64,000 bases of DNA from Symbiodinium sp. CCMP2592 (lineage: Eukaryota; Sar; Dinophyceae; Suessiales; Symbiodiniaceae): positions 260,986 through 324,985 of the forward strand of contig CAJNDT010000602.1 of the NCBI GenBank assembly GCA_905221615.1, given 5' to 3'. This document shows positions 1-64,000 of this stretch, in pieces. A program made the position numbers and the translations under genes. How positions within the stretch are numbered: the stretch's first letter is position 1; each line of letters begins with the position of its first letter. Below the pieces are notes generated by a model. It searched no databases. It saw nothing but the letters and a program-made list of their open reading frames with translations, and was not told where the DNA came from.

Positions 1-250
1 TCACCGGCAACTCGCAGGTCATAACCGTAAACCCTAAACCCTTAACCGTGGTATGAAACCAGAATTCGGCTCAAAAGCTGTTTCAGGTAGGGCATATTTA
101 ATATCGCTGTAACTACGAATAACACCCCTAAAGTACGCGCAAGTACTAAAACTCTACTACGAGTGCTATAACTACACAATGCACCAAAGTAGCCGGAGGA
201 GCGGTTCGAATTTCAGGAAAGAGGCCCCCAATAAAAGCCCTCCCCTCAAA
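1..250. other. no gene seen
   Basis: The first 250 bases contain a telomere-like AACCCTAAACCC stretch near position 30-45 and no convincing reading frame. Nothing else can be supported. Confidence 0.5.
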
Positions 251-370
251 TCGGGGGCCTCAAAAGGTAGGATGAAGGTAGGTGGGATATTCCCAAATAA
301 GAGTCCTTATATAAGGGATCCTTAATCCGGGAATCCCACCTACCTTCATCCCACCTTGTGAGGCCTCCGA
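251..370. repeat. inverted-repeat element J (MITE/introner-like)
   Basis: A 120-bp near-palindrome. The left arm (251-283) runs from TCGGGGGCCTC through AGGATGAAGGTAGGTGGGAT; the right arm (331-370) is its complement with a few mismatches. Only one copy was seen here. On the plus strand it could be read as an intron starting GTAGGATG and ending TTGTGAG, but no flanking exon is clear. It has the size and AT-rich centre of the other elements in this window. Confidence 0.55.
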
Positions 371-868
371 TCAAACAACTGCCACACCCCAGACTCTTCC
401 ATGATAGAAACAACAATCTCGATGCCAACTTATGCATCACGCCTCGGATTGGCGAACACTTTGTCCGGTCGGGTCTTCCCCTGTGTTGAGGGTGACAGGC
501 AGCCCAAGGGTTTGAGGATCTAGGGTTTTTGGGGTTTGTTTGCTTCTCTGTTCGTACTTAGGGCTTCAAAAAAGGCTTCTCCAGGCTGACGATTCCGTTG
601 TAAGAACTTTTCTCGACAGGGTGTAGGACCATAGGATGTGTAGGCCGTACGGTGTTGGTGTTCTGATGGTTCAGGGTTCGGTGACAGCGCTGCTTGCCGT
701 ACGATGTACACGGCGTCATGTGCAGTTAGGATGTATAGCTACCTTGATAGTAACACTACATCGCCAATGATCCCACTGTACTTGCTACAACCCTACACAC
801 CTACTTGTACCCATATTGCTTGAAGCACTCCTGGCAAGAATCCATTTACTTTGGCCCCTGGTGCGAGC
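371..868. other. no gene seen
   Basis: About 500 bases with only short chance frames on both strands. No repeat or motif was recognised. Confidence 0.4.
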
Positions 869-953
869 CTTGTGGCGGGGCCTGTAGCTGCTGCCACAGG
901 CGCCGCAAGCTTTGCTCCTCTGCGCGTAGATGCTCCAACTCGTCGTTTGCAGC
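869..953 (-). CDS. possible internal exon, coiled-coil-like
   Basis: On the minus strand a frame without stops reads ANDELEHLRAEEQSLRRLW and then a Gln-rich segment. It lies between an acceptor-like CTTGCAG and a GC-type donor (CACAAG|GCTCGC). The 85-base length gives 28 codons plus one base. The charged heptad-like pattern suggests a coiled coil. The gene is not recognised and no partner exon was linked, so this is tentative. Confidence 0.3.
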
Positions 954-1185
954 CTGCAAGGGTAAAATGCTACAGCTCCCGGGGAAAGGGTTCACCCTTA
1001 CCCCTCCACCTTGACGAATGAAACGCACTAACTACAGTGAAGCATGCGAGTCCTAAACGTTACATCACTGAATAGCAGGGACCCCGAGTCCACAGTTTCT
1101 ACACGCACTCTGCCACCTGCGCCAGTAGGTTTGCGCCGGGGGAGTCCTGAACGCACAAACGAGGACTGACTTGCGTGCCGTGACA

Positions 1186-1187
1186 CC

Positions 1188-1217
<30 letters not shown>
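1186..1217. repeat. (TA)n microsatellite
   Basis: Uninterrupted alternating TA of about 30 bases. Confidence 0.9.
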
Positions 1218-1220
<3 letters not shown>

Positions 1221-1804
1221 CCAACATCCCCTAGGCTCGTAATCGAGCGGCCTTTGCGGAGGAACTCTAGTAAAGCACACGGATGCTATGATCTGAGGAA
1301 CATTCGATAGATCACGCATGCTCTAGTGTAAACATGTCAGAAGGTTGAATGGAGTCTCTATGCACTGCAAAGCCTGCATGCACCAGCAGGCCTGCAACAT
1401 CGCTGCTGGCGTTGCAAGTAGTACGGACGTGGCTGTCTCCGTCCCATCATGTAAAACCGGCGCTGCCAGGGAAACATCAGAGGTTCGAGAAACATTCTTT
1501 GCTGCCAGGCACGGTGAGGCTCCCCAGTGTTGAGACATAGGGCCAGCGAATGGTGCCGAGACCGGAGAGTGCACCAACTTGGCTCCGACGTCTAGAGCCT
1601 CGACAGTACGTCGTGCTGGACTCTTCGTCGGCAGAGCTGCTGTCGGTGATGGGCTGCGTGGTGCCGCTGAAGATGTCGACCCCCGGCACGGTTCTCCATA
1701 ACTCTCCTTCTTTCACACACACGAGCGGGTGACTAATGTTGAAACCACGGACGACATCTGCCGAAATTGAAGAGCCGTGTCACGCGGCATTCAAAGGCGC
1801 TGAG

Positions 1805-1974
1805 CTCGTGCGGAGCGCGAACTTCATGACGGGGCTTGGCTGGCCTACGGCCGAATCACCGTATTGGAAAAGTTTACGGAACTGCAGCAGTGCCTGGAAA
1901 AAGCTCACGCCAACAATCCGGGCTCAAAGCACACAGCCCCCAGGCTCGCCGTAGTTTCAATGAAGAATGTTTAA
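1805..1974 (+). CDS. possible 3' exon, unknown protein
   Basis: After an acceptor-like CGCTGAG, a stop-free plus-strand frame (first full codon at 1807) reads RAERELHDGAWLAYGRITV, then a helical LEKFTELQQCLEKAHANN segment, and ends VVSMKNV with TAA at 1972-1974. It contains no early ATG, which fits a terminal exon. Composition is protein-like but the family is not recognised and upstream exons were not located. Confidence 0.35.
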
Positions 1975-2618
1975 AACAAAAACTGATCTTTCCACGAAGC
2001 CTAGGCGGAGGCAGGAAGGCAGCTAGGCCCTGTCCTTTCTCCATGGCGCAGCATTGGTTCTATTCTGCCTGCGCCCTGAATCAAGCTTTCGTGTGCATGG
2101 CGTATGGCGGTGGTCTGGAGCTGTTCGCCAGTGCTGGCCGTAATGCCGCAACATAGGACTCCTCAGTGCTTGCACTGCCTTAGCCGAAAAATCCTATCTT
2201 CTGAGGGTTCCTACTTATTATGGTCTCTGTTTGGAGTTACTGAGGAAGGTAAGTACTTTGGGCTGCAAGTACAAGCTAGCACTACCCGGATCCAGCCTGA
2301 GCCATATCGGCTGTACGGACGCACAGCTGCAAGGTACACCACTGCTCAATTTAATTTCCGTCCTCTCGCCCATTTATTCCTTTACTCATGCCTTGCTCAG
2401 TCATGCATCTTTTGATGAAGAAAACTTACAAATCCCCTGATGCTTCCGCCGTCTTTTGCATGCTCTGGCTGCAGCCAAGTGGTTTGGCTTTGGCACCTCC
2501 CAGTCCGGGCTAAGAAGGCAAGCCCGTCACCTCGGGTGAGCTTTCACAAGCACCATACGAGGCCGCGCTCGCGGCAGCATGCGGGCTGCAGTCTCCTTAG
2601 AACCCATGGACAGGAGCA

Positions 2619-2727
2619 CCCAGACCTTCCAAAATCCCTTAATTAAGGAATATACCTTAAATTATAATGGGATCCCCAATATGAATTAAGGTATATTCCT
2701 TAATTAAGGGATTTTGGAAGGTCTGGG
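2619..2727. repeat. inverted-repeat element family A, copy 1
   Basis: Long inverted repeat with ends CCCAGACCTTCCAAAATCCC and the exact complement, both arms carrying TTAATTAAGG, around a short AT-rich spacer. Two relatives lie at 40465-40581 (same ends) and 10571-10669 (divergent ends). A 2-bp direct repeat CA flanks this copy. Non-autonomous MITE-like element; no coding capacity. Confidence 0.75.
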
Positions 2728-3060
2728 CAGTAACCCTCGCCTCAATTCTGAGCACTTTGGAGGAAGAACCGCGAGAATGCAGGCTTGCCCTGGCACCGCC
2801 ACTGTAGGCTCCTGGCGCAGAGGTTCCCCAAAGCTCTCCTCGCAGAAATACATCAGGATACCTCCAGCGATCCTTCGCTGCAGCTCACAACTCATGCAGC
2901 TTCTTCCGTGCAACAAGAAAATCGTGCACAATATGCTCGGGAGCTACTGTTTCCCGGACCCCGCGCTGTCTGGGCTAGTGACAAAATATGCACGGCAGTA
3001 TCAAGCAAAGTGGAGCTTTTGGCAAATGACCATGTTGGAATGACCTGTCGCTTGATTTAG
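2728..3060 (+). CDS. weak coding candidate downstream of element A
   Basis: A frame opened by TTG at 2785 runs 91 codons to TAG at 3058. The middle part (ALLAEIHQDTSSDPSLQLTT and the following Gln/Arg-rich stretch) is protein-like, but there is no ATG, no clear splice acceptor and no recognised domain. It may be a terminal exon or chance. Confidence 0.2.
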
Positions 3061-3490
3061 CCCACGTGTCATTCCGATGGCCATGAAAAGGATGGGCAGC
3101 TCAGGAAAGACGGCCTGCAGGTGCACAAGGATATGGTGGAACACTCTCCACCTTTCGCACATGTCGGGTGCCAGGGTCAACAGTAGCCCCGCCATGCTGC
3201 TACTCTGTCTCGTGCCAGGGGGAGCTTAGCAGAAGTCTCCATTGTGCTTGATTACATGAGCCTGTGGCCTGGATCTTTTAAGAACCCCAAACCCTGAATT
3301 GGACCTTAAATCCTAAACCCGAGCCCCCCGGGCCAGAAGCTCGCCGACGCTGGCGGCACTCGTAATAGCCCCGACGCTCAGGAACAAGTTGATGACTCCT
3401 TGAGCCGAAGGAGTCAATAATTATAGGTTCCTGTATATAAAAGGATCCTTAAGGAATCCCCTAAAGGGTTCTATAATGGGGTTCTACAAT

Positions 3491-3600
3491 ATAGGGGTGC
3501 CTTAATACATAATTCGAATAAGGTTTTGGAGCCCCTTCTACTATTTTTGTAATAAGGAAGCCCCCAAAATCGTATAGGTAATTTTTGAGTCTCCTACAGT
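3491..3600. repeat. inverted-repeat element family B, copy 1 (degenerate)
   Basis: Starts ATAGGGGTGCCTTAATACAT and contains the family's internal signature of GGTTTTGGAGCCCC followed by AATAAGGAAGCCCCCAAAA. The right terminus is eroded. Family B has about eleven recognisable copies in this window, consensus ends TATAGGGGCCTTAATAATTA. Confidence 0.6.
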
Positions 3601-3690
3601 AAGGGTTGTTGCTCGCTGGGTGGAGGGTGTGACATTCTGAAGCACGGCACCCTATGACCCCAAGCCCTCTATGCCAGCATAAAGTAAAAG

Positions 3691-3775
3691 CCAGAAAGTT
3701 GAAATATGATTATCCTAAACCAATTATGGTAAATTATAAGGTAGCCTACCCTGAAACCATATTCCAACTTTCTGG
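3691..3775. repeat. inverted-repeat element I
   Basis: Ends CCAGAAAGTTG and CAACTTTCTGG are exact complements, with TTGAAATATG/CATATTCCAA continuing the arms. It is flanked by a 2-bp AG repeat. Single copy here. Confidence 0.6.
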
Positions 3776-4037
3776 AGTTCCCTTTAGCTTCTGGCACTGC
3801 GGTTACACGTAGCATTGCGCACCCCGATTCCTGAAGCTGGTGCCCTTGGAAAGTGCTCCAAAGAATCCACTCAAAATACGCAAAATGCAGGGCCAGAACA
3901 AATAGGCTCTGTTCACTTGAGTTCCCTTCTATGATCAAAATCTAACCTCCTCCAAGACGTTCTCTGAATGTTAACCTGTGGATGGCCTGGCGCGGTGGAT
4001 CTGACAGTCGTCGGGAAGATCTCGGTCATATACACAC

Positions 4038-4584
4038 CTGATGCCGGAGAGCAGTGCAGCAATCCAGAAACTGGGCGTGCTGTTCTCGATGTGTGACTGC
4101 ACTTTGCTGACTCCGCTTTGGCATGCCTTCAGCGGGATATTGTAAGCCCGGACTGATTGACAAATGCCGAAATGCTTTCATTAATCTCCTTTCCGCGGCT
4201 GTTGCGCACACTTTGGCCGCTGCCGATCAAAAGCTTGAAAGTACTTTACAAGGAAAGCCTGACAGTGGCAAGCGATGTGATTGATACGCTCTGCCACTGC
4301 AAGCGAAAGGCTAAGTAGATCGTGGCAGCGTCTTAAAAGCCTTCATTGGAATGTATGCTGATCGCTGCTCTCACACGGTGAAGATGTCAAGGACTGTCTG
4401 CTCAGTCTGCTCTGTCTCAGTCGCTCGGCACTTGTCGAAGTTCGAGTTCGCAAACAATCTGGGTGCGATCGTCTGTATGGATGAAACAAGCAGGGTCTTC
4501 CCCATTGGGCTGTTGGCTTTGCGGAGCACGGCTGTAAGGGCAGCATCCTCGACCTGCTCCTTTAACGTCTTCGGCGGCGCAGGG
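4038..4584 (-). CDS. three exons of an unrecognised gene
   Basis: Exon a (4377-4584) follows acceptor CTACAG, reads TLKEQVEDAALTAVLRKANS and on through TLLVSSIQTIAPRLFANSNF, and ends at donor ACC|GTGTGAGAG. Exon b (about 4145-4233) follows TTTCAAG and reads LLIGSGQSVRNSRGKEINES. Exon c (4038-4101) reads HIENSTPSFWIAALLSGI and ends CAG|GTGTGTATATG. Frames are open only between these splice signals. The protein family is not recognised. Exon b may be joined by a GC donor; its 3' edge is uncertain. Same strand as the sulfatase upstream. Confidence 0.5.
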
Positions 4585-4689
4585 CTGTAGAACCTTAACT
4601 TCCCAAATGATTACACATGAGGCGAAACTTTCCGAATAACACTAAGTCAGAAGACACCAAAAGTTAAAGACTTATTTAAGTTTTGGTCA

Positions 4690-4965
4690 CCCAGAACTGC
4701 AGAACCCTTGATTGCTGAAAGGATCCCTGAAGGAATCCTAAAGGATCCCTGAAGGGAACCCTAAAGGATCCCTCAAAGAACCCTTGTAAAGGATCCCTCA
4801 GTGCCCTGTAAACAAAGGAACTCCCCGGAGTCCACAAAGGGCCCGAAAGTCCGGCTATGGTCCTTAGTTGCCCAGCTCGTACTTGGAGGGTCATGGGACT
4901 CTCCTTAAAGGGATCTATAGGGTCCCTCAAATGGATCTATAGGGTTCCTTGAAGGGATCTAAGGG
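4690..4965. repeat. degenerate short tandem repeat of GGATCCCT(G/C)AA
   Basis: About ten variants of AAGGATCCCTGAAGGAA follow each other. The minus strand gives a chance frame with repeated DPLxGFLQGSF-like words, a consequence of the repeat. A related repeat is at 57350-57535. Confidence 0.6.
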
Positions 4966-5650
4966 TGTTTTGTCCCTCTCGCATTGCTTGGAAGTCTACG
5001 ATTTACAGGGTTTAGGGTTTAAGGTCTGCTTGGAGAATCATGGGACTTTCTCCCTGCTACCTTCGCAAGGACGAGGCCCGCATTTCAGGGTATGCTCGGT
5101 CATCAGGGACTTAGTAAGTAGGGTTACCAACAAGTTAGTTATACGATGCGGCTATACTTATAGTTTCTTGTCGCCATGTGTTTTAATTAAGGCTTTGGGG
5201 CTTTGTACATGGCCTCAGGGTTCGACACTAGGAACAGTCGTAACACTGGGCGCTGTGTGCGGAAACCAGAGTAATGAACCCCGACAAGGTAGGTTTTGAG
5301 AGCTACAGGTAGTCATATTAGTCATTTCTGTTTAGGTGTAAAGAAGTTGTAACAAATTGCCACAAGACTGAACTTGGAATTTTGGATCGGGGCTTGGGAT
5401 TTATACGGTGGGTGCTTTTTCCCTCCAACTTCGCAAGAACGAGGACCGCATGGCAGGGTAGTTCGCATGAACAGCTGACTACAGCTGCAGGTTTCGTGAA
5501 GCTAAGTGGGCTAGACATTGTAAAGGTGTAGCATTTAGGGCTTAGAAAATTTTTACACCATATTATATTACATTCTAGTGTGTTGTGATATCTCATGAGA
5601 TCTTAGGTTGTATCATTTTCCACCAAAAGGTGCACAGTTCACAAAATCAA

Positions 5651-5750
5651 CTACCAAGGATCGATGGCCATCTCGCAGGCCTCGATGCGATCGAGACCAC
5701 GATCGGGATTGAAAAGGTCCTTCTTGCGTCTTTGATAGGGTTGAGGTTTC
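5651..5750 (-). pseudogene. relic of a sulfatase C-terminus
   Basis: The minus strand reads RRKKDLFNPDRGLDRIEACE, then MAIDPW and TAG at 5651-5653. The KDLFNP word matches the end of the intact sulfatase just upstream (NKDLFNPTQQ), and a tail of the type LFNPDRG...ACE is common at the end of related algal sulfatases. It is preceded by sequence that no longer aligns, so it is probably a decayed duplicate or an abandoned last exon of the same gene. Confidence 0.45.
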
Positions 5751-5966
5751 GACTCGCTCGACGCTGGCACGGCTTCATGAGGTCTCGTTCCGTGCGTAGG
5801 ACTCAGGGTTTAGGGTCCCTAAACCCTGTAAACCACACGATTTTATAGGTTTATAGGGTGGCGAGGCTGCTCGTGGCGAACCCACACATTACCTTGAAGC
5901 GCTGGCGTTAGGGATGCTCTTTACTTGGGAATGGCCTGGGAACTGCTCGGAGGTTCTATAGCTTGT

Positions 5967-8111
5967 CTATTGTTGCGTAGGGTTGAAGAGGTCCTTGTTC
6001 AATTCTTCCAGCGTCTCTTGAAGAGCCTTGAGAGTTCCGGCATACTTGGGGTCGTGTGCCAGGTTGACGTGCTCAGTGGGATCCTCCTCGACATTCACCA
6101 GGCAGCCAGCCCCGCAGTCGATGGTCCAGGTCTGTCTGTCGATTTCGGCCTGCGACTGGGCGACCGGCAAGGGCTCTCCAAAAACCTTCATATCTTGTTG
6201 CGGCGGCAGCGGCCCGTTTTGGTCCTTGAGTGTGTGCACCGTAGAGCAATTGGGATAAAGCGGCCCCTGCCAGGTACTGAGCACCTGCTTGCCTGTCACC
6301 AGTTTGAACGGCCAGCGCAGCACAGCCTGTGAGCTGAGATGCATCGGCCCTGTGCGACCAGGCTTGTCATTGATAATGTTGTCCCACTGCGGCATGCTGT
6401 CCACAGGATGAAGCAGTGGCAAGCCCTTCTCCTTTAGGAACTGGTTAGCCTTTTCGGATTTGTGATCGGTCATGTCAACACCCGCCAGCTGCGTGAGGGT
6501 ACCATACCAGTCCGCGACGTTGATGATTCCGGTGTATTTTGCCCCTCGCCTTTTCTCAGGCACAAAGCCACCAGAAACCCAAGCATTGGTGCGTACACCG
6601 CCGTCCCAATCGGTGTATTTTCCACCTGGGTGGTTGTCAAAATTATGGTCCCTTTTGGGGTACGAGTACCCCAAATATTAGGTGCCGTTTTATGATAAGG
6701 ACCCCAAAATACAATAACAATAATACTAAGGACCCCAAAAGGGACCCTAATATTGACAACCACCCACCTCGCAAAGGATGATTGGAAGCGGCCCCAGGCT
6801 CGTAGATGGGGCCGCCATTGTCGGAGGTGAAAATGATCCTAAGATGCCCAGTAGCCTAGGAAGAAAAAGGGGCTCCCTTTTTGGTGCTGGGTAGCTTTAT
6901 AAGGAACCTGGGACTACAAAAAGGGCAAAAGGGCCCACTCAAAGGGGCCTAGAATCAGCGTGTTGTCGTACATCTTCTTCTGCTTCAGTGCATCGACAGC
7001 CTCGCCGATGGCGGCGTCCATGTAAAGAGTCATTGCAGCGTAAAGGCGCCTGTTCTCACCTGGGTTGTACCCTAAGGCCCTAAAGTAGTTCCTTTTTGGG
7101 GTTCATATTTAGAATCCTATTAGGTAATCCCAAAAAGGAACTACTTTGGGGCCTATGGGTAGTTTTGGGGCTCTGAAAAGTATTTATGAATAGGTAGCCC
7201 TATAGGAACCATAAGGGAAATTAAACAGTTTCCCAAATTGCCACCTAGTCACTGTCAATGGCCTTGCCACCTGCTGCAGAAACCAAGGCGTCCAGCTTCT
7301 GGAGCCAGGCTTTGGGCACTTGCAGGGGCGTGTGGAGCAGGTGGAAGGAATAAAACAAGAAGAGCGGGTTCTCTGACTTTGAAGTGTCGTGATTGTGAAT
7401 GATCTGCAACACTCGCTCCTTGAAGAGATGCTCTTCGTAGCATCCGGGATCTGACTCCTCATCCTCCTGGCAGGCCGCTGACAAGGAGATCGCATCGCGC
7501 ACGGGACCGGAATATGTCTCGTTGTGCATTGAAAGATCTCGCATGCGGTTTAAGCAAGCATCGATCTCACCAGTAGCCAGGAACACGGTGCTCTTGTGCC
7601 AATAGTCATTGGCATGCTGGTAGTAACCGTACCAGCTCTCATATCCGCGGCCCTTCGGTGAGTGTTCGGGAGTGGCCATGCCCGCATCCCACTTCCCCAC
7701 AATGTGCGTCCTGTAGCCTCCATCCCGCAACTTCTCGGCAATGCCTGTCATGTTCCTTGGGATGCCGGCATATCCGCTCACAGGGTCATTGTAGTTGCGG
7801 GAAGTGACTGCCGAGTTGACGGGATTCACATGCACGGCAAGACGACCCGACTGGATGGATGATCGAGTCGGGGAACAGATCTTGTAGGTGTAGTGCCGCT
7901 CCAGCAGAATGCCTTCGTCAATCAAAGCATCCATGTTCGGCGTGTGCACCTCCACCTTGCCTTGCTGCTCCTCGGGAGTGGAAGGGGCATCCCGCCGGTG
8001 CACGCCCATGTTGCCCCAGCCATAGTCGTCTGCCAGAATGAACAGCACATGTGGTTTGGCTTCCGCCACCAGCGGCACGACCGCCAGGAGAGGCAGAACG
8101 AAGAAAGCCAT
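5967..8111 (-). CDS. type I sulfatase, arylsulfatase B-like, 4 exons
   Basis: Predicted to hydrolyse sulfate esters of polysaccharides or glycosaminoglycan-like substrates in the secretory pathway or outside the cell. Exons (transcript order): 7253-8111, 6957-7059, 6768-6838, 5967-6625; total 1692 nt, 563 aa, in phase throughout. The ATG at 8111 gives a signal peptide MAFFVLPLLAVVPLVAEA. Next comes VLFILADDYGWGN (metal ligands), then CSPTRSSIQSGR, the formylglycine sulfatase signature with Cys, HIVGKWDAG (catalytic Lys), FTSDNGG in exon 3 (metal Asp/Asn) and PGGKYTDWDGGVR-type sequence in exon 4. An upstream in-frame ATG at 8198 would add 29 aa; the signal peptide favours 8111. Oddities: GKWDAG instead of the usual GKWHLG, and all three introns are unusual (listed separately). 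Function is by family signature; substrate unknown. Confidence 0.88.
6626..6767 (-). mobile_element. introner, family E, copy 1 = sulfatase intron 3
   Basis: The intron is exactly the element. Minus strand: CGAG|GTGGGTGGTTGTC ... GACAACCACCCAG|GTGGA. Terminal inverted repeats GGGTGGTTGTCAA are flanked by direct repeats ACCT (6624-6627 and 6766-6769, plus strand). Splicing uses GT from one duplication and AG at the other, restoring the codons for PLRGGKYTDW. A second internal pair, GGGTCCCTTTTGGGG and its complement, extends the hairpin. Confidence 0.85.
6839..6956 (-). other. sulfatase intron 2, GA-AG boundaries
   Basis: To restore the conserved reading TLIIFTSDNGG, the intron must start GATTCTAGG and end ATCTTAG. 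GT or GC donors nearby give a frameshift. GA donors are a known minor class in dinoflagellates. An imperfect internal hairpin (CCCTTTTTG ... CAAAAAGGG) is present but clean terminal repeats are not. Confidence 0.7.
7060..7252 (-). other. sulfatase intron 1 containing family C element
   Basis: GTGACTAGG ... CAACCCAG, joining AIDS to ENRRLYAAM in phase. The plus-strand segment 7069-7160 is a family C inverted repeat (ACCCTAAGGCCCTAAAGTAG ... CTACTTTGGGGCCTATGGGT). Relatives are at 33388-33485 and 40582-40650. Here the element is smaller than the intron, so it is nested or decayed. Confidence 0.7.
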
Positions 8112-8468
8112 GCTTCGGAGATTGGACGGTAAGCTGAGCAGCTTGGCCAAAACTGTTTGCAGAAGCATGGCAAGCACAACCGCCTCTCTTGGTGACATGA
8201 ATCTAAACCGACAAGTTACATACGGGGTATATACACAGGTGATCAGGCGTCCAGGGCCTAGGGCATGATAAGCATGGGCATCGTCCTGGCTCGAGCGCGG
8301 CCTCCCACGCTCCAAATCAGTTCCTCGAAAACCGCCGAAATGAACAGCGCTCCCACCGCCTCGGTTGGTCGCGCGCTCCGTTGGAGCGTGACTGTGAAAC
8401 CCAAGTATACAACTAGTGATAACTAGTGACTATAGTGCCTACTTCGGCGTCTAAAGTCGAATGTTAGG

Positions 8469-8866
8469 CTATTTGGAATCATAGGGACAGCCAATCGACA
8501 GCAAAGAGCGGATTTCCTGCAACATCTGGGCGGTGGTCAAAATTAGGGTCCGTTTTGGGTACCCTAAATATTAGGTGCCGTACTATTATGGGACCATAAT
8601 ATTGACAACCACCCATCTTGCAACGGAGGTGCAAGGATGGGGCTCGAGGTCGCAGCAATCATAAGAAGCAAAGCGCCTCCTCCGAAGAAGCCCAGCTGTA
8701 TCAGGGGCACACGGCGAAACCCTTAGTAACGGTGCAGGGTTAGGATTTACAACGATCTCTCTCTCTCTCTCTCTGTCTCCGTCTCCGTCTCTCGCTGTCG
8801 CTCTCGCTCTCGCTCTCGCACTCGCACTCGCACTCGCTCTCGCTCTCGCTCTCGCTCTCGCTCTCG

Positions 8867-8940
<74 letters not shown>

Positions 8941-8983
8941 TTCTGTAGATATGTATATATGCACATAAACAGAAACATATGTG

Positions 8984-9025
<42 letters not shown>

Positions 9026-10260
9026 GGCATGCATGCTCGCATGTATGTGTGGCACATGGGAGGTCACAGAGCCCCCGCAAAAGAGGACCGCCAAAGATTG
9101 CAAGCAGGTGTCGGTCAATGACGCAGATCTCGGGGCCTCCCAGAACGAGCAGTACCACGCCCGCCGCTTTCCCGCATGGTCCTGCCATCATGGCCTGAGA
9201 GCTCGTTCCGAACCCAACTATCGACAGGTCGCACCAGTTGGGTAGATTTTTCGCCTCCAAGCCCGCAACCCCTCACGATCTACCCCAGACTGAAAATCTG
9301 TGTTGGTGGCTGCGACCGAAGCGCCGGCTGAACGTACTGCTGAAATCCGCGGCTCTTGAAGTACTCGATAAGCCAGTAGAACAAGCCGCTGTTGTAATAA
9401 CCAAGCCTCGGCACGAAGCCCGATACAAGAAGTTATTGAGTTGAAGTTCATCCATGCGGTATCGTAGCAAAGGGCTATATGCTTATATGTATTAATAATC
9501 CTGACTAGCCAACCTCCCCAGGACCTCAAGAGCGGGGTTGAGTAGCTGACCAGGGGTCTTCAGGGGTCGACATGGATCGAAAGAAATAAGCGGTATCTGT
9601 CCATGACAGTTCTTGATCTGCAGCCGGAGTAGCATGAAGTAAGCGCAGCAAAGCACCAGCAACGGAGACCGCACATCAGGCGCAAGAAGCTCTGACAGTC
9701 CTAGGGGAAAGGTTTGCGTTTAATGTAATTACTTTCTTGGACAGGTTATGCTAAGAATTAAACATATTTTTTGCCTCCTGCATGGCCTGGTACGCGAAGC
9801 AGGGAAATATGTCACATAGTCTTAAACATATATAGCCAGCAGTTCGCTGTCCTATGCATGCGGCGGCAGGCCTACTTAAAAATGACGCCAACCCCTTCAC
9901 TTGGTAGGAAGGCTCGATCGTGCCAGGAGCGATGTTGGACTTCCTGCCCTTCCATTGCCTGATGCAAACAGTTCGAAAGGGCGGATGACAAACTGCTGAG
10001 TTAGACCGTGCTTGCTGGCATGGACTGCCATAACAGCATTCCCAGTTGCCGGGTCTAGCTTGGCAACGTCGATGACATCGTCACTTCCATCGTCATCTGC
10101 TTCCTCTTTGGCCCGGACATGCCCGGACCCATCACTCGAGAATCATGAACCAACGAACATTCAGATGCGTCTTTCAACAGCAACGCCGCCATCCAGGCAG
10201 ACAGTCCTTCACTCGTCGCAGTTGCTCAATGCACCGGGTCATGTTGCCGTCCACTGCAAA
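8469..10260 (-). CDS. multi-exon gene, unknown membrane-associated protein
   Basis: Readable exons in transcript order: about 10195-10260 (DGNMTRCIEQLRRVK), about 9965-10141 (acidic KEEADDDGSDDVIDVAKLDP, then HGLTQQFVIRPFELFA), about 9505-9600 (GQIPLISFDPCRPLKTPGQL), 9289-9440 (VSGFVPRLGYYNSGLFYWLI, then a Gln/Pro-rich end at donor GG|GTAGATCG), about 9060-9262 (CDLSIVGFGTSSQAMMAG, VVLLVLGGPEICVIDRHLL), 8618-8695 (GFFGGGALLLMIAATSSPIL), 8469-8525 (MLQEIRSLLSIGCPYDSK, TAG at 8469). Hydrophobic stretches suggest membrane spans. The large intron near 8.75-9.02 kb holds CT and TA microsatellites. The 5' end is not found. It lies 357 bp upstream of the sulfatase start on the same strand. Family not recognised; individual joins except the last are inferred. 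Confidence 0.55.
8526..8617 (-). mobile_element. introner, family E, copy 2 = GA-AG intron
   Basis: Minus strand: CCGTTGCAA|GATGGGTGGTTGTCAA ... CCACCGCCCAG|ATGTTGCAG, phase 0, joining PPLQ to MLQEI. The element (8528-8614) has ends GGGTGGTTGTCAA and its complement with two changes, flanked by direct repeats ATCT on the plus strand. It shares the inner GGGTACCCTAAATATTAGGT with the copies at 6626 and 45166. Confidence 0.75.
8755..9019. repeat. (CT)n, (CTCTCG)n and (TA)n microsatellites
   Basis: CT-rich from about 8755 to 8937, with a CTCTCG hexamer phase at 8805-8872, then (TA)n at 8985-9019. They fall in an intron of the membrane-protein gene. Open frames across them are low-complexity artefacts. 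Confidence 0.85.
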
Positions 10261-10467
10261 CCATCGCGGGCTCTCGTAGTTGCCTGTTCGGTTTTTGTTC
10301 CCTCCTATTCGGGTTTAGGGTGTGGGGTTTAGGGGACCGCAAAACATGTTTCGTGGCGCTTGCAAGTTTAGCTTAACGGAGTGCCAAGAAACTCCCACGC
10401 AGCGCAAAACCAAGGGTCAGTGCCAAAGGTAAGGCTGCCACCTAAACTGACACCGAGCTGCACATCT

Positions 10468-10501
10468 CGGCGCTCACACTCGGACAATCCAGGCCAGGCA
10501 T
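10468..10501. repeat. dispersed 34-bp repeat, copy 1
   Basis: CGGCGCTCACACTCGGACAA followed by TCCAGGCCAGGCAT recurs at 15575-15608 with two substitutions. Nature unknown. Confidence 0.6.
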
Positions 10502-10570
10502 ATGGCTACACATTCTGAGCTTCGACGTTTAGGGCAAGTTAGGGTTGAGGTTTCAGGATCACGAGCCCAA

Positions 10571-10669
10571 AGAGCCCAATACCCCTTAATTAAGGAATAT
10601 GGCTTAAATCATAAGGGGCTTCACATTATGATTTAAGCTATATTCCTTAACTAAGGAGCATTGGGCTCT
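10571..10669. repeat. inverted-repeat element family A, copy 3 (variant ends)
   Basis: AGAGCCCAA and TTGGGCTCT form the termini; the arms carry the family A core (CCTTAATTAAGGAATATGGC and AGCTATATTCCTTAACTAAG). Confidence 0.65.
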
Positions 10670-10729
10670 CTGGAAGGTTGGGGCTTGGGGTTCAGGGTTT
10701 GGCATTGGACATCGTTGAAGCATTCCGTC

Positions 10730-11560
10730 AAGCCCCTAATAGATCGAGTGGCCGCGCCAAAGAAGGCCTTCCAATTGACCGCCGGAGGCAAAGCAACCCA
10801 CAGCACCGTTACCCTGGGCTCAACATCCAGCTCATCAAGAAGGATTGCATGCAACCTTGCACCCAAGATGCCCCAATCGACCAGCTCGGCCAAGTCACCC
10901 CAAACGTCCGGCGTTCCACATCATATGCAGGGAAACTTGAAGCGTACCTGCTAGTACAGAAGTGGACGCGCACCTCTTTGTGCAAGCAGCTGATGCTTCA
11001 AGTATTGATGCCGCCACGATGCTGCGCCACTTCAGGGGCAGCCACTCGGCTAGAAGGACACCTGTGCAAGGATAACCGAATGTCATCTCACCGCCGGCAT
11101 AGTTTGTAGGCTGAGCTCACGCTCAACAAGTTGATTTGGCCAAATTGGGCCTGCAGTGACGAGTAAACCTCTGATCCCCTGATTCTACCACTGTCAGAGA
11201 TCAAAAATGATCAAAAGTGGCCTGCCGGCAGGCAAGGGCCATCCTTCATAAAAGGACATAGCGTCAACACGGCCATCAACCTCCAAGGGCACATTCAAAA
11301 GCTTCAAGCCTATAATAGGGTTTAGGGTGGAGCTGTTCAAGACTGTCGCAAATACCAAGTAACGCCAGCTTGTTCCGGACCATGCCAAATCCCGTCACGG
11401 CGAAATCGCACATCAAGATGCAAATGAAAATTGTGGTAATCCTGCCAGGGTGACAGTCCTGGTCTGAACAACAGCGACAACTAGCAGGGCGCGGCGGCAC
11501 CACATGAAGCCCTCAGCATGCGGTCGCGAAATCCTGCCGATGGAATCGCTGCCGACGCCG
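10730..11560 (-). CDS. probable MFS-type transporter fragment, several exons
   Basis: Exons by frame: 11476-11560 (SIGRISRPHAEGF, then RRALLVVAVVQT), 11344-11458 (CHPGRITTIFICILMCDFAV, TGFGMVRNKLALLGI), 10974-11061 (VLLAEWLPLKWRSIVAASIL) between acceptor TTGCACAG and donor AGAG|GTGCGCG, and 10730-10925 (DLAELVDWGILGARLHAILL, PRVTVLWVALPPAVNWKAFF). The hydrophobic helices and the AEWLPxKWR word resemble major facilitator transporters, in which an acidic-Leu-Pro-Arg motif follows a helix. This is similarity by eye; start, stop and several joins are not found, so it may be partial or decayed. Confidence 0.4.
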
Positions 11561-11871
11561 ATGAGGGCATTTGCGAAGCCACCAGCCGACTGTGGCGCAC
11601 ATGTGCGGGTAGGTTCGCGGAACGGTCAAGTCACAAAACTTTCAGGAATGCAAAGCAAGCTGCGATGGCCAAACCAAGCATCAAACTTTTGTCCTCCGTT
11701 GTCAGCCTGGCGCAGGCGGGAGAGTGTGCTCCCCGGCTCACAGCCAAAGCACCCGTGAGCATCTACGGGGGTGCGTGACATCCCGCTCTATAATTTGATT
11801 TTATTCTGGCAAAATGGCGCTGCTTCGCCCCTGAACCTCAATCCCGGTGAAACCCGAAACCAAATTCACCT

Positions 11872-12372
11872 GAACGAATTTCGCGCAACACCTGGCTTGT
11901 CTGCCTCTGGCTGGAGGATGTGAGCTTCACCCAGTCACCCTCAGCTTCCCCAGCTGCATCCATCATGAAAACCTGAGGATAGGTCGTGGCGACAACATCC
12001 TACTGTGAGTTTTGCTTGGCACTTCAGCACATGAAGGCACATGATCGTTCAATGCAAACCGGATCACGACGGCCGATGACAACCAGCCCATACATGCCCA
12101 AACCTCAGCGATTGGCGCCCGATTCGCGAACATAAGCTTCGCGACAATGCATGCTGGTCTGTCTGTACGCATTGATTGCGCGACCAGCAAATGAAGGAGG
12201 CACGTACGAGTACTGACAGAATGCGCTCAAGCCATAACATGAACCCGTAACGTAACCAGGCTCCTGCCACAGCAATCAATGCAGCCGCGTCTCGCTTGCA
12301 CAACAGAGGAAGACATACCTCACGCTCAAACGTGGATCTGAAGAAATGCACGCTACCGTTCTGATGCCCCAA
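11872..12372 (-). CDS. three exons, unrecognised gene
   Basis: Exon 12319-12372 reads NGSVHFFRSTFERE and ends at a strong donor GAG|GTATGTCTTCC. Exon about 12098-12263 follows GTGGCAG and reads EPGYVTGSCYGLSAFCQ, then INAYRQTSMHCREAYVRESG. Exon about 11872-11982 reads MMDAAGEAEGDWVKLTSSSQ, then RQTSQVLREI. No domain is recognised. Confidence 0.45.
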
Positions 12373-12559
12373 GAAGCCAACAACAACTCACCTCCTCTCG
12401 TTTCCCGCCTTGCCTAGTGAGCTCACCGTTTGAGCTCCTGCTGAACTGGGACCGCGTGGATGGTTGTAAAAAAGGTATGTGTGAACAACATATTACATAG
12501 CTTGCAAGGTGAGTCGCCAATGGTATATTCTGAAGCCTAACTTCTCGATGGCCACATTG

Positions 12560-13019
12560 AGCTTCACGTTACCTTGCAGCATTGTGGCAGCATCGGTCAT
12601 CCAACTGCAAACGTGACAACTCTCTCGCACGACAAAAAAAAGATCCGCAACATACATGCCGAAAGCCTTTCTGCAAAAACATGTTGGCTGATACCAAGTC
12701 TGAAGCGATGAATGGCAAGGCACGCTCGCTAGTCGCAGCGGTCGGTAGGCGCTGCATTATGTACGGCGTGAGTAAGCCATGTCGTGGCTGCAGGACTGCG
12801 TTTGCAAGCGGGCTGGTGTCTACCAAATCTGTATCGCCCAAACAACAACTACCCAGTCCCGCCCAGGTTATCAATATCTTTTTTTCTGGGCAAACCTTAT
12901 GGGGCTTTGAATGCCCGACTTGGCAATGTACACTAGCTCTCGTCCGGCAGCATTGTGTAATGCTTTACCTGGCTGCATCACTCCAGTCCGGTTGGTCCCC
13001 AGCTGCTACCGCACATGAT
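12560..13019 (-). CDS. exons of an unrecognised gene
   Basis: The 5' exon (about 12970-13019) reads AVAAGDQPDWSDAAR before donor CCAG|GTAAAGCATT. A longer one (about 12655-12850) reads DLVDTSPLANAVLQPRHGLL, then PFIASDLVSANMFLQKGFRH. A short one ends CTGCAAG|GTAACG near 12575. It may be the 5' part of the gene at 11872-12372; the join is not shown. Confidence 0.35.
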
Positions 13020-13969
13020 TGATCATGTTTGCCAAAACTGGTTTTCCAGTGTCGAGCATTGGGAAATTATAACGCAAGGGCGCATGGGGCTTGTGCGGGG
13101 CCTGGTTTTCGTTTTCGTTCTGCGAAGTGCTACCCGGTCGTGGTCGTAGTAATATCACGCTGAAGAAGGAATGCCGTCACACGAAAATTTTGCTTTCTTC
13201 TTCATCTTCCTGGTTGGATAAGGACCACGGGCAAAAATAACATGCCTGTTTTGTTCATCTCCTTTGGTGTCCGTGCCGGCGTCCTTCCGCTACAAACTAT
13301 CAGCCTCAGACTGAAGCTCCTACGACCGGGGCCAACAAAGGCTTGCCCCGGTGCATTTGGCAAGGTCCAGGGGTCCAGCACCCTGGGCCGCGCCGTTGCG
13401 CCCATCTTCAGCCGTTGGGCGAAGCACACACCGTTGCAAGGCATCCAAAGTACGAAGGTGTCCGAACCTACTGCCATAATCAAAGGTGCTCCAACCCGGC
13501 AGTTGACAGAGTGGGCGATGCAGCATCATTCCGTTTCACACCGTCTCGGATATCGAAGTCGCAACCATATTCAATTCATCCGGTGGGTCAATGTATCAAT
13601 ACAACCACGTCCAACAACAGCCATCGACATTTCAATTCTTCGACAGAGGTCTGGACCCGATGCGTCAGAAACGACATTCTCGCAGACTCCTCCCTTCAGC
13701 GGCCTTTTGCAAGTCGCATGCTCCAAATCCCAAGATACTGTAATGCGCACTCAGTGCACGCGGCCCTGCATTGGGTCGATCATACCCTCAGGTACTGTTG
13801 GGTCTACCCCGGGTCGGATATTAGACCCCAAACCCGGGGTCTAATATCCAAACCCTAGGGTCACGCAAAGGGTCATTTTAGACCTTCACGCTTTGGCCTA
13901 TGATCACGTCTCTGTTGGGGCCGTTGTGGCTCGTCATTGCTTCAGTACGTTTTAGTTCGCGCTTTTGCG

Positions 13970-14540
13970 TGCTACTGTAGTCCCCTGCCGGCCTGGCTTC
14001 TCCCCGGTCCCAGTTATCGTCTCTTACTCTGTTTCTGTCCGTTTCGGTTCCGCTGTGGTCTCCGCTCAGCTCTGGAAAGTCTCGGGTTCGTTGTTCTTTT
14101 CGGTTCCAAACCGGTTTCGGATCGGATACACCCCGGTTCCTTGTGGCGGTTGGGCTGTGGTTGTGTGGCCCTGGTTTCGGTTCGGATCTTGCTGCGGTTC
14201 AATTGAGTTGCACTGAGTGCGGGGGCCCACTTCCGAGTTCATCCATCGCCGCCGCCCCTGCATAATGTCGCCTCCCTAATGTCCCACTTCGCCTTTAGGA
14301 ACCTGGAAAGCCTAATTACCTAATTTTCGTTTTGCACACGGATTCTTTTTTCTTATCGATGCGACTCGGGCTGAGTTCGGTTTGGGTTGAGGTGGAACTG
14401 TTTTGCTTCCCAGGTCTCGTCTTGGGTTGTAGGTGTGGGGTCGGTGTCTCTCCCCTGTCGGTTCCGGCAGTTCCGTTCGTTTGGGTTCTGTTCCGGCCTG
14501 AATCTTTTTTTCGGTTTCACCTAGGTTTCCCTCAGCTCGC
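13970..14540. repeat. GGTTC/CGGTTT-rich low-complexity region
   Basis: Words such as TTCGGTTC, CCGGTTCC and GGTTTCGG recur irregularly at 13970-14210 and 14345-14530. The complementary words ACCGAAACGAACC recur at 42590-42740. Frames crossing it are biased by composition. No gene is supported. Confidence 0.5.
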
Positions 14541-14569
14541 ATTTTTTTACGAAGCCCTGGCAACCCTCT

Positions 14570-15720
14570 ATGGAGGTAGAAGCACGAATCCAAGAGTGCT
14601 CCAGGCTGAGTTCCGAAGTTTCGGGTTTGCGGCTTCTGGGTTCAGGCGCTTAAAGTTTCTGGGTTTCTGCTTTTCTGGGTTTGGGGATGTTTCTGGATTT
14701 AAGTGTTTAGCGTTTCTGGGTTTTTGTTTCTGCGCGTTTCTGTGTTTAGGTGTTTAGGGTTTCTGTTTTTCGGTATTCTTCCCTAATCGCAAATTCTGGG
14801 TTTATGTGTTCAAGTTTACTGGGTTTCTGCGTTTTTGGGCGCTCGTGTAACGTTTCTGGGTTTCGGCCGTATGCTGTCCAGGGGAACAAACCAGGGCACA
14901 CGGGTACCACGAGCCCTCGCTTACCCATCCATAAGAAAACTGGCCACAGCAGCACAGCACCGGCTTCCGGTTGTATCCGTCTCGAGGTTCCTATCTTACT
15001 CAAGACGTTTATATTGGTTTGGGATCTACAGGGTGTGGAGGGTTTGGGGATGTTCGGCATGCCGGGGTTCTGGAGTTTAGGGTTTCTGGGTTTGTGCATT
15101 TCTGGACGTTTCTGGGGGTTCCCGCTTTTGGGTTTAGGTGTTTGGGTTTCTTGGTTTCTGCGTTGCTGGGTTTGGGCGTGTTTCTGGATTTAAGTGTTCC
15201 GGGTTTCTGGGTTGCTGCTTTTCTGAAGGGTTCTGGGTTTAGGTGTTTAGGGTTTCTGGGTCACGGGGTTCCTGTCGAAACGCAGTTTCTGGGTTCATGT
15301 GCTTAGGTTTATAGAGTTTCTGCGTCTTTGAGCGTTTTTTAACGTTTCTAGGTTTAGGTTTAATAGGCGCTTCAGGTTTTTGGGTTTCTGCGTTTCTCGG
15401 TTTGGTGCTGCTTCTGGGCTAGGGCTTTTGCGTTTTTGCACGATTTTGGGTGTAAGTGCTCTAGGCTTCTGGGTTCTGCGTTTCTGTGCGTTTCTCTGGG
15501 TTTCGGTGATTAGGATTTCTGGGTTTCTAAGATTCAGCGTTTCGGGTTTGAATGTGTTTAGGTTTCGGTGTTCGGCGCTCACGCTCGGACAATCCAGGCG
15601 AGGCATGTTGTTCGGAGTCTAGTGACTAGTGTTCCTGAGTTTCTGCGTTTTGGGATGTTTCTAAGTTAAAGGCATCTCGTTTTTTGCGTTTCTGAATGCA
15701 GTTTTGGTCAAGCGATTTTC
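14570..15720. repeat. degenerate telomere-derived repeat (GTTTCTGGGTTTAGG)
   Basis: About 1.1 kb dominated by GGGTTTCTGGGTTT and GGTGTTTAGGGTTTCTGG variants, i.e. TTTAGGG-like words mixed with TTTCTGGG. Copies are irregular. Long plus-strand frames here are repeat artefacts. Confidence 0.75.
15575..15608. repeat. dispersed 34-bp repeat, copy 2
   Basis: Second copy of the sequence at 10468-10501, embedded at the end of the telomere-derived tract. Confidence 0.6.
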
Positions 15721-15787
15721 ACGAGCAGGCACCGCGAGACACAAATCTCACATCCATTTCGAGGCTCGTGGACCTGTAATTCAATTT
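15720..15787. repeat. host repeat interrupted by a retrotransposon (left part)
   Basis: CACGAGCAGGCACCGCGAGA to CGTGGACCTGTAATTCAATTT. The continuation CGCGACTCGCCAAACCGAG is at 18181. A second, uninterrupted copy is at 18262-18370, so the empty site can be read from its neighbour. Confidence 0.75.
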
Positions 15788-18180
15788 TTTTTTCCAACGG
15801 ACTTTTCGAACGATCCGCGCGCGGTCGCAGTGCACCTGCGAACTACGGCATAGGAGAGGGGCTGCTGCGGCTCAGCGAGCCGGCAGGCAGCTGGGCAAAG
15901 GCGGGCACGCGTCGTGCAGGACGTCCTGCAGAGGCGGTGCCTGCGCGCCAGGCATAGGGGCATGGACGGGCGGCGACCCGAGCAGAGTGGCAGCAAGCGT
16001 GTTTTGCACAGCCACGCTGAGTAGGCCCCACCAGCGTCTGCACCAGCCCTGGGTGGCAGCTCCTCGGAGCGGAGCAGGGGCTCGCAGGGCACGCAAACGG
16101 ACGAGCTGCGCGACAAGGCGGAGCGACTCGTCGTTCCAGCGCCCGCCGGTCTCGCACGCGAGCACGCACAGCCTTTGCGGTCCTCGCATGTCCTCGCCGA
16201 AGGAGCTCGGGGTAGGCAGCGCGCTTGCGGCGTTCGGCGACGGCCAGTGCAGCACCGTCCCTGGTGGTCGAGGAAGGTTGCGGGCGGCCGTCGCGGGTAA
16301 GCGGCGAGACCAGGGTTACGTCGCAGCACAGTGCTTCGCCAAGCTGTGTGGCACCATATGCGACGAAGTCGAGACGCCGGCGATCGTCGGGGTCAACACC
16401 TGGGGCAGGCGTCCGTACTAGCCACTGTTGCGGGACGACCTGGCCCTCCGGCCCGACCGCTTCGCGCACGACCCTGATCCACGCGTGCTCGAGTGGCTTG
16501 GCTCGCCGGGCGAGCAGGCCGGTGCGGGGGCAGGCAGCATAGTGATCACCGTAAACGTCGACCGCGGCGCCGCAGCCGGGTCCATGGGCCCCGCATCTGC
16601 CTGGTGATGCCTGGTGCGACGGGCAGCGATAGGCGCAACCGTCGCCGCAAAGCGATGAGCATGCGGCCTGGCGGTATTGTGGTGCCGGCCTCGCTGGGGA
16701 CGGTGCCGAGCCAGGCGGCAGCGCGCGGCCCAGACTGCGAACGCAGCAGTGCTTGTGCAGGCGGCGCGAGGGCCGGCAGCAACTCGGTGTCGCGAAAACG
16801 GGTTGAACAAGCGCGAGAACCGTGATGCTGCCAGCCCTGGCACCGCTCGCCAGGCTCGGGCAGGTCGCATTGGGCCGGTCGCAGGCCGTCATGGATAGCG
16901 TCGACCTTCCCATCCTGCGTGGGTGAGGTGGGCACCAGCGGCAGCGGCGGCGCGCAGGCAAAGCGCGAAGGAGGCTGGTCATGCTGGTCCGGCTTCGAGT
17001 TCGGCCAGGCAACGCGCAGCAGCCTCGGGGCGACGCAGCCGCAAAACAGGCAAAGCGTCAGCCCACGCGGCCCAGTACGCGGCAGGAGCGACACGCTCCG
17101 CGCATTGGAGTCCGAGTCCGCCGAGGCGTGCCGGCAACAGCGCCAGGTGTCGCGCGGCAGCGACTTCAGGATCTTGGTCGTCCGAGCAAGTGGTCTGCAC
17201 GCGGGGCGGCACACATGGCAAGGATGAGCCACGCGCATTGCAAGTCCGGCAGCAGGGGGAGCTCCTGCAGCAGCCGGGTCTCCTCCCTGAGGCGAGCGTC
17301 TGTGTGCGACGCAACGTAGTCAGGGTGGCCGATGGGCGTGCCCATGCAAGGCGAGAAACCCTCGCTGCGCTTCGATCGCGTTACCGGTCCAGACCGCTTC
17401 GCCGAGTTCAGCAATGCCTGCGGGCGCAGGACCGCCTGCGCGGTTGTAAACGCGCGTCTTGCCCAAGTTGGCGGCGACGCCTGCCCGGTCCTGGATCGAC
17501 GTGGTGACGACGTCGAGCGCTTCCCGCGCACGCGCAGGCGTGGTCACGACGTAAACGTCATCGAGGAAGGCGGCCAAGCATTCACCCGGTTGCAGGCGCT
17601 CGTCGGCAGCAACGAGGGCATCGTGTTGGCCAAGCGCGTACAGGGCCGGGGCCAAGGCGTCGCCCTGCTCGCAGCCTTCGCCTTGGCGGATGCTCCGCCG
17701 GGTGCCAGACGCATCCCACCAGTAGTACGTAGACTGCTGGCCGTACCACAGGCGGACGAACGGCACAAGAGCTGGGGCGACCTCGCGCAACTTGCGCAGG
17801 AATGCAGCGCGAGAGATGGTGTTTAAAGCACTGCGGCCATCCAACGAGACGATCGTGGCGTCGGCATCAAGATCGATGGCAGCGCGCAGCATGCCAGAGA
17901 GAGCATCAGTGCCGGCGCGTGTCTGGAGGGCGAATTGGTAGGGGCGGGTGGCCTCGTCGAACGTGGTGGCATACTGGCGTGCCAAGCATCGCGACACTAG
18001 CCTACGGCAAGTGTCCCCCGTAGCTATCCCCCGCACCCCGCCGGCGGGCTTACGCAACGCCGTGAGGCGGGAAACGGCGAGTGCAGCAGCGATGTTGGCA
18101 GGGATTTGGGCCGAAGCGAGCAAGTTCGCGGCATGCGCGAACAGCTCGAGAGCTTCAGCGTCGTCGAGCTAATTCAATTT
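15778..18180 (-). mobile_element. 5'-truncated non-LTR retrotransposon with 10-bp TSD
   Basis: The target duplication AATTCAATTT is at 15778-15787 and 18171-18180. The plus strand shows a T run (15785-15793) at the left edge, i.e. a poly(A) tail on the minus strand, followed by CAACGGACTTTTC, which is also next to the tail of the full-length element at 22548. The body starts inside the RT region at about 18170, so some two thirds of a full element is missing 5'. Confidence 0.85.
15843..18123 (-). pseudogene. RT/restriction-like-endonuclease ORF, frameshifted
   Basis: The first part (17320-18123) reads through RT: VSLDGRSALNTISRAAF, RQGEGCEQGDALAP and AAFLDDVYVV (catalytic FxDD). Frameshifts then move the homology to other frames: LGGLGLQCAERVAPAAYWA near 17.05 kb, PPGRMLIALRRRLRLSLPVA near 16.65 kb, GDHYAACPRTGLLARRAKPL and DDRRRLDFVAYGA near 16.4 kb, and LVAQLVRLRALRAPAPLR near 16.1 kb. 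It aligns along its length with the ORF at 22628-25639 and is not translatable as one protein. Confidence 0.85.
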
Positions 18181-18370
18181 CGCGACTCGCCAAACCGAGA
18201 ATAGTGCGAAGCGGCGGCCAAAAGCTTCACACCAAGTTTGGTCCAGCGACTGGGACTGGAACGAGCAGGCACCGTGAAACACAAATCTCACATCCATTGC
18301 GGTGCTCGTGGACCTGTAATTTAATTTCGCGACCCGCCAAACCGAGAATAGTGCAAAGCGGTGGCCAGAA
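18181..18370. repeat. host tandem repeat, right part and intact second copy
   Basis: 18181-18225 completes the unit interrupted at 15787; 18262-18370 is the next unit (GAGCAGGCACCGTGAAACAC ... ACCGAGAATAGTGCAAAGCG). The unit is about 150 bp. Confidence 0.65.
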
Positions 18371-18739
18371 GTTTAAAACCAGTTTCTGTCCGATGATTCT
18401 CATGTGGGTCTGGCATCCGCGGGGCTGGGAAGGTCTATCATCTTGAACCCCGGATTTCAAACCCTGCACTCTCGGGCCCCCGGGGCCAGGATTCCAAACC
18501 CTCCAGTACCTGACCCTATATGGTCGATCTGCACTGGGACTGCCGCGCATTGGACGCCGCTGACTAGGCGTGTGTCACAAAAATAAGTTCCAAGCTGACA
18601 CAATGGCATGATGCTGCATGGAATTGTGGGCACGGCGCTGGCCGGCGTGCGTTGTGCCCTGCGGCTGGGTTGACTTATACGTTATCGTTATGCGTTGGTT
18701 ATTTTTTTCGCGCACTTTTTTCCTGCAGCTCAGAAGCCC

Positions 18740-19080
18740 GAACATCAGTGCTTACCTGGTCCTACGGAGGCACTCCTGCCAAGACAGTGGCGAGGCCCCT
18801 GCCGGCTGCCCACCACCGGATGCTGCCAGCGCACATCAGCGTGGACCTCGTGCAAATCCGGCGCCTCGTCGGCGGTGTTGCGCTCGCCAGCGAGCGGAAG
18901 CTCCCGCAAGAACGCTGCAGCGACGGCGAGCAGCAAGCACGCCGCACGCTGCCCGGCGAGCATTCGCAGCCAGGTGGCAACCTATGCGCCAAACCGGCCC
19001 CCAACCTCGACACCGACGACCAGCAAGCGGCAGTGGCGAGCGCGCGGGAGCTGGGGTAGGTCTGGTGGCGTTTGCGTCGG
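18740..19080 (-). pseudogene. decayed retrotransposon C-terminus, fragment 1
   Basis: The minus strand reads RHCRLLVVGVEVGGRFGA, stop, then WLRMLAGQRAACLLLAVAAA. The first word corresponds to KLLVLGSEIGARWN of the full-length element (22.9 kb). Stops and frameshifts are present. Confidence 0.5.
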
Positions 19081-19208
19081 TTGATAACATGTCATAACAC
19101 TCGCGCCCGGCTCCGGCCCTATGGTGGCAGCCACTCGCTCACCTGGTGTTTTTTTGCTATTCATGCTATTCGCGCGGTTCCAGTGCTTTGGCGCCCCACA
19201 AGGCCAGG

Positions 19209-19600
19209 CTACGGAACGGCAGCAAGGCATGTGGTTGGCGAGAGGAGGTGGGGCACATGGTTCGGCGAGACCGTCGCTGAGGAGGAGGGGATCTCCAACG
19301 ACATTAGCTGCACCGGAAAACGGTAGGGAAAGGAGGCTGCTCGGAAGGCACGGGCAGCGGCACATGCGAGCAGGGCGGACCACCGCAGCACATAGGCAGA
19401 GATGCAGGCACTTCGCAGGGGTGGGGGAGCGGACCGGGCTCGGCAACGGGATGCAACGGGCAAGGATCCGGAGTAACAGCTTCCACGCTCCACCTGCCGC
19501 CGGTTTCTATGCCAAGCACGACTAGGCGGCAGCGTCCGGAGTTGCACAGTTCCGGGTAAGTGCGCTCGCCGGGCGAATGGTGTTCTGCGCGAGTGCCGCA
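19209..19600 (-). pseudogene. decayed retrotransposon C-terminus, fragment 2
   Basis: Reads ERTYPEL, RCRLVVLGIETGGRWS and, in another frame, YVLRWSALLACAAARAF. The order matches the end of the RT protein (TYPEL, then LVLGSEIGARWN, then RWWGALSVAVQ). Same orientation as its two neighbours. Confidence 0.55.
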
Positions 19601-20095
19601 CCCCAAAGCGTGGTTGGCGACACCGGTTTTTCGTTGCAATGAGCAGGTTTGAGCAGGAGTGACATCGCGGAACCAAAACCAAAGCTCCCTCTCCAACTAA
19701 AGGTTCGATTCAAGCCTTCCAACCGGTAAACAATTGGCGTGTGTGGGCTGATGGCATGCCTACAGTTTGCACGGGTGCCGCGGCGACAAAGGCAGATGCA
19801 GAAGCACGTCGTCAGGCACCTGCTCAATGTCCACAGCATTCAGCCCACACAGGTGGGATCGGTATGTCCATGCCATTCCATGCCCGCAGCCACGGTGCGC
19901 AGGGGGTGAGAACGGAAACAAAGCACCAAGCTCCAAACGTCCATCATCCCTTATATGTGTTACGACAGGGGCGCGATGTTCACTATTATGCAGTATATGC
20001 AACAGTGAACGTGTAGCTTCGGATATTTTGCAATATTTTTCCCGGAAAAGCATTCTGCGACGGGGTCGTGCGGCCCATCGTGATGGGCGTGTCCC

Positions 20096-20600
20096 GCTCT
20101 CAGCGCAGCGGGGGGCGGCTCGGGCCAGCCGGCTCAGCGAGCGCCAACACGCGCTCCAATGCGGGCTCGCACCCCGCGGCCATGGTGTTTTTAAGGGCCG
20201 TGCCGCCAACGGCGTGTTGCACCGCGGCCGTTAGCATCCCCCACCGCCTGCGCGTTCAAGCAGTGGAGACGGCAGGAGGGCCGGGGGGCCGGCGGCGCAC
20301 GGAGAGCCCGTACCCGGACGAGCTGTCGGACAAGCGCCTGCCTGCAATATTCTGGCATGGCGCCCAGCTCGCCATCGATGCAAAACTACCGTGTCGCCAC
20401 CGACGCGTGATGGCCTGCCTCACCCAAGCGCCAATGTTCAGCCTAGCATCTCGCTCCCACGCAGCTCGCGCAGGCGGGCGAAGGATGCAGTTTCTTGGCT
20501 CCAACGCCCCCCTGTTTCGATGCCGAACTCAACGAGTCGGCAGCGGCGTGCACGGAGCAGCTCCGGGTAGGTTTCCCGCCGTTTCCTTCGCCCCACGTCC
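20096..20600 (-). pseudogene. decayed retrotransposon C-terminus, fragment 3
   Basis: Reads RRETYPELLRARRCRLVEFG, IETGGRWSQETASFARL, then in shifted frames ALVRQLVRVRALRAPPA, RRRWGMLTAAVQHAVGGTAL and PALERVLALAEPAG before a stop near 20096. Each word has a counterpart in the same order at the end of the full-length ORF. Confidence 0.65.
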
Positions 20601-20609
20601 CTCCTCCAG

Positions 20610-21100
20610 CTCCGTGCTGAATCTGAACCTGGTGCTGCTGGCGAACCGCCTGCTCTGCATGAGGTTTTGGCCGACGCACGCTTGCTCGTACAGCAGCGCT
20701 AGAGCCCAGTCGCTTGCCGGCTCGGCTCGCCTAAGCCTGTGCGTTGCGTTCCCCCGGCTCGCCGTAGTCAGCCCTGTGCACCGGGACCGCTTTGACTTCT
20801 GGTGAAAAGGTGCGTGGACAAACCATCTCGACATGACAGGCAGCACCTGCACCCGATTCTGCCATTTACACTTGTTCAGAAGATAACCAAAGGATATCAA
20901 AGGATGATATAGTATCCTTGTGAGTTGCGTTTCGCACTTCGGCATCGGGTCGGGTTTTCACCCAATCCGATGCATCTGGAAAAAGCCACGTTAGTGCATC
21001 ATAGTGCATCAGGGCGGACCTCTCCCCAAAATGCTGCTAAAAAATATTCGGGCGCGAAGTACCTCTTGTGCAAGTAATCGTCGGCACGTGGGTCATGTGA
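20610..21100. other. no gene seen
   Basis: Mixed sequence after the retrotransposon relics. A plus-strand frame reaches to 20805 but overlaps the relic and shows no domain. Confidence 0.4.
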
Positions 21101-21106
21101 AGCAAA

Positions 21107-21838
21107 AGAGCCCCCCCCTTAAGGGGGGGAGGGGTGGGGGGGTGGGCGAGGGGGGGGGGAAATAGGTGGCATACCTATTTCGATGTTTTTCATATGTTGG
21201 GGGGCTTGGGGGACTGTAGCGCAGAAGGTTGTGTGCTGAGTGGCTCAAGTTTCGGGTTGAGCGTGCGAAGGCGACAGCCTACTACTAAGGTATGTACTTC
21301 TAGCCCACCAGCTATGGCCTCGCCTAGAAGCCTTCCCCAAGCCTTGTAAGCCAGGAATAAATAGGTGGGAAAAGGTGGGGGGACCGTAGCGTGCAAGAGC
21401 CTTGCGCCTCGTAGGCGACCCCCAACCCCCCCTTCGACTCCACCTATTTCTCCTTGACGCTGGACTCCTTGCTATACTAGCCTACTACTCAGGCAAGTTC
21501 TTGGAGCTAGCCTATTTCTAAAAGAGGTGCAGCTCGCCCAGCAGCTATGGCCTTGCCTAGAAGCCTTGTTAGCTAAGAATAAATAGGTGGGAACAGGTGG
21601 GGGGACCGTAGCGTGCAAGAGCCTTGCGCCTCGTAGGGGACCCCCACCCCCCCTTCGACTCCACCTATTTATCCTTGATGCTGGACTGCCCATGCAGATA
21701 GAGGGCTGTCATGCTGCTGTTCTAATCATTTCCCACCTATTTCCAAACCACCCCCCACTGTAGCAAAATAGGTGGCGGAAATAGGTGGCACCGGGGGTTA
21801 CCCCCCCCCCATTCTCACTATATTAGGGGGGGGGCTCT
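21107..21838. mobile_element. G/C-tract-bounded element with internal duplication
   Basis: Outer ends AAGAGCCCCCCCC (21107) and GGGGGGGGGCTCTGAAG (to about 21841) are complementary. Inside are several AAATAGGTGG / CCACCTATTT words in both orientations and a direct repeat of about 150 bp (21311-21468 and 21546-21689) sharing GGGGGGACCGTAGCGTGCAA and GCCTTGCGCCTCGTAGG. No ORF longer than chance. It resembles a non-autonomous DNA element but no known family is recognised. Confidence 0.5.
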
Positions 21839-22372
21839 GAAGCAAAGGTCTGTAAAACAGGTGACTTCCGATCGGGGTTTGTACTGGAGCAAAGGGTCAC
21901 GGCAGAAGTTTATCAGGATAAATCTCTGGGGGCCTAAAGTTCTGGAGAAGGGAACTGCAAATCAAACTCTAGGCCCAACCTTTTAGTGCAGGCAATCGTC
22001 GACGCAAATATGTTTGTCAAAATCGTACAACATGTACACGGACATGGCTTTCTCTGCTTGAAGAGCGACATGCCGTGATTTATGTGGTTTGGTGCAGGCT
22101 GCAATCTAAGCTGCTGCATGCCTGCGGGACTCGGGAACAAGCTTCTAGGCCACACGCGCTGCAGGAATGATTCGTTCTGTTCCTTCCAATCAAGCAAGCA
22201 TCCCCTGGAAACAACTCTAGGGCTCACCCCCCAGGAGGCCTTCAAGTATCCAAAAAAACAACCCAAGATCACAACCCCTGGCCCAGATAAAACTCTGGGG
22301 CTCAACCCCGCGGCACGAGCAGCAGGAAACCGGATAAAGATAACGTTTGCGGCTTGACCCCCAGGGGATCAT

Positions 22373-22524
22373 CTAGGCAGTACAGACCCCGATACTTCCG
22401 TTTGCCATAGAAGCTGCCCGTGCCAATGCGAACTCGTGCTGGAAGCCACGACACTCGCCCTCGTATTTCGTGCCGCTTCTGCACAATGCTGGAGATAGGA
22501 TGCACTCGCGCTCCCGCACTCGAA
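22373..22524 (-). pseudogene. downstream half of an exon split by a retrotransposon
   Basis: In minus-strand reading, one TSD copy removed, the frame from 27850-27746 (SLFEAAAASPRPKASSELWC) continues here as FECGSASASYLQHCAEAARN and stays open to a stop at 22373 or so. This is the same strand as the retrotransposon. A second frame is also open, so the reading is suggestive. Confidence 0.45.
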
Positions 22525-22627
22525 GCACCATAGTTTTTTTTTTTTGTTCAACGGACTTTTCCGACTGCAAGAGGATCCGGTAGCTACGACAGTCCTACGG
22601 CATCACATTACTGCGTGCGGTCCTGGT

Positions 22628-25600
22628 TTAGGGCCGCAGGGGCAGGCGGCTGGGCGCCTCGTCAGCGGCGAGGTCGAGCACACGGTCCAGTGCTGGGCCA
22701 TCGCCCGGCCCCGGCGCTGGGACGGCTGGCCACGCGCGACCCAAAGCCGTGCCTGCAACGGCGAGCTGGACTGCGACTGACAAGGCTCCCCACCAGCGTC
22801 GCGCCCACCCAGAGGACGCGGCGCGACGCAGTGCGGGCGGCGCACGGAGAGCTCGGAGGCGGACGAGGTCGCGGACGAGATGCTGCGCTGTTGCATTCCA
22901 GCGGGCTCCGATTTCCGAGCCCAGCACCAGTAGCTTCTGCGGGCCGCCCCTCGCGAGCTCCGGGTAGGTGCTTTGCTTGCGCCGCTCCGCGACCTTCAGC
23001 GCCGCCCCGTCCACCTCCACTGTGCATGGATGCGGGTGCCCTGTCCTCGTGAGGGGGGACACCAGTATCGCGTCGCAGCACAGCGCCCCGCCATTGGCTG
23101 TGGCGCCGTAGACAACAAGGTCAAGGCGCCGACGGTCTTCGGTTGGGACGCCGGGAGCAGTTGTGTGGGCGAGCCACTGCTGTGGCACGACCTGGCCTTC
23201 GGGTCCTACGGCCTCGCGCGCCACGCGGACCCAGGCGCGCTCGACCACCTTCGCACGTCTGGCCAACAAGCCCGTCCGCGAGCAAGCTAGGGCATGGTCG
23301 CCTAAGGGGTCCATGGCTCCACCACATCCGGGGCTGGGGCCGCAGCGGCTGGGGCAAAGAGGCAGGGGCAGGCGAAGGCGTCGTCGCAACGCGATGAGCA
23401 TGGCCTGTGGCGGGATGCTGGTTGCCTGGTCGCACGGCACAGCGGTGAGCCACGCTCCGGCATGCGGCCCTGCCTGGGAGCGGAGCAGTGCACGCGAACT
23501 GGGCGGCAAGGAAGGCAGAAGCACGCAATCGCGAGAGTGTACGGTAAGGGTCCGCGACGCGTGGTACTGCCAGCCGTGCGGCCAGTCCCCGGCACCAGGG
23601 GCTGCAGGCGGGGCAGGACGGGCTCCTTCGAGGAGCACACGCCATGTTGGGCAATCGCTCCATCCTTGGTCCTGCAAGGTACGGCGTGCATTCGCTGCTT
23701 CTGCAAAGCAGTGCGCTCCACCTCCGGCGTCGGACTCGAGGAGGCGCGCATAAGTGGCCGCGCTTGAGGGCAGGCGCGCATTGATTGCAGGCAACGCATC
23801 CGCCCAGGAAGCCCAGTAGGCTGCAGGCGCTATCGCTTCAGCGGATAGCAACCCCAGCCCGCCCAGCGCACCTGGCAGGGCGGCGACCTGCCTCGCATGA
23901 GCGGCTTCCGCGTCGCCCATTCCGCCGAGCATGGCTTGCAGCGTGGCCCATATGGCATCATCATGTCCCCGCGCGTACGTCGCAGACGCCGAAGGGGGCA
24001 TGGTGCGAATGGCATGGTTCGCACGAGGGGATGCGCACATTAGCAAAAGCAACCATGCACACTGTAGGTCTGGCAGCTTGGGCAGTTGGTCGAGGAGCTC
24101 TTGCTCGGCGCGCAGCCTATCCTCGGCCCATGCTTGCACGAAGGCAGGGTGGCCCACGGGCGAGCCAAGGACGACGACACCCTGTTGGGCGTCTGGCTTG
24201 TCGCCTCGCCACACTTCATCGCCCAGTTCCGCAATCCCGGGCGGAGCTGGACCTGCTTCGGCGGCGGTCACCCGAGTCTTGCCCAAATTGGAAGCGATGC
24301 CACACCGGGCTTCGACAGCGTGCACGGTCGTGTCCAAGGCGGCTCGCGCGCGACACGGCTGTGTGATAACATACAGGTCATCCAGAAAAGCGACGAGGCT
24401 GTCGTCTGGGTGAAGCGCCGCTGCCGCCTGTTGGAGAGCATCGTGCTGTCCCAGTGCGAAAAGCGCGGGAGCGAGGGCGTCCCCTTGCTCGCACCCTTCA
24501 CCCTGAGGGACATCCCGGCAGCGGCCAGCGGAGTCCCACCAGCAGTAGCTGGAGGGGCTCCCGTAACACAGGCGCACGAAGGGGAGCAACTCCGGCGCCA
24601 CCTCGCGGAGTTTGCCGAGAAAGGCCGCCCGCGACATGCTGTCGTAGGCGCTGCGGCCGTCCAGCGACACCAGCACGGCGCCTCTGCGTATCGCGAGGGC
24701 GGCACGCACGTGGGTTGCGAGGGCGTCTGTTCCAGCTCGCGCTTGCAACGCAAATTGGAATGGCCGCGTTGCCTGGTCGAACTTATCGGCCCACTCCCTG
24801 GCAAGCGCTTTCGAAACCAGACGGCGGAACATGTCGCCGGTAGCGATTCCACGCGCGCCCCCGTCGGGCTTGCGCAAAGCGGTCAGGCGAGCCATGGCGA
24901 GTGCCTTGCACACGTCAGCTGGCACGCGAGCCTGCGCGAGAAGCGTGGAGGCTTCCGCCAGAAGCTCGATGGCCTCACCATCCTGCAGTAAAAGCTTCAA
25001 GTGTTCCGCTCGCATGCCCGAGAGGCCGGGAGACCCGCCACGACGTGCGGAGCGGAGGGCGGCGGCGATTGCTCGCGTGCTGAGGTGCACCGGCTGGGAC
25101 GGTTGGTGCTGAAGGACGTCCTGAGCGATTGCGGTCCGTGCCTCGGGAGGACGGCGTGCGGGGTCGGTCAAAGCGGCCCACGTAGCCTCGTTTCCGGGGG
25201 CCAGGTCGCAAGCAGTAAGCACCTGACGTGCGCGTGAAAGTTCGCCCTTTCGCACCTTCGCGCATGCCTGGTGCCGTTTGCGTTCGGCGATCTCGTTGGG
25301 GGGCAGTGTCGGGCTGTCGCGTGTTGGTCGGCTGACTCGGCGTGCCGCTTGTATCAGCTGGAGCCACTCCCCTTGCTGAAATGCTGCGGCCCGTCCCAGC
25401 AACTCGGCACGACCCTGCGAGCCTTGTTGCTCGGTGCGCGCAAGCAGCATGCGGGGTGCGAGGAGGAACAGCTTCCACGCCCTGGCAGCATCTGTGCCGT
25501 CGGGGTCGATGCTGGCAGCGCGTAGGCGTCGGAGTGCCTGCACGAGTGCTCCCCGCACCGCTGCACGCATGAAAGGAGGCGTATCTTGCAGCGTTGGAGC

Positions 25601-25639
25601 TGGGTGGCGCAGTTCGTCAACGAGGTCGACGCCATCCAA
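22628..25639 (-). CDS. retrotransposon ORF2: reverse transcriptase + restriction-like endonuclease
   Basis: 1003 codons from the first ATG (the frame is open further up, to about 25690). RT signatures: VLVSLDGRSAYDSM (about residue 323, catalytic Asp), QGEGCEQGDALAPALF (about 379) and AFLDDLYVI (FxDD, about 417). After a thumb-like region, a Cys/His cluster CGPSPGCGGAMDPLGDHALA-Cys (about 766-786) precedes DRRRLDLVVYG and LCCDAILVSP (about 835-860), a PD-(D/E)XK-like nuclease core as in R2-type elements. No apurinic-type endonuclease was seen. The protein would copy the element RNA at a nicked target. The RLE assignment is by motif order. Confidence 0.85.
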   Translation of the reverse strand: MDGVDLVDELRHPAPTLQDTPPFMRAAVRGALVQALRRLRAASIDPDGTDAARAWKLFLLAPRMLLARTEQQGSQGRAELLGRAAAFQQGEWLQLIQAARRVSRPTRDSPTLPPNEIAERKRHQACAKVRKGELSRARQVLTACDLAPGNEATWAALTDPARRPPEARTAIAQDVLQHQPSQPVHLSTRAIAAALRSARRGGSPGLSGMRAEHLKLLLQDGEAIELLAEASTLLAQARVPADVCKALAMARLTALRKPDGGARGIATGDMFRRLVSKALAREWADKFDQATRPFQFALQARAGTDALATHVRAALAIRRGAVLVSLDGRSAYDSMSRAAFLGKLREVAPELLPFVRLCYGSPSSYCWWDSAGRCRDVPQGEGCEQGDALAPALFALGQHDALQQAAAALHPDDSLVAFLDDLYVITQPCRARAALDTTVHAVEARCGIASNLGKTRVTAAEAGPAPPGIAELGDEVWRGDKPDAQQGVVVLGSPVGHPAFVQAWAEDRLRAEQELLDQLPKLPDLQCAWLLLLMCASPRANHAIRTMPPSASATYARGHDDAIWATLQAMLGGMGDAEAAHARQVAALPGALGGLGLLSAEAIAPAAYWASWADALPAINARLPSSAATYARLLESDAGGGAHCFAEAANARRTLQDQGWSDCPTWRVLLEGARPAPPAAPGAGDWPHGWQYHASRTLTVHSRDCVLLPSLPPSSRALLRSQAGPHAGAWLTAVPCDQATSIPPQAMLIALRRRLRLPLPLCPSRCGPSPGCGGAMDPLGDHALACSRTGLLARRAKVVERAWVRVAREAVGPEGQVVPQQWLAHTTAPGVPTEDRRRLDLVVYGATANGGALCCDAILVSPLTRTGHPHPCTVEVDGAALKVAERRKQSTYPELARGGPQKLLVLGSEIGARWNATAQHLVRDLVRLRALRAPPALRRAASSGWARRWWGALSVAVQLAVAGTALGRAWPAVPAPGPGDGPALDRVLDLAADEAPSRLPLRP

Positions 25640-27669
25640 AGCCCTCCACGCCTTGGCGTCGGCCTCGGCAACTCGGCCCGGGCAGACTGGGACCGATTGG
25701 CAGTCGTCATAACGTCATTCGCCGGCTCGGCGTCAGCGGGCCGTGGCTCGCGGGGACGGTCGCGTGTGGAACGAGCGCGGCGTCCCCGTCTGGAACGTCT
25801 GGGGGGCGGACGCGCATCGTCGTCGGGGCAAGCACGCCGCACGTCCTCTGCCAAAGATTGAGCTGCCGAAGCGATTGCGACCCCCCCGTACGTCTGGAGA
25901 AGGGCCACTTGTGCTGCAGCGGGGACGTAACCTTGTGCATTCATGCAGAGGGCGAGTGCGCTTGGTAGTGGCACAGGCGCCGGCGGCATAGCGGTCAGCG
26001 CTTCAGCCGACGCAACGTCGGCCGCGGCCGCTCCGTGAGCCGGGTCGCGGTCGATGCAGGCTAGCTCGGCGTGCAAGAAACGGAGGATGGTGGATGGCAG
26101 TGCGGGGGCCGCTCTCCGTAACGCTCCCGCCAGCTCAGCGAAGCGCGTGCCGATGCGGGGGTGGGATTGCCAAGCCTGCGTAGCTGCCGGTGTCATTGCG
26201 CCGGCACCGGCGTGGAGCAGTGGTACGAAAAGCCACGAACACGTCTCGCCTGGTGCCTGGTGGGGTGGGCGGGCGTCTTGCCAGCACAGCGGCTCGCGGG
26301 CAGGGGCTGGCAGCAGCGTCGGCGATGCAGGTGGCGTGAACCCTGGAGTGGCGTCGCCTGCTTCGCCCGGCGCCGCTTCCCCCGCGACACCGGGTGATGC
26401 TTCACGCTCCAGCTCGCGAGGCGACGCGAACGGCGTCTGTTCGCTGAGCGTGTCGCACACCGTTTCTGCATCGGACGTAGCACCCGCGTCTGGCCGACGG
26501 AGGCCCATTTGCTCCAGCGCACGGAGAGCACGATGGCGTCGCTGGTTGGTGGTGTCGTCTCCCGGGCCTGGGTTGGTCGCCTCGCCGATTCGTTGACCGT
26601 TGTAAGGGTGCGGCGGGGACGCCCTGGAACAAAGGAGGACAGTGGCTCGTGCGTTTTCGGCTCCTGCAAGCGGGGCTCGAGTGCATGACAGCCAGGAACT
26701 GCGCTCGCCGGGCGAACATCCTGCCATGGTAGTGGCGCGACGCCGCTGGCAGGAGGCACGACCTGCCGAGCATCGTAGCCGGTGCATGCTCCGCCCTGAT
26801 CCGTCACCGGCGGTGTTGATGGCGGCGTGAAGCCCCGTGTCGCCTCTCCTGCTGCGTCTGGTGCCATCGCGCCCGTGAGCGCATCTGGAGCCTCTCCACG
26901 TGGTGACGCGAAAGGGGTGATCGTGCTCAACAAGTCCGACAGGGTCTCGGCAGCATCGAGGTCCGCTTGGCGGTCGCGCAGTGCGGCCGGGCGGGTACTG
27001 GGGAGCAACTGCATTAGGGATCATTTGGGCAAGCGCATGCATGGCTCGTTCTCGGCGTTGCGCAACGGCAGCGCTGCATGGCGGGCCCGGGTGGGCAGAT
27101 TCCCCAACTCGCCTGCCATGGCAGGGGTGAGGCGTCAGCTTTGTGGACGCTGGTGCCGCCCGGTCGTGCGTCGGCGCGCGGGTCGCTGGGCCGCACCATC
27201 GGCGACCGCATCGTCGGCGAGAAGGTGAGCCAGCAAAGAGGCCGACGTGCGACCATGATGCCTGCGAGAGTTCGTCCAACGCCGTCTCGCCGCCTTGCAG
27301 TATGTACTGCAACACCTCGTGCCGGTGCGGGTCCTGGGTGCGGGCCGCAAGCTCGCACATCAGGGCCTCCCAGTTTGACGGGGTGTGTGGCGATGGGCGA
27401 CCGCCCGCTAGCGCGACGACCGCACTCACAGCTCGCCGGGAAAGAAGGCCGATGAGCACGCCCACGACCAGCCAACCCCACCCGAGAGCAAGAGGCCCAA
27501 AGCCCGGGGTGAAGTACCGGGGCGTCGCTCCGCTGCAAGTAAGGGCTGCGTGAGCCATGCTTTCCCTGCACGTCGGCGGCAAGGACGCGGCCCACCAGAC
27601 AGCCGACGAAGCCGCCGAGTAAGCACCGGCGCATGCCGACAACAGCTGTCCGATCACGGCTGCCGACAT
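25354..27669 (-). CDS. retrotransposon ORF1 / N-terminal part, with NPGP repeat
   Basis: 771 codons, Ala/Arg/Pro-rich. A hydrophobic segment (WLVVGVLIGLLSRRAVSAVV) lies near residue 65-90. Two related units follow: HPCHGRRVGESAHPGPP (about 27.1 kb) and HPYNGQRIGEATNPGP (about 26.58 kb), each followed by an Arg-rich RALRALEQM-like helix. NPGP is the core of 2A peptides, but the preceding residues do not fit the usual DxE consensus. The last 95 codons before 25639 overlap ORF2 in another frame, so ORF1 protein probably continues into ORF2 by a frameshift or a damaged junction near 25650-25690. Function unknown; nucleic-acid binding is only an inference from basic composition. Confidence 0.6.
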   Translation of the reverse strand: MSAAVIGQLLSACAGAYSAASSAVWWAASLPPTCRESMAHAALTCSGATPRYFTPGFGPLALGWGWLVVGVLIGLLSRRAVSAVVALAGGRPSPHTPSNWEALMCELAARTQDPHRHEVLQYILQGGETALDELSQASWSHVGLFAGSPSRRRCGRRWCGPATRAPTHDRAAPASTKLTPHPCHGRRVGESAHPGPPCSAAVAQRRERAMHALAQMIPNAVAPQYPPGRTARPPSGPRCCRDPVGLVEHDHPFRVTTWRGSRCAHGRDGTRRSRRGDTGLHAAINTAGDGSGRSMHRLRCSAGRASCQRRRATTMAGCSPGERSSWLSCTRAPLAGAENARATVLLCSRASPPHPYNGQRIGEATNPGPGDDTTNQRRHRALRALEQMGLRRPDAGATSDAETVCDTLSEQTPFASPRELEREASPGVAGEAAPGEAGDATPGFTPPASPTLLPAPAREPLCWQDARPPHQAPGETCSWLFVPLLHAGAGAMTPAATQAWQSHPRIGTRFAELAGALRRAAPALPSTILRFLHAELACIDRDPAHGAAAADVASAEALTAMPPAPVPLPSALALCMNAQGYVPAAAQVALLQTYGGVAIASAAQSLAEDVRRACPDDDARPPPRRSRRGRRARSTRDRPREPRPADAEPANDVMTTANRSQSARAELPRPTPRRGGLWMASTSLTNCATQLQRCKIRLLSCVQRCGEHSCRHSDAYALPASTPTAQMLPGRGSCSSSHPACCLRAPSNKARRVVPSCWDGPQHFSKGSGSS
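26640..27014 (-). pseudogene. frameshifted middle of the first ORF1 repeat unit
   Basis: In a frame different from ORF1, the minus strand reads LLSTITPFASPRGEAPDA, GFTPPSTPP and LPWQDVRPAS. The same words occur in the ORF1 frame about 0.45-0.5 kb downstream (EQTPFASPRELE, GFTPPASPT, LCWQDARPP). So the unit was duplicated and the first copy has since been frameshifted. Confidence 0.65.
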
Positions 27670-27716
27670 GGCATGAGGCTACTGCCCACCAATCCTTGAA
27701 AATCGTCTTGAGCTAT

Positions 27717-27734
27717 CCTTGAGCCAAAATGGCC
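27717..27734 (-). other. DinoSL remnant
   Basis: Minus strand GCCATTTTGGCTCAAG, identical to the 3' 16 bases of the conserved dinoflagellate spliced leader, exactly at the retrotransposon edge next to the TSD. The first six leader bases are missing, as expected for incomplete reverse transcription. Confidence 0.85.
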
Positions 27735-27745
27735 GCACCATAGTT

Positions 27746-28390
27746 CGGACGATGCCTTGGGCCTTGGAGATGCTGCTGCCGCTTCAAACAGCGAATCTGC
27801 TTTCAAGGCTGCGTCGGTGTCCATGGCAAAGACTTCCACATTGCAACAACACGTGACCAGAATGGCAAATGTGTCCAAGCCCGAGGAAAAGAATGGCTCT
27901 GATTCACTGATGTCTGCTGCTCTTGCTCAACGACTCGCTCCTCGCCTTTCATTATCTTCTATCATCTTTGTAAAAGCATGGAGCTCTGCTTTGACTACGA
28001 CCCGGTCTTCGACACCGTGGGGCAACTCAGCACAACTCAGCAGTCTCCGTCTGCTCTGTGGACTCCGTGAAGCTCTTAGGGTCAAAGTTTTGGCACGGGC
28101 AGCTGTTCCTCTTCCACGTATGCCTCGTCGTTGTGCGCACACAAATAGAACTCGGTGGGCTTTCCGAGGTCTTCGGACCGAAACCACATCTCAAACTCTT
28201 TCTCCAAATCCTGCTATAGTCATGTTTCTGAACGACCAGGACGCAAAGCAGCAGGCTGTGGCGAAGGCCGTGCTGGATAGCAAGGATGTGAATGATGTGA
28301 CGGTGCCCTCGGCCAAAACATCAATCTCATGGTCCGGAAGAGGGACGGGGCCGGACGGGAACACAGCTTCGAGTGTTTTTTGTTGCATGC
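27746..28390 (-). pseudogene. disrupted gene, several coding stretches
   Basis: Minus-strand pieces: about 28215-28375 (PLPDHEIDVLAEGTVTSFTS), 28091-28205 after ATAGCAG (DLEKEFEMWFRSEDLGKPTE, FYLCAHNDEAYVEEEQLPV), about 28010-28085 (FDPKSFTESTEQTETAEL), about 27945-28000 (VVVKAELHAFTKMIEDNERR) and 27746-27850 (MDTDAALKADSLFEAAAA). Stops or frame changes separate some pieces, and the retrotransposon interrupts the last. Either a spliced gene broken by the insertion or an older pseudogene. Product not recognised. Confidence 0.5.
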
Positions 28391-29169
28391 CGCAGATACA
28401 TCACCGCAGGCTGGCGCATCCACGATAGCCGTCTTTCATGCGAGGGCAAAAAACTCGCCGACGTGCTTTGTGAACATGTCGGGCTGGAAGCTGGTTTCCG
28501 CTTGGCATTGGATGCAAGCTCACCTAATCCATGCATCTCCCAGGTACAGGTATCACCGCGGAGCTGCGCGCAGGTGCATCCTGTAGATCAGCACTAATTG
28601 AAGCGGCTGGATGCAAAAAAAATTGTTGCGGGCGCAGGAGCCACGTGCGCTCTCCCATCCTGCAGAGGTTCAAAAGCCTTGAAGTTGAAAAAATTGGAAA
28701 ATTTTGGAAAACATGAACCCGTACAGCCGGCGCATTCCCTGCAAGGCCACCTCATCGGACTGGGAGTGTGTCCTGCCTAGGCCTTGACCGGCATCCCGCA
28801 CAGCAAGGATTCTCACCGCAACGAAGTGCGCCGGAGTGGTGATAGCTCCAGCGCTTGTAGACGTGCAGCACGTCCAAACTCCCCAGGACTGTGTGCCTGG
28901 GCAAAACACATCGCCAAACGAAACGGTTGAATCGGAGGAACCGGTGTAAGCTCAATCCTTTGGCCGTGGCGTGCCTTGTGTGGCGAAACCAAGGTCAGCA
29001 TGGAGAAGCTTTGCGTTTGCGGGTTCGCCTCGAGAACCAATGCCCGCAGCCGGCAAGCCGCCGTTGGAAGCTGCCACTGCCTCCATGACCAAGCCGGCCC
29101 AGGACCTTTCTCGCCACACGCACCTCTTAGATCCTTTGAGCAACAGATGGCACCAGCATGACAAAAACG

Positions 29170-29397
29170 GCCCGGCCCGTGTGCACTCGCAGTCTACGGT
29201 GTGCGACGCCGCTGAACTGCACGTCGGGAGGCCGGCGGCCGCAACAGCGGGACCGCAACAGCCCGATGGCGCGCAAGAAGGCTCAACAGCTGCACGAGCT
29301 GAGCTGCACGGGTTCGCCTCCAAACCGGCCACCGACCTTAATCCTGACAGTGACAAAACGGCAGCTACGGCAGCGTCGGGCATGACCGAGTTCAGGG
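29170..29397 (+). CDS. possible exon, unknown protein
   Basis: The plus-strand frame reads VCDAAELHVGRPAAATAG, ARAELHGFASKPATDLNPDS and TAATAASGMTEFR, then a strong donor AGG|GTATGTGTTG. Ala-rich, soluble. The minus strand is also open here, which lowers confidence. Confidence 0.35.
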
Positions 29398-30639
29398 TAT
29401 GTGTTGCGGCGTGCCGCTTTCGTCACAGCACGCCGGCTGGTACACGACGCCCACTCGAGTTCTACTAGTAACTAACTAGTACTAGCTACACACGCTTCCT
29501 GGCGCGCGGCAACTCGACCCATCCGCGCAACGTCGACTCACATCACGACATATCGCGAATACGTACATGCAGGTTTTGACGGAACACCTGGCAGACTGTT
29601 AAATCGGCACGGTGTCTGCACCTCGCACGACACTCTTCCCACAAAGTGAAGCTAACGTGCATAGAGACGCATTACAGTTGCAACGGCACGTTGAGTTTCG
29701 GGGGAACCCGCCCGGCGCGAAACAAGCGAAACCCCAATTGCACGCTGGGTTTCGGGCATCACAGCTCCAAGTGTCAATTTATCCAGTTGCATATGGCACG
29801 ACATTTTCCGCGAAACGTGAAGCAAAAGTGCAACCAAACGCGCGGGAACTGCACATTTGCGTCGCCCGTCCGAGTCCGTTGACGGCCATGGTCTTGTAAG
29901 GGCACGGCGAAATACGGCGAATGAGGAAATTTACTCAAACAAAATGGTCGCTGTACATCTGTACAGTTTGGCAAAACTCGTTGACGAAATCACCCGCATA
30001 TCCAGACCCTGCTTACGGCATCCCACGGATACATACATCCAAAGTTGAGATTCAAAAAACTGCCTTCGGTCCGAGCGTCTGCGCATGTGCCCTCGGTAGC
30101 CGCTAGCCATTGTAGCATGACAGTTGGTTTTAGTCGGGTTTTGAATCTCAATTACAGCAAGAATCCTGAAACAAAGGGCGCGCTGCCACTGGGTTGGTGG
30201 GGTGCCAGCGTAACAGCTAGGTCAAAGCTTCTGAGCAAGCTCATGAAGAGACTTCCCAGAGCAAAAACAAGCAAGTCTCCAATTGGAGACATATCCGTTG
30301 TCTCACTGGTGAAAAAACAGATACTACATTTGATCATAGCCGACAGGCCGAATAACTCAAGCTATGGCCCGCAAATCCCGCAATTGTACGTAGTGACAGG
30401 CGTTTTTTTTTTCGACCCGAGTGTCACAATTTTGTGCCGGACCGAAACAACACCGTTACACCGGTATACACAGCATCCATCAGCATCCCAAACTCGCCCA
30501 AGCAAGCAACAACAACCAAAGAACAACGTAAATGACACCGTGCTGGAACGATTGTCTACCACGGCACTATGGATCGGATCATCTTCAATCACATCTCACA
30601 TGCGGCAGCTGCATGGCACACAGCCCCAACAAATGCAAC

Positions 30640-31080
30640 CCTTAGAAGCGAGTCAAACACAGAACAGGCCAAGGGTTGGTCGCCGTCAACATTCGCGGTG
30701 CCGGCGAGGGAAAAAACAAGGAGGCTGGCATCGAAGACTCTGGCCCAAATCTGGCGGCAGAGAAACCGAACAAAGCAAACCATCGGGAGGGTAAAGAAGG
30801 CCATATGCAGCCATGGTTGCAGGCCACAACGGGCGGAGCATGGCGAGGCACAGTGCCCGCTGCTCCTCCCCAAAGCGGGAGCGCAAACATGACTTCGATG
30901 CGGTCGTCATCGAACCGCGCGGGGTGGATGTTGAGGTCGCGCAACAGAACATTGCGAGCAATGGGAACACAATATGGGCAGCGCGGTGGCCACCGAGAGA
31001 GTCAACAGGACGGCGGCAGTGACTGGCTGCAGCGTCGAGCGGCAAGGGCAAGCGAAGCCGGCAGAGCAACAAGGCTCCGA
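30640..31080 (-). pseudogene. decayed retrotransposon RLE region, fragment 4
   Basis: The minus strand reads CRLRLPLPLDAAASHC and PVDSLGGHRAAH (compare LRRRLRLPLPL and DPLGDHALAC of the full-length element), then in another frame RDLNIHPARFDDDRIEVM and LPLWGGA. The second pair resembles a nuclease core of a different subfamily. Frameshifts present. Confidence 0.5.
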
Positions 31081-31289
31081 AAAACAGCTGATCAAGGGGA
31101 GAAGTGAGAACGTGCCCAGGACCAACAGCCTCGCACGGACCTTGCACCAACATGTGCGCAAGCACCCATCCGCGTCCGGCTAGCATGAGATGTAACGCGA
31201 ACATACGGGCACGTGCGGGGGCACACAACGCCGTCATCCCCATGCGCATCGATTTTTGCACACTGCATGGCCACGAGGGCGGTCATCCG

Positions 31290-32050
31290 TGCCATGCGAG
31301 AGGCGGCGTCTCAATGACAGGTGCATCTATAATCATCTCGGCGCTGCATGGCCATGCGGTCTCAAATGAAGTGGTGGCAACGGCCGAGAAAACATTGCAC
31401 GGAATGTTTTTCCTTTTTTCAGAAGCTCCACCATCGCACGACGTGTTGCAAGCCTTTCTGGGCATACTTGTAGCAAGGCAAACGCTCAAAACAACCGAGA
31501 TCAGGCCGACGCGTTGGCAAAGTGCAAGCTTTCCATCGACATTCAAACATCGAAAAATGCGAAACAAAAACACTGGAATCCCCTGCAGCACCTACCCTAC
31601 AGAAGCAGGAACACCAAGCACTTGCGGCCGGACGGACAGACAGACAGACAAACGCATCCCTATGGCCGGCATCCTCTAAGCTCTCCCACATCAGTACACA
31701 TCACCCGAGTGTGGACAACATCGACGATAATGGAACAACAGCCGCCATGCAGACGCTGGCAAAACAGCAACAAAACAAACTCCGCTAAAACATGAGACAC
31801 TCACGGCGACAGGCATTCCCCCAACGGAGCATTGCCATGTTTGGAGTGCGTCACAAGATCCACATGATACACGTACTGAGAGCTGTGGGCAGGGTCGGGT
31901 GCTCCGAGCTGACCACGAGAGCTCCATGCGTTTATGTGGCACACTGACCTCCCAAAATGGGCTAGTTGTGGTACCTGGGGCCTCGGCCCACAATGCGAAC
32001 AATTATTTTGTTTCGAACATCGCCACCCTACAGATCATGCATCTCAAAGG
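31290..32050. other. no gene seen
   Basis: Both strands carry medium-length frames but none shows consistent protein-like composition or splice signals. Confidence 0.35.
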
Positions 32051-32063
32051 CCTAACACACGTC

Positions 32064-32128
32064 GGGCACTCCAGGCAGTCTCACGGCAGTCTGTGGGGCA
32101 CTCCAGGCAGTCTCACGGTAGTCTGTGG
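32064..32128. repeat. 32-bp tandem duplication
   Basis: GGGCACTCCAGGCAGTCTCA to CAGTCTGTG occurs twice with one change, and a partial third follows. Confidence 0.8.
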
Positions 32129-33230
32129 GGTTGGGCTCACAGGCAGTGTCTGGAGGGAGGTAGTCTCAGCGGGCGAAGAGTAATAGCTGACTTTAAAATC
32201 TAACAACCCCACACCCAGGGTGGGGAACAACAGTCTATCAAGTCTGCCTGTCCTGGAGAGCCGCTTCCCACACGTTTGGTGCAAATAACTCGTATAAATA
32301 TACACCGGATTACACAGGTGACATCCCAGGTGCACCGGCACAACCTGTGCAGCGGTGGCCTTCTCGGATACCGCAGCTTTCACACGGCTGGGCCTCAACC
32401 AAACCTTTAGGCACCTTCGTTGCAGGTAGGGAATGGGACGACGGATCTGCATGCAACGGTGAACGTTGTCATTCCGTGTCGGCGGACAGCGCTGGACATG
32501 TACGTACGTGACTGTGGAACTGGAACTGGCGTTTGCGATGGACACGACTGAGACATACTGAGACTGAGACTCGATCGGAGCAGGGACCAAAACACCGACA
32601 GCCAGCCGGAACACAACCGCCAAACTGACCGTGTTGAGCACGGCACGGGACTCGATCATGACAACGACATAAACACCGACCAACCGGGCATAACTGGGTA
32701 GAGCGAAACTCGACCTGTAAGAACAATGCGTGGAACGGAACCACCGGGAAACCGGTACACCTCGGGCCGGGACACCGACGACACCCACCACGACGGCGGC
32801 TCTGACGGGCACCTTGATCGGGACACGACCCAGACACCGACCGTGATACGACCTTGACCGCCTTACGACCGGGACACCCAACCAATTTCACATAAGAGCG
32901 GGACAGCCACTGACCTCAAACTTTTTCCGAAATCGGGGTAGCTGCGCTGCCCGACCAGATAAGCATGGATCCCTGGTGGCTTATTATTGGGAAGCATGTC
33001 CGCTCATCAGGCAAAACGAGCCTGATCATTCCGAACTGGTGCTCCGCCAACAGAGTTCGCGAACTTGCTGAGGTTTCCATGCATTCGTTATCCACACTAG
33101 CATTCATGAGTGGGCTGCATGTCTGCATCGTCTTGCATTGTACACCACCGGCATGCAGCCTGTGTCTGCGCAGGCGCTGAGCATTGGTCAACAAACTCCA
33201 AGTGCTGCATGTGCATGCACTGTTTTGCAG

Positions 33231-33548
33231 AACTGATGGAGGAGTTGGCAGACTTTCTCACTGAAGTGCCACGCCCAGGTTCTAGAGCAAAGTCGGCAAG
33301 TGTGTTCCGTCGCCTTGCCTCTCTACGGCAAAGATCCCTTCGCTCGATGTCTGATCCACGCATGCGATCAGCAAGGCGAAACTCTTTCTACCCCGAGGCT
33401 CCAAAGTAGGTCCTTTTTGGGGTTCATATATAGAATCCTATAAGGTAATCCCAAAAACGAACTACTATATGGAGCCTCTCGGTAGGCCGTCGTCAACTCG
33501 ACTTTCATTCGGGGCGCGTGTTCAAGGATCGAGGCGTCCAGCGCTTAA
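33231..33548 (+). CDS. last two exons of an unrecognised gene
   Basis: Exon 33231-33397 follows a good acceptor (CACTGTTTTGCAG) and reads LMEELADFLTEVPRPGSRAK, VFRRLASLRQRSLRSMSD, SARRNSFYPE. After a GC-AG intron (33398-33485), phase 0, exon 33486-33548 reads AVVNSTFIRGACSRIEASSA with TAA at 33546. The Arg/Ser-rich, RRNSF-type sequence suggests a phosphorylatable basic tail. Family unknown. Upstream exons not located. Confidence 0.5.
33388..33485 (+). mobile_element. introner, family C, copy 2 = GC-AG intron
   Basis: Ends CTACCCCGAGGCTCC and GGAGCCTCTCGGTAG are complementary. The reading frame requires removal of GCTCCAAAG ... CTCGGTAG, so nearly the whole element is the intron. Core GGGTTCATATATAGAATCC is shared with copies at 7069 and 40582. 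Confidence 0.75.
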
Positions 33549-33572
33549 ACCACACATATCATTTCATTGCAG

Positions 33573-33600
33573 TACACTAGTATTAATTCTTAATACTAGT
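33573..33600. repeat. short palindrome ACTAGTATTAA
   Basis: ACTAGTATTAATTCTTAATACTAGT-type hairpin of about 28 bp. No function seen. Confidence 0.5.
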
Positions 33601-33740
33601 TATCACGACTATTCTATTAATATTATACTGTTAATAGTAAATTGAAGGAATGTTGCCGAAGACCCGACCTCCACTGCAAGCATAAGTGACTCGGCCAGCC
33701 ACACAAAGGCGAGAACCTCCGGCCGAAACCGATAACACGT

Positions 33741-33824
33741 AGTATAAAGGGGCCTGAATAATTACAATAGGGTCTTGGGGTAATAATGGTATTCTATATA
33801 AATATATTAAGGCCCCTATAGTAT
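33741..33824. repeat. inverted-repeat element family B, copy 2
   Basis: AGTATAAAGGGGCCTGAATA and TTAAGGCCCCTATAGTAT termini; internal deletion relative to other copies. Confidence 0.7.
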
Positions 33825-33849
33825 GCCCTTTTCTTGCTTCGCTCTCCAA

Positions 33850-35860
33850 CGAATGCACGCTCGTTAGGCGCAAACTGCAACTGTCGGGAGTCGTGCTACC
33901 GACAGTGTCACAAGTGCCACTTTGTGCACGAAACTACACTCTCCAGGCCAGCGTCAACCGAATGGAAATCGAATCTTCGTCATGTGCTGCCGCTCACCAC
34001 GCGTGCTGGCTGTCAGAAAGCCATCCTTGAGTGGAAAGGCGGAGAGGCAGATTGCAGGGCAAGTCTTCAGGGACTGAAACCGATCTGACAGTGCTTGTGA
34101 AGTACAAACTCAGGATAGACCCAAGCCAACATCTCACTGCGCCCAATTTTTCGGTAAGCATTGAAGTAAGGATGAGGCCTGCAAAATATACGCGGTGCTC
34201 CCTAAACTGACTGCGAAAAGGAGAAGAAAGTGAACCACCCCTGATCGCCCTTTGGGATTTTCGCAATTAGAAGGATCCCAGTGCAGAACAATGATGAAGC
34301 AGTGTAAGGGCCCTATAATTAATGGCGACCATGGCGACCCTTAATTGTCGGACACCCCCTGTTCCAAGGAAGGGGCGTGGCCTATGCATCCAAGTGGCCG
34401 ATTCTCGGTCCGTTGGGGTCACGATTGGGATCTCCTGGCGGCTCAAATGCTTTAAGGTGGCCTATAGAGATACGCAACACGAAACAATGATGGACCACTA
34501 GTGACACTAGTGGGCAGTCCGCACAGTGAACGCAGGTATTGCTTGTGATTTCGGCTGCCATATATAGCTGCTAACGCCGCACAGCGATCCATCTTGTTGA
34601 CCCTGCTCCCCTCAAAAACTGGTGCGACTAGATCCACAGTGTCAGTTTGAAGATAGTGGAGTTCCAGAAGACATGCCACCCAAACCCTTCAAAGCAAGAA
34701 TCTGCGCACAAAGACCGTCAGGATCCCTTCACTCCATGGCCCTTGTTAGTACTTGGAGGATCATCGGACTTAGTAAGTAAGGTTATAAGTTATAAGATGT
34801 TATAAGTACCCTAGTTGGGGTTATAAGTATATATATATAAAGGTTTCCGAGCCAAGGAAAGTCCTCAGTTGACACCCATCGAAGCTTTCGGCAGGCCCGA
34901 AAAACTCTAAGCTTCCACACCCCATGCACCGCCTTCTTCAGAAGTAAAGCTCGAGATGGACGTCGGCACATCTATGCGAACGCACCGTATCGTTACGTGC
35001 TTGTGTTGTAAGCCGATTTCCAAGGTACCTTGCACAAACCGTCCCCCCAATCATCTCGCGGATGTAGGCAGTCCTCCGAGGTCGGCTTCCAATAGTTCCG
35101 GTCATACTCCTCTTCAGATTGTGGATCCTGCACGGGCCAACTGTCACTCAGTCCGCGTAAAACGTCAATGCTTGGGTACACCTAAGTGCTCAGAACTTCG
35201 GCGCGCCGATGTTTTGATGTTCCCAAATACATTCCTTGTACGACCGGTGAGACGTGTGCAGTGCATGCCTCTGGCTTGCACGATCTCAGAGCTAAGCTAA
35301 AACTGTAAAACTCGAAACTGGCTGCAACTCGCGGAACTCGGAAACAAGTTGTCCATGACATTCCCCGACTAAAGCTGCACAACCCACAATTCAAAAAGAA
35401 CCTCTCTCTCCTCTGCATTCACCTGTTGTAAACAGTACCAAGGCACACATATGCAAGAGTGGGTCTGCACCGAGCCTAACACGCGACATGTGGCCCCATT
35501 CTGTCGAGCGAAAGTCGTATGCCTCGTCCTGGAGTAAAACCATCTCCAACAGCAACGGTCTGTCTCACTTTCCGTGGCTTTACACACGAGGCTGAGCAAT
35601 GTTGGATAACGTCATGGAATGATTTGTGTCCGGCCTCCAGAAGTCTGCATGCGCCCCATCGGCTCATCGGAGCTCCGGCGGCCTCGAATTCCAGGCTCGC
35701 GTGCGGTTTCGGGTTAAGGGTTTAGGGTTCAGGTTGAGGTCTTAGGGCGCAGGGACTGCAGGCTCCTGCAGAAAGGAGTGGGGAGTGAGAACAACTTTGC
35801 TTCTGATTAGGCCCAGGCCTGCAGGGGCTATGGATGCAGCATGTCAAACGACTCACAGGG
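33850..35860. other. no gene supported
   Basis: About 2 kb with short frames on both strands, a TATAAG-rich patch at 34776-34840 and ACTAGTG repeats at 34497-34513. Nothing with coherent splice signals was found. Confidence 0.35.
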
Positions 35861-35881
35861 CCACGCACATAAGGCCAGAAC

Positions 35882-36274
35882 CTGTAGACAACTGCAGTCA
35901 AGGGTCCAGCGGCTACTCCGGTGCGCGAGAGGTCGGCTTCAACAGCCAAGTGCACGAGGACGATGTTGTTGCTGACGCCGGCCACATCCGCAGCCACATC
36001 AATGGCAAACAGCCTCTTGAAAGAGTGTAACTTCTTCTTTGCGTCATCATTCTTCTGTCGCGGCCGCCTTCAGATTCCTTGGCTCCGCTTGCGACATGAG
36101 ATGGACGAGAAGAAGCACGTGCTTTCTGGCTGTTGGCACGGCGATTGCTTGGCACATTGTCTGGCTAGCGCTCAAAGGCTGGTGCTACTCTCGAAAATGG
36201 GGCGTGAGTTTGGGAACAGGAAAACGGTGCTTGTCGTAGTCGTTTTCGAGGCAATTCTTGTCCACTCCCGCCGA
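35882..36274 (-). CDS. exons of an unrecognised gene
   Basis: Upstream exon 36188-36274 follows TACTGCAG and reads SAGVDKNCLENDYDKHRFPV, PKLTPHFRE. A second, 35882 to about 36041, reads KKLHSFKRLFAIDVAADVAG, VSNNIVLVHLAVEADLSRTG and ends AVVYR at donor CTACAG|GTTCTGG. Between them, 36070-36160 is open in a different frame (AIAVPTARKHVLLLVHLMSQ), so a further exon or a frameshift exists. Mixed hydrophobic and charged; not named. Confidence 0.45.
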
Positions 36275-36724
36275 CTGCAGTAGTATAAGAAAAAGGCTTG
36301 AGAAGCGTGTTGGCAGGGACAGAACCCTGCACTCTGTGGGAAGTGTGCACTTCTTACTCCGGAAAAAAGCAGAAACTCCTCAAAGCTCGGGTGATGCACC
36401 CCCAAACCGCTGAAATCCCCTAAACCCTAAATCCTAAACCACCGAAATCCCTCTCTCCTCAGGACATGGCCCGGCTGTATTCACCATGGCAGACATGACT
36501 GCCGGATCGGTCTTCTCCAGGACGTAGTCCACGAACCTGGGAACGTGGAGACTATTGGCTGGGTAAGCTTGGGTTTAGTTTAGGGTCGAAGTCTATGGTT
36601 TTGTAGGCGCTTTTGGGAATGTAGGGGTTTGGAAAACTGCGGGAAGCCGAATCTGCGATCGCAGAGGAAGCCTTCATTTTGATAACTGGCCCATGTGGCG
36701 GCATTTGGGATGGCATCGCTGCTA

Positions 36725-36834
36725 CTATCGTGCGTAAGCCCCGCGCTGCTCTTGCCCGTCTCCAGGATAGTATGGCATTTGCCCCTTGTACTTCCTCACG
36801 AGGATGAGCCAGCTGCCAGAGAATGCTCCAAAGG
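36725..36834 (-). CDS. terminal exon, unknown small protein
   Basis: Acceptor CTTTTCTAATTACAG, then FGAFSGSWLILVRKYKGQMP, YYPGDGQEQRGAYAR and TAG at 36725-36727. Preceded by a pyrimidine-rich tract. One short hydrophobic patch followed by a basic stretch. Not recognised. Confidence 0.45.
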
Positions 36835-37077
36835 CTGTAATTAGAAAAGGGGTTTGGGGGCAAATTAAACTAGACATGTAAGTATCAGGAACCCTAGAAT
36901 ACCGTTTGGCCATCACATACCATATAGTAAGCTACACAGCCCGGAGAAGATGAGCAAAGACAAGAACCCTAAATCCTAAACCAGAAAGTCCTCACAAAGT
37001 AGAAGGTGTACAGCGGATACAAGAGCCTCGGCTGGCTTGCGGCACTGCATTCCATTTGACCGACAATTAAGAACAAT

Positions 37078-37188
37078 AATATAGGGGCCCTAATAATTGC
37101 AATAGGGTTTTGGGGCCCCAATACTATCATATTAATCGGGAATCCACAAAATAGCATACGTAATTATCTTATTAAGGCCCCTGTAATA
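37078..37188. repeat. inverted-repeat element family B, copy 3
   Basis: AATATAGGGGCCCTAATAAT ... TATTAAGGCCCCTGTAAT with the GGTTTTGGGGCCCC core. Confidence 0.75.
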
Positions 37189-37199
37189 GTGCAGCTGAA

Positions 37200-38080
37200 G
37201 TAGAGACTGATCACGTTTTTTGTCTTATACGAAGTCGTGTGTAGAGCAGGGTTCAAATCACTCAACACCTTGCTACGACGAAAGCTCCATTGTGAAGCCC
37301 GGTCGAGCATCTCTTTGTACCAATTTCAGAGCAGAAATAGAACCTCAACTATGCAGGCCAGTCCAACTTTGCTCCAATCCTGACAAACAAGAAAAACTTG
37401 CAATGTGCATTGCAGCAGCCTCTTCGGCCTTCATGATATCGGGGCCGTAGCACATCCGAGAAGGATGTAGGGGCTATACTAGTCCACTTAGCATCTGAAC
37501 TGCAAGCGGATACCGTTGCTGCTTCACTGAACCCGTCTTGTTGGTCCGGTGCTGGCCCGTGATTGGGCCCTATATAAGCCCCTCAACTCAAAGCAACCGG
37601 AACCGTACAGAGAGGCAATTGAAAATTGGAACAGGTTTGGGGGTATACTAATACTTGCAGTATGATAGGGGACTATACGGGGATACTCTTACTAAGTTTT
37701 CCTACGCTTAAGTCACCCTCGACTCCTTCCGCCGTCGTCTACAGCACCCAGATGCTTCGCTGAGCCACAGCAAGGAGGCCGAAGCAGCACCGATGGCACC
37801 CAACCTCAGGAGCAAGTTGCTTAGGGTCAGACACAGCCTCTTGTATGTGTGGGTAGGCCTTTCAAACTGGACGGTTTAAGACTTACAAGGTCCAGGTGCA
37901 AGACATCGTAAGACTTAGCAGTAGCATGTATAAGGATTACACGGTTGGGAATTATCAGATGCACGGCTTCAAGGGGCTTCAAGTCCACGAATCTTCCGTG
38001 CGGGAAGCCTTGGGCTACGGGAGAAAGGCTTTCCACATTTACCTCAAGGTAGTTACTGTCTCCATTGTAGCGTTTTTGGC
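37200..38080. other. no gene seen
   Basis: Short frames only; no repeat or domain recognised. Confidence 0.4.
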
Positions 38081-38649
38081 TGAGCAAATTTATATATATA
38101 TATATATATATTGTAGGATCCTAAGCACAAAACTGGTCAACCAAAAAAGGAAGTACAATGGAGACTGTAGGTAGTTTTGCTAGTGGGGAGATCAGTTGCT
38201 TCTGCAACTGGCTGGCCAGGCCCCCGGCAGCCAAGGGTCCAGGAAGGGGGTCGGCGCCGGCTGTGGGCCGGGAGGGTACAGCCTCAGACTCAGTGGTGAT
38301 GATTCTTCGGTTTTCGGGTCTAGGATTATGGGGCTTGGGCTTCAATGGTCTAGGAATGTGAATTAAAAGTGTAAAGTTGTGGGTTCAGTTCTGGGTTTGT
38401 TGGAGTTACTCGTGACAAGGGCAGAGGAAGAAATCACAGTCACTGGGCTGAGCTCTTCGCTGGGATTGCGTCATGATGCGAATCTCGTCCACAGGAACAG
38501 GAAGCGAAGCAAACCAGTCATCGATCGAAAACCTTGGCCACAGGGAACACTCTCAGTCGCAAGGGATCCTCTTAGGCCCCGATACCCTAACCGGGTACAA
38601 CCATAAACTCCCTAAACCATGATTTTTGATGAAACTCTATACCCCAATA

Positions 38650-38712
38650 CGCTTAACACCAACCCTAAACCCTAAAACCTAAACACTAAAACCCTAAACC
38701 CTAAACCCTGAC
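38650..38712. repeat. telomere-like CCCTAAA tract
   Basis: AACCCTAAACCCTAAAACCT and similar heptamers over about 60 bp; interstitial, imperfect. Confidence 0.8.
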
Positions 38713-38805
38713 AACCAAGGAGTCTGCCACTCTTCTGGCTCGTCGTGTTGCACGAAAGGGTTCTCCACCTGAGACGGCAGAGCCTCTGCCCGCACCACTT
38801 TACAA

Positions 38806-38851
38806 GCTGCTACTCTTTATGTGCATGTGCATGCACATAAAAAGTAGCAGC
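38806..38851. repeat. near-perfect hairpin
   Basis: GCTGCTACTCTTTATGTGCA pairs with TGCACATAAAAAGTAGCAGC (one mismatch) around a few bases of loop. Flanking TACAAG and CTTGTAA hint at a longer, looser repeat. Single copy. Confidence 0.75.
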
Positions 38852-39459
38852 ACAATGTACAAGTTACAAGCCCTCTTCTGTGAACCATCAGCCAAACAAC
38901 CTAACACCGAAACTTCTTAAACTCCACGTCCTGCACCCAGCCTCGAGAAAAAAGAAGACGCCCAGGCCCCCCTTCGCAGACTCCCACTTGTGGAATCGGA
39001 CGTCCTGCAGATGCCATCATGTGCCCGTTGCTTAGTAGCAGCTGATAGCCTTGTCAGTAATATACCCCCCCCCCGATTGGGACAATATACCTCTACTGTG
39101 GCCCTCCTGTACTCATAGCTCCCTTGACCCTTTAAGTCTAAACCCGAAGAAAGCCTAAACCCTATGGCTGCAGGCTCCTGTGGCGACACTGCCAGCGTCT
39201 CGGCGGACTTGAACAGCACCTCCTTCAACCTTCAGCTGATTCATGGGTTGAGGGCTCAGGCTTTAGGGTTTAGGGGTGCGATCTGCCGGGTTCAGCTGAG
39301 TCCCTGCCGCTTGTGGTGCGTATGTCGTTGCTATGCTTGTTCCAACTTATTGCATCTTCACGACATGCAAAAAAGCTGAAGGCCATATTCAATCTGCATA
39401 TCGCTGCAGATCTGTATCTATGTACGTATGTACGTATGCCGGTCTGTCTGTAACAAACA

Positions 39460-39510
39460 CACACATGTATATATGCATATATATATATGACTATATATGT
39501 GAGTGTGCAT
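39460..39510. repeat. (TA)n-rich patch
   Basis: ATATATGCATATATATATAT and neighbouring alternating purine-pyrimidine sequence. Confidence 0.7.
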
Positions 39511-40152
39511 ACACAATATACAGGTGTTTTTTGTGCTCCATGACTTCATGCACGTTTGGAGGCGTTCGCCGACAAGGAAGCACTGCTGGGTGCCGGGAGC
39601 CCAGGCGTGTCTGAGCTGTCCAAGAAGTCTTCCAGGGAGATCCGGAGGGTGAGTCTCAAATAAAATCCTGGGCTGAAGGGAATGAGTTGAGGGCTCCCAT
39701 TATCAGGGGTTCTATAAGGAAAAAGGGGTTTGGGGCCTAAGATAGCGCAAGGGTTCAGAATTGATGGTTTGAGGGCTTCGGATAGTAGTAGTCGCTCTTA
39801 TTCTCGGGTGCTAGGCTGAGGGCTCTGAGCATTTGGGCTTCGGGGTGTCGACAGTCTCAACTTGAATCCCGGGCAGCCCTTTTGTGGGTTTGGTGCTTCG
39901 AGTTTGGAGACAAAGAGAATGCCGGGGAGAAGCTGTCTTTCTGCTTTAGGGTGCAGTGTCCACAGATTACAGAGAGTCTACGAACCACCCTAAAGCCTAA
40001 ACAAGTACGCCCCAAGAATGGGGAGGGAGGAGGGAGCCCGGGTCCTGGACAGTCATTCCCGCGGGGCGTTGATTTGAGGTTCGTCGTGCTGGGCTGTCGG
40101 TTTAAAGTCCAAATCTGCCTGAGTCATCAGAATAAGACTCCGAGCAATTTAA

Positions 40153-40215
40153 CATAGGGGCCTTAATGCTAGAATGGAGTTTTGAGGGGCTCCGTACTAA
40201 AGTTATAGTATAATT
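40153..40215. repeat. inverted-repeat element family B, copy 4 (left half)
   Basis: CATAGGGGCCTTAATGCTAG and a degenerate GGAGTTTTGAGGGGCTCC core; the right end is missing. Confidence 0.55.
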
Positions 40216-40262
40216 TGTCGAGAGCGAAAGAACTCGATTGCAGCTTCATCAAAGCTAGGATT

Positions 40263-40350
40263 ACTTAGCTTTGGTTGGTGGGGAATGGAGGAATGGGGTA
40301 CAATTATAACTACTATTACTACCATTCTTCCATTCCCTACTAACCAACGG
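40263..40350. repeat. inverted-repeat element D
   Basis: CTTTGGTTGGTGGGGAATGG and CCATTCCCTACTAACCAACG arms around a short AT-rich loop. A partial right arm (ATTCCCTGCTAACCAAAGGT) recurs at 40441. Confidence 0.6.
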
Positions 40351-40464
40351 TAAGTTTAAGGAGCCCCTTAAAGTTAAGGAACCCCTTACAGGAACCTTAA
40401 ACCTTGGGTTACTAAGTCCCATGATCCTTTAAGTCCTATAATTCCCTGCTAACCAAAGGTAAGA

Positions 40465-40581
40465 GTACCCAGACCTTCCAAAATCCCTTAATTAAGGTAT
40501 ATACCTTAAATTATACTAGGAGCCCTAATACGAATTATAAGGTATATTCCTTAATTCAGGGGTTTTGGAAGGTCTGGGTAC
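40465..40581. mobile_element. inverted-repeat element family A, copy 2
   Basis: Ends CCCAGACCTTCCAAAATCCC and its complement, flanked by TA/TAC. Its right end abuts a family C element lacking its left arm. Confidence 0.75.
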
Positions 40582-40650
40582 TTTTTGGAGTTCATATATA
40601 GAATCCTACAAGGTAATCCCAAAAAGGAACTACTTTGGAGCCTTAGGGTA
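40582..40650. repeat. element family C, copy 3 (left arm lost)
   Basis: TTTTGGAGTTCATATATAGA to GGAACTACTTTGGAGCCTTA. The missing left arm coincides with the family A element, so A probably inserted into or replaced it. Confidence 0.65.
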
Positions 40651-40756
40651 TCCAAAGGTCAGAGTAGGGACCCGGAGGCGAAAGCTGAGATCGGGGCTCT
40701 CCACTTCCGTGCCAGCGGGAGCCTCCGGCAGGTCTCAGGCTTAGGGTTTAGAATAA

Positions 40757-40843
40757 CCCTGAAGAACTTACCTTAGGACTTTTTGGGGCTCCCTATTATG
40801 ATTTCCTTATATAAATCCTTAAAAAGGTAGGTTCTTCAGGGGT
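40757..40843. repeat. inverted-repeat element K
   Basis: CCCTGAAGAACTTACCTTAG and AAGGTAGGTTCTTCAGGG are complementary ends with an AT-rich centre. Confidence 0.6.
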
Positions 40844-40942
40844 TAAAGTAAAGTTCAGGTGTTTAGGGGTTCGCTTTCTTCTTTTTTTGAAGGGCTTGGT
40901 TTTTAGGGGTTTGGGGTCAAGGCATTCAGAGTTTAGGGTTTA

Positions 40943-41006
40943 CCTGGACCCCGAAAGTTTGTAGAAGAATAGCCTTTTAGAGTTGGGCCATTATTTTACC
41001 TACTTG
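40943..41006 (-). mobile_element. element family G, copy 1 (splice-signal-bearing)
   Basis: Minus-strand orientation: GTAGGTAAAATAATGGCCCA ... ACTTTCGGGGTCCAG. Copies 2-5 at 44634, 50551, 52622 and 53172. Confidence 0.6.
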
Positions 41007-41272
41007 TCGGGAGGGGCTTAGGGTTTAGGGGTTGGGGACATGGGGTCAGAGTGTACGTGTTTACGGGCGTAGGCGTTTGGGGGCTTGCGGGTTTCGCGGC
41101 TTGGGGTTTAGAGGCTGAGGTATGTCTCATAAGAGTAGCGAGGCGAGGCCGTACTAGTCTCTGAGAGACTACGATTTTTGATTAAGGAATATACATTTAG
41201 CAATGAGATCATGCCCCGTTTAAGCCAAAGCATGCTCCTGAATTCAGAGGTCTTGAGCCCTCTTGCATTGCT

Positions 41273-41303
41273 GCCGCTGCTGCTGCTGCTGCTGCTGCTG
41301 CCG
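41273..41303. repeat. (CTG)n microsatellite
   Basis: About nine CTG units. Confidence 0.85.
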
Positions 41304-41731
41304 TTGTTACAGTCCCTGCTCGTTTTGCGGCCTCGTCTAACCACTGCTCTGTTGTTCTGGTCATGGGTATTTTTATAGTGCAGAAGCTGGCATGCTTTGG
41401 CCATCACGAGCAATCTTTCTTTGCCAGTACCCAACGGGGTTCTTCTTGATTGGAAACTCCCAGTTATCCTTACCGGGCAACCCTACACCTGTGTCGAAAT
41501 CCCAAACCCTGTTCCCAAGTGCTTTTACTGCAACCCTTTTGCGGGAACTGCCCTAAAGCTGCAAACGCCTAGGGCTCCAGTTTTCTAATAGGAGGTTACT
41601 ATACTACATACCCCAGTATTTAGGTAACTGTACCTTCGGGATTGCCTTGGTCCCATGCACCACATAATCTCGCTGAGCTCCGTGGAATTCTTATGCGCTC
41701 CGTCATTCGAAAGACTACGCCCTGAACCTGA

Positions 41732-41834
41732 TACAGGGGTCTTTATTGTTACAATAGGGTTTGGGGGGCCCACCATACTATAATTACAATAAGGAACCCC
41801 GAAAACAGTTTGGTAATTATTTAGGCCCCTATAA
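41732..41834. repeat. inverted-repeat element family B, copy 5
   Basis: TACAGGGGTCTTTATTGTTA ... ATTTAGGCCCCTATAAT. Confidence 0.7.
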
Positions 41835-41989
41835 TACATAATGGCAGTCTCTGCAACAAAGTGTTCGATCCTTCTTGATACTGAGGTCGCAAGAGAGACC
41901 GGAGTCCTCCTATGTCAAGGTGTAAGGTAATCTCTTAAGTGGAGCGTCTTACAGCGAGGGTTTCGGGTGTTCGCGATCTGGATTCATAT

Positions 41990-42050
41990 GGGGGTTTCCG
42001 AAAATAGGGGACCCTAGTATAGTACCCTAAACACTAGGGATCCCTCCTGA
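41990..42050. repeat. element family F, left part
   Basis: GGGGGTTTCCGAAAATAGGG followed by GGTACTA-like core sequence; the right end is lost. Confidence 0.5.
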
Positions 42051-42103
42051 GGTCTGACTGGATGATTACAGTACAACTTCCCTGGCAACAGCCACGAAGA
42101 CTA

Positions 42104-42209
42104 ATATAGGGGCAGTAGTAGTTAGAATAGGGTTTCGGGGCCCGTTATACAATAATTACAATAAGGAACCCCCAAAATTGTTTAAGTAGTTGTTTAGGCC
42201 CCTATAGTA
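42104..42209. repeat. inverted-repeat element family B, copy 6
   Basis: ATATAGGGGCAGTAGTAGTT ... TGTTTAGGCCCCTATAGTAT. Confidence 0.75.
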
Positions 42210-43169
42210 TTCCTGCTCGGACGACACACGGGCTGAGGCTGTAGCAATCTGGCAACGCTGGCTGGTGGGCTGCACGAAAAATCCGTACAGGCAAGACCTT
42301 ACTGCTCAGTGTGGATTTCCCAACCTGACCATCCAAACTAACAGCACATCAAGAACCGCTGTTGGGAGGGGAGGTGTGGAGAGAGCTACAGGGAGTGCTG
42401 AAAGACCTTCGGGTCCCCAGAAGAGCAACCTCTAAGTGGAACCCAGAGGCAGGCCCCAGTCGATCTGAGGGTTGGGGGTTTGGGGCCTACAAAAGCATGG
42501 TACATGCTGTACCAAAGTCGCAGGGACCGTCCACCTAAATGACGCGCGGAAGCCTTAAACCGCGAAAAGCCTAACCGACTGCAAACCCGAGCCGCATTTC
42601 AATACTGATCCCTCAATCCAACTCCTCCTCCAGCCCTCCTGCTGGTTTTCTGAGCCGAGCAGAACCGAACCACAAATGAAATCGCGCTGAATCGCAAACG
42701 GCTCAAGACCCATCCCCAAAACCGAAACGAACCGAAACGACATGCTTCTTCATCTTTATTCAATCGGGCTTGAACCTCCCAGTCTCTTTTAAATTGTCAA
42801 GCGTCTTTGCGGCCTATATCAGCTGAGGGCTTGAGACTGTTGACTGTTTCCTTGATTCTACCCTCCGAGTGCCCGGGCAGGTCACAAGAACCGACGATGG
42901 CAATCTCCGAACTAGGCCGGAGGTAACGCGAGGGCGGGCAGGAGATGCCTCACGGGCTTCCAAGGATCTTGAAGCTAGGGTCCAGCGTCTGGGGCATAAG
43001 TGCTTGTGGGCTTCATGGGTTACAGAATTTGAGGCTTAGACCAGGGTTCGGGACTGCGGCCATCTACTGGAGAGGCCGAGATTGCTGTTTGCCCGATACT
43101 TTCAGATCCAGGAAGACGGACAGCACACGAGTGACTACTAGTGCTCATGCAAGGAAACCCGGCCAAGTC

Positions 43170-43400
43170 AAAACCGCTGCGCGATGCTGCAAGTAGGGAT
43201 CTGGCAGCCCCAAGGGGAGCCATCAGCACATTCCAGGCAACTCGAATCACCTTGGAAGCATGAGAGTGGTGACTAGCATCACTGCCTTGCGGAGTCGGGA
43301 GTTTGTGAAAAGATCCAAAGTCCCGGTACGGTCTCGACCAACCCTGGGCATCGACCACGGTGTCCATCAAACTGGTGCACTTGGGACCGCTTGTCTGTCT
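43170..43400 (-). CDS. possible exon, unknown protein
   Basis: The minus strand reads CTSLMDTVVDAQGWSRPYRD, FGSFHKLPTPQGSDASHHSH, ASKVIRVAWNVLMAPLGAAR. The frame is open over a longer stretch (43020-43406). Protein-like composition, no recognised family. Confidence 0.35.
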
Positions 43401-44153
43401 CGACAAGCGCCGCCAAGCTGTGCAATGTGAGGGTTGCTACAAGAATTTACGAGAAGAGTTACGATAAGGGTTTAGTAGAGTTGGCGTGTCCATCCCATGT
43501 GGAACGTTAGGGCTAGAGTTGTGGGGTATTGTACGGTCTACTGTACTATACTTACACCAGGGACTTCCAGGAACTATAACGGGCTAATACTTCTTCTGTA
43601 GCCCGGCACCACATACATCTCTGGGAGCTCAAGAATCAACGAGAAACCACATCTGAGTTTCATCAACTACCGGTAGCTAACGGAAGTTGGTGTAAGGTAA
43701 GAAAACTAAACACGAAACTCCTGAGCACTAAACACATACACTTTAATTTCCTAAACTCCTAACACCCTCATTAGACCTGCTCACCAGACTCCTAGGCTCT
43801 ACTAAGGGGTTTTAGGGTTTAGGGTTTTAGGGTTTCGGCCCCACCCCACAGCCCTAAAGCAAATCCCGAACAGTGAGACACAGCCGCAACAACGAACAGC
43901 CCCTGCTTTCTCTAAGGGCGCCGCAAGGTTCGCAGCGCTCCGTGCTCGTGTTGAAGTACTGCGTTGACGAAGGGCCTTGACTTGAGGACATTGAAGACGA
44001 TTTGCTGTCATTTGCATTGTACGTATAAGTAGATGCAGACGCACAAGTACTGTAGGCAGTTGTTGCATATAGTTTGTAAAGGATAACTCATGACAAATTG
44101 CAGTGTAGATTTTATACATAGGCCACACATGTGCAGGTACGTCGAGGGGGGTA

Positions 44154-44154
<1 letters not shown>

Positions 44155-44191
<37 letters not shown>

Positions 44192-44210
44192 ATATATATA
44201 TATATATAAT
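44155..44210. repeat. (TA)n microsatellite
   Basis: Alternating TA with one GTG interruption. Confidence 0.9.
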
Positions 44211-44324
44211 ATGCGCATGTCTCCATGTGTGTTCATGCCTATTCGCTCTTGTACCTGCGTTCGCGGTGTTGATGCTTTGTTTTATACCATTAGCAGAGAG
44301 GCGGTGCAACTGCCGACCGGTCAC

Positions 44325-44515
44325 CCTAACTAAACCTAAACCCTGAACCCTATACACTAAACACTGAACCCTAAACCCGAAATCCTGAACCCTTAACCCT
44401 AAACTCTGAACCCTAAACCCGAAATCCTGAACCCTATACACTAAACCCTGAACCCTAAACCCGAAACCCTGAACCCTTAACCCTAAACTCTGAACCCTAA
44501 ACCCTAAACCCTAAG
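44325..44515. repeat. telomere-derived higher-order repeat, 84-bp unit
   Basis: Degenerate CCCTAAA heptamers in which an 84-bp block (12 heptamers) starting GAACCCTATACACTAAAC at 44345 recurs at 44429. The variant words (CCCGAAATCCTGAACCC) keep their order. Confidence 0.8.
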
Positions 44516-44633
44516 CCAAGACCCGGGCATGCGGTGTAGAGGCACTTTCCGTCTGCAAGGATCAGGGGCGGCACGCAGGACTGGGCAGTCGAGGCTTCGT
44601 GTTGAGGATCTGCCTTGGGGTTTATACCGACAC

Positions 44634-44706
44634 TCCCAAAAGTATACATAATGACCCAACTCCTCTAAAAGGCTATTATTCTACATACTTTGGGGGTCCA
44701 GGTAGG
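44634..44706 (+). mobile_element. element family G, copy 2
   Basis: CCCAAAAGTATACATAATGA ... CATACTTTGGGGGTCCAG; the donor-like end is mutated to GTATAC. Confidence 0.6.
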
Positions 44707-44710
44707 GCTG

Positions 44711-44819
44711 AATATCAGGGCCTTAATAATTAGAACAGGATGTCGGGTACATTGCTTATACTATAGTCATAACGAGGAACCCCAGAATAGTGTAGGGAAC
44801 AGTTAAGGCCCCGATATTA
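44711..44819. repeat. inverted-repeat element family B, copy 7
   Basis: AATATCAGGGCCTTAATAAT ... GTTAAGGCCCCGATATT, directly after a family G copy. Confidence 0.75.
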
Positions 44820-44942
44820 CAGGTTCAAGCTTAAGGCTTCGATTTCGAATCTCTCGCGGTTCATGAAGGGTTCTGGCCCTCGCTGGACAGAGTTCAGGGT
44901 TTAGGGTGGCATAGCGTTTAGGATGGTTCAGGGTTTAGAGTC

Positions 44943-45052
44943 TAATGTAAGGACCTGAATAATTAGAATAGGGTCTTGGGGGGTTCCTTACTTATAGTAC
45001 TAGAATTAAACAACCACAAAGCACGATTCTAAACATCAAGGCCGCTACATTA
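44943..45052. repeat. inverted-repeat element family B, copy 8
   Basis: TAATGTAAGGACCTGAATAA ... CATCAAGGCCGCTACATTA. Confidence 0.7.
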
Positions 45053-45161
45053 GGGTGGTTCAGGGTTTAGGGTCTAGGGTGGTTTGGGGTACAGGGTTCG
45101 GCCCCCAGAAGATGGCTGTTTTGCCTGTCGCAGGCTTCGCGAAGCTCTTGCAGTCTCTTCC

Positions 45162-45271
45162 ATGTGGGTCGTTGTCAAAATTACGGTCCTTGTTTTGGGT
45201 ACCCTAACTATTAGGTGCCGTATTATAATAAGGACCCAAGAAAGGACCATAATTTGGACAATAACCCATGT
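45162..45271. mobile_element. element family E, copy 3, TSD ATGT
   Basis: Termini GGGTCGTTGTCAAAATTA and TGGACAATAACCC (45166-45267), flanked by ATGT at 45162-45165 and 45268-45271. Core GGGTACCCTAACTATTAGGT as in other copies. Flanking exons are not certain, so intron status is open. Confidence 0.75.
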
Positions 45272-45676
45272 ACAGGGAGCTTTGAAGTAACCAGGGAGAA
45301 AGAAAGCTATGGTCTTCTATGTCATAACGGTTCCCTTTAAGTACGAGGTCCCAGAAAAAGTATTCAAGCATGGTACTCCAAAGCCCAGTGTATAGGGGGC
45401 TTGCAGGAAGTTCGGTGCCCTTTTGTTTCGACGGGTCATCATAATCAGGGTCTCTTTAACAACTACTATTCTTGCCCGCGTTCCTGACTAAATTTATAGT
45501 ATATTGGGTCCCAAATTAGTTATACTGGCCGCTATATCTATATATATATATATATATATGTATTTATCTATTTTTGTATGTATGGATATATATCCCTTTT
45601 TAGAGCCCGACAGATCCCTTATGGAACCCGTTAAGGATCCCTTTCAAGAAACCCTGTTCTAATTGTCAAAGCCCCT

Positions 45677-45792
45677 ATACCTAGAGGCTCATACCCTACC
45701 CCTTTTTTAGGATACCTACTTTTATGGTTAGGATCTGTTATCTTAAAAAGTAGGCGCCCTAAAAAAAGGGTAGGGTATGAGCCTCTAGGTAT
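45677..45792. repeat. inverted-repeat element family H, copy 1
   Basis: 116-bp palindrome: ATACCTAGAGGCTCATACCC pairs exactly with GGGTATGAGCCTCTAGGTAT; inner arms TACCCCTTTTTTAGG / CCTAAAAAAAGGGTA. Relative at 53601-53702. Confidence 0.75.
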
Positions 45793-45825
45793 TATGTGTT
45801 GTGCAGACTTGGCAACCCTGGCACC

Positions 45826-46060
45826 TCGCAGTCCGTTGCGGACGGCCCGCTGCAGTACGCGCAGCTGGGATGGCACACGCGGGCTCCGCGGGCTAAGACC
45901 ACCTGGGAGGTTCCGAAAACTAGGGTATCTTATTTTGGGGGGTTCCTTACAATAAGGATCCTATCATTTAGGGTACTGTATTAGGGTCCCCAATTTTCGG
46001 GAACTCCCACCTCACAACAAAGGAATGGTTGGCCTGACAGCTGCAGACTCTGCCGCCAAT
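45826..46060 (-). CDS. two exons of a Cys-rich (furin-like repeat) protein
   Basis: Upstream exon (46011 to about 46060) reads SLQLSGQPFLCCE; the family F intron (45903-46010) is removed in phase 0; the next exon reads VVLARGARVCHPSCAYCSGP, SATDCE. CHPSCAYCSGPSATDC matches the spacing of furin-like/extracellular Cys-rich repeats common in protist surface proteins. The exon probably ends at GCGAG|GTGCCAGG (about 45829). An overlapping alternative frame (RVPSQLRVLQRAVRNGLRG) is also open but would not splice in phase. Confidence 0.5.
45903..46010 (-). mobile_element. introner, family F, copy 1 = GT-AG intron
   Basis: Element 45905-46008 with ends GGGAGGTTCCGAAAA and TTTTCGGGAACTCCC, flanked by ACCT at 45901-45904 and 46009-46012. 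On the minus strand it reads TTGTGAG|GTGGGAG ... CTCCCAG|GTGGTC and its removal joins two Cys-rich coding segments in phase. Confidence 0.75.
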
Positions 46061-46565
46061 TACCCAACAATTGTGAAGAATTGTACTTACAAATCCTCAA
46101 TCATAATTACCATGTGGTAGGCTTTGGGGCCAAAGGACGTAGTTTCAACCGGGCATCAATGCTGTGTGTGGTGCGGTTCTTTCATGCCCTAAGCCCTGAC
46201 CCGTCACGAACGCCATCTCCTTGACCCTGGTTTGGGGTTTAGGGTCTATGCCATCTCCTTGACCCTGAACCTGTCTCTTGGGATGCCTGGTAGACCAAAG
46301 GCGACAGCGATTCCGGTAGGGAGGATGAGGAGACGCCTCGGTTGGACCACGCAAGCTCAAGCTACAGGTTTTAAGGGTGTTAGAAGAATTCTAAGAGGAT
46401 TTACGGCTTAGATCTTTCACGTAGTTCGTTGAGGGTTCTTCGAGTTTCAGCATGTTGGAGCCTCTGTAAAACTCACTACGGCAGCGTGTTAACTCCAAGC
46501 CGCAACAGAAAAACCAACAGGGAACTGGGATCCTGAAGTCCTGAAGCCATGCCAGCCCTAAACCC

Positions 46566-46700
46566 TAATATAGGGGTCTTAAACATTGGAGTTGTCGGAA
46601 CAGGGTCTCGCCGCGTATTACAGTAAAATGATCAGGACATGGAACCCCAACACAACAATCTATAGCAAATTATGCAAAATTATTTCAGACCCCTATGTTA
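46566..46700. repeat. inverted-repeat element family B, copy 9
   Basis: TAATATAGGGGTCTTAAACA ... ATTTCAGACCCCTATGTTA; longer and more diverged. Confidence 0.65.
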
Positions 46701-46869
46701 GACTTGAGCCCTAATGCAGGGATCTGTTCACAAACGCTTGGGGCTCGCTTGTCATACGAAACTGGGCTTCCGGCGGACCTCTAGCAGCGTCCAGCCAAAA
46801 GTGGCAACCTCCTTGCCAAACGGAGCTTGTGAATTTAGCTGAAAACTTTCCAGCTTTATGAAAGAAGGG

Positions 46870-47064
46870 TTAAGGTCAAGGGTCTATGGCCACGTTTTAT
46901 GGGCCGTTTGGAAGATCACAAACACGACCTCTGCCACTGCTATTGCCAAGATGCCTTGGAAGTGGGATGTCTACGACAACTCGAAGCTACTACACCTGCA
47001 AAAACAGTACATCCACTGTCGGCACTCAACCGGTTGTGTTGAGGCTTACATTTTGAAATCCTGA
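46870..47064 (+). CDS. possible terminal exon, unknown
   Basis: Frame RVYGHVLWAVWKITNTTSAT, KMPWKWDVYDNSKLLHLQKQ, CVEAYILKS, TGA. Protein-like but without a defined acceptor. Confidence 0.25.
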   Translation, partial: LRSRVYGHVLWAVWKITNTTSATAIAKMPWKWDVYDNSKLLHLQKQYIHCRHSTGCVEAYILKS

Positions 47065-47159
47065 GCTTCTGGCGGCCGGTGAGGAGGTGAGGCCTGAAAC
47101 CTAGGACACAAGTGTTCTAAACAAGAAACCGTGGTTCAAAGAGCCCCCAACACGCAGTA

Positions 47160-47312
47160 TCATCGCTCTCAACGAAGCCGAGGCCGCGGCCAAAAAGTCC
47201 CACTTGCCACCGTTCATCCGCCATTCCAGCTCAGCATCTGGATCGTTCGGAGTAGCCGCCAACCTCTCCGGTTGGTGCGTCGGGCTGTGTGTACTTTCAG
47301 GGCCATGCTTGA
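47160..47312 (-). CDS. possible exon, unknown
   Basis: The minus strand reads PTHQPERLAATPNDPDAELE, WRMNGGKWDFLAAASASLRA, MILRV. No ATG, so internal or partial. No family recognised. Confidence 0.35.
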
Positions 47313-47854
47313 CTTCTCAATTTGCTACCAGTAGTGCAGGAGCCTCACCCCGTGCGCGTTCTCCCGGATAGACCTGACATCGCCCGAGTCTGCGATAGGT
47401 CCAAGCTGTCAAGGCATCGCTGAGGCGTGGGCGCAAAGTAGAGCGATACTCTGGGAGCGAACCATGCCTCGCTGCGAGAAGTGCCCAGATGTCAGATCAC
47501 ATGGCATCTGACTTGATCTGGGCACCTTCACAAGTGTGCCAAACAGGTACGGTATAGAGGTGAGAGCCGGACCATGTTTGCAGCGAGCCCCATGCTGTCC
47601 CACAAATTCAAGCCTCGCGACGGCATAACTCTGGCAGTCTCAGATCGAATCACGACAGAGGCTCGGCACCCAATAGAGAGCCCAAAAACCCAAAACCCTA
47701 ACCCCCAAAACCCTAAACCACTCCTGCTTCCAAGAACCCCGCGGTTAAGACCCCGGCCCGCCAAAGTACCTTCCAGCTTGATCTCACAAGGCTCACCAGG
47801 CGCTGATTCAGATTCGGATTAAAGCTAAGCTTAGGGGATGCCGCTGATAGACGG

Positions 47855-47950
47855 GCCGTTGTGATTCGAACAGGGTTTTGGGCTAAATACTATTATACAG
47901 CTTCTATACAGGGCCAATATTACGACGACTTCAGACCGTTACATTATATA
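47855..47950. repeat. element family B, copy 10 (strongly decayed)
   Basis: GGGCCGTTGTGATTCGAACA, GGGTTTTGGG and TTCAGACCGTTACATTA keep the family layout only loosely. Confidence 0.35.
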
Positions 47951-48354
47951 GCACGTTAGAGAACCCGTTTCTCTGAAACCCAACTTCTCCAACGGCAACA
48001 CAAAACCCTGAAACCTCTTAGTCCCAAATCCTTGAACGTCAAGCTGCCATCCGAAGCTTATCCCCTCAATCCTTCAAATCCTTGCACCTCCGAAATAAAA
48101 CTTTAAATCCTCTACGCCATCAGATACCCTACATCCAAAACCTCATCAAAACTCTAAACCCTCTGTTTCGAAGGCCGCCTTGGGGCGGATAGAGCCGCGC
48201 CGGGTCCGGCGACAAGCCAAGGCCGGATGAGGTGATCTTCGAGCGCAGCACCCGGAGCCTCGCCCAATGCTGGTCTGGTCTGTGCATGTGTGCGTACATT
48301 GGTACTCTTGCGGGTGAGAGACGTACATAGTATACGTAAGACGTACAGAGTATA

Positions 48355-48370
48355 CGTAAACATATATATC

Positions 48371-48403
<33 letters not shown>

Positions 48404-48702
48404 GTAACATATGTATATATATATATATATATATTTCTATGGATGGTACCACTCCTGTAGATACCTAACTATATATATATATATATATATACATATGGAT
48501 AACCATTCATATACATTAATTACACATATATATATATATATGGAATGTATACAGCTAGATCGCCATAAAGCTAGATACACAAATGGATAGATGGCGAGAG
48601 AGACAGAGAGAGAGAAAGAGAGAGAGACAGACAGACAGAGAGAGCGAGAGAGACAGAGAGAAAGATGAACAGTCCTTGGAAAATGCCTCTAGTCTCTCTC
48701 TC

Positions 48703-48744
<42 letters not shown>

Positions 48745-48784
48745 TCTCTCTCTCTCTATCTTTCTCTCTCTATCTCTATGTATG

Positions 48785-48816
<32 letters not shown>

Positions 48817-48880
48817 TGTTGTGTTTATGTATGCGTGTGTATCTCTATAACTCCCTCTCTCTCTATGTGCATACTTACAG
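48355..48880. repeat. (TA)n, (GA)n and (CT)n microsatellite block
   Basis: TA repeats at 48360-48550 and 48785-48815; GA repeats at 48590-48664; CT repeats at 48693-48778. The GA and CT tracts are mutually complementary and could pair. Frames here are artefacts. Confidence 0.85.
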
Positions 48881-49552
48881 ACATACGTAGCTGTCCTACA
48901 TTTTCTAAGGAAAACATACAGCACTCAACTGTAGTACTATGTGCATGATAGCACCTGGTCGCATATCGTACCACATTCTGTATTGTGTTCTCCGTCAGAA
49001 CAGACAAACACACGCTTTACACACTCTCCCTCTCTCTCACTGTATATAAACGGGTTGGTGGAGCCTAAACTCCTAAGCCCTGAGGACTCCGGCCCAACTC
49101 TACTATGTAAACCTAGCTTCTTCGGTGAGCAGACTGCCAAGCTCAACATCGCCATCATCAAATGCTTGAAGCGATGAAGTCCGCTCTCTGTATACACATA
49201 CAAACACTCATGCACACCAGCATGCAACAAATGCACATACGTGTGGTTGAGGAGCGGTGGATACTTCTACATCGAGGCATTCGTGTCCAAGCGCACATGC
49301 AGTCACAAAGACGCAAGCACCAAACATCTCATACTCGGTCCATGACACGCTGCGTAGAGGTGTGGCCGGATTGAAGTCCGACTGTTTGAGCACGGTGTGT
49401 TCAGCCACTCCCGCTTCGGGACCCGTGCGCTTCTTCAGGCTGGAAGTGTGACTTTGCGATGCAGGCTGAATTCAAATTTAGTACCATCTAGAGAACTTGA
49501 TCATAAGGCCGACCTCGGAATGATGATCCAAGCTGCTTAACCTCATACCTCA

Positions 49553-49690
49553 AACATGATGTCGTAGGGTTCAAGAGCAGTAAAGCGAGATAACAAAGCT
49601 GTGGTGACGACAGTTGGCGGGCTTGTGATACCAGGTTGTCTGAAGTTGTCACTGAGGCTCTCGCCCATATTCGCGGCCCAGCAACTCTAT
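49553..49690 (-). CDS. possible exon, unknown
   Basis: One minus-strand frame reads ANMGESLSDNFRQPGITSPP, TVVTTALLSRFTALEPYDIM and ends FE at donor GAG|GTATGAGG. Another open frame overlaps it, so the choice is uncertain. Confidence 0.3.
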
Positions 49691-49786
49691 CCTGCTGTCG
49701 TGAACTTTGCTTGCAGAAATTTGCAAGGGCTGTTTGATTGGTGCCTGAGCTAAGGCCGCAAGCTCTGAGCCGGCTTTCCATGGTTC

Positions 49787-49993
49787 ATAAGGACCCTTTA
49801 GGGGTGTAGGGGGCCTTAGTACCGATAATAAAGACTTAATAGGACCTAGCTAAGGAGGTATAGTCCCCGAGCCTCCTCCCCCCTTAACCCTAGGCATCTA
49901 AGGACTCATATTGTAATGCGTTGGGCCCAAAAACCATAGTATATAAAGCTTTTGGGCTATTTTGATGCCCAGGGTAAGGGTCCCTACGACTGG
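49787..49993. repeat. large degenerate inverted repeat
   Basis: ATAAGGACCCTTTAGGGG and CCAGGGTAAGGGTCCCT bound about 200 bp containing CCTAGCTAAGG and CTTAACCCTAGG words. Confidence 0.4.
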
Positions 49994-50550
49994 TTGTCAA
50001 GAACTCTGCCGAAGCAGGGTTTTGCAGCATATTGAGACCGCTCGCCAGGAACCCTCACAACATCAAAGACCAGGTTACAACTGGACTTATAGACAACTTG
50101 GAAGTACCACAACCAACGTTATAAGGTAACTTTAGCTCCTCTTTGTGCTCGGCAACGAAGCCCTCAGCATCCGAGAGAAACCGCCCAACGTCCCGTTGAG
50201 CCGAATCAGACCGCAAAAGACAGCCAACGCTGAAAGTATTCGGGAGGTAAGATCAGCAAGAAGAAAAGAGCCAACAGGAAGATGAGAACCAGGTGGTGCC
50301 ATCATCGTCAAGAGCGTTAGGGAATGGCGGTGCTCATGCTGGGACCGCTTCTGTCGCGGCAGCAGCAGTAGCTGCAGCAGTCAGCAAGCGCGATCCCCGA
50401 TGCCGAAAATCGCCGAAGAAAACAGGAAAGAAACGCAACCGCCACATGTCAGAAAGAAGCCGGTAATGGCGCATGCGAGCCGAAATGGTAGTGAGCTCCC
50501 AAACTTTAGCCCCGAAAGCCCAAACCCTCTTGGAGAGAGGCCTGCCTAAA

Positions 50551-50609
50551 CCCCCCCAAAGTAGGTAAAATCATGGCTCATTATTCTAGATACTTTTGGG
50601 GTCCAGGTA
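50551..50609 (+). mobile_element. element family G, copy 3
   Basis: CCCAAAGTAGGTAAAATCATG ... ACTTTTGGGGTCCAG|GTAAG; internal deletion. Confidence 0.6.
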
Positions 50610-50699
50610 AGTGCAACGGCCGAACCCTCTTTGCGAGCGGTCGGAGGCCTCATGTCCAGGGTCTCCCCGATGTCTGCCTAAAAAGTGCGACCATCCGGA

Positions 50700-50862
50700 T
50701 TCATCATATCATACTACACTATACTATACTAAAACATACTCTACAAAAACAAGACCACACTCTACTCTACTATACTGATACTATACTATTCTCTGCTTCA
50801 TTATGCTATACTCTACTGTACTATATTACACTCTACGTACTATATCATGATAAACCAAGGAG
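50700..50862. repeat. imperfect CTATACTA/ACTCTACT repeat
   Basis: Words ACTATACTATACT, CTCTACTCTACTATACT recur over about 160 bp. Confidence 0.65.
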
Positions 50863-50899
50863 TATGTTCTAAAGTCATGCAGCAGCTTGGATGACCATT

Positions 50900-51260
50900 G
50901 AATTAGATTTTGGGGCTTGCTCGCACAAACACATCACCCAAGCCCCATAAGTCTTATTTATAACATAAAACCTAAACCGTATAAACATTGAACCTCACAA
51001 GCCGTCACAAGCCCGACAAACCCCATAAGACCCGAACCCTATAAACACTACCAGCACTACTCCGGACCCTATAAACCCTACACCGTAGCCCCTCTAAACC
51101 CTAGAAGCCGCGCACCCCTATCCCCTAAACCTATTGCGAACCCTCTAAACCCTATATACTTTAAACACTGAACCCCTAAGCAAGCCCCCTAAAAGAAACC
51201 TGAAGCCCTACACCCCTAAGCTGTAACCCTAAAACCCTCAACACCTATATTCCCTGTTGT
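50900..51260. repeat. degenerate CCCTAAACCCTATAAACC tract
   Basis: Loose telomere-like words (ACCCTATAAACC, CCCTAAAACCCT) without fixed order; no gene. Confidence 0.6.
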
Positions 51261-51464
51261 GGACGAGCTCGCTGGGCCGGCTTGCCTAGTACCGGAGGCG
51301 GCTCCTCGACGTTAGTGCCACATGAGCTTTCACGAGTTCTGAAGTACTGTTGCTACTAAGTTAATCATTCTTCTTTCTATGATAATAGCAAACAGTTATA
51401 ATACTAACATCGTCGCCGTAGTACTAGTAGTACTAGAAGTGCTAGTAGCAGTCGTCCTCGTCGG

Positions 51465-51598
51465 CAGTAGCAGTAGCAGTAGCAGCAGCAGTGGCAGTAG
51501 CAGTAGCAGTAGCAGTAGCAGTAGCAGCAGCACGAGGAGCAGCAGCAGCAGCAGCAGTAGCAGTAGCAGTAGCAGTAGCAGTAGCAGTAGCAGTAGTA

Positions 51599-51629
<31 letters not shown>

Positions 51630-51675
51630 CAGCAGGAGCAGGAGCAGGAGTATTAGTAGTAGTAGTCGTCATATA
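51465..51675. repeat. (AGT/AGC)n trinucleotide array
   Basis: About 70 triplets, AGT and AGC interspersed, with AGG variants near the 3' end. Translates as Ser, Val or Ala runs depending on frame. Confidence 0.85.
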
Positions 51676-52107
51676 CTCTTGATTTTCTTCTTCTTCTTCT
51701 TCCGCAAACCTGTTTTGCTTGTCTTGGCTAAGGCACGGGCAAACACATAGGCAGAGGTCACGCCTGGACTCAGAAGAAATCGCAGCCTTGGCATTTGAGT
51801 TTGGGGTCCAGAGTCTAGGCGTTTGCCTCCCCTTCCGTACCACTTCTGGTTTTCTCACGGTTCCTTCTCGTTTCGCCATTATGGTGTCGGGAATGCCGGC
51901 TTGGCGGAAATTACTGGGCAGGGCCCTCGCAAGCAAAAGAGGTCAACGCCTTCCGCCCTTCCTACTTCCCAGGTCCCATCCCCCGCAGCGAACCACTCAA
52001 CAGGGTAGGTTTTGGGACTTAACACAAGAGAGTATGGCTTTGGCGTGTATTGCAGTATTAGTGCAACTCTATACGATAGAATCTGATAGAAGCATTGAAT
52101 TCAGCGA

Positions 52108-52136
52108 GAGAGAGTGAGAGAGACAGAGAGAGAGAC

Positions 52137-52231
<95 letters not shown>

Positions 52232-52262
52232 AGAGAGAGAAAGAGCGAGCGAGCGAGCGAGC
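52108..52262. repeat. (GA)n microsatellite
   Basis: GAGAGA with ACAGAG interruptions at the start and a GCGA tetramer run at the end. Confidence 0.9.
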
Positions 52263-52621
52263 CCATGAACCGCCTACGAAATCCTAAACCCCAAATCCCT
52301 CACCCTGAAAACTCCCAATCCCCAACAACAAAATGCGCAAAACCCTGAGCCCCAAAACCCACAATACCCTGGCCCCTAAACCCATGCAACCCTTGTAAGA
52401 CCCCTGCTGTATCCCCACAAAAACCCCTGTCTACCCTAAAAGTCTCACATCAAAGGTTCCGACCCTCTGGAGGGAACTCGAACAGCGAGAGGTGGGGCCG
52501 CATTCAACAGTGCGGCTCCCTGGGATCTACACCGGAGTTTACGGTGAGGATGCTTTGCCTCGAAACCTTTAGATGTTCGCATTTTCTCCTAAACACTGTG
52601 CGGCACCTTCTTTAAACTAAA

Positions 52622-52696
52622 CCCCCAACAGTAGGTAAAACAATGGCCCAACTCCTCCAAAAGGCTATTATTCTACATACTTTCGGGGTCCAGGCA
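52622..52696 (+). mobile_element. element family G, copy 4
   Basis: CCCCAACAGTAGGTAAAACA ... CATACTTTCGGGGTCCAG|GCAATC. Confidence 0.65.
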
Positions 52697-52707
52697 ATCA
52701 TGGGCAC

Positions 52708-52819
52708 ATATCGGAGTTTCCGAAAATGGGGGGTACCTTATTTTGGGGGGTCCTTATAGTAAGGATCCTACTAGTTGGGGTTCGATATTAGGGTCCCCTA
52801 TTTTCGGAAACTCCCATAT
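52708..52819. mobile_element. element family F, copy 2, TSD ATAT
   Basis: Ends CGGAGTTTCCGAAAATGGG and CTATTTTCGGAAACTCCC (52712-52815) with ATAT at 52708-52711 and 52816-52819. Twelve bases downstream of a family G copy. Confidence 0.75.
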
Positions 52820-53171
52820 TTTGCTCTCATGCCTACGGTATCCACACATCCTGGTGTCTTCGGACTGGGAAGCCCGAAGCCCTCAACTTCACCTGGCCCC
52901 GAACTGGGTAGACCAACCCCTTGTCCGGGAACATGCCAAAATCCCTAAAATCCGATGTGCCCCGACCTTCAAGCCGTCCCCCCTTTGGCCAACCCTAGGA
53001 AGTACCGAAAGTCCGAGATGGTACGAAAACTTACGCAAAATCCCGTAAAGCCCCGCAAAACCCAGCTGAAAGCCGAACAAACAACCCACGCAGGACCTCG
53101 GAAGAGGAAGGCGGCGTCAGGTCCACGCGGAGAGCCACAAGCTGACCTAGGTTCACCAGACAATACCTAAA

Positions 53172-53246
53172 TTCCCAAAAGTAGGTAAAATAATGGCCCA
53201 ACTCCTCATAAAGGCTATTACTTTACATACTTTCGAGATCCAGGTA
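53172..53246 (+). mobile_element. element family G, copy 5
   Basis: CCCAAAAGTAGGTAAAATAA ... CATACTTTCGAGATCCAG|GTAATAAT; both splice-like ends intact. Confidence 0.65.
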
Positions 53247-53600
53247 ATAATTACCACATGTTCCGAGCATTATTCGGAGCTTACGCCGGAGACCCCAAAA
53301 TTAGAAAAAATGAATACTACTGAGTCACCAGTAACCCCTTAAGAATAAGGATACTACATTGAAGGAGACCACCCCAAAAAAAAACAGGAAAAATGGTATA
53401 TACTACTGAGGAGCCTGGTGACTATCCCTTGGCAACGCCAAGGAATACTCGGCACGCCCGGCACCTCAATGCCGCGCAGGGGAGTCTTTCCAAAGTTTTT
53501 TTCTTTTTTGTTGGGGGGGGGGAGGTTTTGAGTTTAGGGTTTCGATTCTTGTTCTGGGGTTTAGGGCGGAGTTGGGTCTTGGGGCTTGAGGGTTGAAGAG

Positions 53601-53702
53601 GGTCATACCCTACCTTTTTTAAGGTACCTAGTTTTATGGTTAGGTTATCTTATATTGCAAAGTACAGTAGGGACTTTTTAAAAAAGGGGTAGGGTATGAC
53701 CC
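53601..53702. repeat. inverted-repeat element family H, copy 2
   Basis: GGTCATACCCTACCTTTTTT and AAAAAAGGGGTAGGGTATGACC are complementary; core TTTTATGGTTAGG as in copy 1. Confidence 0.7.
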
Positions 53703-53709
53703 CAAGAAG

Positions 53710-54050
53710 GAGAAGACCCTGAAGCCGAAAACTGAAGCCAGATTTACTGGAGCTGAATTGGAGGGGAAGCAAGTCCAAGTGCTATATGGCCTAGGATCCA
53801 CTAAACCCCTACCCTAGGCCCTAAATCCCTTAAACCCAAAACCCTAAACCCTTCACCCCTTGAAAAGGCCACGGCTTCCCTTAGTCAGGGAGGTCACCAG
53901 CTTCCGGGATGCCCTTGAGCATCCGGCAAGACGTCTCTAAGCGTATTGAACATGAAACTTCCAAACAAAAACACCGAACCGCAACACCCTGAGACCAATA
54001 TCTTTAGGGTTTAAGAAACCCTAAACCATAAACCACAATCCGACCTTTTT
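53710..54050. other. no gene seen
   Basis: Telomere-like words (CCTAAACCC) and mixed sequence only. Confidence 0.45.
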
Positions 54051-54437
54051 TTTTGGACGACCCTTTTCCGTCTGCCGAACGTCCAGAAAGCGGGCTCCCG
54101 CTGGGTGTGTCTCGCGACAAAGGCGCGCTAGCGCAAGCGATAAAAGGGAACCCACACCTGTCTGAAGGCTCACCACAGCGGCAATGCCTATATGCCCCCG
54201 TCAGACACCAGATACCCCGAGACCTAACTCACACAACTGCACCGCCGCAACTCTGGGCATACAGGCACATGGTTCGCTCCAGTGGCCCTAGCCGAGAAAA
54301 CCACACAAGATCAGAAGACCGACAGCCACTGAAGACCACACGCTCCCATCCCATTACCGCATAAACCAAAGCCTTCAAACCTCCTCGGCGTAGCTGGGAC
54401 AGGCTTTTTGCACACAGGCCGACAGCACAGCTGAAGT

Positions 54438-54923
54438 TCACAGTCTGGCAACCCGCTGGAGGATGCAGTGCGGGATTGCAGCTGGCACCTCCTTTGCCGA
54501 GTGATCCAGCGGCCAGCGCGGCTGATAGATGTCGGCATCGCCGAACAGTTCGTCGGCCGCGCCATCAATCCAGCACTCGCCGTCCCGTAACATGTTGAGG
54601 CCAATTGCAGGCGGCTTCTTCCCGAGCCGCACCAAGCGGCCCCAGCGGCTCACTTCGTAAAAAGTGCATGCTGGGTTTGCTGTCTTCTCCCCATACCGTG
54701 GGCACCCCAGGCCAACGAAGAGGTCAGCACTGTTCAGGCAGTCGAAGACCGCACGCTTGGTGCTCTTGCCAGCCGCTGTGTCAACGATGATGCAATGAAC
54801 TTTGAACTTCCGCAACCTCTGCCTTAGGAGCCGTGCCTGCTTGGAGGGGCCTCCTCCAAACCGGAAGGAAAGAAAGACCTTCCGCAACGGCTGCTTCTTT
54901 GATCCGTTGGCGAGGCGGACCAT
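54438..54923 (-). CDS. TIR-domain protein, single exon
   Basis: 161 aa, ATG at 54923, the first in frame after an upstream stop. KVFLSFRFGGG (residues 15-25) matches the first box of Toll/interleukin-1 receptor domains; GLGCPRYGEKTANPACTFYE (about 91-110) matches the region with a Tyr and acidic residue before the third helix, and the final third (IGLNMLRDGECWIDGAADEL) the C-terminal TIR helices. TIR domains act in signalling or cleave NAD+; the catalytic Glu expected for NADases could be the E of FYE, but this is only by position. No other domain is visible, so it is a stand-alone TIR or one exon of a longer gene. Reading by eye. Confidence 0.6.
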   Translation of the reverse strand: MVRLANGSKKQPLRKVFLSFRFGGGPSKQARLLRQRLRKFKVHCIIVDTAAGKSTKRAVFDCLNSADLFVGLGCPRYGEKTANPACTFYEVSRWGRLVRLGKKPPAIGLNMLRDGECWIDGAADELFGDADIYQPRWPLDHSAKEVPAAIPHCILQRVARL

Positions 54924-54959
54924 GGCTACAAGGCAGAGCGGCGCGCGGCGAGCTGAGAG

Positions 54960-55560
54960 ATGCTTGCCTTATTTTCTCCGTAAGCAACATGGGCGGCAGT
55001 GCAACACGTGAATTGGTCATTAGATAAGTAGCTGTTCTCTCTCTTTCTCTTCTTGCTGGTCTTCTTGTCCTTCCTGCTCTTGCGGCGGGAACTTTTCGCC
55101 TTCGATTTCCTCAGTCATAAAGTTTGGCGGTTCACGGAATGACAAGTATCTGTAGACATCAACTCAACTCCCGAAGTTGCAGTCAAACATCTTTGCTGCT
55201 TGGCTGGAACTATCGTCGTCGGAGCTTCCGTCCTCCTCGTCATCGTTATCGTCATCCGCTTGGCGTGCAACCTCCATAGTAGAAAGTTAGGACAGGCACT
55301 CGGCGTCGGAGCGAGATGATCATGTAATTCCCTGCCTCGCCACCTTGAGGAGCTTGCATCGACCCCACACCACCCATCATCTGGCCCATCGGACCCATGG
55401 TAAGCCCCATCGGGCCCATCCAGGGAACCCATGCCCCGGGCGGTACCGACGATTGTGGGATACATTGTTTTTTTCTCAAAGAAGGCATTCTGTGCCGTGC
55501 TTGAGCAAAAACTTCGCACATTTCGACCCATTCGCATCTGAACATTAAAACCCCAACCAT
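54960..55560 (-). CDS. low-complexity nuclear-like protein, broken or spliced
   Basis: From 55560 the minus strand reads to MGPMGLTMGPMGQMMGG and ISLRRR (ending 55300). After 28 bases bounded GT...AG, a frame starting at 55271 reads VARQADDDNDDEEDGSSDDD, SSSQAAK; further on (about 54960-55090) comes a basic tail KSKAKSSRRKSRKDKKTSKK, RKRENSYLSND. The order Met/Gly/Pro-rich, acidic, Lys/Arg-rich is typical of RNA- or chromatin-associated proteins. A 28-nt intron would be extremely short, so a frameshift is an alternative. Immediately upstream of the TIR gene, same strand. Confidence 0.4.
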
Positions 55561-55667
55561 ACCGCTTTAAAAGCTACCGCTCGAGGCCCCAATTACACCC
55601 CAACAAAAACCCAACATAATCCCAATATCATTCTGCCTGGGATTTTTTCAGGTTTTTGCGGTTTCCA

Positions 55668-55700
55668 TTGCGCACACACACACACACACACACACACACG
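55668..55700. repeat. (CA)n microsatellite
   Basis: About 15 CA units. Confidence 0.9.
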
Positions 55701-55929
55701 AATCAAAGCAGTACAACTTAAAGCAGTATGCTTGGCGCTGTCCAGATTTGGGCCCAAAACAAAAAAACACGGGCACCTTCGTGCACGGACTAGCCAAGGG
55801 CCTGGCGCCAGAACAGCGGGATCGATAGCCCAATACTCTGTACCAGGTACACCTGCCGGCAAACATGTGATCAATATGTACGTATGCATGCATGCAGCAT
55901 CCATGTATATAAGTAGATGTCATCTACAT

Positions 55930-56026
55930 ATCCATATATATATATATATATACACATCTGCATATAATCCCTCAGATGTACTACTTACGCCAATCATTCG
56001 TACATACACATACGTGTATATGCCTG

Positions 56027-56058
<32 letters not shown>

Positions 56059-56113
56059 CTATTATACAAGTACATTTGTATAATATGTACATGTATATAT
56101 ATATACATATCTC

Positions 56114-56201
<88 letters not shown>

Positions 56202-56214
56202 GAGAGATAGGGAA

Positions 56215-56255
<41 letters not shown>

Positions 56256-56344
56256 GAGAGCGAGAGAAGAGAGAGAGAGATAGAGAGGAGAGAGAGAGAG
56301 AGAGAGAGAGGGAAGATAGAGAGAGAAAGAAGAGAGAGAAAGAA

Positions 56345-56403
<59 letters not shown>

Positions 56404-56425
56404 GAGAGAGGAAGGGAGGGAGAGA
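55930..56425. repeat. (TA)n followed by a long (GA)n block
   Basis: TA runs at 55934-55950, 56034-56058 and 56094-56106, then nearly 300 bp of GAGAGA with A or G interruptions (56118-56425). Long Ser/Leu or Glu/Arg frames are artefacts. Confidence 0.9.
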
Positions 56426-56757
56426 TAACGACAGAATGAGAGAGAAGACACAGCAACAAAGTGGAGACAGACGGAGAAAGAGTTCTTTCGCAACGTGTTG
56501 CAGGTGTCTTACAGCACAGGATAGTATTAAAGACGAAAAATTGTCAGTGTCCGCGATCATGTGGCATGGCATGAACTCGGCAACCCTAGTTCTTCACTCT
56601 TCAGCCGAAATAAATCAAATCATATGTCTGAGTAGCGCAGTGTCAGCATGTGGGCTATGTAACTGTGGCACTTTTCATTCGCTTTCAATCCAGTGCTGGT
56701 TGCAGCTCACTGATGCTCTCCAGCGGCTGACGCAAAGGTGCAAAACGTCGAGAGCAA

Positions 56758-56958
56758 TCAGTGCGAGGAGGGATTTCTGCAGGAAGGCTGCGTCCGGAAG
56801 ATCTCCGAGGTCTCACAAAACCTGGCAAAGACGTCCAGCGCCAGCGTCCAGGACTTCTTGTAGCTCGCCTGTCGTTGAAAGAGTTCCGTCTCCTTGTGGC
56901 CATCCTCGTCCCTCGCGCGCTCCCGATCCGGGAAGATCTCCGCGGTGGTGTCTGGAGC
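56758..56958 (-). CDS. exon of an unrecognised protein
   Basis: Acceptor TGAGTTCAG, then APDTTAEIFPDRERARDEDG, HKETELFQRQASYKKSWTLA, LDVFARFCETSEIFRTQ and a stop at 56758. 201 bases, phase 0. Charged and helical. Terminal exon or an exon whose donor lies just before the stop. Confidence 0.45.
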   Translation of the reverse strand, partial: APDTTAEIFPDRERARDEDGHKETELFQRQASYKKSWTLALDVFARFCETSEIFRTQPSCRNPSSH

Positions 56959-57177
56959 CTGAACTCAGCAGATTCAGTACACCTATGTAAATTTCGGAAA
57001 TCCTAAACCCTTATAGAGCCCTTTAAAGGAGCCCTTATCGTACCCTTATAGTAGCCCTTTAAAGGGTCGGGGATTATTCTTGAGCAGTTTGCGGCTTCGC
57101 GATCTGCAAACAGCGCTAGCTCGAGAAAGTGATTGAGAACGAGCTGTGAAGCAACGAACCAGCACAAGAAACCATAA

Positions 57178-57352
57178 GGTAGGGGCCTTAATAATTAGAA
57201 TAGGGTTGTGCTATAAAAGGGCCCCTATCTATCTATCTATGTATATATATATATATATGTATACACATGTGTATATATATATATATACTATAATTACAAT
57301 AAGGAACCCTCCAAAATAATGTAGGTAACTATTAAAGCACCACAATTATAGA
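57178..57352. repeat. element family B, copy 11, with a microsatellite expanded inside
   Basis: TAGGGGCCTTAATAATTAGA at the left and TATAATTACAATAAGGAACC ... GTAACTATTAAAGC at the right match the family, but about 70 bp of TATC and TA repeats (57222-57290) replace the centre. Confidence 0.65.
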
Positions 57353-57535
57353 AACCCAGTATAGATCCCTTATAGAGCCCTTTAAGAATCCCTTTAAAGG
57401 AACCCTACATACGTTACTGTCTATTCTAGATCCCTTATAGGAGCCCTTTAAAGGAACACTATATATGAATATGTTACTGTCCATTATAAATCCCTTTAAG
57501 GATCCCTTTAAAGGAGCCATACATAAATTACTGTC
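57350..57535. repeat. tandem repeat, about 60-bp unit, 3 copies
   Basis: TAGATCCCTTATAGAGCCCTTTAA ... GTTACTGTC (57362-57420), then two diverged copies to 57533. An upstream partial (CCCTTATAGAGCCC) is at 57010. Related in style to the GGATCCCT repeat at 4.7 kb. Confidence 0.7.
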
Positions 57536-57686
57536 ACCTCAAAGCAGCGCAGCAGCGCCGCGTGCACCGTCGGGGCAGTTGGCCCTCAGCCTCCGGCGTC
57601 TCGCGTCGGGCTGGGCTCCTTGCGGAAAGCCGTCTTATTGAGGGTCTATTTTGGGTTTGTTTAATGTGGTCTCCTGATTATTAAAC

Positions 57687-57897
57687 CCCCCCCCCCCCCC
57701 CCAAACAAGTCCAGTCCCTGTAATATTAACGGGGGGTCCGCATATCTCTGACCTGAAGTTGTTTGGGGGGTCCGGGGTCGAAGTTGTTTGGGGGCCGGGG
57801 GTAGTACAGTAGTACAGTAGTACATTAGTACAGTAGTACAGTAGTAGTACAGTAGTACAGTAGTACAGTAGTACAGTAGTACAGTAGTAGTATAGTA
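57687..57897. repeat. C run and (GTAGTACA)n repeat
   Basis: An 18-base C tract near 57687, G-rich sequence, then GTAGTACA-type units at 57801-57897 with GTAGTA slippage variants. Confidence 0.8.
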
Positions 57898-58071
57898 GCA
57901 GATTTTTGCAGCCCTCTTCGCTCCAGCAGCCCTCTTGCTCCGCTCTTTTCGCAACCTTCGACTCTCAACTCCGTTGGCATACTGTTCTCTTTGGAAGCCT
58001 CTAGTTCTGAAAGCGAAAATACTCAATCTCTTGGGTTGGACTTTTCACTATTCCGAGGACCTCTGGGAAGC

Positions 58072-59447
58072 ATGGCAGCTGTGACTTTGGCCTCGGCGGA
58101 GGAGTCTCTAGGCAGCTCTAATTACCCTAATTAAACCCTAAACCCTGGCAAAACTCTTGATTTTCCCAACCTCTAATTAAGGAAGCTCTTCGATGCTCTG
58201 AAGCTCTACGATCGGCGCAAAGACAGCATCGGCTGGGCTCGCAGAAGCCTCGTGTCCACGAGGGCCATCCTCTGGAGGCTGTGGGCTCTTGGTGCTAATG
58301 AAAGCGAAGCACACTCTAATTAATTAAACCCGAAACGAATCCCCGAAGGTGGATCTCTCAAGTCCTGGCTCTGGTCCACTCTGTGCCTGGCTCTGACGAG
58401 ACTACCTTTGTGGCCCTCTGTGTCCTAGCTTCAATCCAGGAACCTCTATTTCACCTAAAACACTAATTAATTACACCCTAAACCCTAAACTCTAAACCCT
58501 CAACCCTAATCCTATCTAATTAACCCAAACTCTAAAGCATGTCCCAGGCATCTCTGTGACCTGGCAGCTCTCCGTTCAGCTCATCTACAGCCAGATCTCT
58601 TTCGATGCGGACAGACTCTAATGGTGAATTAATGCCTTAACCTCTCTAAGGAAACCCTAAGTAACTAAGTAAGTAGCAGAGCCCCAAACCCCAATTGCTC
58701 TCTAATTGCGTGCAGGATGATGCTCTGGACCCGGACATGATCTGCGAAGTTTCTCTCAACATCCGGTGGCTCTGGGATGAGTGCTTTGGCAATGTTTGGT
58801 GTCTTTCCTTCTGGTCCATTTTCTTTAACTAATTAATTAACTAGTGCAGTGCAGCCTCTGAGGTCCAAGCTGGTGCGGCGGGCGGATGTGGAGGAGGTTT
58901 TTGCCAACTCTGCACACGCCCGCTGGCTCTTCTGTCGAGAGCAGGAAACTCTGGCCCACTTGGTGTACCACTCTGAGCCTCTAGTTTGCAGTGATTAATT
59001 AATTAGGTTGGGTTTAGTCTTTGGGGTTCAAGGTTGAAGTGTTTGTGGGGTTTGGGGTTTAGGGTTGTGCTAGTTAATTAATTTCATTCGCACTCTCATC
59101 GGGGTGCCTCTGGCAGGCACGCCCGGTTCTCTGGCTTCTCCTGGCCGTCTCTGGTGCACTCTGTATCTGGCCTGCAAACCTCCCCCTTAAAAACCCTAAA
59201 CCCTAAATCCCGAATTAAACCTTAATTAATTAGACTCTCATTAAATAGCCTTCAGGCCGAGCTGCTTCGCTCTGACACTTTGGCGAAAGCTCTGAAGCAG
59301 ATGGCTGCGCCGGATCGCTATCCTGCCCGCGGAGGCTCTGAGGGCTCTGAGCAGCCGCCTCCCTCTGACAATGTGAACTCTACGGCGGCTGCGACGGCTG
59401 GGCCGGCCTCTGAGACGGATGCTCTGGCCGCTGTGGCGGAGGAGTGA
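58072..59447 (+). CDS. eight-exon gene, unknown membrane-associated protein (247 aa)
   Basis: Exons: 58072-58103, 58182-58291, 58363-58439, 58538-58606, 58716-58793, 58855-58983, 59117-59173, 59256-59447; total 744 nt, in phase. Reads MAAVTLASAEEKLFDALKLY, DRRKDSIGWARRSLVSTRA, then hydrophobic LWALVLALVHSVPG and TFVALCVLASIQ, later VTWQLSVQLIYSQISFD, a charged block LRSKLVRRADVEEVFANSAH, a probable helix VLWLLLAVSGALCIW, and a Ser/Pro/Ala/Glu-rich tail ending AVAEE. Donors are GT except GA at 58440 and GC at 58607 and 59174. Introns are AATTAA- and CCCTAAA-rich. Product not recognised; the consistent phase makes the gene credible, though exon 3/4 and 4/5 borders could shift. Confidence 0.65.
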
Positions 59448-60083
59448 GCTCTTCGGCAGAAAGTCTCTCTTTTGTGGCTCGCTCTCTTTTTTTAAAAAAA
59501 TTAATTACTCCTAAACCCTCACATCCGAGGCTTAGAGAGGCCTCTCCGTGGATCTCTCTGATACTTGGCTCTTTATTTAATTAACAAACCCACCACCCTA
59601 ATTAATTAATCAAAGCCTAAACACCCAAACCCTAATTAAAGCCCAAACTCTAAACTTACCCAAACCCTTAATTAATGCCTCGAATCTCTCAAACACTAAA
59701 CCTCAAACTCTAAACTTAGCCAAACCCTTACTGCCTTAAATCTCTCTAAATTCAACCCCCAGACTCTAAGCTTACCCAAAGCCTTAATTAATGCCCGAAA
59801 ACTCTCAAGCCCTAAATCCCAAACTCTATGCGAGGCATTGGGGTGGAGCCTCTGTGCCTCGATTTTGGCGACGCTTGGCTCTGGTTTTAGGGTTTCGGGG
59901 TTTAGGGTGAAGGGGTTCCAGGGTTTGGGGTTCGTAATTAAATAGGTTTCGGGTTTTTCCTAATTAATTAAGCCCTATGTAGCTAAGGCTTGTACCCGTC
60001 TTAAACCTAAAACCTCAAAACCCTAATTAACCCTAAACCCTAAACCGTGGCTCTACACCCTAACTAAACCTTAAACCCTCTAA

Positions 60084-60741
60084 ATGCGAGGAGCTCTTTT
60101 GGCAGCCTTGGCTCTCGTCCGGCAGCACTCTATGCTGCTCGACGATTTTCTACTACATATATATATATATGATAATATTTATGTATATATAATTAGAACA
60201 ATAATAGCAATAATAATGGTAATAATAATAATAATAAAGATAGCCATATACACATATATATATATATTTATTTATATATTTATTTATTTGTACTTATATT
60301 TACATACTCCCATCCCAGGCTTCGATGAGCCGGGCTCTACATGATCGAGAGCTCGCAGATGGAGCTGGTTTTTTAACTCTAAGCCCTAAATACTAATCCT
60401 TAAACCCGAAACCCTTACCTTTACTTCGAGCCTAAACCCTAAACTCTAAAACCCTTAGACCTGAACTCTCAGGTAATCAACCCAAACCCTAAACCCCCCT
60501 AAACCCTAAACCCTTACAGGCCTTACCTTTACCTTCGAGCCTAAACCCTAGACTCTAGAACCTTAAAACCTCTCCACTCTGCTAGAGCTTCTCTCTGGAA
60601 CTGTCGTCCGAGCGACTCTCTGCTTGGCTCTGCAAAAGAGGTGTCTCTTTTCTGCTTTGGGGTTTACGGTTTGATTAGGGTTTAGTTTCTAGTTGTTTTC
60701 GCACAAACACACATTCTCTCTCTCTCTGTCTCTCTCTCTCG

Positions 60742-60794
<53 letters not shown>

Positions 60795-61381
60795 ACTCTG
60801 TTTTGTGGAGAACATTCAGCCCGGGAGCTCTTTTGCTCTGAGCATCTCGGCCTCTTGCTTGGAAACATGGAGACCGTCTCTCGCAGTGTCTCTGTGAACC
60901 AGTGCCTCAGTTCGCATTTCACATTGGCTCTGATGTCCCTGATAATTAAATCTCCTGATTGCATCACGACGGACTCAGGTATGTTTCGCTCCTCTGCATC
61001 AGCAGACTCTTCTTGGAGGACGATGCAGACATCGCCTCTCTGATCGGAGAACTCTTGGGCCTGCCTCTCCAAGATTGCTCTTGGTGCCTCCCGGACGGCA
61101 TGAGGTTCTCTCCGGAGGTCTCTTGTTTCAGCTCTGAGAGGTGGACTCTTCAGGGATGGGTGATCCGACGCAGAGATCTCTCTGTTGGGGACCTCCTCTT
61201 GTTGGAGGGCGGTCGCGGTTGGTGGCCTCTGACAGAGGAGGATCTCGAGGATCTGGGAAACTCTCTGCCTGGCTCTCAGACACACTCTGAAGCTTCTGAG
61301 CACCACTCTGATCATGATGAGCATCACTCTGATGATTGGGAGATGTTAGTTCCTCTCCCTGCCTCGCCCGAAGCGGCTTGA
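60084..61381 (+). CDS. five-exon gene, unknown protein (226 aa)
   Basis: Exons: 60084-60140, 60319-60367, 60586-60642, 60820-60934, 60979-61381; 681 nt in phase. Begins MRGALLAALALVRQHSMLL (signal-like), then RALHDRELADGAELLSGTVV, RATLCLALQKR, ELFCSEHLGLLLGNMETVSR, FTLALMYVSLLCISRLFLED, DADIASLIGELLGL, RRRDLSVGDLLLLEGGRGWW and an acidic/His tail SEASEHHSDHDEHHSDDWEM. Intron 1 has a GA donor; intron 4 is only 44 nt; intron 3 contains a long CT tract before its acceptor. No family recognised. The last exon is the most secure part. Confidence 0.55.
60150..60300. repeat. AT-rich microsatellites in intron 1
   Basis: TA repeats, (AAT)n near 60200-60235 and TTTA repeats near 60265-60295. Confidence 0.8.
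60712..60790. repeat. (CT)n microsatellite in intron 3
   Basis: About 75 bases of TCTCTC, 30 bases upstream of the acceptor AACATTCAG; it could serve as a polypyrimidine tract. Confidence 0.85.
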
Positions 61382-61511
61382 GCTCTTGCGAGAAGAAAAG
61401 GGCGATGCTCTGGACTCGAATCCCCAACATCTTAAACCCTTAATCTTCTCCGTTTCTGTTTCTCTGGCTTCGTGTTGGCTTCGTCTCCTTTGGTAGCTTT
61501 TCTCTTTTGTT

Positions 61512-61771
61512 TTGGAGACTCTAGTTGCAAGCCCTCGATTGGGATTGCTTGAGTCTGCCCTGGAGGATCAGCTCTGGCTTCTCTCATCGCAAGCTTCTCC
61601 ACCGGAGGCGGGAGGAAACCTAAACTTTAAACCTCTTTTCTGGATTCATGACACTCACATCGGTCCGGAGGCTCTGCAGCTGCACCGGCCTCTGCTTCGG
61701 CAAGCACCTCTGCTGAGCCATCGGCTTCTGCCTCGACGAGCACCTCTGCCCAGCCACCGGCCTCTACATGA
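61512..61771 (+). CDS. 3' end of a third gene, Ser/Ala/Pro-rich tail
   Basis: Exon 61512-61611 reads ETLVASPRLGLLESALEDQL, WLLSSQASPPEA; a 59-nt GA-AG intron (61612-61670) joins in phase to GSAAAPASASASTSAEPSAS, ASTSAQPPAST and TGA at 61769-61771. Total 201 nt in phase. The 5' end is not found; an acceptor-like TTTGGTAG lies at about 61495. Alternatively an unspliced frame continues to 61937 (LHRPLLRQAPLLSHRLL), but it is repetitive in a less protein-like way. Confidence 0.45.
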
Positions 61772-62195
61772 TCCTCTGTGCTGTCTCAGCTTTTATCTTC
61801 GGGGTCTAAAGCTTCGGGTTCTTAGCTCTCACTTGTTTCTTCAGGCTGCACACAGCGCGCTCTGTCGATTCATTCATGTCTGCAGTGGCTCTTCGAAGCA
61901 AGAGCTGCTTCTCTCGATACATGCATGTCTGCAGTGACCGACTCTTTCGAAGGAAGGATCGCCTGTTCGCAAAATGAAGGGATCGTGGTCTCTCTGATGT
62001 GTGATGCAGGAGCTATCGAAGGATCTCTGCCTTGAGGGAAGTCTGTCAGCTGTTTTCTTAACAGATCTCGAACTCTTCGCAGTTCTTCGTGGCTCTAAGA
62101 GACGGCAGCTCTAGGGAGCTGGGAGCACGATGGACCCTGCTGTCGAGGACTGAAGCTTCCAAAAGAGGTTTAATTAACTACAACACAGCCTCTAG
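61772..62195. other. CTCT-rich sequence without an assigned gene
   Basis: The CTCT enrichment of the preceding genes continues, and short frames exist, but no exon chain was found. Confidence 0.35.
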
Positions 62196-62198
62196 ATC

Positions 62199-64000
62199 TT
62201 TCTGCATAGAAGCCTAAATGCTTTGAATACAGCAAGGGATTCTGGTTTGCTGTTCTGGAGGCCCCCGGCAGGCCGCTGCACTATTGAGGGGACCTTTTCA
62301 TCCGAACTATTGCGGGGTGGGCAGCTATCGTATACTACCCCTTAGAAAAGTTGTTGGGATGGCTTTTTTAATAAGGGGTTTATATAAGAAACCTATAGAT
62401 CTGGCAGCCGTGCAAAACCAGAGTTTGGAGCTTTGGCCTGAATCCCTGAAGGCTGGAGACTTGAGGTTTCTATATAGAAGCCTTATGGTTTTGAATACAG
62501 CAAGGGATTCTGGTTTGCTGTTCTGGAGGCCCCCGGCAGGCCGCTGCACTATTGAGGGGACCTTTTCATCCGAACTATTGTGGGGTGGGCAGCTATCGTA
62601 TACTACCCCTTAGAAAAGTTGTTGGGGTGGCTTTTTTAATAAGGGGTTTATATAAGAAACCTATAGATCTGGCAGCCGTGCAAAACCAGAGTTTGGAGCT
62701 TTGGCCTGAATCCCTGAAGGCTGGAGACTTGAGGTTTCTATATAGAAGCCTTATGGTTTTGAATACAGCAAGGGATTCTGGTTTGCTGTTCTGGAGGCCC
62801 CCGGCAGGCCGCTGCACTATTGAGGGGACCTTTTCATCCGAACTATTGTGGGGTGGGCAGCTATCGTATACTACCCCTTAGAAAAGTTGTTGGGGTGGCT
62901 TTTTTAATAAGGGGTTTATATAAGAAACCTATAGATCTGGCAGCCGTGCAAAACCAGAGTTTGGAGCTTTGGCCTGAATCCCTGAAGGCTGGAGACTTGA
63001 GGTTTCTATATAGAAGCCTTATGGTTTTGAATACAGCAAGGGATTCTGGTTTGCTGTTCTGGAGGCCCCCGGCAGGCCGCTGCACTATTGAGGGGACCTT
63101 TTCATCCGAACTATTGTGGGGTGGGCAGCTATCGTATACTACCCCTTAGAAAAGTTGTTGGGATGGCTTTTTTAATAAGGGGTTTATATAAGAAACCTAT
63201 AGATCTGGCAGCCGTGCAAAACCAGAGTTGGAGCTTTGGCCTGAATCCCTGAAGGCTGGAGACTTGAGGTTTCTATATAGAAGCCTTATGGTTTTGAATA
63301 CAGCAAGGGATTCTGGTTTGCTGTTCTGGAGGCCCCCGGCAGGCCGCTGCACTATTGAGGGGACCTTTTCATCCGAACTATTGTGGGGTGGGCAGCTATC
63401 GTATACTACCCCTTAGAAAAGTTGTTGGGATGGCTTTTTTAATAAGGGGTTTATATAAGAAACCTATAGATCTGGCAGCCGTGCAAAACCAGAGTTGGAG
63501 CTTTGGCCTGAATCCCTGAAGGCTGGAGACTTGAGGTTTCTATATAGAAGCCTTATGGTTTTGAATACAGCAAGGGATTCTGGTTTGCTGTTCTGGAGGC
63601 CCCCGGCAGGCCGCTGCACTATTGAGGGGACCTTTTCATCCGAACTATTGTGGGGTGGGCAGCTATCGTATACTACCCCTTAGAAAAGTTGTTGGGGTGG
63701 CTTTTTTAATAAGGGGTTTATATAAGAAACCTATAGATCTGGCAGCCGTGCAAAACCAGAGTTTGGAGCTTTGGCCTGAATCCCTGAAGGCTGGAGACTT
63801 GAGGTTTCTATATAGAAGCCTTATGGTTTTGAATACAGCAAGGGATTCTGGTTTGCTGTTCTGGAGGCCCCCGGCAGGCCGCTGCACTATTGAGGGGACC
63901 TTTTCATCCGAACTATTGTGGGGTGGGCAGCTATCGTATACTACCCCTTAGAAAAGTTGTTGGGATGGCTTTTTTAATAAGGGGTTTATATAAGAAACCT
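62199..64000. repeat. satellite array, 267/268-bp unit, at least 6.7 copies
   Basis: The unit (e.g. from GGACCTTTTCATCCGAACTA) starts near 62290, 62558, 62826, 63094, 63361, 63628 and 63896 and continues past the window end. Copies are almost identical: a G/A difference in GGG(A/G)TGGCTTTTTTA and loss of one T in GAGTTTGGAGC (copies near 63.23 and 63.49 kb). The array begins inside a diverged unit (CATAGAAGCCTAAATGCTTT). 62-109-codon frames recur only because the unit repeats. Confidence 0.95.

Follow-up and report, generated by a model that had tools for sequence, protein, structure and literature searches.

Retrogenes with relict DinoSL sequences were reportedly described in dinoflagellates by Slamovits and Keeling in 2008. 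Relict leaders on host retrocopies are by now well known in dinoflagellates (PMC12014239, PMC6050394, PMC3229502, PMC7245778); in Polarella the leader is given as present on only 13.5% and 50.4% of full-length transcripts (PMC7245778). The locus described below resembles these retrogenes in having a genomic leader remnant of the kind attributed to reverse-transcribed trans-spliced RNA (PMC3229502, PMC12014239, PMC7245778), and in that older, truncated leaders such as CTCAAG are found beside other leaders. It differs in its cargo, which in the published cases consists of host genes or transcripts and here is a retrotransposon with an enzyme of its own, bounded by target-site duplication and poly(A) edges. 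In Symbiodinium, endogenous RNA-virus genes with nearby leaders have been reported and are attributed to retroelements of the host, for example LINEs (PMC10235124).

Leader pieces at retrotransposons have already been noted in flatworms, and 597 discarded loci with mobile elements are mentioned in PMC12582326. These earlier reports (PMC12582326 included) share with the present case the idea that retrotransposon transcripts are trans-spliced to a leader and then integrated; they concern other hosts and element families, offer this as a possibility (one also names chimeric assembly), and the passages concerned give no insertion edges, unlike the present case. In Hydra about 30% of transposable-element Iso-Seq reads carry a leader (PMC12220107); the evidence there is RNA, whereas here it consists of genomic relics.

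Among LINEs, the trypanosomatid elements CRE, SLACS and CZAR are of the RLE type and are linked to the spliced leader, as is the present element; they insert into SL RNA genes (PMC12278014), whereas the present element appears to carry the leader as a product of splicing and lies at an unrelated site. The trypanosomatid LINEs ingi/L1Tc likewise reside in a host where SL trans-splicing is general, but rely on a Pr77 promoter of their own, and their transcripts are described as unspliced (PMC8190864), which is the opposite solution. R2 resembles the present element in its protein fold over the reverse transcriptase, the CCHC motif and the C-terminal endonuclease region (in a predicted model here); it differs in its 5′ and 3′ ends and in its location in 28S rRNA genes. 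No report of dinoflagellate LINEs with leader remnants was found in the available passages of the open-licence literature. The principle is already known; what is new is a dinoflagellate LINE for which insertion edges and older leaders can be seen, together with a strand test of sampled loci.

The window is a stretch of 64,000 nt from Symbiodinium sp. CCMP2592 (C602:260986-324985; the host genome searched comprises 1,098,105,373 bases). It contains a 5.2-kb R2-like non-LTR retrotransposon on the minus strand, from 27734 to 22536, flanked by 11-bp target-site duplications and with a poly(A) 3′ end. Without the duplications the element is 5199 nt long, and its G+C content is 67% compared to 53% for the window. 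Read along the minus strand, the order is: the duplication (AACTATGGTGC), one G, nt 7–22 of the leader, GATA, GCTCAAG, 37 nt and an ATG at 27669; then two long overlapping open reading frames, followed by the box GAAAAGTCCGTTG, roughly ten A and the second copy of the duplication. Table 1 lists the features.

Table 1. Features of the leader-bearing element and of its relative (positions are those of the window).
Feature	Position	Strand	Basis or remark
Target-site duplication, element 5′ side	27735..27745		11-bp exact match to 22525-22535
Single G separating duplication and leader remnant	27734..27734	-	Sequence; possibly untemplated
Spliced-leader remnant, nt 7–22 of the 22-nt leader	27718..27733	-	Exact, unique in window
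GATA between newer and older leader, private to the window copy	27714..27717	-	Absent from siblings L048 and L049
GCTCAAG, 3′ seven nt of the older leader	27707..27713	-	Common to L048 and L049 under differing upstream sequence
Upstream ORF, 771 aa	25354..27669	-	No Pfam match; start 48 nt past leader remnant
ORF2, 1003 aa: reverse transcriptase, CCHC, putative R2-like restriction-like endonuclease region at C-terminus	22628..25639	-	Pfam, model/fold, conserved columns
3′ terminal box GAAAAGTCCGTTG	22549..22561	-	Common to decayed relative and to 3′ end of sibling L048 (locus L067)
Poly(A) 3′ end (T on + strand)	22536..22545	-	Sequence
Target-site duplication, element 3′ side	22525..22535		Exact partner of 27735-27745
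Decayed, 5′-truncated relative on the minus strand, without leader	15777..18180		11-bp duplications TAATTCAATTT, same 3′ box and poly(A)

The duplication, which on the plus strand reads GCACCATAGTT, is exact at both edges and occurs nowhere else in the window with one mismatch or less. The number of matches at that threshold is not beyond chance (shuffle mean 1.11), and the weight rests on exactness and position. As a chance control, 13 of 19927 random pairs of window stretches (40 nt and 30 nt) share 11 or more exact bases. The poly(A) corresponds to a 12-T run on the plus strand from 22534, two T of which may be part of the duplication. No long terminal repeats are among the repeats found in the window, and an empty site for the element, sought within the window, was not found. 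The features by which an RLE-type insertion is recognised, a target-site duplication and a non-LTR 3′ end, are both present (11-bp duplication, poly(A)).

The leader remnant GCCATTTTGGCTCAAG is identical to the 3′ 16 nt (nt 7–22) of the 22-nt dinoflagellate leader as printed in PMC7245778, and is the sole match in the window with three mismatches or less; the count at this threshold is likewise not beyond chance (shuffle mean 0.83), so that exactness and position carry the weight. The 3′ end of the 16-mer recurs in the window only as a 9-mer, once. A leader remnant at the 5′ edge, within the duplication, together with poly(A) at the 3′ edge, is the structure of a retrocopy with a spliced-leader relic. 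An earlier reading of this DNA from the sequence only had described the duplication, the poly(A) and the origin of the 16-mer in these terms, and in this it was correct. It had placed the leader exactly at the edge, which is off by one base (the G at 27734).

A second insertion in the window serves as a control. The decayed relative (15788-18169) is on the same strand, 4.4 kb away, and its duplications are at 15777-15787 and 18170-18180. The insertion signature recurs, since the relative agrees with the main element in duplication length, 3′ box and poly(A). It has no leader, as expected of a 5′-truncated copy. An unfilled paralogous site is found at about 18260–18385 in a neighbouring repeat unit and aligns across the joined flanks over 126 columns at 88%; the single gap in this alignment is one base missing from the joined query.

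ORF2 has a reverse transcriptase at residues 256–459 (Pfam RVT_1, 2.4e-12), and a 29-sequence profile gives a match to R2 at 5.6e-12. The CCHC residues (C766, C772, H782, C786) are kept in 26–28 of 28 sequences. Structural alignment of the ORF2 model to R2 extends to model residue 970, which points to a putative R2-like restriction-like endonuclease region at the C-terminus, behind the reverse transcriptase. The element is thus an R2-like LINE of the RLE type from a dinoflagellate; the sequence-only reading had named it an RLE-type retrotransposon and a LINE. In the upstream open reading frame the same start methionine is found in 5 of 7 homologues, one of the five being the window's own gene model. 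A GEAxxPGP motif was considered as 2A-like; this was dropped, its spacing differing from the 2A consensus.

The coding region of the window copy is split over three frames in comparison with the fused proteins P0002 and P0005. The gene model P0121 aligns to the window as three segments; identity is ≥99% in two of them and 81% in the third, which spans predicted exon joins. The earlier description of the element as full-length therefore holds for its ends, both of which are complete, but not for its coding region; because the latter is broken, the window copy is not itself a working source.

The link of CRE-type elements to SL RNA genes (PMC12278014) raises the question of whether an ancestor of this element once sat in an SL RNA gene and took the leader along. 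Among 120 listed homologues, P0114 bears the name SLACS (a source's label) and P0068 and P0098 are named “132 kDa protein”. However, both insertions in the window lie outside SL RNA genes. The leader pieces are truncated at the leader's 5′ side and extend to its 3′ end, and more than one type of LINE lineage carries them. Because the leaders are complete at the 3′ end and are found in LINEs of more than one kind, a former residence in an SL RNA gene is improbable in the extreme. The R2-type location was not found either, as Rfam searches at gathering scores gave only U2 in the window and no 28S rRNA gene.

Other copies of the family were sought in the host genome with the 418 nt that follow the leader remnant. 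The query matches at least 20 rows at at least 18 genome places (L066 is another fragment of the copy at L056 and was excluded; L062 and L064 share a place and contribute two of the six rows whose match begins inside the element). The two closest siblings, L048 and L049, are 100% identical (rounded) to the window copy over 414 nt, but only from GCTCAAG onward. Upstream of this point the three copies differ: L049 has a complete 21-nt leader joined directly to GCTCAAG, L048 has GCTCAAG, then TAGGGAGG, then GCTCAAG, and the window copy has the leader remnant, GATA and GCTCAAG. On the 3′ side L048 shows 96.6% identity over 1148 nt, with the same 3′ box and A11. A search for a target-site duplication at L048 gave none. 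In the stretch fetched for L049 no 3′ end was found, and an 8-base match for this copy does not adjoin poly(A). The idea that all LINEs here are old is contradicted by these near-identical siblings.

The sequence-only reading had proposed that a second leader piece just inside the first might be an older leader. On the window alone the evidence for this was too weak, and the sibling copies decided the matter: GCTCAAG is the 3′ end of the leader and is common to three copies whose newer junctions differ, which argues by inheritance that it is an older leader.

The more distant copies (72%–87% identity) show further leaders, called partly by eye in L051, L054, L055 and L060. L054 has a 21-nt leader with one mismatch, L055 a 17-nt piece with one mismatch, L060 two decayed leaders in tandem and L051 a leader with a 3-nt gap. 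A leader score of 14 or more is found in 5 of the 13 copies that reach the 5′ end, the window copy included (null 0.4%), and a score of 8 or more in 8 of the 13 (null 2%). The null is made up of 20000 random 100-mers from the same loci, leaders included, and is therefore conservative. For the rows starting inside the element the corresponding numbers are 0/6 and 1/6. No leader was found in five of the 13 copies (L052, L053, L056, L057 and L065). Alignment of the 5′ ends of other copies, which had been suggested as a check, gives a strong leader match in 5 of 13 and none in 5 of 13; these shares refer to one family.

Template switching is a known property of R2-type enzymes, and the leader could in principle have been gained without trans-splicing if the enzyme jumped from the LINE RNA onto the SL RNA while copying. 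Such a jump should bring in the SL RNA intron or start at random places. The leader, however, ends exactly at its 3′ CAAG in the window copy, L049 and L054, and in tandem arrays one leader meets the next precisely at the unit border. Given such precise ends at the exon border and such junctions between units, template jumping is a very improbable source.

In the host genome as a whole there are 1314 exact copies of the 16-mer (685 + 629) and none of a reversed control pattern. Assemblies do contain errors, and the frame breaks in the window copy may be such; however, with this number of real matches against zero control matches in 1.1 Gb, and with separate copies in agreement, the probability of a chance match or an assembly artefact is negligible. 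The 16-mer is also found in six viral contigs, five of which, by their flanks, look like chance 16-mers; the sixth, L001, is set apart. Related loci were sought in viral contigs (two protein scans) and in a genome-contig collection, and none were found.

A sample of the genomic matches (of the 1314, 100 were listed, and the top 20 places of that list were taken, with 8 kb around each and tandem ones collapsed) was scanned for reverse transcriptases downstream of the leader. These are present on the same strand in 9 of 20 loci (95% interval 0.23–0.68), and on the opposite strand in 0 of 20. The profile used was seeded with four of the 20 loci and the window; on the window itself, cut into eight pieces on two strands, it matches 2 of 16, which are the two LINEs. 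Independent Pfam RVT_1 matches were obtained in 8 of the 9 loci, and the ninth, L032, was outside the scan and is 95.9% identical to L029. The reverse transcriptase of L043 belongs to the superfamily of the window element; L028, L039 and L046 have an APE-like endonuclease just below the Pfam cut-off and L035 has an RNase H. L033 has an RLE fragment by tblastn but gave no match to the profile, and was counted as without reverse transcriptase.

Direct-tandem leaders are found in seven of the nine loci with reverse transcriptase vs. none of the 11 others (Fisher p 0.0005), a p-value that overstates independence because the sample holds near-identical pairs (L028/L039 and L029/L032). With these pairs, and with L046 related to L029, the nine loci represent about six families. 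L033 and L037 show leader-like scraps past the leader, below the tandem definition. L029 and L032 are 95.9% identical over 7.4 kb; before the same sequence, one whole leader and part of another stand in L029, and three leaders in L032.

The reading that best accounts for these data is that transcripts of several LINE lineages have received the host leader by trans-splicing and returned to the genome with it, in some lineages more than once. For the window element, it is very probable that the LINE transcript was trans-spliced by the host, reverse-transcribed by target priming together with its leader, and inserted with the 11-bp duplication, and that leaders pile up. Reverse transcription of a LINE from a trans-spliced transcript was the central proposal of the sequence-only reading, and it gains support from the edges, the sibling junctions and the strand test of the sampled loci. 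The scope is one genome, 20 sampled SL loci and a single leader-bearing insertion for which all edges are present.

The steps may be pictured as follows. The host would join the 22-nt leader to a splice acceptor located at the element's 5′ end or a short way upstream of it, and the polyadenylated LINE RNA would be reverse-transcribed at a nicked target (target-primed reverse transcription), presumably by the element's own enzyme. Copying would halt six nt short of the 5′ end of the leader, and the copy would be inserted with an 11-bp target-site duplication. A copy that is transcribed again would receive a new leader above the old one, and leaders would pile up in this way. The leader's own AG dinucleotides could act as the acceptor, as has been proposed for retrogenes (PMC3229502). 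If an acceptor in the flank were used instead, a scrap of the source flank would be carried along; this would explain GATA in the window copy and TAGGGAGG in L048, which may be scraps of source-locus flank between such an acceptor and the element.

The trans-spliced LINE message might instead have been moved by the enzyme of another element, as passive cargo in the manner of host messages. Leader addition is reported as general in dinoflagellates and host retrocopies with relics as common (PMC12014239, PMC6050394), the coding region of the window copy is broken, and other leader-bearing LINE lineages are present in the genome. However, the decayed relative and L048 have the same 3′ box directly before the poly(A), and the relative has an 11-bp duplication as well; a common 3′ box and duplication length would be predicted were a single machinery to recognise the 3′ end of the family. 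Transport by a foreign enzyme is considered unlikely, and mobilisation of the trans-spliced message by the family's own machinery is preferred.

In a review (PMC6050394) the type of element behind dinoflagellate retroposition is given as unknown, with LTR elements favoured, and in a genome comparison the LINEs of Symbiodiniaceae are described as divergent remnants (PMC8045281). The same work includes DinoSL-selected Iso-Seq reads of the present strain, there called S. tridacnidorum CCMP2592. The LINE family described here has near-identical copies that bear the very tag used to recognise retrogenes. A wider proposal, for which the chances are put somewhat below even, is that LINEs of several lineages have ceded their 5′ end to the host, that a leader is added in each cycle and offers its AG dinucleotides as the next acceptor, that tandem leaders record the number of cycles, and that LINEs, and not only host genes, are a main class of carriers of SL relics and their machinery the long-sought agent of dinoflagellate retroposition. 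A direct test is opened by this, namely whether the same 11-bp duplications and poly(A) ends are found at host retrogenes with leader relics. Counts of retrogenes that are based on leader relics may include many LINEs, given the 9 of 20 sampled places, and tandem leaders could serve to count retrotransposition cycles. The leader suggests that this jumping gene moves as a message processed by its host, and this may help to explain how messages come to be copied into the genome of this alga.

The open reading frame located upstream in the R2-like LINE of the window displays the motif R(V/I)GE(A/S)xxPGP twice. The shorter form GE(A/S)xxPGP is found in 16 of the 127 fetched proteins. A U2 spliceosomal RNA sequence (55.7 bits) is conserved in its 5′ part and has a short RLE-LINE fragment on each side.

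Features located in the window
Feature	Positions	Strand	Remarks
Upstream open reading frame of the LINE	25354-27669	-	motif present twice
U2 spliceosomal RNA	30197-30357	-	
RLE-LINE fragment	29301-29429		flanks U2
RLE-LINE fragment	30861-30962		flanks U2
RLE-LINE C-terminal fragments	19380-20695		degenerate
Interstitial CTAAACC array	44330-44514		telomere-like
Tandem array	62199-64000		unit 268 bp, 99% matches; reaches window end

Two spliced leaders, each of at least 21 nt (CCGTAGCCATTTTGGCTCAAG), are present at positions 1936-2908 of IMG/VR contig IMGVR_UViG_3300045993_001077, which is viral by label. They are spaced 147 nt apart amid AT-rich open reading frames, and an open reading frame of 254 aa starts about 50 nt downstream of the nearer leader. 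These leaders may represent host cDNA inside a large DNA virus, or the virus itself may use the leader.

Upstream sequences were compared at 20 sampled leader loci (the first 20 genomic places listed, with tandem matches collapsed and 8 kb taken around each). (GA)n is found within 60 nt upstream of the leader at five of these (L027, L034, L038, L044 and L045), none of which has a reverse transcriptase. The sequences that follow the leader are related among L027, L034 and L044; for L034 and L044, the open reading frames that were scanned against Pfam gave no matches.

At seven of the 20 loci (L028, L030, L031, L032, L039, L042 and L046), the 120 nt preceding the leader contain CCCTAAA-like telomere repeats, and a reverse transcriptase is present at five of the seven. 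The LINEs at these CCCTAAA-flanked loci may have a preference for telomere-like targets.
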